Of a DNA stretch of 34,216 bases, positions 1 to 34,216 are shown in pieces. This DNA is from an uncultured Gammaproteobacteria bacterium (GTDB lineage Bacteria; Pseudomonadota; Gammaproteobacteria; GCA-001735895): the NCBI GenBank assembly GCA_937936805.1, contig CALDDP010000025.1, positions 1-34,216 on the forward strand, read 5' to 3'. The notes beneath the pieces are model-generated. The model made no database searches. It was not told the origin of the DNA and saw only the letters and a program-made list of their open reading frames with translations. Position 1 is the stretch's first letter. The number at the start of each line of letters is the position of its first letter. A program made the position numbers and the translations under genes.

Positions 1-1
1 T

Positions 2-274
2 AGCGTCGACGAACGTTTGATGGCACTGCATGCAGATAGCCGTGGGGCGCTCGATCTCGAGTTGATCAATGGTCTGCAAATCAAGCTGGGCAGGGGAAGC
101 ATCGATCATAAAATCGACCGCCTGGTGAGTATTTACCAGCAACAGATTTTACCCCGGCGTGAACAGATCCAGCGCCTGGATTTACGTTACAGCAATGGTT
201 TTGCTGTGGCCTGGAAAAAGGAAGCTCTACAAGCTAGCGATAAAGCATCAATCTGGAGTAACAGTAATGTCTAA
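2..274 (+). CDS. ftsQ: Cell division protein FtsQ, C-terminal part (5' end outside window)
   Basis: The reading frame is open from the window edge to a TAA stop and gives 90 residues. The end reads LDLRYSNGFAVAWKK, which matches the conserved C-terminal strand of FtsQ, the bitopic inner-membrane divisome protein that binds FtsB and FtsL. The N-terminal cytoplasmic tail, membrane helix and POTRA domain lie upstream of the window. The next gene, ftsA, starts inside the last codons of this one (8-bp overlap), the usual arrangement in the dcw cluster and a sign of translational coupling. Identification rests on the C-terminal motif plus the ftsA-ftsZ context. Confidence 0.9.
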   Translation, partial: SVDERLMALHADSRGALDLELINGLQIKLGRGSIDHKIDRLVSIYQQQILPRREQIQRLDLRYSNGFAVAWKKEALQASDKASIWSNSNV

Positions 275-1502
275 AAAGGCGTCGGCAAACCTCATCGTCG
301 GGCTTGATATAGGTACCTCAAAGGTGGTCGCGATCGTCGGTGAAGTCACCGTCGAAGGCGATATCGAAATTATCGGTATCGGTACCCAGCCTTCGCGAGG
401 GTTGAAAAAAGGGGTCGTAGTCAATATAGAGTCGACCGTGCAGTCGATTCAGCGGGCGGTCGAAGAAGCGGAGTTAATGGCGGGCTGTCAGATTCGCTCG
501 GTGTACGCCGGTATAGCCGGAAGTCATATCCGCAGCATCAACTCTCACGGCATCGTTGCGATCAAGGAAAAAGAGGTCACTGCCGTCGATGTGGCTCGCG
601 TCATAGAGGCTGCCAAGGCGGTGGCCATTCCGGCTGATCAACGCATTTTACACGTCCTGCCGCAGGAGTTTGTCATCGACGCCTCGGAGGGGATCCGCGA
701 TCCTATCAATATGTCCGGAGTGCGTCTCGAGGCCAAGGTGCACCTGGTTACCGGTGCATTGAGTGCGGCGCAAAATATTATCAAATGTGTGCGTCGCTGT
801 GGCCTCGAAGTCGATGATGTGATTCTCGAGCAACTGGCTTCGGCAAGTGCAGTGTTGACCGACGATGAAAAAGAACTTGGTGTATGCCTGGTCGATATTG
901 GCGGTGGCACCACCGATATCGCGGTTTTCTCGGATGGTGCGATTCGCCACACTGCGGTAATCCCGATTGCCGGCGACCAGGTAACCAACGACATCGCCGT
1001 GGCGTTGCGCACCCCGACCCAGTATGCCGATGATTTAAAGATCAAGTATGCCTGCGCGCTGCGTCAACTGGCAGCCGATAGCGAAACTATCGAAGTGCCC
1101 AGCGTGGGTGATCGCGAACCCAGGCGCCTGGCACGGCAGACCCTGGCCGAGGTGGTGGAGCCGCGGTACGAAGAACTGCTGAGCCTGGTGCAGGCGGAGT
1201 TGCGCCGCAGCGGGTTCGAAGAAATATGCGCCGCCGGTGTTGTGCTAACCGGGGGCAGTTCAAAAATGGAAGGTGCGATCGAACTGGCGGAAGAGATATT
1301 CCATATGCCGGTGCGCTTGGGCTATCCACAGTATGTATCGGGACTGGTTGACGTGGTGCGAAACCCGATACATGCAACAGGTGTTGGATTGCTGTTGTTT
1401 GGAAACAGGCAGCAGTCCGGCTTGTCCGGTTACAAACTGGACGATAAAAACGAGGCCGGCCTTTTGGCAAGAATGAAAAGCTGGTTTCAGGGCAATTTTT
1501 AA
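267..1502 (+). CDS. ftsA: Cell division protein FtsA
   Basis: FtsA is the actin-like ATPase that tethers FtsZ to the inner membrane and recruits later divisome proteins. The product is 411 residues, close to the 420 of E. coli. Visible motifs are the N-terminal phosphate-1 loop GLDIGTSK (about residues 12-19), the central LVDIGGGTTDIAV phosphate-2 segment, the late VLTGGSSKMEG adenosine-binding segment, and a C-terminal amphipathic helix (LLARMKSWFQ) typical of the FtsA membrane-targeting sequence. The ATG at 267 was chosen because GGAG lies at 255-258 and the protein then begins MSKKASANLIVGLD, like other FtsA proteins. A longer frame from 159 would run through ftsQ and is unlikely. ftsZ follows after 21 bp. 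Confidence 0.97.
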   Translation: MSKKASANLIVGLDIGTSKVVAIVGEVTVEGDIEIIGIGTQPSRGLKKGVVVNIESTVQSIQRAVEEAELMAGCQIRSVYAGIAGSHIRSINSHGIVAIKEKEVTAVDVARVIEAAKAVAIPADQRILHVLPQEFVIDASEGIRDPINMSGVRLEAKVHLVTGALSAAQNIIKCVRRCGLEVDDVILEQLASASAVLTDDEKELGVCLVDIGGGTTDIAVFSDGAIRHTAVIPIAGDQVTNDIAVALRTPTQYADDLKIKYACALRQLAADSETIEVPSVGDREPRRLARQTLAEVVEPRYEELLSLVQAELRRSGFEEICAAGVVLTGGSSKMEGAIELAEEIFHMPVRLGYPQYVSGLVDVVRNPIHATGVGLLLFGNRQQSGLSGYKLDDKNEAGLLARMKSWFQGNF

Positions 1503-1523
1503 ATAACGCAAGAGGACAAAAAA

Positions 1524-2672
1524 ATGTTTGAACTGATGGATTCACACTCAAAAGACCCGGTCATAAAGGTCATTGGTGTCGGTGGCGGTGGCGGCAATGC
1601 CGTTCAGCACATGGTTTCGGCGGGTATCGAAGGCGTCGAATATATTTGCGTCAATAGCGACGTACAGGCGCTCAAGAAAATGGAAATGCGGACCACTATG
1701 CAAATTGGTTCCAGTATCACCAAGGGGCTCGGTGCCGGCGCCGATCCGGGTATCGGCAGGCAGGCAGCGCTGGAAGATCGCGAGCGTATACAGGAAGCGA
1801 TCGAGGGCTCCAACATGCTTTTCGTTACCGCTGGCATGGGTGGTGGTACGGGTACCGGCGCGGCGCCTGTTATCGCACAGATAGCCAAGGAAATGGGCAT
1901 TCTTACGGTTGCGGTAGTCACCAAGCCGTTCGCTTTTGAGCGCACCAAGCGCATGTCCCAGGCCGAAATGGGGATCAAGGAAATGTCCGGTGTGGTCGAT
2001 TCATTGATTACCATTCCGAATGACAAGTTAATGCCGGTACTGGGCAAGCAGACCTCGTTGCTGGAAGTATTCGAAAAGGCAAATGACGTGTTGCGCGGTG
2101 CGGTGCAGGGTATTGCCGAACTGATAACCTGTCCCGGTTTGATCAATGTCGATTTTGCCGATGTACGTACGGTAATGTCCGAGATGGGTATGGCGATGAT
2201 GGGCACAGGCGCGGCCACGGGCGATAATCGAGCCAAGGAGGCCGCGCTGGCGGCTATCTCTTCTCCATTGCTCGAAGATATCAATATTGCCGGTGCCCAG
2301 GGTATCCTGGTCAATGTTACCGCTGGTCTCGATCTGGCGATTGGAGAACTTGACGATGTCGGTACCGCGATTACCGAACTTGCCTCGGTTGATGCCAATG
2401 TGGTGGTGGGAACCGTCATCGATTCGAACATGACCGATGGTGAACTGCGGGTAACCATGGTCGCCACCGGGCTTGGCACCGAGAAACAGATTGCGGATGT
2501 TCCGCCGACTGCGATTCAGCCTGAAAGTAATGGCGAGGTCGATTACAAAAAGCTGGAACGACCAACCGCAATTCGCCAGAAGATCGTTGGCGACAGTATC
2601 GAAGTGCCCGAAGACAAGGAGAGTATGGAATACCTGGAAATCCCGGCATTTCTGCGTCGACAGGCGGATTAA
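1524..2672 (+). CDS. ftsZ: Cell division protein FtsZ
   Basis: FtsZ is the tubulin-like GTPase that forms the cytokinetic Z ring. The product is 382 residues (E. coli 383). The tubulin signature GGGTGTG is at residues 106-112, an N-terminal glycine-rich segment (GVGGGGGNAV) precedes it, and the T7 loop region contains NVDFADVRTVM. The C-terminal conserved peptide YLEIPAFLRRQ, which binds FtsA and ZipA, closes the protein after a linker. The ATG has AGAGGA at 1511-1516. The dcw cluster ends here: the next gene is not lpxC but a YrbL-like gene. Confidence 0.98.
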   Translation: MFELMDSHSKDPVIKVIGVGGGGGNAVQHMVSAGIEGVEYICVNSDVQALKKMEMRTTMQIGSSITKGLGAGADPGIGRQAALEDRERIQEAIEGSNMLFVTAGMGGGTGTGAAPVIAQIAKEMGILTVAVVTKPFAFERTKRMSQAEMGIKEMSGVVDSLITIPNDKLMPVLGKQTSLLEVFEKANDVLRGAVQGIAELITCPGLINVDFADVRTVMSEMGMAMMGTGAATGDNRAKEAALAAISSPLLEDINIAGAQGILVNVTAGLDLAIGELDDVGTAITELASVDANVVVGTVIDSNMTDGELRVTMVATGLGTEKQIADVPPTAIQPESNGEVDYKKLERPTAIRQKIVGDSIEVPEDKESMEYLEIPAFLRRQAD

Positions 2673-2674
2673 AC

Positions 2675-2715
2675 GGCAATTCCTCTTGCCAGGAGATTGG
2701 CTCAGGGATGAGCCA
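2675..2715 (+). other. Two consecutive stem-loops just after ftsZ
   Basis: Immediately after the ftsZ stop there are two inverted repeats: GGCAA (2675-2679) with TTGCC (2686-2690), loop of 6; and TGGCTCA (2698-2704) with TGAGCCA (2709-2715), loop GGGA. Neither is followed by a T run, so they are not standard Rho-independent terminators. They could stabilise the ftsZ transcript end, mark a processing site, or weaken read-through into the yrbL-like gene. The pairing is seen in the sequence; the function is inferred. Confidence 0.4.
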
Positions 2716-2748
2716 TGGCTCCATTCACGCTTCGTAAAAGCTGTTTCG

Positions 2749-3357
2749 ATGAGCGATAAGCTGTCACTTTCCGCGCAACATTTCGTTGCCGAGGGTACCG
2801 ACCGCAAGTGTTTCACGTATCCAGGCGAAGCACAGCTCTGTATCAAGGTTTTACATCCCGACCGTCGGGCGGGACGGTTTTGGCGCGAAGTAAATTATTA
2901 TGCGGGTTTGCGCAGGCGCAAGGTGGACCTGCCGCATCTGACCAGGTTTCATGGTCTGATAGATACCAATCTTGGTAAGGGAGCAATCTTTGACCTGGTG
3001 CTGGATGACGACGGTCGGGTATCAAAATCGCTGGATTATTATCTTGCGCAAAACGACCGGCATTTCAACGCCTGGGTGGTTGACGAGATAGAAAACCTGA
3101 AACAGAATTTCTACCAGCAGTGGATAGTGTTTCACGATTTGAATCCGACCAATATCCTCGTCAAGCGACTAAGCTTTGACGAGTTTCGACTGGTGGTGAT
3201 AGACGGCATCGGTCACAACCATTTCATACCGCTGGCAAGCTATAGCCGCGTACTTGCGCGCAAGAAAATTACCCGGGTCTGGAATCGCCGTTACCAGCAA
3301 TGGTACGCCGCATATCCATCTGTGCTCAGACGCTTGAAGCCCTACCTGGTGGTTTGA
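2749..3357 (+). CDS. YrbL family protein (PhoP-regulated network protein, kinase-like fold)
   Basis: The 202-residue product aligns by eye with E. coli YrbL along its length: FVAEGTDRKCFTYPGEAQLCIKV at the N-terminus, the RFWREVNYYAGLRRR stretch, and a late IPLASYSR segment. YrbL belongs to a family related to protein-kinase-like proteins; its biochemical role is not established. The catalytic-loop-like segment here reads HDLNPTNIL, keeping the HxDxxxxN pattern, followed by VVIDGIG where kinases have DFG. As I recall it, E. coli YrbL has lost the His-Asp pair. The ATG at 2749 gives a family-like N-terminus; no convincing ribosome-binding site precedes it. It lies 76 bp after ftsZ on the same strand, so it may be read through from the division operon. 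Confidence 0.8.
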   Translation: MSDKLSLSAQHFVAEGTDRKCFTYPGEAQLCIKVLHPDRRAGRFWREVNYYAGLRRRKVDLPHLTRFHGLIDTNLGKGAIFDLVLDDDGRVSKSLDYYLAQNDRHFNAWVVDEIENLKQNFYQQWIVFHDLNPTNILVKRLSFDEFRLVVIDGIGHNHFIPLASYSRVLARKKITRVWNRRYQQWYAAYPSVLRRLKPYLVV

Positions 3358-3406
3358 TAGCCGATGCCGCTCGAACCCTGTGAAGTAGCGGTGTTGCGGA
3401 AACAGG

Positions 3407-3865
3407 TCAGTGGTTACCGAATTTTGCCTTGAGCCAGTTGTCTATCGAGAAAAAACCGCCACCGTAGATAACGCTGGTCAGCAGCATCGACCCCCACAGG
3501 TAATGCCATACCAGGCCGGCACCTTTGGCCAGGGTCGCATAGTAAGATACCACCGCGATGATATTGACCAGGCTAAGCGCAATCGCGGTTAAACGGGTAC
3601 CCAGGCCAGCGATTAAAAATACCGGGAATACGAGTTCGCCAAAGGTGGCCAGATAGGCAGCCAGCTCGAAATTCAGTAATGGAACCTGGTACTCGTATTC
3701 GAACAGGACCAGCGTGGTTTCCCAGTCGCCTATTTTATGCATCCCCGATTTTAAAAACACCCAGGCGACATAAACTCGAATAAATAACAGGAATGGCGAC
3801 TGTAACGTTGATAAGCCGTTGCCTATCGTCCGTGTCGGTGCGTCTAGTCTATCGATTAACCCCAT
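3407..3865 (-). CDS. DoxX family membrane protein
   Basis: This 152-residue integral membrane protein has about four hydrophobic helices. The opening segment FLLFIRVYVAWVFLKSGMHKIGDW is typical of the DoxX family, and the middle segment ELAAYLATFGELVFPVFLIAGLGTRLTAIAL carries the conserved E-P and G-R-A elements. DoxX proteins are linked in various bacteria to thiosulfate:quinone oxidoreductase or to redox partners, but the role of stand-alone copies is unclear and no partner is visible here. It starts 82 bp downstream of the valS stop on the same strand, so co-transcription from valS is possible. The family call is firm and the function open. Confidence 0.85.
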   Translation of the reverse strand: MGLIDRLDAPTRTIGNGLSTLQSPFLLFIRVYVAWVFLKSGMHKIGDWETTLVLFEYEYQVPLLNFELAAYLATFGELVFPVFLIAGLGTRLTAIALSLVNIIAVVSYYATLAKGAGLVWHYLWGSMLLTSVIYGGGFFSIDNWLKAKFGNH

Positions 3866-3947
3866 ACTCTGAATCCCCCGGATTATTATTTAAGTTTGTA
3901 GCCACGTTTGAACCCGGGGTTCGCATAAAGTTCATAAAAATTCGATG

Positions 3948-6716
3948 CTAGATAGTCGAAATACGCTCCGCCTGTTTACGCAAACTACCCAGTGCGGACT
4001 CCGCTTCAGCCAGTTTTTCTCTTTCCTTGCCAACCACATTTTCAGGCGCTCTCGAAACAAAGTTTTCATTCGACAGTTTGCTCTTGATGCGCTGCGCATC
4101 CTGCTCCAGTTTATCGATGTTCTTTTGCAGGCGTGCAAGTTCAGCCTGCTTGTCGATCAGTCCGGCTAGTGGAATCAACAACTGCATATCGCCAACCAGG
4201 GAGATTGCGGATTCGGGTGCCTTGCTGTCTTCATCCAGCCAGGTAATCGATTCGAGTTTTGCCAGTGACTCGAGCAGTGAACGATTAGCCGTGATGCGTT
4301 GCTGATCAAGTGCATCGCCCTTGTGGCAGATAAGCGGCAGGGTTTTACCCGGTTTGATATCCATTTCCGAGCGAATCTGGCGTACCCCCATGATGAAAGT
4401 TTTAACCCAATCCAGTTCGGCCAGTGCGTCGACATCGATTAACGCCGCGTCGGCCTGCGGGTAGTCGCAACGCATGATGGTTGCGCCTTCTATCCAGGCC
4501 AGCGGTGCGACGCGTTGCCACAATTCCTCGGTGATGTAGGGCATGATCGGATGCAGCAGGCGCAGGATCGACTCGAGCACGGTAACCAGCGTGTGGCGGG
4601 CGGCTTTTTTCGCCTCGATCGGGTAGGCGTCGGAATACAGCACCGGCTTGGACAACTCGATGTACCAGTCGCAGTAGTCGTTCCACACGAACTCGTACAA
4701 ATCGCGCGCCACCAGGTCAAAGCGATAGCCGTCGATATGCTTGCCGATATCCTGGCTGACCAGTTGCAGGCGCGCGACGATCCAGCGGTCGGCCAGGGTC
4801 TGCTTACCCGCGGTGCAATCCTCGCCTTCGGTATTTTGCAAAACGTAGCGGGTCGCGTTCCAGAGCTTATTGCAGAAATTACGATAGCCTTCGATGCGTC
4901 CCAGGTCGAAGCGAATATCGCGCCCGGTTGTGGCGAGTGCGGTAAAGGTAAAGCGCAGCGCGTCGGTGCCATATGCGGGGATCCCATCCGGGAAGTGCCT
5001 GCGCGTGGCCTCTTCGATGCGCGGCGCCATCTCCGGTTGCATCAGGCCCGTGGTGCGCTTGGCGAGTAGATCCTCGAGCGTAATTCCATCGATCAGATCG
5101 AGCGGATCGAGCACGTTACCCTTGGACTTCGACATCTTGTTGCCGTCGGCGTCGCGCACCAGGCCGTGAATATAAACCTGGTGGAAAGGCACCTCGTCCA
5201 TGAACTTAAGCCCGAACATAATCATGCGTGCGACCCAGAAAAATATTATATCGAAGCCGGTTACGAGTACGCTGGTCGGGTAAAAGGTTTGCAGCGCCGG
5301 GTCGTCGCGGTCTGGCCAGCCGAGCGTGCTGAAGGGCCACAACGCGGAAGAAAACCAGGTGTCGAGCACGTCCTCGTCCTGGGTTAGCTCGACATCCGCT
5401 GCGAGTCCGTACTTGCGATGCGCCTCTTCAAGGCTGGACGCGACGTAAATATTGCCGTAATTGTCATACCAGGCGGGTATGCGATGGCCCCACCAGAGTT
5501 GGCGCGAAATACACCAGTCCTGGATATTTTCCATCCAGTTGTAATAAGTCTTGCTCCAGTTCTCGGGGATAAAACGGATACGACCATCTTTAACGGCTTC
5601 GATCGAAGGCTTCGCCAATGGTTCGGCACGCACGAACCATTGATCGGTCAAATAGGGCTCGATAACCACGCCGGAGCGATCACCGTAGGGACGTTTGTAA
5701 ACATGGTCTTCGGTCTTGACCAACAGTCCCTCGGCGTCAAGATCGAGGACGATTTTATCGCGCGCAACGAAACGGTCCATGCCCTGATACGCCGCTGGTG
5801 CGTTTTCATTCATCACTGCATCGGGTGTAAACAGGTTGATAACTTCCATTTCGTGTCGCTGTCCGACTTCGTAATCGTTGAAATCATGTGCCGGAGTGAT
5901 CTTGACGCAACCGGTGCCGAACTCGGGATCGACGTAGTCGTCGGTGATGACGGGTATAACCCGGGTGGTCAGTGGAACCTGTACCTGTTGGCCGATAAAA
6001 TCCCGGTATCTATCATCCTGTGGGCTGACTGCCAGGGCTCCATCCGCGAGAATTGTTTCAGGCCGGGTGGTCGCAATTTCAAGATGGGTGACACCGTTGA
6101 CGGGTCCGTCAACCAGGGGGTAGCGGACGTGATAAAGATACCCCTTTTCTTCTTCGTTGATGACTTCGAGATCGGAAATCGCGGTATGCAGCACCGGGTC
6201 CCAGTTGACCAGTCGTTTGCCACGATAAATCAGATCTTCTTCATAAAGCTTGATAAAAACTTCCTGTACCGCGGCGGACAGGCCTTCATCCATGGTGAAT
6301 CTTTCACGCGCCCAGTCGGGCGAGGCGCCCATGCGGCGCAACTGCCGGGTAATCGTGCCACCGGATTCGCTTTTCCATTGCCACACCCGCTCGGTAAATG
6401 CATCGCGGCCCAGGTCATGGCGGGTCTTGCCTTCCTTGCTCAACTGTCTTTCGACCACCATTTGCGTGGCAATGCCCGCATGGTCGGTGCCTGGTTGCCA
6501 CAGGGTGTTATCGCCCTTCATGCGATGATAACGGATCAGTGTATCCATGATTGTATCCTGGAATGCGTGGCCCATGTGCAGGCTGCCGGTCACGTTCGGT
6601 GGCGGGATCACGATACAGTAGGGATCACCGTCGCCCCGGGCGGCGAAATAGCCTTCATCCTCCCAGCGTTGGTACCAGGTTTCTTCTATCGAATGTGGGT
6701 CGTAGGTTTTTTCCAT
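3948..6716 (-). CDS. valS: Valyl-tRNA synthetase
   Basis: ValRS charges tRNA-Val with valine and edits mischarged threonine. The product is 922 residues from the ATG at 6716; two TTG codons just upstream are in frame but less likely. The class I HIGH-type motif is in [15 protein letters not shown] near residue 45, and the KMSKS motif is in [10 protein letters not shown]. The CP1 editing region lies between them, and the C-terminal coiled-coil arm ([20 protein letters not shown]) is complete. Gene order pepA-holC-(unknown)-valS follows that of E. coli, with one small gene inserted. A TATAAT box lies upstream. Confidence 0.97.
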
Positions 6717-6746
6717 CAACAAAGCGGCGTAAATCGAAAGGGCGCG

Positions 6747-6752
6747 ATTATA
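6747..6752 (-). promoter_or_regulatory. Candidate -10 box for valS
   Basis: On the minus strand the sequence reads TATAAT, a perfect sigma-70 -10 hexamer, 30 bp before the valS ATG and inside the 71-bp gap between the small upstream gene and valS. No good -35 hexamer is visible at 16-18 bp. It would give valS its own promoter in addition to read-through from pepA-holC. Confidence 0.4.
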
Positions 6753-6787
6753 CCTTGCCCATTAGAGGTTTTATACGTTTTAGGTGT

Positions 6788-7078
6788 TTATAACTGGCGT
6801 TTGTCGAGCTCGCTCTGGATGAGCTTCTTGATTTCCTGCCAGGCGAGTTCCATGTGCTGATCGAGAATACTCTGTACGGCATACTCGAGTGCCGGGTTGT
6901 TGTTGAAGATATCGCTCGCTTTCTGTTCGTCGACGCCTGCATCGACAGAGGAATACCCGCCATAGGCTTGGTCGACTTCGATCTCCAGATCGTCGTCAAG
7001 ACCCAGGTCGGACATCTTAATCTCGCCGCCTTTGTCGATTACGTCGGTCAGCACCGGTATGTCTTTTTGATCGCTCAC
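6788..7078 (-). CDS. Small acidic protein of unknown function between holC and valS
   Basis: The 96-residue product is soluble and acidic in its first half (MSDLGLDDDLEIEVDQ), then has a predicted helical C-terminal part (NPALEYAVQSILDQHMELAWQEIKKLIQSELDKR). It opens with a short IPVLTDVI segment. I recall similar small proteins near holC in other Beta- and Gammaproteobacteria but cannot name a family with certainty. The start overlaps the holC stop by 4 bp (ATGA), so it is translationally coupled to the DNA polymerase III chi subunit gene. No catalytic motif, signal peptide or membrane segment is visible. Confidence 0.75.
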   Translation of the reverse strand: MSDQKDIPVLTDVIDKGGEIKMSDLGLDDDLEIEVDQAYGGYSSVDAGVDEQKASDIFNNNPALEYAVQSILDQHMELAWQEIKKLIQSELDKRQL

Positions 7079-7488
7079 AGGTTGACATGGTTAAGCGGGT
7101 AACCACGCTCCTTGTAATAACTGTAATGCTCGCGCGCCTGCGACTTGTTTTCCTCGGTAACCAGTTCGATAACGCGCTCAAACTGGGCGAAATAAACTGG
7201 TACCGACGTGGATAAATTAATCAACAATTGGCGATTGCCCTTCGGGTCGGGATTATCGTGGATCAGAATCGGGGTGACAAGACCTTCTGGCTCTTCGCCG
7301 TCGTGAGGTAAAAAACTGTCATCGGAAAAAGTCCACAGTTTTTGATCCAGATGCTGGCTTTGCTGGGGATCTTGCGTCAGCAGCAGGGTGAACTGTTTAC
7401 TGTCATAGGCTTTCTGGCACAGCTGGCAGACCACCTGGTCGTAGCGATGACGTTGCGGGTTTAACTGGTAAAAATCGATTCTTGTCAT
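7075..7488 (-). CDS. holC: DNA polymerase III subunit chi
   Basis: HolC is the chi subunit of the clamp-loader complex and links the replisome to SSB through the psi subunit. The 137-residue product is near the E. coli length (147). Family features visible are the N-terminal DFYQL strand, the VCQLCQKAYDSKQF helix, the LDQKLWTFSDDSFLPH segment (LW and F-PH are strongly conserved), and the C-terminal RVIELV...REHYSYYKERGYPL. Its ATG overlaps the stop codon of pepA by 4 bp, and the following small gene overlaps it in turn, giving a tight pepA-holC-unknown run. The position between pepA and valS is as in E. coli. Confidence 0.9.
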   Translation of the reverse strand: MTRIDFYQLNPQRHRYDQVVCQLCQKAYDSKQFTLLLTQDPQQSQHLDQKLWTFSDDSFLPHDGEEPEGLVTPILIHDNPDPKGNRQLLINLSTSVPVYFAQFERVIELVTEENKSQAREHYSYYKERGYPLNHVNL

Positions 7489-8975
7489 TTATCGACCTGG
7501 TTCAGTATGTACTGCGTGAGCAGGGGCACGGGACGACCGGTAGCACCCTTATCCTCACCCGATTTCCAGGCGGTGCCGGCGATATCCAGATGGGCCCACT
7601 TGTAATCCCCAGTAAAGCGCGACAGAAAGCAGGCCGCGGTTATGGTGCCCGCATCGCGTCCACCGATATTGGCCATATCGGCGAAATTACTCTTGATCTG
7701 ATCCTGGTACTCGTCCCACAGTGGCAATTCCCAGATTTTATCATCGATTTGCTGCCCGGATTTCTGCAAATCGTTGATCAGCGCGCGATTGTTACCCAGT
7801 ACCGCGGAGGGGATCTTGCCCAGCGCAATTATGCAGGCCCCGGTCAGGGTGGCAATATCGATCACGCAGCGGGGTTTGAATTTTGCCGCGTAGGTCAGGG
7901 CGTCACAAAGTATGAGTCGACCCTCGGCGTCGGTGTTCAGGATCTCGATGGTTTGTCCCGACATGCTGGTGACAATATCACCGGGCCTGGTGGCAAGCCC
8001 ATCGGGCATGTTTTCCGTCGCCGGGATAATACCGACGACATTAATCGGCAGTTGCATCTGGCTGACTGCTTTTATAGTACCGACCACCGAGGCCGCGCCG
8101 CACATGTCGAATTTCATTTCGTCCATGGCGGCACCCGGCTTGAGCGAGATTCCACCCGTATCAAATGTGACACCTTTACCCACCAGCGCGACAGGCTGTT
8201 GTTTGGCCGCCGCACCCCGGTACTCCAGCGAGATCAGCTTCGCCGGTTGTCGGCTACCGGCACTGACCGAAAGCAGCGAACCCATTTTGAGCCGTTTCAT
8301 GTCAGCCTCGTCGAGCACGTTGACGCGTAGCCGTTTTTCCCCCTTCGCTAACAACCTGGCCTGTTTTGCGATATAGCTCGGCGTACAGACGTTAGCCGGC
8401 AGATTACCCAGATCCCGGGCTAGACTCATCCCGGCGCTAATTGCGGTTGCTTCATTGATCGCCTGTTTTGCCCTGGAGGCATCTTTATTGGCAACATTAA
8501 TATTCAGTTTACGCAAGCCCTTGCGTGGTGACGGTTTGCTACTTTTAAGCTGTTCGAAACGGTATTCCGCGTTGCTCAGAAGCAACGCCGCCTGGCGAAT
8601 CTTCCAGGCGAGATCACGGCCCTTCAAAGATACATCCGCAGGATAAAATTCGGCATCGCGGGCACCACAGTTGGCGAGTGCGGTAGCGATGGAATCGATT
8701 ATGCGCGCAAAGACACGCTCATTCATTTCGCTCTCCTTGCCGCAGCCGACCAGCAGTACGCGCTGCACGGCAAGCCCGGGAATCGATGGTAGCAGCAGGG
8801 TTTGTCCAGCCTTACCTTCCATGTCGCCACGCTTCAGTATCGAGCTGAGATAGCCTTTGCTGGCCTTGTCGACGCGCAGTCCGCTGCTGGACAATTTTCG
8901 TGCCTGTGTAACGGTAATAATCTGGCAGGCACCGCGCGCGCTTTCGGGGATATTGTGTTTTAAACTGAATTGCAT
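7485..8975 (-). CDS. pepA: Leucyl aminopeptidase (cytosol aminopeptidase, M17)
   Basis: PepA removes N-terminal residues from peptides using two metal ions. In E. coli it is also a DNA-binding architectural factor in Xer recombination at plasmid sites and in carAB control. The product is 496 residues (E. coli 503). The catalytic region is complete: GKGVTFDTGGISLKP carries the metal- and substrate-binding lysine and aspartate, and the family signature NTDAEGRL is present. The N-terminal domain (from KHNIPESARGACQIITV) is full length. It is the first gene of the pepA-holC-unknown-valS run and is divergent from lptF. xerD lies about 3.5 kb away, but no cer-like site was recognised. Confidence 0.96.
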   Translation of the reverse strand: MQFSLKHNIPESARGACQIITVTQARKLSSSGLRVDKASKGYLSSILKRGDMEGKAGQTLLLPSIPGLAVQRVLLVGCGKESEMNERVFARIIDSIATALANCGARDAEFYPADVSLKGRDLAWKIRQAALLLSNAEYRFEQLKSSKPSPRKGLRKLNINVANKDASRAKQAINEATAISAGMSLARDLGNLPANVCTPSYIAKQARLLAKGEKRLRVNVLDEADMKRLKMGSLLSVSAGSRQPAKLISLEYRGAAAKQQPVALVGKGVTFDTGGISLKPGAAMDEMKFDMCGAASVVGTIKAVSQMQLPINVVGIIPATENMPDGLATRPGDIVTSMSGQTIEILNTDAEGRLILCDALTYAAKFKPRCVIDIATLTGACIIALGKIPSAVLGNNRALINDLQKSGQQIDDKIWELPLWDEYQDQIKSNFADMANIGGRDAGTITAACFLSRFTGDYKWAHLDIAGTAWKSGEDKGATGRPVPLLTQYILNQVDK

Positions 8976-9133
8976 GGCTTTCCTGGTGTTGATAGCTTCG
9001 ATAAAACGATAAGATACGTGAAGCGCGAGAAAAAACCAGTCGTAAGTAACAAATTCCTGCGAATGTTCAGCTTGCTTTAAGTATCGGGTTCGCAGACTGG
9101 CGCAGGCGAAATAATGCGGATACTAATTCTGTA

Positions 9134-10231
9134 ATGAGTAACATCCTAACCGGCTATCTGGCCCGGGAAATATTCAAGACCAGCGCTGCTACAGTGCTGG
9201 TGCTGTATATCATTTTAATCAGTAATGCGTTGGGCAGGGAGCTGGCGGAGGTCGCCGAGGGTGATGTGCCGCTACGGGCTTTGTGGATGGTCATGCTGAG
9301 TCAGTCGATCAACATTATTTCGATGCTGCTGCCGCTGGGTATTTTCTTCAGCATTATTTTTACCCTGGGGCGTATGTATAAAGATCATGAAATCGTGGTC
9401 ATGAACGCTTGTGGAATTGGCCTGCGTGATTTCTACAAGCCGGTGGCAATCGTAGTGCTGCCACTGCTGTTGTTAAGTGTTTATTTCAGCCTGGTTTTAA
9501 ATGCGCAACTGCAGGGCCGGGCGCTGGCAGCCATAGACGAGGGTGCCAGCGAGCACGAGTTCAGCCTGATCGAGCCAGGGCAGTTTAACCGTGCCGGGGG
9601 TGGCGACGGGGTTTTCTATATGGAGTCGCTCAGTAAAGACAGGCTGGAGTTGCAGGAAGTTATTCTAGGTCGGGAAGAAGCTGAAGGAATGACTATTGAG
9701 TTAGCAAGATCCGGGCGGCAGAAGGTCGACGACAAGACGGGCGATTTATTTCTCGTTCTCGGACCCGGACAGCGAATCGAGGGCGTGGCCGGTCGTAAGG
9801 ACTTCAAGTTTCTTGACTATGAACAACATGGAGTATTGATCCGGAAGAAAAGCAAAACCGCTAGTACTCATATACATAGTATCGAAAACAACGTTGCGGC
9901 GCTTTGGGCTTCCAGTCGAATGAGTGATCGGGTCGAATTGCAATGGCGGATTGCTATTCCGATGGTGTTAGTCACGCTGGCAATCGTTGCCGTGCCACTG
10001 TCGCACATATCACCGCGGCAAGGGCGCTTCGGCAAAGTGGGTTATGCGCTGTTAGTATATTTTGTCTACCTGAACCTGCTGGTAACAACCCGTGCCCAAC
10101 TCGAAGCTGGAGTCGTGCCCATGGCAATCAATTTCTGGTGGGTGCATCTGCTTTTCATCGCGTTTGCCGCAGTACTCCTGTATCGACGCAACAAGGGTTT
10201 GTTGTTTCGTAGAGCCAAAGCGTCGTTATGA
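9134..10231 (+). CDS. lptF: LPS export ABC transporter permease LptF
   Basis: LptF is one of two transmembrane subunits of the LptB2FG complex that extracts lipopolysaccharide from the inner membrane. The 365-residue product has the family layout: N-terminal helices (ILTGYLAREIFKTSAATVLVLYIILISNALG), a large periplasmic beta-jellyroll domain (roughly residues 130-260), then three C-terminal helices. Segments such as LPLGIFFSIIFTLGRMYKDHEIVVMNACGI are typical. It is divergent from pepA, as in E. coli, across a 158-bp gap that should hold both promoters; I could not pick out clear -35/-10 pairs there. lptG starts within its stop codon. Confidence 0.95.
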   Translation: MSNILTGYLAREIFKTSAATVLVLYIILISNALGRELAEVAEGDVPLRALWMVMLSQSINIISMLLPLGIFFSIIFTLGRMYKDHEIVVMNACGIGLRDFYKPVAIVVLPLLLLSVYFSLVLNAQLQGRALAAIDEGASEHEFSLIEPGQFNRAGGGDGVFYMESLSKDRLELQEVILGREEAEGMTIELARSGRQKVDDKTGDLFLVLGPGQRIEGVAGRKDFKFLDYEQHGVLIRKKSKTASTHIHSIENNVAALWASSRMSDRVELQWRIAIPMVLVTLAIVAVPLSHISPRQGRFGKVGYALLVYFVYLNLLVTTRAQLEAGVVPMAINFWWVHLLFIAFAAVLLYRRNKGLLFRRAKASL

Positions 10232-11307
10232 TTATTAATCGTTACCTCGTACGCACGATTCATCTAGGAACCTTTACTGTTCTGCTGGCGCTGGCTGCGC
10301 TGGGTGTTTTTTTCATGTTTGTCGGCGAGCTCGAGGATGTCGGAAAAGGAGCCTATGACTTCCTCGAGGTAGTCAAATTTGTCGCCCTGAGCATTCCCGG
10401 AAGGCTGGTCGAATTTATGCCTATAGCAGTGCTGCTGGGTAGCATACTGAGTCTCGGTTCACTTGCCAGTAATAGTGAAATTATTGCGATGCGGGCTTCC
10501 GGGGTTTCATTGGCAAAAATGATAACTTCGCTCCTGCAGGCTGCAGTGATTCTGGCATTGCTAAGCTTCCTGTTGGCAGAATGGGTTGTGCCTGCCAGTG
10601 AAACCTCTGCGCGCGCCGTCAAAAATCTGGCCAGGGGTGAATCTAGCGCCCTGTTCGTTAAAGAGGGCCTGTGGATTAAAGATGAAACGAGGGTATTGCA
10701 TATCGATAAACTTCTGCCGGGTGGAATTGCGCGCAATATTGAAATCTTCAAGCTCGACCAGCAAGGCAGCGTGGAATCTATTACCCGGGTCGGGCGGGCA
10801 ATTCCGATTGAACAGGGGTGGGAATTACAACAGGTTGAGCGGTCGATCATTGGTGATAACAGGGTGGATACTTCAAGCTATGATCGCCTGATCTACAACG
10901 GTAGTCTGTCGCCCAGGCTGCTGGAAGTTCTAATGATCGAACCACAGCGGATGTCCAGCGCAGATTTATATGCCTACCTTAATTTTCTGGATGACAATAA
11001 GCTGGATGCCAGCGCTGCACAGCTGATTTTCTGGCAGAAAATATCTTCCCCGCTAGCGATCATTGTCATGTGCTTGCTGGCGTTCCCGTTTGTGCTTGGA
11101 GTGCAGCGTCAAAGCAATGTCGGTCATCGGTTGCTGATCGGTATACTGCTGGGTCTGGTTTTCGTCGTGGTAAATCGACTGGTCACCCAGCTGGCGGTTC
11201 AGCTCGGTTTCAATGCGATACTGGTAGCGTTATTGCCGAGCCTGATATTTCTTGCGGTTGCGATCTACCTGTTGACCAGGCGACAGTCGCAGGGTTCCGG
11301 CGGTTGA
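10228..11307 (+). CDS. lptG: LPS export ABC transporter permease LptG
   Basis: LptG is the partner permease of LptF in the LPS extraction complex. The 359-residue product begins MIINRYLVRTIHLGTF and has the LptF/LptG architecture: N-terminal membrane helices, a periplasmic domain (about residues 130-265), and C-terminal helices including KISSPLAIIVMCLLAFPFVLG. The coupling-helix region ASNSEIIAMRASGVS, which contacts the LptB ATPase, is intact. The start overlaps the lptF stop by 4 bp (ATGA), indicating coupled translation and equal stoichiometry. The convergent RDD gene ends at the very next base, so there is no spacer for a terminator outside coding DNA. Confidence 0.95.
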   Translation: MIINRYLVRTIHLGTFTVLLALAALGVFFMFVGELEDVGKGAYDFLEVVKFVALSIPGRLVEFMPIAVLLGSILSLGSLASNSEIIAMRASGVSLAKMITSLLQAAVILALLSFLLAEWVVPASETSARAVKNLARGESSALFVKEGLWIKDETRVLHIDKLLPGGIARNIEIFKLDQQGSVESITRVGRAIPIEQGWELQQVERSIIGDNRVDTSSYDRLIYNGSLSPRLLEVLMIEPQRMSSADLYAYLNFLDDNKLDASAAQLIFWQKISSPLAIIVMCLLAFPFVLGVQRQSNVGHRLLIGILLGLVFVVVNRLVTQLAVQLGFNAILVALLPSLIFLAVAIYLLTRRQSQGSGG

Positions 11308-11751
11308 TTACTGTTTGCTCGAGTTTGCGGCGGAGACATTTACAATGCTGGTCCTGCTAAGCCTGTCATGCCAGGTGTACGGCTTGAATAATCGCCACCA
11401 GTAGCCGAGACCAAAGCAGAGTATAGAAACTAACGCGGATACCAGTCGCAGGTAACAGACGCCCCAGTCCGGATTGCCTCCGGACTCGTCGACTATGCGA
11501 ATTTTCCACACCCGCATCCCCAGCGTCTGCCCGGATTTATGCCAGAACCATGCATAGAATGTAAACAGCGCCAGCAACAGGTAGAGAGTGAACCATGGAC
11601 TCGATTCAATTGCTTCGCCCTGGTTGAACATTATTGCGATCGCACTGAAGAAAAAAAGCACCGCAAAAACTAACATACTGTCGTACACCATCGCCGCGAG
11701 TTGTCGGATCAGACTCGCGGGAGGTAAGTCACTAATAGAGGACGAAGTCAT
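11308..11751 (-). CDS. RDD family membrane protein
   Basis: The 147-residue product has the RDD-domain pattern: an N-terminal helix with R and D (LIRQLAAMVYDSMLVFAVLFFF), a second helix (FTLYLLLALFTFYAWFW), the HKSGQTLGMRVWKIRIVDESG segment and a third helix (LRLVSALVSILCFGLGYWW) ending in YTWHDRLSRT. Members are poorly characterised inner-membrane proteins; some have been linked to ion transport. The gene is often found beside lptFG in Gammaproteobacteria, but no functional link is established. It is convergent with lptG with no intergenic base. Its own promoter should lie in the AT-rich 11752-11850 stretch. Confidence 0.88.
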   Translation of the reverse strand: MTSSSISDLPPASLIRQLAAMVYDSMLVFAVLFFFSAIAIMFNQGEAIESSPWFTLYLLLALFTFYAWFWHKSGQTLGMRVWKIRIVDESGGNPDWGVCYLRLVSALVSILCFGLGYWWRLFKPYTWHDRLSRTSIVNVSAANSSKQ

Positions 11752-11852
11752 TTATTGAAACGCGCTAGAGCAGGTAAAAAATGTGCGGCCGGGAAATTTT
11801 TCCCGCGTAAATTTAATTGCAATTTTGGTACAGCTTTTTTTATTCACGCAAC

Positions 11853-11858
11853 TATAAT
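11853..11858 (+). promoter_or_regulatory. Candidate -10 box upstream of the histone-like gene (distal)
   Basis: A perfect TATAAT lies in the 213-bp AT-rich region between the RDD gene and the histone-H1-like gene. The best upstream TTG (TTGGTA at 11825) is 22 bp away, too far for an ideal pair. It may be one of two starts for the histone-like gene. Confidence 0.35.
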
Positions 11859-11928
11859 ACACAACGTAGAAAAGTTCTCGCGTTCGCGTTAATTACAGAG
11901 TTGCTATTGTATTATTGCGAATGCTTTT

Positions 11929-11934
11929 TATAAT
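11929..11934 (+). promoter_or_regulatory. Candidate -10 box upstream of the histone-like gene (proximal)
   Basis: A second perfect TATAAT lies 30 bp before the start codon of the histone-like gene, with a weak -35 match TTGTAT at 11907-11912 (16-bp spacer). Its distance from the strong GAGGAG ribosome-binding site fits a short leader. Two TATAAT boxes and a strong Shine-Dalgarno suggest high expression, as expected for an abundant DNA-binding protein. Confidence 0.45.
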
Positions 11935-11964
11935 GACAGCCGTAAGTTAACGTGAGGAGACTTG

Positions 11965-12447
11965 ATGATGGCGACAGCGAAAAAAGCAGTAAAGTCGAAG
12001 CCCAAAGCGAAAGCTAAAAAACCAGCAGTAAAGAAAAAGCCAGTTGCACCAGCAGCAAAGAAAAAAGCAAGCAAGCCAGTAGTAAAAAAGAAAGCGGCAA
12101 AGCCCGCGGCCAGGAAGAAAGTCGTAGAGAAAAAAGCGACCCGCCCCGTGGTTAAAAAGAAAGCAGCAAAGCCCGCGGTTAAGAAACGACCAGCGACAAA
12201 AAAGAAGTCATCCGCAAGTTCCGCTTCCAGTGCCAGGGTGAAGTCCTTAGAGGCCACCATCAAGGCTCTGAAAAATCAGATTGCAGCATTGAAGGAAGAG
12301 GTTAAGAGCCACGGCAAGCATGTCAATCTCCTGGATAACCTTTCTGCAAAACGTAGCTCGGCTATTGCAAAGTTCATAAGCGGATGGGATAGGATGGCCC
12401 ACGCCGGAGCGGCCAAGTCGGCAAAGGCCAAAAAGAAGAAAAAGTAA
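11965..12447 (+). CDS. Histone H1-like / AlgP-like lysine-rich DNA-binding protein
   Basis: The first half of this 160-residue protein is a low-complexity array of lysine, alanine, proline and valine in KKAAKPA and KKPVVKKK units, like the C-terminal tail of eukaryotic histone H1 and of Pseudomonas AlgP. Residues about 85-115 form a helical, coiled-coil-like segment (LEATIKALKNQIAALKEEVKSHG), followed by a short globular-looking part (AIAKFISGWDRM) and a second basic tail ending in KKKKK. The expected role is nonspecific DNA binding in the nucleoid; a regulatory role as in AlgP is possible but unproven. GAGGAG at 11954-11959 supports the ATG at 11965 or, with better spacing, the one at 11968. 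A strong terminator follows. Confidence 0.85.
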   Translation: MMATAKKAVKSKPKAKAKKPAVKKKPVAPAAKKKASKPVVKKKAAKPAARKKVVEKKATRPVVKKKAAKPAVKKRPATKKKSSASSASSARVKSLEATIKALKNQIAALKEEVKSHGKHVNLLDNLSAKRSSAIAKFISGWDRMAHAGAAKSAKAKKKKK

Positions 12448-12470
12448 GGAACTGATGTTAGAACCTGTTT

Positions 12471-12499
12471 AAAGGCACAGTTTGCTGTGCCTTTTTTTT
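12471..12499 (+). terminator. Rho-independent terminator after the histone-like gene
   Basis: The arms AAAGGCACAG (12471-12480) and CTGTGCCTTT (12485-12494) pair perfectly over 10 bp around a TTTG loop, and the T run continues to 12499. It begins 23 bp after the histone-like stop codon. The T run ends only 4 bp before the xerD ATG, so it separates or regulates the two genes. Confidence 0.92.
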
Positions 12500-12503
12500 G
12501 TCC

Positions 12504-13415
12504 ATGAAGAAATCAACCGCAAATTGTATTGAACCTGAGATCGACCGTTTCATCGACAGCCTCTGGTCGCAGAAAGGACTTGCCGAGTTGACGCTGAGTG
12601 CCTATCAACAGGATTTGCGCCAGTTTTCCCGCTGGCTGGCAACGCAGCGGCAGAAACTTTTCGATGCGCAGCAGTCCAGTATTCAGCAGTTTCTGGCAGA
12701 ACGTTTTGCCAAAGGTGCCTCGGCTCGCTCCAATGCACGCCTGTTGTCAACACTCAAGCAGTATTATCGTTACCTGATCAGAATTGGCGAACGCCAGGAC
12801 AACCCCACCGCCCTGATCAGTGCACCCAGGATCCATCGAAGCCTGCCGCAGTCACTCGGCGAAAGAGATATCGAAAAGTTGCTGGACGCCCCGGATATCG
12901 AAAGCAATTTTGGTTTGCGCGATCGCTGTATGCTCGAACTTATGTACAGTTCCGGACTACGCGTCAGCGAACTGGTGGGATTGCAGTTGAGTCAGATCAA
13001 TACCAATCTCGGACTGGTTCGGTTGATCGGCAAGGGCAATAAGGAGCGGGTGATCCCGGTTGGCGAAGAAGCGTTACACTGGCTGGGCAGGTACGTGAAG
13101 CAGGGGCGTCCCGGCCTGCAATCTGCGAGGTCCAGGAGTGATGCTCTTTTCTTATCTAGCCGCGGTAGCGCGATCACGCGCCAGGCGTTCTGGCAAAATA
13201 TCAAGAAACATTTGCTAAAGGCCGGCGTGAAAACTGTTTACTCTCCCCACTCGTTGCGCCACGCTTTCGCTACGCACCTGCTAAACCACGGGGCGGACCT
13301 GCGCACCGTGCAGATGCTATTGGGTCATAGCAGCTTGTCGACCACCCAGATTTACACGCACATAGCGCAGGCACGGCTGCAATCGATTCACGCTCAGCAC
13401 CATCCCCGCGGTTAA
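12504..13415 (+). CDS. xerD: Site-specific tyrosine recombinase XerD
   Basis: XerD works with XerC at dif to resolve chromosome dimers before division. The 303-residue product (E. coli 298) carries the full tyrosine-recombinase active site: Arg153 (SGLRVSELVG), Lys177 (GKGNKERVIP), His249 and Arg252 (PHSLRHAFATH), His275 (LGHSSLSTTQ) and Tyr284 (IYTH). It resembles XerD rather than XerC: HLLNHGADLRTVQMLLGHS and the C-terminal HAQHHPRG match E. coli XerD closely. The ATG at 12504 is the only reasonable start, yet it sits directly behind the terminator T run with no visible Shine-Dalgarno. Its transcription therefore needs read-through or a start within the terminator region. Confidence 0.95.
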   Translation: MKKSTANCIEPEIDRFIDSLWSQKGLAELTLSAYQQDLRQFSRWLATQRQKLFDAQQSSIQQFLAERFAKGASARSNARLLSTLKQYYRYLIRIGERQDNPTALISAPRIHRSLPQSLGERDIEKLLDAPDIESNFGLRDRCMLELMYSSGLRVSELVGLQLSQINTNLGLVRLIGKGNKERVIPVGEEALHWLGRYVKQGRPGLQSARSRSDALFLSSRGSAITRQAFWQNIKKHLLKAGVKTVYSPHSLRHAFATHLLNHGADLRTVQMLLGHSSLSTTQIYTHIAQARLQSIHAQHHPRG

Positions 13416-13449
13416 ACTGTCGAATCTGCCGGGCGCGGAAGAATGACTG

Positions 13450-14313
13450 CTAGTGGAGCAGGGTGAAGAGCTTACGCCGGTATTTTTGCACGCTGGGATG
13501 TTCCCCGCCGAGCAGGTCGAAAATTTCGAGCAAGCCGGTACGGCCGGCGTCGTCTTCGAAGCTGCGATCGTTGCGCATGATGGTTAACAGGCACTCCATC
13601 GCGTCGTCATAGTCACCCCGGGCAACCAGATGCCGGCTTTTCTGCAACAATGCTTCCAGATCCGCGGGATTCTGTGACAGGCGCTGTTCGATTTCATCCA
13701 GGGCGGGCAGGTCGGCAAGCTGGGCAGCAAGATTAATTTCGGCGCGCAGTTTAACCGCCGGATCCAGTTTGTTGCCGTCCTCGTCAAGGCTGTCCAGCAG
13801 CGTCAGGGCGCTCGTGCTGTCACCTTGTGCATGCACCATTTGCGCAATCGAGATCTTCAGTTCCGCGTTGTCCGGGTCCCTGGCCAGGGCCTGATTCAGC
13901 ATTTCAAGCGCCTGTTCGGTGTGGCCCTGTTGATAAGCCATTGTTGCGGCCTGTATGAACTGATCTGATTCCGAAACTATATGCTTGTCCAGCATTTCGC
14001 GAATATCGGATTCCGGGACTGCCCCCATCCGCTCATCGACGATTTGCCCCTTGAAAAAAAGCTTCATGGTAGGCAGGCTCTTGATGCCAAAATGCGCCGC
14101 CAGTTCCTGCTCGGCATCGGCGTTTACCTTGGCCAGTTCGAATTTTCCCGCGTATTCCTCGGCGAGTTTCGCCAGCATCGGCATGATGGTTTGACAGGGT
14201 TGGCACCAGTCAGCCCAGAAATCGACCAAAACAGGTTTATTCATTGAGTTTTCCAGCACCAGATTCTGGAAATTCTGCATACTTACATTGTGAATATAAG
14301 GTGACTCGCCCAT
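13450..14313 (-). CDS. cnoX: Thioredoxin-TPR co-chaperone CnoX (YbbN family)
   Basis: CnoX/YbbN proteins protect substrates under oxidative stress and hand them to GroEL/ES or DnaK. The 287-residue product has an N-terminal thioredoxin fold (residues about 8-110) and a C-terminal TPR-like helical region (about 120-287, with AYQQGHTEQALEMLNQALARDP). Length and domain order match E. coli YbbN (284). The active-site loop is WCQPC with Cys37 and Cys40, a complete CxxC. E. coli YbbN lacks the first cysteine, so this version should be able to act as a thiol oxidoreductase, as reported for Caulobacter CnoX. It is divergent from parE with a 102-bp gap. Confidence 0.92.
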   Translation of the reverse strand: MGESPYIHNVSMQNFQNLVLENSMNKPVLVDFWADWCQPCQTIMPMLAKLAEEYAGKFELAKVNADAEQELAAHFGIKSLPTMKLFFKGQIVDERMGAVPESDIREMLDKHIVSESDQFIQAATMAYQQGHTEQALEMLNQALARDPDNAELKISIAQMVHAQGDSTSALTLLDSLDEDGNKLDPAVKLRAEINLAAQLADLPALDEIEQRLSQNPADLEALLQKSRHLVARGDYDDAMECLLTIMRNDRSFEDDAGRTGLLEIFDLLGGEHPSVQKYRRKLFTLLH

Positions 14314-14359
14314 AATAGAGAACCTGAAAAAAGATGCGCATTATATCAGGACGATAGCC

Positions 14360-14419
14360 ATGAATTACAAGGGTCCGATGTTGCGCGAAGGCTCTACACT
14401 CAGGAACCACCAGATTTGA
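14360..14419 (+). CDS. Possible 19-codon leader ORF upstream of parE
   Basis: An ATG at 14360 has AGGA at 14348-14351 with 8-bp spacing. It opens a 19-codon frame whose TGA stop (14417-14419) overlaps the TTG start of parE (14416). The peptide ([19 protein letters not shown]) has no recognised motif. The geometry, with a good ribosome site and the stop overlapping the next start, suits a leader peptide coupling or attenuating parE translation. A frame this short can arise by chance, so the call is tentative. Confidence 0.3.
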   Translation: MNYKGPMLREGSTLRNHQI

Positions 14420-16302
14420 AAAATCAGTATGACGCCGCCTCGATAGAAGTCCTCACGGGGTTAGAACCGGTCAAGAAACGACCGGGCATGTATACGGACA
14501 CCACGCGTCCCAATCATCTCGCACAGGAAGTGATCGACAATAGTGTCGATGAAGCGATTGCCGGCTATGCGACGCAGATAGGCGTCATCCTGCATGCGGA
14601 CCAGTCATTAAGCGTCATTGACAACGGGCGCGGTATGCCGGTCGATATTCATCCCCAGCAAAAAATACCCGGGGTAGAGGTGATTCTCACCAAGCTGCAT
14701 GCAGGCGGCAAGTTTTCCAACAAGAACTACCAGTTTTCCGGCGGACTGCATGGCGTCGGGGTGTCGGTTGTCAACGCCTTGTCCAGACAGCTCGACGTGC
14801 GGGTGCGCCGGGATGGCAAGGAATACACGATCAGTTTCAGCGATGGCGACAAAAAAGAAAAACTGACGCAAACCGGCACGGTCGGGAAAAAGAATTCCGG
14901 CACCAGTTTACGTTTCTGGCCCAACCCGAAGTATTTTGACAGCCCGACTTTTTCGGTAACGCGGCTAAAACACATATTACGCGCCAAGGCCGTTTTGTGT
15001 CCTGGTTTACGCGTTAAATTCTATGTCGAGAAAACCAAGGAATCGGTCGAGTGGATGTACCAGGATGGTCTCGCGGATTACCTGCTCGAATCCCTGGCTG
15101 GATTTGAACTATTGCCAGCGCAACCTTTCTTTAATTCCCTGCAGGGAGAGCACGAAGCTGTCGACTGGGCGGTTTTATGGTTACCGCAGGGTGGCGAGTC
15201 GATTACCGAGAGCTACGTTAATCTGATTCCAACCGCGCAGGGCGGTACCCACGTCAATGGCTTGCGCACCGGAATAACCGATGCGATTCGCGAGTTCTGC
15301 GAATTTCGCAACCTGTTGCCACGTGGCGTCAAGATCGCTCCCGATGATGTCTGGGACAAGGTCAGTTTCGTGCTCTCGGTGAAGATGGAGGATCCCCAGT
15401 TTTCAGGGCAAACCAAGGAACGCCTGTCATCCCGTGAAACGGCAGCCTTTGTATCAGGAGTTGCCAAGGATTCATTCGGCCTGTGGCTTAATCAGCATGC
15501 CGACATTGGTGATCAGCTGGCGCAATTGGCGATATCAAGTGCGCAAAACCGATTGAAAAGCGCCAGAAAGGTGGTGCGCAAGAAGGTCACTTCGGGCCCC
15601 GCCTTGCCCGGGAAACTGTCAGACTGCAGCAGCCAGGATGTTTCCCTTACCGAGATTTTCCTGGTCGAAGGCGACTCGGCCGGTGGTTCGGCGAAACAGG
15701 CTCGCGATCGGGCGTTTCAGGCGATCATGCCGTTGCGTGGAAAGATTTTGAACACCTGGGAGGTGCCCTCGGACCAGGTGCTGGCGTCGCAGGAGGTACA
15801 CGACATTTCGATTGCCATCGGGGTCGAGCCGGCCTCGGATAACCTGGCCAACCTGCGCTACGGCAAAATCTGCATCCTCGCCGATGCCGATTCTGATGGC
15901 GCGCACATCGCGACCCTGTTATGCGCATTGTTTCTGCGGCATTTTCAGCCACTGGTCGAAAAGGGTCATGTTTATGTCGCCAAGCCGCCGCTCTATCGCA
16001 TCGATGTTGCCAAGGACAAGTACTATGCGCTCGACGAAGCAGAACGTGACGGCATTCTCGATCGCATCGCTGCCGAAAAACGCAAGGGCAAGGTTACCGT
16101 AACCCGCTTTAAGGGACTGGGGGAAATGAACCCGATGCAGTTGCGCGAGAGTGCGATTGCACCCGATACCCGCCGCCTGGCGCAATTGACGATTGCCCCG
16201 GGGGACAAGACCTTTAAAATCATGGACATGATGCTGGCCAAGAAGCGTGCCTCCGACCGTAAGGAATGGTTGCAAACCAAGGGGGACCTGGCGGAAGTAT
16301 GA
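14416..16302 (+). CDS. parE: DNA topoisomerase IV subunit B
   Basis: ParE is the ATPase subunit of topoisomerase IV, which unlinks replicated chromosomes. The 628-residue product (E. coli 630) follows E. coli ParE closely: [19 protein letters not shown] and [13 protein letters not shown] at the GHKL ATP site, [19 protein letters not shown], and the TOPRIM segment [17 protein letters not shown] with [15 protein letters not shown]. The start is TTG at 14416 with AGGA at 14402-14405. No in-frame ATG occurs upstream, and the resulting N-terminus ([15 protein letters not shown]) matches the family. The stop overlaps the parC start (ATGA). A short leader ORF ends on the start codon. Confidence 0.97.
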
Positions 16303-18551
16303 GCGAGAACATGGAACTCGATTACGAGGGCGTCGAAAAGCAGCCCCTGCATGTTTTTACCGAGAAGGCGTATCTCGATTACTCGATGTACGTCATCCTC
16401 GATCGCGCGTTGCCGCATATTGGCGATGGCCTGAAACCGGTACAGCGCCGCATCATCTATGCGATGTCCGAGCTGGGATTATCGGCCAGTTCGAAGCACA
16501 AGAAATCGGCGCGCACCGTCGGCGACGTGCTCGGCAAATACCATCCGCACGGCGATAGCGCCTGTTACGAGGCGATGGTGTTGATGGCGCAGCCGTTTTC
16601 CTATCGCTACCCGTTGATCGCTGGCCAGGGTAATTTCGGTTCACCCGATGATCCCAAGTCTTTCGCCGCTATGCGCTACACCGAATCGCGACTGTCAGAG
16701 TTTGCGCGCGTGCTGCTGCAGGAACTGGGGCAGGGCACGGTCGACTGGATCGCCAACTTCGACGGCACCATGCAGGAGCCGTCGCTGTTGCCCGCGCGCC
16801 TGCCGCATATCCTGCTCAACGGCACTACCGGTATCGCCGTCGGTATGGCCACCGATTTACCGCCGCATAATCTACGGGAGGTCGCCAAAGCCTGCATCAT
16901 GCTGCTGGACAAGGCGAAGACCCCGCTGGAGGATTTGCTCAAACAGGTGCAAGGGCCCGATTATCCGACCGAAGCCGAAGTCATCACGCCGACGGAAGAA
17001 CTGCGCGCCATGTATGAAACCGGTAGCGGTTCGATTCGCATGCGCGCGGTGTTCGAGCGCGAGGACGGGGATATCATTATTACCGCGTTACCGCACCAGG
17101 TATCGGGTTCTCGCATAATGGATCAGATCGCGCAGCAAATGCTGGCCAAAAAGCTACCGATGGTAGATGACCTGCGTGATGAATCAGATCATGAAAATCC
17201 GACCCGGCTGGTCATCGTGCCGCGTTCCAACCGCGTTGATGTCGAAGCCTTGATGGGGCATTTGTTCGCTACCACCGATCTTGAACGTACCTACCGCGTC
17301 AATATGAATATGATCGGCACCAATGGCCGCCCCCAGGTTAAAAACTTAAAACAGATTCTGCAGGAATGGATTGCATTTCGTGTCGCTACAGTGCGTCGTC
17401 GCCTGCAATGGCGACTTGATAAGGTCGACGAGCGTTTGCACATCCTCGAAGGCCTGCTGGTAGCGTTCCTGAATCTTGATGAAGTGATCCGTATCGTGCG
17501 CTACGAGGACGATCCCAAGGCGGTGTTGATCAAGACCTTCAAGATCAGCGATATCCAGGCGGAAGCCATTCTTGAAACCAAGCTGCGTCGCCTGGCCAAG
17601 CTTGAGGAAATGAAGATCCGCGAGGAACAGGAAGAACTCAGCCTGGAGAAAATAGAACTGGAAAAACTACTCGCTTCCGAACGTCGAATCAAAACCCTGA
17701 TCAAGAATGAAATCCGGGAAGACGTGGAAACCTACGGTGATGATCGGCGCTCACCGATTGTCAGCCGCGAAGCGGCACGGGCGCTGGATGAAAACGACCT
17801 GATACCCTCCGAAGCGATTACCGTCATATTATCGAAGGGAGGTTGGGTGCGCGCCGGTAAGGGGCATGAGCTCGATGTGCTCGCACTGAACTACAAGTCT
17901 GGCGACGGTTTCCAGGATATGGCACAGGGCAAGAGTAATCAAAGCGTGGTGTTTGTCGATTCCTTCGGTCGGGCCTATGCCTTGCCGGCACATTCGTTAC
18001 CTTCCGCACGTGGGCAGGGAGAGCCACTCACAGGACGTTTTAAACCCGCTAGTGGAGCCGAGTTCAGGAGCTGCCTGATGGGGCTCAATGATGACCAGTT
18101 CCTGATGTCGTCATCACACGGATACGGTTACCTGTGTAAATTTGAAGACATGTTGACCCGCAGTAAGAATGGCAAGGCGCAGATCAGTTTGCCCAAAGGC
18201 GCGCAGCTAATGCCGGTGGTATCGGTACCTGACTATGACAGTGGTCAGGTAGTTTCGATCACCAGTGACGGTTATATTGCGTTGCTCGACGTCAAGTCGG
18301 TGCCGCAGCTGGCCCGCGGCAAGGGTAACAAGATTCAGGGGATTCCACCCAGGCGCGTCAAGTCAGGTGAAGAGGAAATAGCATTTATAATCTGTCTTGC
18401 CGGTAAGCAGAAGCTGATAATTCATAGTGGCAAGAAATATAAAACCATGAACCTGAAGGAACTCGAGGAATATCGTATCGAGCGTGGCCAGCGCGGTCGC
18501 AAGCTGCCGCGTGGCTATCAGAATGTCACTGCTATCGAAGTCGTCGATTAA
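16299..18551 (+). CDS. parC: DNA topoisomerase IV subunit A
   Basis: ParC is the DNA-breaking subunit of topoisomerase IV. The 750-residue product (E. coli 752) has the catalytic tyrosine at Tyr127 (AAMRYTES). The quinolone-resistance region [13 protein letters not shown] keeps Ser87 and Glu91, equivalent to E. coli Ser80 and Glu84, so the sequence shows no classical fluoroquinolone-resistance change. The C-terminal beta-pinwheel region (after about residue 490) is present through VTAIEVVD. The ATG at 16299 overlaps the parE stop by 4 bp, so the two subunits are translationally coupled. The gene is convergent with the next one, with 15 bp between the stops. Confidence 0.97.
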
Positions 18552-18566
18552 AGTCTGTTTGCCAGA

Positions 18567-19160
18567 TCAGTCGCCGGGGTTTAAATCGTCAAAATCCCTG
18601 CGTACGTGTTCATATCTTTGCTGGAAATTGTTGCTGTCGCCGTAGGATATAAATTTATGGTAGCGGCCGTGGATGGAGGATAGTTTTCTGGCGTGTTTTA
18701 TCGGGCACCAGTACTGCTCCGATCTGGCACCGATTTCCTGAATCCAGGCAATCAACCCGTTGAAGTAACTGCAGTAAATACAGTTCATCTTTTCGATCCA
18801 GTTGAGGTAGGCGAGGTTCTGGTGGTCGATGACGATATAGTCGCTGCGTTTCACCCTGGGAATACCGTAAATCCTGAAGCAGATGGAATGATAAATGGAA
18901 ACCACGAGATCCATAAATAGTGCTGGAACCAGGCACGACCAGATGATCGGGAAAGTCAATATATTGAGTATTGATGCTTCAGCCAGGTAGGTGCGAATAT
19001 TGGTGACAAGCGTTCGGTGGTAGCGCCGCGTCTCTTCCTCGAACCGTACCCGTTTTCCCTTGATGATATAAAAATACTCGTCCTGTTTCTGCTGCAGTTC
19101 CTGCAACAGTTCCTGCTCGAGATTTTTTATTTGCTCGATTATCTCTTCAAGTTTATTCAT
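18567..19160 (-). CDS. Conserved membrane protein of unknown function with CxxC and WCPIKH motifs
   Basis: I do not recognise a named family. The 197-residue product has an N-terminal coiled coil (about residues 1-50, EEIIEQIKNLEQELLQELQQKQ), a long hydrophobic region (about 62-95) that could be one long or two short membrane helices, and a C-terminal soluble part. The latter holds Cys127-x2-Cys130 (NCIYC), then Trp151-Cys152-Pro-Ile-Lys-His156, plus His113. Clustered Cys and His residues suggest a metal or thiol centre, but no known site is matched. It lies 86 bp downstream of the FimX-like gene on the same strand and could be co-transcribed. ATG at 19160. Confidence 0.8.
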   Translation of the reverse strand: MNKLEEIIEQIKNLEQELLQELQQKQDEYFYIIKGKRVRFEEETRRYHRTLVTNIRTYLAEASILNILTFPIIWSCLVPALFMDLVVSIYHSICFRIYGIPRVKRSDYIVIDHQNLAYLNWIEKMNCIYCSYFNGLIAWIQEIGARSEQYWCPIKHARKLSSIHGRYHKFISYGDSNNFQQRYEHVRRDFDDLNPGD

Positions 19161-19246
19161 CCTGGTATCTACCCGGCGTGAGGATAAAGAGTGTCTGGGA
19201 CACCCTGGTTGATCTCCGCAGAGCCGGATTATGAATCAAGTCGAGT

Positions 19247-21331
19247 CTACATCGAGCTGAAGTCGTAGTTCAGTTCCTTTTGCGGTGCCTGCAGAAACTC
19301 GCCCTGAACGAAATCGACATTCAAGGTCCATAGTACACTAAGAACTGCTGCATCGGTTACCCCGGGAGTTATCGTATTGATGTCCATATCACTCGCCTGG
19401 TAGGCAAGTTCACGAATACTGTCCTGGTTTTCAGCATTTTGCGCGAGGCCATCCATATAAACATGGTTGATGCGTACGTAATCCGCGTCGACATGTTTAA
19501 CCAGTTGAAATGGATTAAGCCCGGTACCAAACTCATCGATGCCGAATTTACAGTGAACTTGCTGCAGGGCCCTGGCCAGGGTCTTGGCGGCTTTGAGTTG
19601 ATTCACCGCATACGCTTCATCAATCATGAACACCAGTTGCGCTCCGTTGATTCCGGACTTGGCCAGATTTTCGGATACCCAGACGGCGAGTCCGGGGTCC
19701 TGGATCGAGTCGGCGCTCAAAGGTATGAAAAATTCAATTGCGCGCCCCTGTTTACTGCTGTCTGAAATCTTTTTTATGGCGTGCAGTATTTTCCAGCGAT
19801 CGAGCATTTTTGCGGTTCCGGTGCGTTCCGCGGCAGCCTGGTAGTCACGCGGATAAAGCGTTTCGCCGTCTTCGGAAGTAATTTCGAGGCTCGACAGGTA
19901 GCGCTCGCCGCCCTGCGCCTTGACCCCAACGATGGGTTGATACATTCCCCTGATGCGGTTCTGGTTGAGTGCGTTCTTAATCAGGTCGGCGGTAATGCCG
20001 TCCTCTTCTTCCAGTGTCATCTCGCCGGCCCTGGGGATATAGGTCCTGGATTGATTGCCGCCCTCGGCCTGGATTTCATCGCAGGCTTTTTCGGCTCGAG
20101 ATAAAATTTCATTTGGATTATCGGGTGAGTTTTCATCGATAAATACGATCGCTGCGCTGCAGGTTGCGTTGATCGATTTATTACCAATTTCGCAAACATA
20201 CTCCCCGACGAGTTCGGTTATCTTCGCGGCTAAGGATTCGCTCTGCTGCCTGTCCTTGATCTTGCTCAGGCAGGTGTAGGAACATGCGCCGAAGCGGGCA
20301 ACGATGTCTTCGGGTTCAGCATTTTTTATCAGTATGTCGGCAATATCGCTGATCAATGTATCGCAACCGGATATGCCCAGCAAGTCGCGTATCGACTGGA
20401 AGTTATCGATTGCTATGTAAATAATTGCCGATTGATGGATCGCATTGATCGCCTGGGTAATCGAAGTCTTTAGTTCATCCATAAAAAACTGGCGGTTGTA
20501 CAGTCCTGTGATCAGATCGTGCTGATGCAGGTAGTTGATCTGCTCTTCGAGCGCGGAGGTGTCGGCGCCGGAGCGAATCAGGATCTGCGTGCAGGGCTCG
20601 CCCTCGAAACTGGCGCGTGAGAATTCAAGCGTCGCGGTTATGTTTTCACCGCTGCTATGAATCAATTTCAGGTTAAGTTCGTTGCTATCGTTTTCCTCTT
20701 TACTCAGCTCGCGTAAGAAATTTTTTAACTCGGTTTGTTGCGAAGAATCAACCATGTCGATAATCGACGTACCCTCGAGTTCATCGAAATCCGCGTTGCC
20801 AAACAGTTCCATGTAGGCCTCGTTAGCATAAATATGCATGCCTTCATGTACATAGGCTACGGCATCCTTGGAGCTTGAAAGTAGATTCTGGCAACGTTTC
20901 TCGCTTTCCTGGAACTGAAGTTCCAGTCGCATCGCGCGCCGCCAGATATTGATATTGAACGACTCGCGCTTGATGACCTGGATTAAATGCTCGAGATTGT
21001 CGCTGGCTACGACATCCTGTGCGCCTTTATCGATCGCCGCAACTATTACCTCGCTGTCGATTTTTTTTGCCATCGCGATCAAGGCCACGTGACGACCACA
21101 TTCAGAAATCAGCTGCTTTGCCTGGCCAAGGGATAACTCGGGCAGATCGACTGAGAACAGCACCAGATCGAGGGTTTTATTTTCGAGAATCTGCGCCATG
21201 TCCTCGCCGTCTTCAGCGAATTCAGCGCGCACATGCATTCCGGCCGCGCGCAACGAGCTGGTTATTTTTTCGGCCTTGTGGACGCCTTCGTCAACGATCA
21301 GCAGGCGAATCAGTTTTTCTTCAGTTTCCAT
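19247..21331 (-). CDS. FimX-like protein with degenerate REC-PAS-GGDEF-EAL domains
   Basis: The 694-residue product has the length and domain order of Pseudomonas FimX (691), a c-di-GMP receptor needed for type IV pilus assembly and twitching. A REC-like domain (about 6-125) has Ser60 (LVLFSVDLP) where the phosphoacceptor Asp would be. A PAS domain follows (about 150-265). The GGDEF domain (HDLITGLYNRQFF onward) has FGACSYT in place of GGDEF. The EAL domain has SLEIT in place of EAL, though DEFGTGLNPF and FVQGEFLQAPQ remain. All three enzymatic sites look inactive, so a c-di-GMP-binding or scaffold role is inferred. The ATG at 21331 is preferred to a longer frame reaching the efp leader. No pil genes are in the window. 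Confidence 0.8.
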   Translation of the reverse strand: METEEKLIRLLIVDEGVHKAEKITSSLRAAGMHVRAEFAEDGEDMAQILENKTLDLVLFSVDLPELSLGQAKQLISECGRHVALIAMAKKIDSEVIVAAIDKGAQDVVASDNLEHLIQVIKRESFNINIWRRAMRLELQFQESEKRCQNLLSSSKDAVAYVHEGMHIYANEAYMELFGNADFDELEGTSIIDMVDSSQQTELKNFLRELSKEENDSNELNLKLIHSSGENITATLEFSRASFEGEPCTQILIRSGADTSALEEQINYLHQHDLITGLYNRQFFMDELKTSITQAINAIHQSAIIYIAIDNFQSIRDLLGISGCDTLISDIADILIKNAEPEDIVARFGACSYTCLSKIKDRQQSESLAAKITELVGEYVCEIGNKSINATCSAAIVFIDENSPDNPNEILSRAEKACDEIQAEGGNQSRTYIPRAGEMTLEEEDGITADLIKNALNQNRIRGMYQPIVGVKAQGGERYLSSLEITSEDGETLYPRDYQAAAERTGTAKMLDRWKILHAIKKISDSSKQGRAIEFFIPLSADSIQDPGLAVWVSENLAKSGINGAQLVFMIDEAYAVNQLKAAKTLARALQQVHCKFGIDEFGTGLNPFQLVKHVDADYVRINHVYMDGLAQNAENQDSIRELAYQASDMDINTITPGVTDAAVLSVLWTLNVDFVQGEFLQAPQKELNYDFSSM

Positions 21332-21441
21332 ATACTCTTGCGCTAACAACAGAATGCTTTTCCAGGTACCAATAATAGACGATATATTTCGAATCAAACA
21401 TAGATTCCGGTATGATTGGCGTTTTTTTGACTGAGACAGCA

Positions 21442-22011
21442 ATGGCAAGTTACAGCACTAATGAATTTCGCAGCGGCCTCAAGATCATGCTCGACGGCGA
21501 TCCCTGCGCCATCATCGAAAATGAATTCGTCAAACCGGGTAAGGGGCAGGCCTTCAATCGGGTCAAAATCCGCAACTTAAAGACGGGACGGGTACTGGAC
21601 AAGACCTTCAAGTCCGGCGAATCGGTCGATGCTGCCGACGTTATCGATGTCGATATGCAGTATCTTTACAGTGATGGTGAGTTTTGGCATTTCATGGATC
21701 CCGAGACTTACGAACAACAGGCCGCCGATGCCAACGCGGTCGGTGAGGCTCACCTCTGGCTGAAAGCGCAGGATAGTTGTGAAGTTACACTCTACAACGG
21801 CAGCCCGATCGGGGTAACGCCGCCCAATTTCGTCGAACTTGAAATCACCGATACCGATCCGGGATTAAAGGGAGATACCGCCCAGGGAGGCACCAAGCCG
21901 GCGACACTGGAATCAGGGGCTGTCATCAAGGTGCCGCTATTTCTCGAAATCGGTGAACGGGTCAGGGTAGATACCCGTTCGGGTGAATATATGTCACGGG
22001 TTAAGAAATAG
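21442..22011 (+). CDS. efp: Elongation factor P
   Basis: EF-P relieves ribosome stalling at polyproline stretches. The 189-residue product starts [16 protein letters not shown] and carries the modification loop [11 protein letters not shown] with Lys34, the residue that is beta-lysylated in E. coli. The C-terminal OB domain ends [14 protein letters not shown]. The presence of Lys rather than Arg at position 34, together with epmA 16 bp downstream, shows the organism uses the EpmA-type lysylation route and not the EarP rhamnosylation route of Pseudomonas. The ATG at 21442 matches the universal N-terminus. It diverges from the FimX-like gene across about 110 bp. Confidence 0.97.
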
Positions 22012-22027
22012 ACGGAACTTCTTTGCG

Positions 22028-22960
22028 ATGAGCTGGCAACCATGCGCGAAGCTGGAGGTAATTCGTGAGCGAGCGAGGGTTTATAACCAGACGCGGGCTT
22101 TCTTTAATAACCGTGGCTATCTCGAAGTCGATACGCCGGTACTGATGCCAGCTACCAATACTGACGCCAACATCGATTCGATAGCCGTCGCTCACAACGA
22201 ACGGCCCCTGTATTTGCAGACTTCGCCGGAATTCGCGATGAAGCGACTGCTGGCCGCGGGCAGCGATTCGATTTTCCAGATTTGCCATGCCTTTCGACAG
22301 GGTGAATCGGGGCGACTGCATAACCCTGAATTCAGTTTGCTGGAATGGTATCGCGTCGGCTATGACTATCGTCAGCTAATGGCTGAAATTGAATTGCTGA
22401 TTACCACGCTCAGTTTGCGGCGCTGCAGCTTTAGCTATATTAGCTACAAGGATTTGTTCAGCCAGTCGCTGGGCCTCGATATAGGCGAGGTCACGCTGGA
22501 AAGCTTGCGCCGACATTGCCGGCAACTGGTTCCGGGTACTGATGCCGGCGGCCTCGAATTTGACCAATGCCTCGATCTGCTTTTATCGATGGTTATCGCG
22601 CCGTCCATGCAGGGTTACCAGTTCGTTTACGATTATCCTGAATCGCAGGCTGCATTGGCCCGAATCAATCTGCATGACAGTACCGTGGCTGAACGTTTTG
22701 AATTATTTTTCGATGGCATTGAACTCGCCAACGGCTTTTCCGAACTCACCGACGCTGCACAGCAACGTTCGCGTTTTGAACTTGATACTAAAATTCGCGG
22801 TAACAGGGGATTGCCACGATACGAGATCGACGAACGCTTGCTAGCGGCGCTCGAGTCCGGGCTGGAGGATTGCGCTGGTGTTGCTGTCGGTCTCGACCGC
22901 TTGCTGATGGTGATACTCGGTCTCGATTCTATCGACGAGGTGTTAACCTTCAGAGACTAG
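22028..22960 (+). CDS. epmA: EF-P lysyltransferase EpmA (GenX/PoxA)
   Basis: EpmA is a paralogue of the class II lysyl-tRNA synthetase catalytic core that attaches (R)-beta-lysine to Lys34 of EF-P. The 310-residue product starts MSWQPCAKLEV, aligned with E. coli EpmA (MSETASWQP). It lacks the anticodon-binding domain of LysS, as expected. Class II motifs are visible: RQGESGRLHNPEFSLLEWYR (motif 2 region), GIELANGFSELTDA and GVAVGLDRLLMVILG (motif 3). A longer upstream frame from 21983 would overlap efp and is not favoured. The partner EpmB (lysine 2,3-aminomutase) is not in the window. Confidence 0.95.
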   Translation: MSWQPCAKLEVIRERARVYNQTRAFFNNRGYLEVDTPVLMPATNTDANIDSIAVAHNERPLYLQTSPEFAMKRLLAAGSDSIFQICHAFRQGESGRLHNPEFSLLEWYRVGYDYRQLMAEIELLITTLSLRRCSFSYISYKDLFSQSLGLDIGEVTLESLRRHCRQLVPGTDAGGLEFDQCLDLLLSMVIAPSMQGYQFVYDYPESQAALARINLHDSTVAERFELFFDGIELANGFSELTDAAQQRSRFELDTKIRGNRGLPRYEIDERLLAALESGLEDCAGVAVGLDRLLMVILGLDSIDEVLTFRD

Positions 22961-22974
22961 CTCCGGCAGTAATT

Positions 22975-23838
22975 TCAGGTCGGGAAGTGACCGATGAGCT
23001 GACCCATTTTTACGGTTTGACCAGGCTTGATATGCGGTAACCATTCGACATTTTTACCGGTTAACAGAATCACCGTTGAGCCCATGTTGAAACGTCCCAT
23101 TTCCGCCCCCTTGGCAATATCTTTGCGGGTATGGCTATAGTCATACTCGCTGATCTTCCTCGCCCGGGGTGGCACTACCAGGCCGCTCCACACAGTCTCG
23201 ATCGCGGCAACATTTAGCGCACCGACCAGCACCATCACCATGGGTCCGGCGCTGGTTTCGAAGTAACAGACGAGTCGCTCATTGCGTGCAAACAGGCGAG
23301 GAATTTCTTCTACTGTCCACTGCGCGACGCTGAAAAGGCGCCCGGGCACATGAATCATCTTTTGCATATTGGCATCGAGTGGCATATGCATGCGGTGGTA
23401 ATTATAGGGTGCAAGATAAATGGTCGCGAAGCGACCATCTGCAAACTCGGCCGCCATGCTCTTGTCGCCGCCGAGCAATTCGAGTGCGCTGTAACCCCGG
23501 CCTTTGGCCTGCATGATGGCACCTGCCCGAACAGGCCCGGCCTGGGATATAGTGCCGTCACAGGGGCAGGCGAGAGTGTTGTCGCCCGGTGCAATGGGCC
23601 GCAGCTCCCGTTTAAGGGGACGCGTAAAGAATTCATTGAAGGTCTGGTAGTATCCGATTTCCGTTTCTTCGGCTTCCTCCATATCGACCCCGTACTGTTT
23701 TACGAACCATTCAATCAGGGGTTTAACCTGGGGACCGCGCAGGCGCGTTAGCAGGTAAACCACCCGCGACACGGCGTGGTGCGGCAAGATGTAAAACATG
23801 ACTTTGAGAAATTTCTGCTTTTTACTTAGTTCGGCCAT
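22975..23838 (-). CDS. psd: Phosphatidylserine decarboxylase
   Basis: Psd makes phosphatidylethanolamine from phosphatidylserine at the inner membrane using a pyruvoyl cofactor formed by self-cleavage. The 287-residue product has the autoprocessing motif as MGST, with cleavage expected before Ser254, the same position as in E. coli, which has LGST; Leu to Met is conservative. The PCDGTISQAG segment carries the catalytic Asp, and APYNYHRMHMPLD the conserved His. It is the last gene of a sco-pcuAC-psd run, starting 2 bp after the pcuAC stop, and is convergent with epmA. Confidence 0.95.
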   Translation of the reverse strand: MAELSKKQKFLKVMFYILPHHAVSRVVYLLTRLRGPQVKPLIEWFVKQYGVDMEEAEETEIGYYQTFNEFFTRPLKRELRPIAPGDNTLACPCDGTISQAGPVRAGAIMQAKGRGYSALELLGGDKSMAAEFADGRFATIYLAPYNYHRMHMPLDANMQKMIHVPGRLFSVAQWTVEEIPRLFARNERLVCYFETSAGPMVMVLVGALNVAAIETVWSGLVVPPRARKISEYDYSHTRKDIAKGAEMGRFNMGSTVILLTGKNVEWLPHIKPGQTVKMGQLIGHFPT

Positions 23839-23840
23839 GT

Positions 23841-24251
23841 TTACTTTTTCACAGTCATGTTCAGGTTTTGTGTGGAACCGTCATCGAGTTCGATCACAAT
23901 TTGCAGCACATCACCCGGTTTGGTCGGTTCAGCTGGATTCATCATCATTAAATGTAGCCCACCGGGCGCCAGTTTCACGGTTGAATCGGGCTCGATGACT
24001 AAAGTCGGCACCGCTTCCATTCGCATCATGCCGTCTTCGGCAATGGTCCGGTGAATCTCGACACTTGAAAAGGCGTCGCTGTGTATTGCGATAATGCTGA
24101 TCGCGTCGGCCCGGGCATTGCGAATTGTCATGTAACCGGCGCGTACCGGGACCGCAGGCGGCAGATTCTTTATCCAGGCGTTGTGGATATCGAGCTCGGC
24201 GCTCGCGCCGCCCGGGAAAACAAGCAGCAGGATAAGCAGTAGCCGTGACAT
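23841..24251 (-). CDS. Periplasmic copper chaperone PCuA(C)
   Basis: The 136-residue product begins with a Sec signal peptide (LLLILLLVFPGGASA, cleavage likely after about residue 18) and contains the complete Cu(I) site of the PCuAC family: His67, x10, Met78, x21, His100, x, Met102. These proteins carry copper in the periplasm, delivering it to the CuA centre of cytochrome c oxidase together with Sco. The sco homologue lies 15 bp upstream on the same strand, which supports that job. No oxidase subunit gene is in the window. The copper site match is exact and the call is firm. Confidence 0.93.
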   Translation of the reverse strand: MSRLLLILLLVFPGGASAELDIHNAWIKNLPPAVPVRAGYMTIRNARADAISIIAIHSDAFSSVEIHRTIAEDGMMRMEAVPTLVIEPDSTVKLAPGGLHLMMMNPAEPTKPGDVLQIVIELDDGSTQNLNMTVKK

Positions 24252-24266
24252 GTGCAGTCGATCCGA

Positions 24267-24887
24267 CTAGTTGTGTTCAACAATGCGCGTCATGTCGCGT
24301 GCCAGCGCGAGCGCATCATGAGGTGCACTGAAAAGACCCGCGAATTCAGCCTGCGGGTTTACCAGTACGATAGCTGAACTGTGATCGACATCGTAGCTGG
24401 TGCTGGCTTCACTTTTATTACGGATATTGTGCGCGATACCCAGCGATCGGGTCAGCGGAGTCAACTTTTCCAGTGGCGCGGTGGCACCGATAAAAGCGGG
24501 ATTGAAATAGGTAACATAAGCGGCAAGAATTTCGGCATTGTCGCGTTCAGGATCCACTGAAACAAAGTAAACCTGGATTGCCTCAAGTACATCCGGATCT
24601 TCAATCGCGGTGAACATCTCGGCCATGGTCTGCAGGCTGGCGGGACAAATATCGGGGCAGTGGGTATAGCCGAAAAATATCAGGTTCCATTTGCCCGTTA
24701 AACCGGGTCGAGTCAGCGGCCGGCTGTTGTGGGTTACCAGTTCGAACTCAGGCAGGGCGCGCGCCTGGTCGCCGAACCAGAGGCCGTCCTCGAGTTCGAC
24801 TGGCTTATTGCTGTTGACAACCCAGGAGATCGAGAAACCTCCGATCAGGGCCAGCACCGCAACGATTGCGATACTCGATTTATTCAT
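24267..24887 (-). CDS. SCO1/SenC family copper-binding thioredoxin-like protein
   Basis: Sco proteins are membrane-anchored periplasmic thioredoxin-fold proteins that mature the CuA centre of cytochrome c oxidase. The 206-residue product has one N-terminal membrane anchor (about residues 5-24), the copper site Cys77-x3-Cys81 (THCPDICP) and the distal His169 in DVDHSSAI. The surrounding WNLIFFGYTHCPDICP and YFVSVDPERD segments are diagnostic. It is the first gene of the sco-pcuAC-psd run and is divergent from prmB across only 55 bp, so the two promoters must be close together or overlap. Confidence 0.94.
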   Translation of the reverse strand: MNKSSIAIVAVLALIGGFSISWVVNSNKPVELEDGLWFGDQARALPEFELVTHNSRPLTRPGLTGKWNLIFFGYTHCPDICPASLQTMAEMFTAIEDPDVLEAIQVYFVSVDPERDNAEILAAYVTYFNPAFIGATAPLEKLTPLTRSLGIAHNIRNKSEASTSYDVDHSSAIVLVNPQAEFAGLFSAPHDALALARDMTRIVEHN

Positions 24888-24942
24888 AGTCGTTATCGTG
24901 TAAAATTCGCGGCATTATATTTCAACTGGTAGTAAACACAAC

Positions 24943-25869
24943 GTGGTGATACCTGAAAACCTGCAAGCCCTTACTACTATTCGAGATTTCATTCGTTGGG
25001 GAAGTAGCGAGTTTGTGCGCAACGAGCTGAGTTTCGGCCATGGTTTCGTCGACGCATTTGACGAATCCAGGTATCTGGTTTTGCACGCTCTTGCCCTGCC
25101 TTTTGACTGGTCTGAGGCTTATCTGGGCGCGGTCCTGACCCCGCCCGAACGGGAACAGGTAATCGATATCCTGCAGTTGCGCATTAATTCCCGCCGGCCT
25201 GCTGCCTATATCACGCGAGAGTCCTGGTTTTGCGGGCTTAGATTTTACGTTGACGAGCGGGTGCTGGTGCCGCGCTCACCACTCGCCGAGCTCATCGCGA
25301 ATCAGTATGAACCCTGGGTGGATAGCAGCCGGGTGCAGCGCATCCTCGATCTCTGCACTGGCAGTGGCTGTATCGCGATTGCCTCGAAGTACCATTTCCC
25401 GGCGGCAGAAGTCTGCGCTTCCGATATTTCGCCTGCAGCGCTTGAAGTAGCTGCGCTGAACCTCGAGCAACACGATCTCAGCGACCAGGTAAACCTGTAT
25501 GAGTCCGATCTGTTTGAGTCGATTCCAGCGCAGTCTTTTGACGTAATAGTGAGCAATCCGCCTTATGTCGATGCCGAGGATATGTCCGCCCTGAGCGAAG
25601 AATTTCGGCATGAGCCGGCTATCGGTTTGCGTGCGGGTGATGATGGCCTGCTGCTGGTTGATCGTATCCTGGCAGGGGCAGGCGCGTTCCTGAGCGAGCA
25701 TGGTGTCATTTTTATCGAGGTGGGGAATTCGCAGGCGGCACTCGAGGCCAGGTATGATTTCCTGCCAATGACGTGGATAGATTTTGAATCCGGTGGTGGG
25801 GGGGTTTGCGCTATAAAGGCGCAGGATCTGGAGCAACAGAAATCCGTGCTGACCGCTAACGCAGGTTAG
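24943..25869 (+). CDS. prmB: Ribosomal protein L3 N5-glutamine methyltransferase PrmB
   Basis: PrmB methylates a glutamine of ribosomal protein L3 (Gln150 in E. coli) using S-adenosylmethionine. The 308-residue product has an N-terminal helical domain (TIRDFIRWGSSEFVRNELSFGHG) typical of PrmB and not PrmC. The SAM-binding motif I LDLCTGSGCIAIA and the catalytic NPPY motif (VSNPPYVDAED) follow. The start is GTG; two GTG codons stand in tandem at 24943 and 24946, and no in-frame ATG is better placed. In many relatives aroC follows prmB; here the next gene is djlA after 160 bp. Confidence 0.94.
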   Translation: MVIPENLQALTTIRDFIRWGSSEFVRNELSFGHGFVDAFDESRYLVLHALALPFDWSEAYLGAVLTPPEREQVIDILQLRINSRRPAAYITRESWFCGLRFYVDERVLVPRSPLAELIANQYEPWVDSSRVQRILDLCTGSGCIAIASKYHFPAAEVCASDISPAALEVAALNLEQHDLSDQVNLYESDLFESIPAQSFDVIVSNPPYVDAEDMSALSEEFRHEPAIGLRAGDDGLLLVDRILAGAGAFLSEHGVIFIEVGNSQAALEARYDFLPMTWIDFESGGGGVCAIKAQDLEQQKSVLTANAG

Positions 25870-26029
25870 CTACACATGGCAGGTAACATGAGATTAATCA
25901 CAGGCTGGAAGTACGACCGGGACATCAGCGATCCAGGCAAGAATTATTATGGCGGTGAACGGAGCGCTGAATATTTCGAGCGTTTCGAGGTTTGCCGGTT
26001 TTTGTTTTTACCTGATTCGGAGCACAGTT

Positions 26030-26815
26030 ATGTCCTGGTGGGGTAAGGCGCTAGGTGGTGCGTTCGGGTTCATGGTTGGTGGACCTCTCGGTGCCCTGAT
26101 GGGAATCGCCTTCGGTCATAGTTTCGACCGTGGCATGGGCAGAATGGACGGTGCCGAATGGGGCGCCGACCAGGAACGTATTCAGGCTACATTCTTCACC
26201 GCTACGTTTTCGGTGATGGGTTATCTCGCCAAGGTTGATGGCCAGGTCACCCGCGAGGAAATCAAACTGGCCGAAGCAGTTATGGACCGGCTTGGCTTGA
26301 GCAGCGAAATGCGCAGCTCGGCAAAGAAGCTGTTCAACGAGGGCAAGTCGGACGATTTCCCCATCGACGAGGTGCTGGACCAGTTCAGGCGTGAGACGCA
26401 CCGACGTACGACCCTGATCCAGATGTTTCTCGAGATCCAGTTGCAGGCAGCTTACGCCGATGGCGTTATGCATCCCGCGGAAAAAGAGGCGCTGGTCAAC
26501 ATCTGTCAGCACCTGGGTATCCCGGTATCCCAACTGGAGAGGCTCGAGGAAATGCTGCGCGCGGGCTTTGGACGTGCCGGTTATGATGCCGCGACTGCCA
26601 AAACATCGCTCAAGGATGCATACCAGTTGCTGGGGGTGGATGACGGCGTGAGTGATACCGAGCTCAAAAAAGCCTATCGGCGGTTGATGTCGCAACATCA
26701 TCCCGACAAGCTGGTTGCGAAAGGATTGCCGGAACAGATGATTCAGGACGCGACCGAGAAAACCCAGCAGATCAAGGCCGCTTACGAACTCATTCGTAAA
26801 TCCCGTGATGCATGA
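26030..26815 (+). CDS. djlA: Membrane-anchored J-domain co-chaperone DjlA
   Basis: DjlA is a type III membrane DnaJ-like protein that stimulates DnaK. The 261-residue product (E. coli 271) has an N-terminal glycine-rich membrane segment (WGKALGGAFGFMVGGPLGALMG). A TerB-like helical domain follows (about 50-180, FSVMGYLAKVDGQVTREEI). The C-terminal J domain (about 190-261) has the HPD tripeptide in QHHPDKLVAKG. The ATG at 26030 has GGAG at 26019-26022; a longer frame from 25949 has no such support. The stop overlaps the start of the next gene by 4 bp (ATGA). A 56-codon open frame overlaps the first 17 bases and is probably not real. Confidence 0.94.
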   Translation: MSWWGKALGGAFGFMVGGPLGALMGIAFGHSFDRGMGRMDGAEWGADQERIQATFFTATFSVMGYLAKVDGQVTREEIKLAEAVMDRLGLSSEMRSSAKKLFNEGKSDDFPIDEVLDQFRRETHRRTTLIQMFLEIQLQAAYADGVMHPAEKEALVNICQHLGIPVSQLERLEEMLRAGFGRAGYDAATAKTSLKDAYQLLGVDDGVSDTELKKAYRRLMSQHHPDKLVAKGLPEQMIQDATEKTQQIKAAYELIRKSRDA

Positions 26816-27117
26816 AGAAGCTGTATACGCACGAAAACCGTATGATCGTCTTTAATCTTAAGAATGTGTTGCAGGCAGAGGGCATTGAAACCATCGTTGT
26901 CAACGAGTTTGCCGCGGGAGGCGCGGGCGATCTTGCTACTTTCGATACCTGGCCGGAATTATGGATCGAGGACGAAACCAGGCTTGAACAGGCGCAGGCA
27001 ATAATACAGGGTATCCTGAGCAACAGGAAAACCGAGGACTGGTTTTGCCGGACTTGCCAGGAGCAAAACGATGCTTCATTTCAGATTTGCTGGAATTGTG
27101 GGCAGGCAATTGAATAA
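26812..27117 (+). CDS. DUF2007 domain protein with C-terminal zinc ribbon
   Basis: The 101-residue product has an N-terminal DUF2007 (putative signal-transducing) domain: MKKLYTHENRMIVFNLKNVLQAEGIETIVVNE, with the typical ELWI segment. A short zinc ribbon follows, with Cys79-x2-Cys82 (FCRTC) and Cys93-x2-Cys96 (CWNC). DUF2007 proteins resemble the GlnB-like ferredoxin fold; their ligand is not known. It is translationally coupled to djlA (ATGA overlap), hinting at a shared function with the DnaK co-chaperone, but that is inference. The next gene starts within 20 bp. Confidence 0.85.
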   Translation: MKKLYTHENRMIVFNLKNVLQAEGIETIVVNEFAAGGAGDLATFDTWPELWIEDETRLEQAQAIIQGILSNRKTEDWFCRTCQEQNDASFQICWNCGQAIE

Positions 27118-27132
27118 GCGGAGACCATGCTG

Positions 27133-27489
27133 ATGAAAAAATTTCTTTTGGGGTTACTGCTGCTGGCTCCGGCCACTCATGCCGGTGAGGTCAGTATTGT
27201 TGGAGTGAGCGTCGAGTGCCCCGGTAGCTGTACTTTTTCGGTGACGCTCGAGCACGCCGATCAGGGCTGGGGGCATTATGCCAATCAATGGGATGTCGTT
27301 ACCATGGACGGCAAGTTATTGAAATCGCGCGTATTGCATCATCCCCATGAACAGGAACAGCCTTTCACCCGCTCGCTGTCCGGAGTAGTGATTCCGGCAG
27401 GGGAGAGCAAGGTTAAAATTCGCGCCAGGGATTCAAAGCATGGTTACAGCGAGCAGGAATTTATTGTCGATATACCGGGTCGTAGCTAA
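27133..27489 (+). CDS. Small secreted protein of unknown function
   Basis: The 118-residue product has a clear Sec signal peptide (MKKFLLGLLLLAPATHA, cleavage after about residue 17). The mature domain of about 100 residues has a likely beta-sandwich pattern, a cysteine pair (VECPGSC), and a conserved-looking HHPHEQEQPFTRSLSGV segment. I recall similar proteins in other Proteobacteria, annotated only as hypothetical, and know no function. The ATG at 27133 is preferred over 27127 because GGAG at 27120-27123 is 9 bp away and not 3. It closes the djlA-DUF2007 run and is convergent with the LysE-type exporter gene, 19 bp between them. Confidence 0.8.
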   Translation: MKKFLLGLLLLAPATHAGEVSIVGVSVECPGSCTFSVTLEHADQGWGHYANQWDVVTMDGKLLKSRVLHHPHEQEQPFTRSLSGVVIPAGESKVKIRARDSKHGYSEQEFIVDIPGRS

Positions 27490-27508
27490 GCCGCCTGAAT
27501 CATGCGGG

Positions 27509-28132
27509 TCAGTTTTCCCGCCACAGTAAACGCAGCCCCAGGAAAATCATTACACTGCCCGGAATCCAGCGCTGTACCCAGTCCCCGATTCTGCCGCGTG
27601 TGCGCATGGCGCCGGCGGCGACCAGATAGGCGATCGATCCGTTAACGATGGCGCCGGTAACCAGGAATACCGAACCCAGCGCAATTGATAGCAGGAATCC
27701 GGGAGTTTCTACCGAGTTTAAAAATTGCGGAATAAAGGCGAGGAAAAACAGGGCGATCTTGGGGTTGAGCGAATCTACTACTAGCCCGCGGCGAAAGTAT
27801 TGCCAGCTGTTCAGCGCGGGCGAACAGGCCGGGCTTGCCGCCGCCTGTCGCCGTGTTGCCAACAGATCGATACCCAGGTAGATCAGGTAGGCCGCACCGA
27901 GATACTGAACGATTACAAAGACGACCGGTGTGGTTGCGAGTATCGCGGCGACACCACTGGCAGCCAGTACCACATGAATAAAGGCGCCCGCCGTCATGCC
28001 AAGCACCGCGAAAACGCCGGCCTTGAATCCACCCGCCGCACTAATCGAAGTCACCAGTATTACCGAAGGACCGGGTGACAGGTTGACTGCGAGACAGGCA
28101 ATCACAAGCAGCACGAAGGTATCGAGGGTCAC
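27509..28132 (-). CDS. LysE/RhtB family amino acid exporter
   Basis: The 207-residue product is a multi-helix membrane protein of the LysE/RhtB/CadD superfamily, which exports amino acids or related small molecules. Family marks are the N-terminal NLSPGPSVILVTSISAAGGFKAG and the central SLNPKIALFFLAFIPQF. The start is taken as GTG at 28132 because it overlaps the decarboxylase stop as GTGA and gives MTLDTFVLLV, like RhtB. A TTG at 28138 is the alternative. Coupling to the decarboxylase suggests that it exports that enzyme's product or substrate. The actual substrate cannot be read from the sequence. Confidence 0.9.
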   Translation of the reverse strand: MTLDTFVLLVIACLAVNLSPGPSVILVTSISAAGGFKAGVFAVLGMTAGAFIHVVLAASGVAAILATTPVVFVIVQYLGAAYLIYLGIDLLATRRQAAASPACSPALNSWQYFRRGLVVDSLNPKIALFFLAFIPQFLNSVETPGFLLSIALGSVFLVTGAIVNGSIAYLVAAGAMRTRGRIGDWVQRWIPGSVMIFLGLRLLWREN

Positions 28133-29532
28133 GACCAAGCTTTACGCGCCCGCTTACGGGCGTCAATCAAAGCGTTGACCGAACGCGTTACGTCAGCCGA
28201 TGTCGTGGCCCAGGAACATATGCTGACTCGCATTACACTGCGCTGTTGCCACTGGGTGCCGCCGATCCAGCAATCGCCGGATTGCTGGACATTTTTTATC
28301 GTCTCGGTGGTTACCGGGTCGCTGTCGCAGGCAACAAGAACCTGGTTGAAGACAACTTCATTCAAAATCTCGAAGCCGTGCTTCTCGAGTTCATCCGCGA
28401 ACTGTCGGGCGCGGACGTGAAAACCGTAAATCAGCTCATCGATTCCGGATCTGCCCAGATACTTGAGGGCTGCCCAGAGTTCACATATGCGCGCGCGCCG
28501 CGACATTTCCGGTGTGTGCAGCATACCGTCGCGATTATCGCTGTATACGATGTAGGCGCCGGAGGCATGTAATGCATTTACCAGTGCGTCCCGGTCGCGA
28601 CACATGATGACCCCGCTGTCATACGGGGTGTTCAGGGTCTTGTGACCGTCAAATGACCAGGAGTCGGCGAGTTCAATACCCCGGGTCAGGTGTTTGAGCT
28701 GCTCGCTGGCGGCAGCCCACAGACCGAAAGCACCATCGACATGTACCCAGGCATCGGCTTCCCTGGCTTTTTGACACAGGCTGGCAAAATCGTCGAAAGC
28801 GCCGGAATTCACATTGCCGGCCTGCAGGATCAGGATAGTCGACTGGTCAAGTTCCGGAACCAGCTGGGCATCGATGCTGCCCTGCGCGTCGGCATCCACC
28901 CATTCGACATTATCGATGCCGAACCCGAGTAACGCGATTGCCTTGGTGACGGTGCCATGGGTTTGCCGGCTGGCGATCACACGCAGGCGTGGCGCGTTGA
29001 TAAATCCGCGCCGATTGATATCCCAGCCAAGGCGGGCGAAGTTTCTGTGCCTGGCTGCGGCGAGGCCGCAGAAGATAGACATCGACGAACCGCTGACATA
29101 GCCCGCTATGGCAGATTCAGGCAGTCCAAACAGGTCGCGTAACCAGGCTTCGGTTACTTCTTCGAGCCGTGATGCGACCGGCGAGGACAGGTATAGCGGT
29201 GTGTTCTGATCCCAGAAATCTGTCAGCCAGCGCACCGCCAGTGTCGCTGGAATAACGCCGCCGTTGACCAGGCCGAAGTAACGCCCGCCAGTTTGTGCCA
29301 CGGTGGCGGGAGAGCCGTACTCATCGAGCTGACGCAGGATCTGCAGCGCGTCTCCCGGGGCATCGGGCAGCGGCTCATCGAAGCGAGCGAGATTTGCAAT
29401 AGCCTCCGGGGTCGGGAAAACGTTACGTTCAAGCGCCCTGTCGGCGTAGCTGTAGGCGGCGTCGCGTGCCTCGTCAAATGCGCATTTTCGCTCCATTTCA
29501 ACAAACATGCGTTGGCGAATGTCATCACTCAT
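28129..29532 (-). CDS. Group II PLP-dependent decarboxylase (aromatic-L-amino-acid/glutamate decarboxylase superfamily)
   Basis: The 467-residue product has the fold of group II PLP decarboxylases: an N-terminal arm, a substrate-side segment TGGRYFGLVNGGVIPATLA, then GYVSGSSMSIFCGLAAAR, the cofactor-ring His region (ASRQTHGTVTKA), and WVHVDGAFGLWA with the Asp that holds the pyridine nitrogen. The PLP lysine is in SFDGHKTLNTPYDSG. This differs from the NPHKW form of animal AADC and matches a bacterial subgroup of unsettled substrate. It could decarboxylate an aromatic or other amino acid. Its ATG overlaps the upstream UDG-family stop (ATGA), and the exporter overlaps its own stop (GTGA). Confidence 0.88.
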   Translation of the reverse strand: MSDDIRQRMFVEMERKCAFDEARDAAYSYADRALERNVFPTPEAIANLARFDEPLPDAPGDALQILRQLDEYGSPATVAQTGGRYFGLVNGGVIPATLAVRWLTDFWDQNTPLYLSSPVASRLEEVTEAWLRDLFGLPESAIAGYVSGSSMSIFCGLAAARHRNFARLGWDINRRGFINAPRLRVIASRQTHGTVTKAIALLGFGIDNVEWVDADAQGSIDAQLVPELDQSTILILQAGNVNSGAFDDFASLCQKAREADAWVHVDGAFGLWAAASEQLKHLTRGIELADSWSFDGHKTLNTPYDSGVIMCRDRDALVNALHASGAYIVYSDNRDGMLHTPEMSRRARICELWAALKYLGRSGIDELIYGFHVRARQFADELEKHGFEILNEVVFNQVLVACDSDPVTTETIKNVQQSGDCWIGGTQWQQRSVMRVSICSWATTSADVTRSVNALIDARKRARKAWS

Positions 29533-30119
29533 TGATCTCGACCCTGTAGTATTTGTTTGATCCTGGTTTTCAATTCGGGTAGCAGTTCGGTTTCAAACCA
29601 GGGGTTTTGCCTGAGCCAGCGATTGTTTCTCGGGCTTGGATGCGGTAAGGGTACCATGTCTGGCCAGAAATCCTTCCAGCTGCGCACCAGTTCGGTTAGC
29701 GAGTGGGTTTTTGTATCGAAGTGATACTGCTGAGCGTATTTTCCGAGCACCAGCGTCAACTCAACCTGTTTCATTTGCGCGAGCAAAGGCTCCCGCCAGC
29801 GCGGGGCGCACTCGGGTCGTGGAGGCAGGTCGCCGGAGGTAGTGGTGCCGGGATAACAAAATCCCATCGGCAGGATGGCAATTGCGGTCGCATCATAAAA
29901 AACCTCTCGACTGATGCCTAACCAGTCACGCAGCCGGTTGCCACTGGGATCATCGAAAGGTATTCCCGTGCGCTGCACTTTTTTGCCAGGGGCCTGGCCG
30001 GCAAGCAGGATTCTGGCCGATGCGGAACATTGCAGTACCGGGTTGGGACCCAGTGGTAAACTGCTCGCACAATGCTGGCATCGACTTACTTCTGCCAACA
30101 GCGTATTTAGACTCGTCAT
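29529..30119 (-). CDS. Uracil-DNA glycosylase superfamily protein
   Basis: The 196-residue product belongs to the COG1573-type uracil-DNA glycosylase superfamily. Motif A reads GQAPGKKVQRTGIPFDDPSG and motif B is the late HPSPRN segment. Between them, ILPMGFCYPG and DLPPRPECAP are typical of a bacterial subgroup. The N-terminal CQHCASSLPLG carries only two cysteines, so the four-Cys iron-sulfur site of family 4 and 5 enzymes looks incomplete. It may excise uracil or related lesions, but activity in this subgroup is uncertain. It sits between a deacylase (8 bp upstream) and a decarboxylase (4-bp overlap), an unusual metabolic context for a repair protein. Confidence 0.88.
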   Translation of the reverse strand: MTSLNTLLAEVSRCQHCASSLPLGPNPVLQCSASARILLAGQAPGKKVQRTGIPFDDPSGNRLRDWLGISREVFYDATAIAILPMGFCYPGTTTSGDLPPRPECAPRWREPLLAQMKQVELTLVLGKYAQQYHFDTKTHSLTELVRSWKDFWPDMVPLPHPSPRNNRWLRQNPWFETELLPELKTRIKQILQGRDQ

Positions 30120-30127
30120 CGAGCAAC

Positions 30128-31570
30128 TCAGTGGGTCAGGAAGCGGCCGTTTCTGATGCCGCTCGACTTCTGCTCGTGCCAGCTGAGCCCGCCGTTAACC
30201 CAGACGCTGACGATGCCCGCGCTGAGCTGTGCCGGGTCTGCAAAACTGGCGCGATCGATAATGGTATCGGGATCGAACAATACCAGGTCGGCATAGTTGC
30301 CAATGGCTATAATCCCGCGATTTTCGAGACCAAAGCGGTTCGCCGTCAGGCCGGTCATTTTATGCACCGCGGTTTCCAGTTCGAACAGCTTCTGTTGACG
30401 AACATAATGACCCAGAACGCGCGGAAAAGTGCCCCACAGGCGAGGGTGCGGGGTTTTCATCGACGCGATGCCATCGGAGCCAATCATCGCCGCGGGGTGG
30501 GCCATGATGCGCTGGAGGTCGGCTTCATCCATTTGAAAGTAGATCGCGGCGGCCGGGTAGAGCCGCTCACAGGCTTCCTCGAGCGAGCATTCCCAGTCCG
30601 CCATTATGCGCTCCAGCAACACACCGTTGCATTCAGGGTGGGGTGTCGATTCCGCGACCAATACCGCTTCGCAGTCTTTGGCAAATCGCGCCAGCAACGA
30701 CGTCGAGCTGGCGATGTAAGGATAGACATCAAGGCTCACAGCCTGATTTGCCGAGCGCGCCCGATCAATCAGCTTGAGAGTTTGTCGCGAGCGGCCATAA
30801 TTGTCGGGGCCAGCACATTTATGATGCGAAATAATGACTGGAACTCGCGCGCGCTGGCCGATATCAAGCGTCTCTTCAACCGCCGCAAGCACCTGGTCAC
30901 CTTCATCTCTCATATGAGTTGCGTATACCGCGTGATCAAATTCGCGCAGCACGCTCGCAAGCTGCACCACTTCCCCGGTTGATGCCGCTGCCGCCGGCGG
31001 ATAATCGAGTCCGGTACTCATTCCGATACAACCCTGCCCGAGCGCCAGCCTGAGGTCTGCCTGCATCTGCTTTATTGCAGCGAGGTCTGCCTCCTGCTCG
31101 AGGCGGTCCGCCATGCTGCCGAGGCGTAAACTGCTATGCCCGGCAAGCAATGCCAGGTTGGTTGCGCCTGGCGAACGGGTGAGGGCGTCGCGATAGGCCG
31201 ATACCGACGGAAAACGGAATTCTTCTTTTTCACCGAGTAGCGGGAAAGGAGGGGGTAAATGCTCTCCCATTTGCAGTGGCGCCAGGCTGATGCCGCAATT
31301 ACCGGCGATTACCGTGGTAACGCCCTGCGATATCTTGAACGGGATATCGGGAGTTTTAAGCACGGCCAGGTCATCATGGGTATGGCTGTCGATGAATCCC
31401 GGCGCCAGCACCAGTCCAGCGGCGTCCAGACATGTATCCGCCTGCCAATGCCGGCAGTCGCCCAGGTCGACAATCCGGTCGCGGTCGATGACAACGTCGA
31501 TATTGCGGGGCATCCCGCCGCTACCATCGATGACTCTGGCCCCAGTTATTAACAGATCGCAACTAGCCAT
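30128..31570 (-). CDS. N-acyl-D-amino-acid deacylase (D-aminoacylase), amidohydrolase superfamily
   Basis: The 480-residue product begins with the small beta-sandwich strand LLITGARVIDGSG and then shows the metal-binding HxH in DSHTHDDLAV (His63, His65). Cys92 (AGNCGIS) and the late Asp in IGSDGIASM are the other marks of D-aminoacylases, together with ISHHKCAG and GTFPRVLGHYVR. These enzymes release D-amino acids from N-acyl forms; related members act on D-glutamate or dipeptide derivatives, so the substrate is open. The C-terminal strands (NYADLVLFDPDTI) are complete. It lies 20 bp downstream of a diguanylate cyclase gene and 8 bp upstream of the UDG-family gene. Confidence 0.9.
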   Translation of the reverse strand: MASCDLLITGARVIDGSGGMPRNIDVVIDRDRIVDLGDCRHWQADTCLDAAGLVLAPGFIDSHTHDDLAVLKTPDIPFKISQGVTTVIAGNCGISLAPLQMGEHLPPPFPLLGEKEEFRFPSVSAYRDALTRSPGATNLALLAGHSSLRLGSMADRLEQEADLAAIKQMQADLRLALGQGCIGMSTGLDYPPAAAASTGEVVQLASVLREFDHAVYATHMRDEGDQVLAAVEETLDIGQRARVPVIISHHKCAGPDNYGRSRQTLKLIDRARSANQAVSLDVYPYIASSTSLLARFAKDCEAVLVAESTPHPECNGVLLERIMADWECSLEEACERLYPAAAIYFQMDEADLQRIMAHPAAMIGSDGIASMKTPHPRLWGTFPRVLGHYVRQQKLFELETAVHKMTGLTANRFGLENRGIIAIGNYADLVLFDPDTIIDRASFADPAQLSAGIVSVWVNGGLSWHEQKSSGIRNGRFLTH

Positions 31571-31590
31571 GCCTGCGTGGGAGCTTGATG

Positions 31591-32364
31591 TTAGCCTGCT
31601 GCAATTCGCCTGACGGCAGGATTAAAGGTGGAGGTTTTACCGTGGCCTTCCTGTTTTGCCTGGTACAGGGCCAGGTCCGCACGCGCGAGCAGTTCATCGA
31701 TACTGACAGAAGTGCTGGGCTCGAAAGAGGTGAGCCCGATACTGGCGGTATACTTGATGATGCTGTCATTGTACTTTAGTACCGCCTTGTCGATCGCGCT
31801 GTGTAAACGGTCAGAGAATTCGATGGCCTCGCCGGTAGTAGTGCTGGGCAGGATCATGGCAAACTCTTCACCTCCCAGACGACCGGTAATATCACTGCGA
31901 CGGGCGACACTGTTAACAACGTTGGCGAAAAGCTTCAACACCGCGTCACCGGCAGAATGGCCGTACTTTTCGTTGATCAGCCTGAACTGGTCGAGATCTA
32001 TGATCATCACCGAGAATACTGTTTTTTCGCGAGTTGCGAGTGAGACATACTTACTCGCGCTATTGAAAAAAGCCTGCCGGCTTAATAATCCAGTCAACGA
32101 ATCGTAACTGACGGGTTTGCTTATGCTCTCTTCGACCTGGTAAACCCGAAAAATCAGGCTGACCAGAACCCAGCAAATGGGGGTTGCCACCAACAGAGGC
32201 ACGCAAGCCGCCATAATGACTGCGAGTTCGTATCCAATAGCAAAGCCGAATTTGTTGAGGATTACAACGACGCTTGAGGTAACTGCAATGGAGGCGAGCA
32301 CGGCGATAAAAGTGATAATCGCCACGGTTTTAAAACGCCCGAGTTTTGCCAGGAGCTTTACCAT
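31591..32364 (-). CDS. Diguanylate cyclase with two N-terminal membrane helices
   Basis: The 257-residue product has two hydrophobic segments (about residues 14-36 and 44-72) and a GGDEF domain (about 85-250). The active-site motif is GGEEF at 154-158, with the conserved DSLTGLLSRQAFF start and IIDLDQFRLINEKYGH. The inhibitory I-site RxxD is present as Arg145 to Asp148, five residues before GGEEF, so product inhibition is expected. It should synthesise c-di-GMP at the membrane with little or no periplasmic sensor. It is the first gene of the minus-strand run through the deacylase, UDG, decarboxylase and exporter. ATG at 32364 with AGGG about 10 bp upstream. Confidence 0.92.
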   Translation of the reverse strand: MVKLLAKLGRFKTVAIITFIAVLASIAVTSSVVVILNKFGFAIGYELAVIMAACVPLLVATPICWVLVSLIFRVYQVEESISKPVSYDSLTGLLSRQAFFNSASKYVSLATREKTVFSVMIIDLDQFRLINEKYGHSAGDAVLKLFANVVNSVARRSDITGRLGGEEFAMILPSTTTGEAIEFSDRLHSAIDKAVLKYNDSIIKYTASIGLTSFEPSTSVSIDELLARADLALYQAKQEGHGKTSTFNPAVRRIAAG

Positions 32365-32467
32365 CTTTGAATGCCCTGCGGAAAGTTTGACTTATAATTG
32401 TCGGTTCACTGTAATTCCATACGACCCGGGGTTCAAGCGATTAATCGATTCTGCTGCAGGGATTTAG

Positions 32468-32484
32468 CAGCTTTTTAAAAGCTG
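32468..32484. repeat. Perfect 17-bp dyad (candidate operator)
   Basis: CAGCTTTT and AAAAGCTG flank a single T, forming a perfect inverted repeat with 8-bp arms. The centre is too tight for an RNA hairpin with full pairing, so a dimeric regulator site is the simplest reading. It lies 104 bp upstream of the diguanylate cyclase start and 282 bp before cbiX. The symmetry is seen; the operator role is inferred. Confidence 0.4.
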
Positions 32485-32578
32485 AACACGTTCTTAGATG
32501 GTGTTACTGGACGCTATCAGCCGAGAGGTCTCCAGTACCTGGCCTGAACCAGCCACAGTCGTTTGAAAATGAGTAACC

Positions 32579-32617
32579 GAATGGGGCAATGCGGGATGGA
32601 ATCGGTCGGCAATGCGG
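32579..32617. repeat. Imperfect tandem direct repeat (GAAT...GGCAATGCGG)
   Basis: Two copies: GAATGG followed by GGCAATGCGG (32579-32594), and GAATCGGTC followed by GGCAATGCGG (32599-32617). The 10-bp core is identical and recurs after 23 bp, about two helical turns, which would place two protein sites on the same DNA face. It lies 150-190 bp upstream of cbiX. Confidence 0.45.
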
Positions 32618-32766
32618 CGCCAGGTGCAGGCAAAACCGCTGCTAGTAGATCCAGAGCCACTTTTACTGCGTAGGTTATTTTGGGCTGTAATATCCGGAAT
32701 GGCGTGTTATTTTATAGCGCCTCATGCCTGCGAAACGCTCCAACTCAACAATAAGGGATCCGAAAG

Positions 32767-33135
32767 ATGAAAATTTTGATGCTGGTTGCGCACGGTAGCC
32801 GTAATCAGGCTGCCAACGACGAAGTAAGCCGACTGGCAGCGCGGGTAGCGAGCCTTGCACAGGGCGATTTCGATGCGGTCGTCCCTGCATTTCTGGAATT
32901 AGCGGAGCCGGACATCCACCGGGGCATAGAGCGCTGTGCCGAAATGGGTGCAAGCGAAATTATCGTCGTGCCTTATTTTCTCGCTGCCGGGAAACATGTC
33001 ACCCGCGATATTCCGCTGGAACTGGAATGCGCCCGCACCGGGTATCCGCATATCAGCATCGAGACATCCCAGTACCTGGGTGAAAACAGTGCCATGGCCG
33101 AACTGATAATCCAGTGTTCGCAGAATACCAGATAG
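32767..33135 (+). CDS. Short CbiX/SirB-type sirohydrochlorin chelatase
   Basis: The 122-residue product is a single-domain class II chelatase. Metal-binding histidines are His9 (VAHGSR) and His77 (AAGKHVTRDIP), with the conserved PAFLELAEPDI and IIVVPYFL segments. Short CbiX proteins insert cobalt, nickel or iron into sirohydrochlorin or related tetrapyrroles as homodimers. Which metal is used cannot be told; no cobalamin, sirohaem or F430 genes are nearby. ATG at 32767 with AAGG and GAAAG upstream. The gene stands alone between the 402-bp gap and a 187-bp gap. Confidence 0.9.
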   Translation: MKILMLVAHGSRNQAANDEVSRLAARVASLAQGDFDAVVPAFLELAEPDIHRGIERCAEMGASEIIVVPYFLAAGKHVTRDIPLELECARTGYPHISIETSQYLGENSAMAELIIQCSQNTR

Positions 33136-33265
33136 AGCGGAAGATCTGCTCGTCCCTGCCCTGGAAGCAGCGCGCTGTCGCTCTGAGCCGGGCGCCGTAA
33201 GCGGTTGTGTGGTAAACCTGTCAGGCGGTTTTCCGAAATATGGTTTATTAGGTGTCAGGATTCCC

Positions 33266-33271
33266 TATAAT
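33266..33271 (+). promoter_or_regulatory. Candidate -10 box for the aminotransferase gene
   Basis: A perfect TATAAT lies 51 bp before the aminotransferase start codon; no strong -35 is seen at the right spacing. Downstream, ATACCG (33284-33289) and CGGTAT (33296-33301) form an inverted repeat with a 6-bp centre, placed in the predicted leader, which could be an operator or a small hairpin. Confidence 0.45.
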
Positions 33272-33322
33272 ATTGGCTTCTTCATACCGTTCGACCGGTA
33301 TCTGCCAGCACAGCGAGTATTA

Positions 33323-34216
33323 ATGATGAATGCCCCCCTCAGCAACAGCGCCTTAATCGCAAAAGACCAGGAACATATGATTCACCCGCTTCACCTCAAT
33401 CCGGCTCATGCCAATGCCCGGGTTTGGGTGAAGGCGGAAGGGTCGCATCTAATCGATGCCGACGGAAATCGGTTTATCGATGGGCTTTCATGCCTGTGGA
33501 ACGTCAGTTGCGGACACGGACGACAGCAGCTGGTCGATGCCGCCAGCAAGCAGATGCAACAAATGGCTTTTTGCTCCAGTTATAACGGCAGCTCCAACGC
33601 GCCGGCAATCGAGCTCGCCGAACGCCTGTCCGCTATCTGTTATCCGCAGATCAATAATTTTTACTTTACTTCGGGTGGTGGCGAGTCTACCGATAGCAAT
33701 TTCAAGCTGGCGCGGTTTTACTGGAAAGCTCGTGGGAAGCCCGAAAAAACCAAGGTTATAAGCCGTATCTGGGGATATCACGGAGTTACTTTCGCGGCCA
33801 TGTGTGCGACCGGTATCGCGAGTTACTGGGGTGCTTTCGAGCCTCGTATCCCGGGTTTCAGCCACATTCCCGCGCCGGATTCTTATCATTACCCGCCACC
33901 GGAGGACGGTTCGTCGATGGGGATTGCCGCTGCCAATGAGCTCGAGAAGGAAATTCTTGCACAGGGACCTGAAACCGTCGCTATGTTTATCGCTGAACCG
34001 GTTCAGGGCGCCGGGGGAGTGATAGTGCCTCCGGATGATTATTTTCCGCGGATAAGGGAAATTTGTGACAAGTACGAAGTACTGCTTGTTGCCGACGAAG
34101 TAATTACCGGTTTCGGCCGCACCGGAAAGCTGTTTGCCCTCGAACATTACGGGGTTCAGCCGGATCTGGTTCAGGTCGCCAAGTCGATTACTTCCGGCTA
34201 CCTGCCGCTAGGCGGC
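33323..34216 (+). CDS. Class III (omega) aminotransferase, N-terminal part (3' end outside window)
   Basis: The frame runs from tandem ATG codons at 33323/33326 to the window edge, giving 298 residues. Class III PLP aminotransferase features are LIDADGNRFIDGLSCLWNVSCGHG at the N-terminus, the cofactor-phosphate segment TSGGGESTDSNFKLAR (GGGES in place of the commoner GGSEA), WGYHGVTFAA, AEPVQGAGGV, and ADEVITGFGRTGKLFA with the Asp that binds the pyridine nitrogen. The window stops just after VAKSITSGYLPLGG, so the PLP lysine (in AKSITSG) is the last key residue visible. Relatives use putrescine, taurine, beta-alanine or similar amines with pyruvate; the substrate cannot be fixed from this part. 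Confidence 0.92.
   Translation, partial: MMNAPLSNSALIAKDQEHMIHPLHLNPAHANARVWVKAEGSHLIDADGNRFIDGLSCLWNVSCGHGRQQLVDAASKQMQQMAFCSSYNGSSNAPAIELAERLSAICYPQINNFYFTSGGGESTDSNFKLARFYWKARGKPEKTKVISRIWGYHGVTFAAMCATGIASYWGAFEPRIPGFSHIPAPDSYHYPPPEDGSSMGIAAANELEKEILAQGPETVAMFIAEPVQGAGGVIVPPDDYFPRIREICDKYEVLLVADEVITGFGRTGKLFALEHYGVQPDLVQVAKSITSGYLPLGG

Follow-up and report, generated by a model that had tools for sequence, protein, structure and literature searches.

What does a small, cysteine-patterned membrane protein do, and is it tied to the FimX-like gene beside which it is encoded? The question is raised by a locus in a 34,216-nucleotide stretch of DNA from an uncultured Gammaproteobacteria bacterium (the window), in which a sequence-only reading had described a 197-residue protein combining an N-terminal coiled coil, a membrane segment and a C-terminal part that looked like a metal or redox centre. 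The gene, here called P0001, was confirmed at positions 18567..19160 by its open reading frame and translation; it lies on the minus strand, a detail absent from the earlier reading. The residues and strings singled out there (C127, C130, C152, H156, NCIYCSYFNG and YWCPIKHA) were all found in the translation. Comparison with three near relatives (L031–L033) gave a dN of about 0.13 against a dS of 1.1–1.9, the latter being near saturation, thus P0001 is a selected protein under purifying constraint. A chance open reading frame was considered and rejected, as dN is well under dS and hundreds of candidate stretches code for relatives. Elsewhere in the window, as judged by eye, a Lys/Ala-rich open reading frame at 11962–12447 resembles histone H1 or AlgP, and a GGDEF-type protein (GGEEF) at 31591–32364 represents a second c-di-GMP gene.

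The predicted architecture agrees with a coiled coil at the N-terminus followed by a membrane segment, as had been claimed. Residues 1–29 (19074..19160, minus strand) form a coiled-coil-like helix, modelled by AlphaFold2 as a single helix over residues 2–29 (pLDDT block means 57–69), and reading of the sequence reveals heptad-spaced Leu/Ile residues at L4-I7-I11-L14-L18-L22. The sole strongly hydrophobic stretch of the protein contains residues 62–100 (18861..18977, minus strand; Kyte-Doolittle 19-residue mean up to 2.0). This segment is hairpin-like, with two conserved prolines (P71 and P79) and two predicted helices, 64–75 and 77–98 (pLDDT block means 77–92). Counts of K/R versus D/E in its flanks are 8 vs 4 in residues 30–61 and 4 vs 3 in residues 99–125, which suits a hairpin whose two ends lie in the reducing cytoplasm, the second side doing so weakly. 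The three cysteines C127, C130 and C152 all lie outside the hydrophobic stretch, in the Cys-x-x-Cys of residues 127–130 (18771..18782, minus strand) and in WCPIKH, residues 151–156 (18693..18710, minus strand), which comprises Cys152, Pro153 and His156.

We modelled both the whole protein and residues 99–197 alone (mean pLDDT 72.5 and 81.9, respectively). In both models one continuous helix spans residues 121–151, with the CxxC near its start and Cys152 at the joint to a next helix, which runs from 153 to 163 or 165. Within one chain, the CxxC and Cys152 are separated by approximately 33–38 Å, as estimated from helix rise in these monomer models. With the two motifs at either end of the same helix, the models do not predict that one chain forms a single site. 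Searches with the full model and the C-terminal part, at the mean pLDDT given above, found no convincing structural relative: the best Foldseek E values against the PDB were 7.9 and 7.0, the full model alone reached 3.1 against BFVD, and VIA-align gave Z scores of at most 4.7 and 4.5. The absence of a fold match does not amount to a new fold.

The statement that no known family fits P0001 held in profile searches of Pfam, NCBIfam and PHROGs and in a search of PDB sequences. All Pfam and NCBIfam matches of P0001 fell under the curated cut-offs, no zinc-finger family of Pfam was matched, PHROGs gave no significant match (best E 0.087), and the only match among PDB sequences had an E of 0.61. When 55 family members were compared with Pfam, only scattered weak matches appeared, with no family matched by more than 5 of the 55 at E up to 0.1. 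The weak matches were ORF28 PF23682 (E 0.0074, P0001 itself), DUF4059 (E 0.00078, one member of 55) and Promethin (best E 0.0024, two of 55), the last being a membrane-hairpin family; as far as displayed, they resemble the P0001 family mostly in hydrophobic or coiled-coil stretches. The string WCPIKH, the only one looked for, was absent from the literature text searched. A phage origin of the gene was also considered and rejected; in viral contigs, 12 pattern matches included no true relative.

Relatives are nevertheless numerous. Among the matches listed from GTDB contigs, at least 574 of at least 592 candidate stretches code for relatives of P0001 (the best 80 were kept), and the same matches include family records in Nitrospinota and Nitrospirota. 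Whole-genome searches found the family in 28 of 95 related genomes and in 43 of 397 Pseudomonadota genomes, the window's own genome being counted in each. It occurs in 9 of 198 genomes of the phylum of Desulfopila (centre genome counted, one of the nine copies a fragment), and in only 1 of 145 genomes of the phylum of a Verrucomicrobiales locus, namely the centre genome, whose copy may come from a misbinned contig. Copies are also present in six of 72,556 plasmid records. The family is thus patchy but phylum-spanning, and the databases searched give it no name.

In a tree of 109 rows the phyla are intermixed. The window's clade consists of members of its genus together with uncultured Gammaproteobacteria (99% SH-aLRT) and lies inside a larger group that also has Thiomicrorhabdus, Desulfobulbaceae and further sulfate reducers (93%), while one genus member (G027) groups with rows from other genera and families (86%). 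Horizontal transfer of the family is likely, with the reservation that MAG bins can mislead. Because phyla are mixed in the tree, copies lie on six plasmid records and the location varies within the genus, we regard P0001 as an accessory gene. In L026 and L150 an in-frame stop or a broken frame was seen, so the gene decays in some genomes. Three annotated plasmid copies (L153, L154 and L156) lie among stress-like genes for universal stress proteins, BON, CbpM and ChaB, with ppsA, VIT, a quinol oxidase and FdhF/YdeP also nearby.

The earlier reading had placed P0001 downstream of a FimX-like gene on the same strand, and this is correct: a REC-PAS-GGDEF-EAL gene (19247..21448, minus strand; Pfam assignment, PAS under cut-offs) ends 86 bases upstream of the P0001 start codon, and its best solved relative in a PDB sequence search is FimX 4j40 (E 4.2e-75). 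By eye, the GGDEF and EAL signatures of this neighbour look degenerate (FGACS; no EAL), hence its product is probably a receptor for c-di-GMP, not an enzyme. From the adjacency, P0001 could work with FimX in signalling through c-di-GMP or type IV pili, and a few more distant copies also have GGDEF-EAL-type genes nearby (three further loci among the 80, plus L096 and L159, at 20–23% identity). However, such genomes are rich in GGDEF-EAL genes, and the arrangement proved to be a genus-level one: fimX adjoins the family gene in 14 of the 17 carriers of the window's genus, but in none of the 11 other carriers among the 95 related genomes, with about 1.5 kb examined where the contig allows.

We also searched for fimX in 15 genomes of the genus, namely 12 of the 14 without a found copy of the family gene and the three carriers lacking the adjacency, and it was present in 14 of them. 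Fifteen fimX loci were fetched from genus genomes, 12 of which also show parC. At 11 loci, from 11 genomes, parC follows fimX within 170 bases and the P0001-family gene is not between them; eight of these genomes have no found copy, and the remaining three (G005, G012 and G027) carry the gene elsewhere. As for the other loci, in L199, from a genus member with no copy found, unexplained sequence of about 1 kb (about 3592–4607) separates fimX from parC; the flanks of L197 and L198 reveal no parC, and the fimX of L210 is fragmented. The contrast of 14/17 with 0/11, together with fimX-parC pairs lacking the gene, marks the adjacency as synteny in part of one genus. We conclude that P0001 is independent of fimX and that their adjacency is a local accident. 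The suggested tie to c-di-GMP or pilus signalling is largely refuted, and a FimX partnership is now very improbable; FimX, known from Pseudomonas and Xanthomonas, names the neighbouring gene, but it is no relative of P0001 and the linkage is not conserved. A tidy same-strand neighbour can, as this case shows, reflect lineage synteny alone.

For conservation within the family, a first set comprised 72 rows from whole-sequence searches; five of them (L013, L026, L027, L029 and L150), being fragments or disrupted copies, were left out, which gave 67 complete sequences, 60 of a short form (the window copy being one of them) and seven of a long form. Four matches of the Pseudomonadota search (G132, G140, G164 and G188) had no locus and their sequences are not in this set. 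A second set of 81 sequences included 80 found with six peptides, two of which (NWIEKMNC and EQYWCPIK) overlap the motifs. Since these 80 GTDB loci were partly retrieved by motif peptides, conservation among them is biased, and the whole-sequence loci were used instead; six of the 72 rows are identical to sequences in the second set.

All 67 complete sequences have the residues C127, C130, C152, D112, G135, E148 and P153, so that the CxxC is retained in 60/60 short and 7/7 long forms. The three cysteines are therefore invariant, while His156 is not fully so: it is found in 65 of 67 sequences (7/7 long forms and 58/60 short forms, Gln replacing it in the other two). This is close to the invariance that ligands of a candidate Cys-based metal site would display. 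Similar values came from the second set (the three cysteines in 81/81, H156 in 80/81), and among 55 short forms, in a set partly chosen by motif peptides, 29 columns show no variation. C94 occurs in 60/60 short forms, with a Cys one column off in six of the seven long forms.

The long forms measure 258–298 residues as read here and contain 92–97 extra residues between the two motifs, including an extra hydrophobic segment; the distance from the CxxC to Cys152 is 114–119 residues, compared with 22 in P0001. They lack His164, and six of the seven carry a C-terminal Cys-x2-Cys. These sequences (L141–L147) represent a distinct long-form paralogue family, and both forms are carried by G102, G110 and G114. 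In L142 and L143 the long form is adjoined by an open reading frame which by eye resembles a thioredoxin-like 2Fe-2S ferredoxin.

How should the invariant cysteines be read? The proposed metal or redox centre survives in part: the invariant cysteines fit a putative centre, but both models separate the CxxC from Cys152. Our main reading, to which we assign a probability of roughly 40%, is that P0001 is an oligomeric cofactor protein facing the cytoplasm and anchored by a hairpin, the Cys motifs being its putative ligands. The N-terminal coiled coil would make the protein a dimer or a higher oligomer, residues 62–100 would enter the inner membrane as a hairpin and come back, and the C-terminal part would supply candidate ligands from Cys127-x2-Cys130 and E148-x3-Cys152-Pro-Ile-Lys-His156. 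Because these motifs stand at opposite ends of one predicted helix, the site may form between antiparallel subunits, or there may be two sites; in the long form, the inserted hydrophobic segment would bring both motifs together in one chain. The role of such a protein at the membrane would probably be to sense, buffer or pass on a metal, haem or redox signal, in a setting of cation or metal stress, the gene being an accessory one that moves horizontally. The residues invariant across both forms and the absence of any enzyme family beyond weak scattered matches are in favour of this reading; the separation of the motifs within one chain, the two short forms with Gln at position 156 and the missing His164 of the long form count against it. 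The three cysteines and one near-invariant His are reminiscent of C2HC/C3H-type zinc or iron-sulfur sites, but the spacing in P0001 is C-x2-C-x21-C-x3-H, inside one predicted helix and at its end, and we know of no such site that fits it.

The same cysteines could instead act as thiols. P0001 would then be a metal-free redox protein performing a reversible disulfide exchange or relay at the membrane, or its thiols would be structural. CxxC is the usual redox motif, the cysteines are invariant, and a helix-borne thiol pair need not meet Cys152 within one chain. Thioredoxin-type CxxC sites, however, lie at a helix N-terminus and not inside a long helix as here, and the invariance of the third Cys and of the C-P pair would be left without explanation; we regard this alternative as rather unlikely. 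We are a little more doubtful of a membrane-surface enzyme, in which a catalytic Cys152 aided by His156, Glu148 or Asp112 would act on lipid or protein. The constancy of E148, C152 and D112 and the 29 invariant columns would suit it, but His156 is variable and neither profile nor structure searches returned a matching enzyme family or fold.

A further possibility is a haem sensor, with WCPIKH as a haem-regulatory Cys-Pro motif (Cys152 thiolate and His156 as second ligand) and the CxxC as a thiol/disulfide switch tuning haem binding. Yeast HAP1 has CP[VI]DH repeats, which CPIKH resembles, and haem-regulatory Cys-Pro proteins such as HAP1 and haem oxygenase-2 have a C-P-[V/I]-x-H-like stretch at a helix joint. 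Passages of a review (PMC10377097) place Cys-Pro motifs mostly in a loop joining two helices, with the Cys sometimes ending the first helix, and state that a nearby His favours six-coordinate haem. P0001 has the C-P pair, a hydrophobic residue, a nearby His and, in both models, Cys152 at such a predicted helix-helix joint. The likeness is one of motif and not of homology, such short motifs are frequent by chance, Gln can stand in place of His156, and no haem enzyme is found among the 25 commonest of 116 Pfam families in 143 neighbour open reading frames. Taken together, a haem-sensing role of this kind appears unlikely. Fur-type regulators occurred twice among the 143 (by eye at L166 and L170, which belong to one bacterial family).

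The gene neighbourhood was then considered with respect to the cofactor reading. Clustering of neighbours at the 80 loci gave, besides the family itself, no cluster of more than 13 loci, and distances were scattered, which speaks against this reading; gene calls in this clustering are crude, since open reading frames were picked by length and the family's own gene was picked at 69 of the 80 loci. In a Pfam tally of the 143 neighbour open reading frames, drawn from 24 loci, P-type ATPase families were on top, as judged from the 25 commonest families. They were not on top in a control tally of 131 open reading frames (25 commonest of 132 families), taken from 19 of 20 windows (L179, mostly N, was excluded, as were frames above 1300 aa); the comparison is rough because the two sets were not cut in the same way. 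Several distant copies have, within about 6 kb, genes for a copper ATPase (L154), CorA (L153), a low-affinity iron permease (L155), CobW (L158), a Na/Ca exchanger (L165), MgtE (L171) and VIT (L156), the non-ATPase transporters being chosen by eye (10 of 143 frames) with no control.

P-type ATPases with the DKTGT motif were present in 4 of the 20 target windows, where 0.31 would be expected (Poisson 3e-4), the expectation being derived from 94 Pfam-detected ATPases in 78.7 Mb summed over 20 genomes. None were found in the 19 readable control windows (of 20, one mostly masked), and the comparison of target with control, computed with all 20 controls, gave a Fisher p of 0.11. Over all 104 loci (1.146 Mb) there were 7 against 1.37 expected from the same rate (Poisson 5e-4), but the 80 pattern-selected loci held 2, about as expected. 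As the ATPase family was chosen after seeing the tally, the excess is a hint only. Cation_ATPase_C is present in 25 of the 43 genomes that have the family and in 139 of the 354 that lack it (Fisher 0.02), an association to which we give little weight since phylogeny is uncontrolled. The metal-cation transporters beside some copies thus hint weakly at cation or metal stress.

A bolder form of the cofactor reading would see in the family a new class of metal or haem sensor in bacterial membranes: a coiled-coil protein anchored by a hairpin, with a site built between subunits from the CxxC of one chain and the WCPIKH of its partner, spread horizontally among bacteria including sulfur oxidisers, nitrite oxidisers and sulfate reducers, whose long form would fold the same site within one chain by means of the inserted hydrophobic segment. 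We consider this speculative and improbable as a whole. With its invariant Cys set, His/Gln variant and long form, the family allows direct tests of the cofactor hypothesis. An unnamed family with several hundred found members, two architectures and indications of inter-phylum transfer presumably confers a specific benefit on environmental bacteria.
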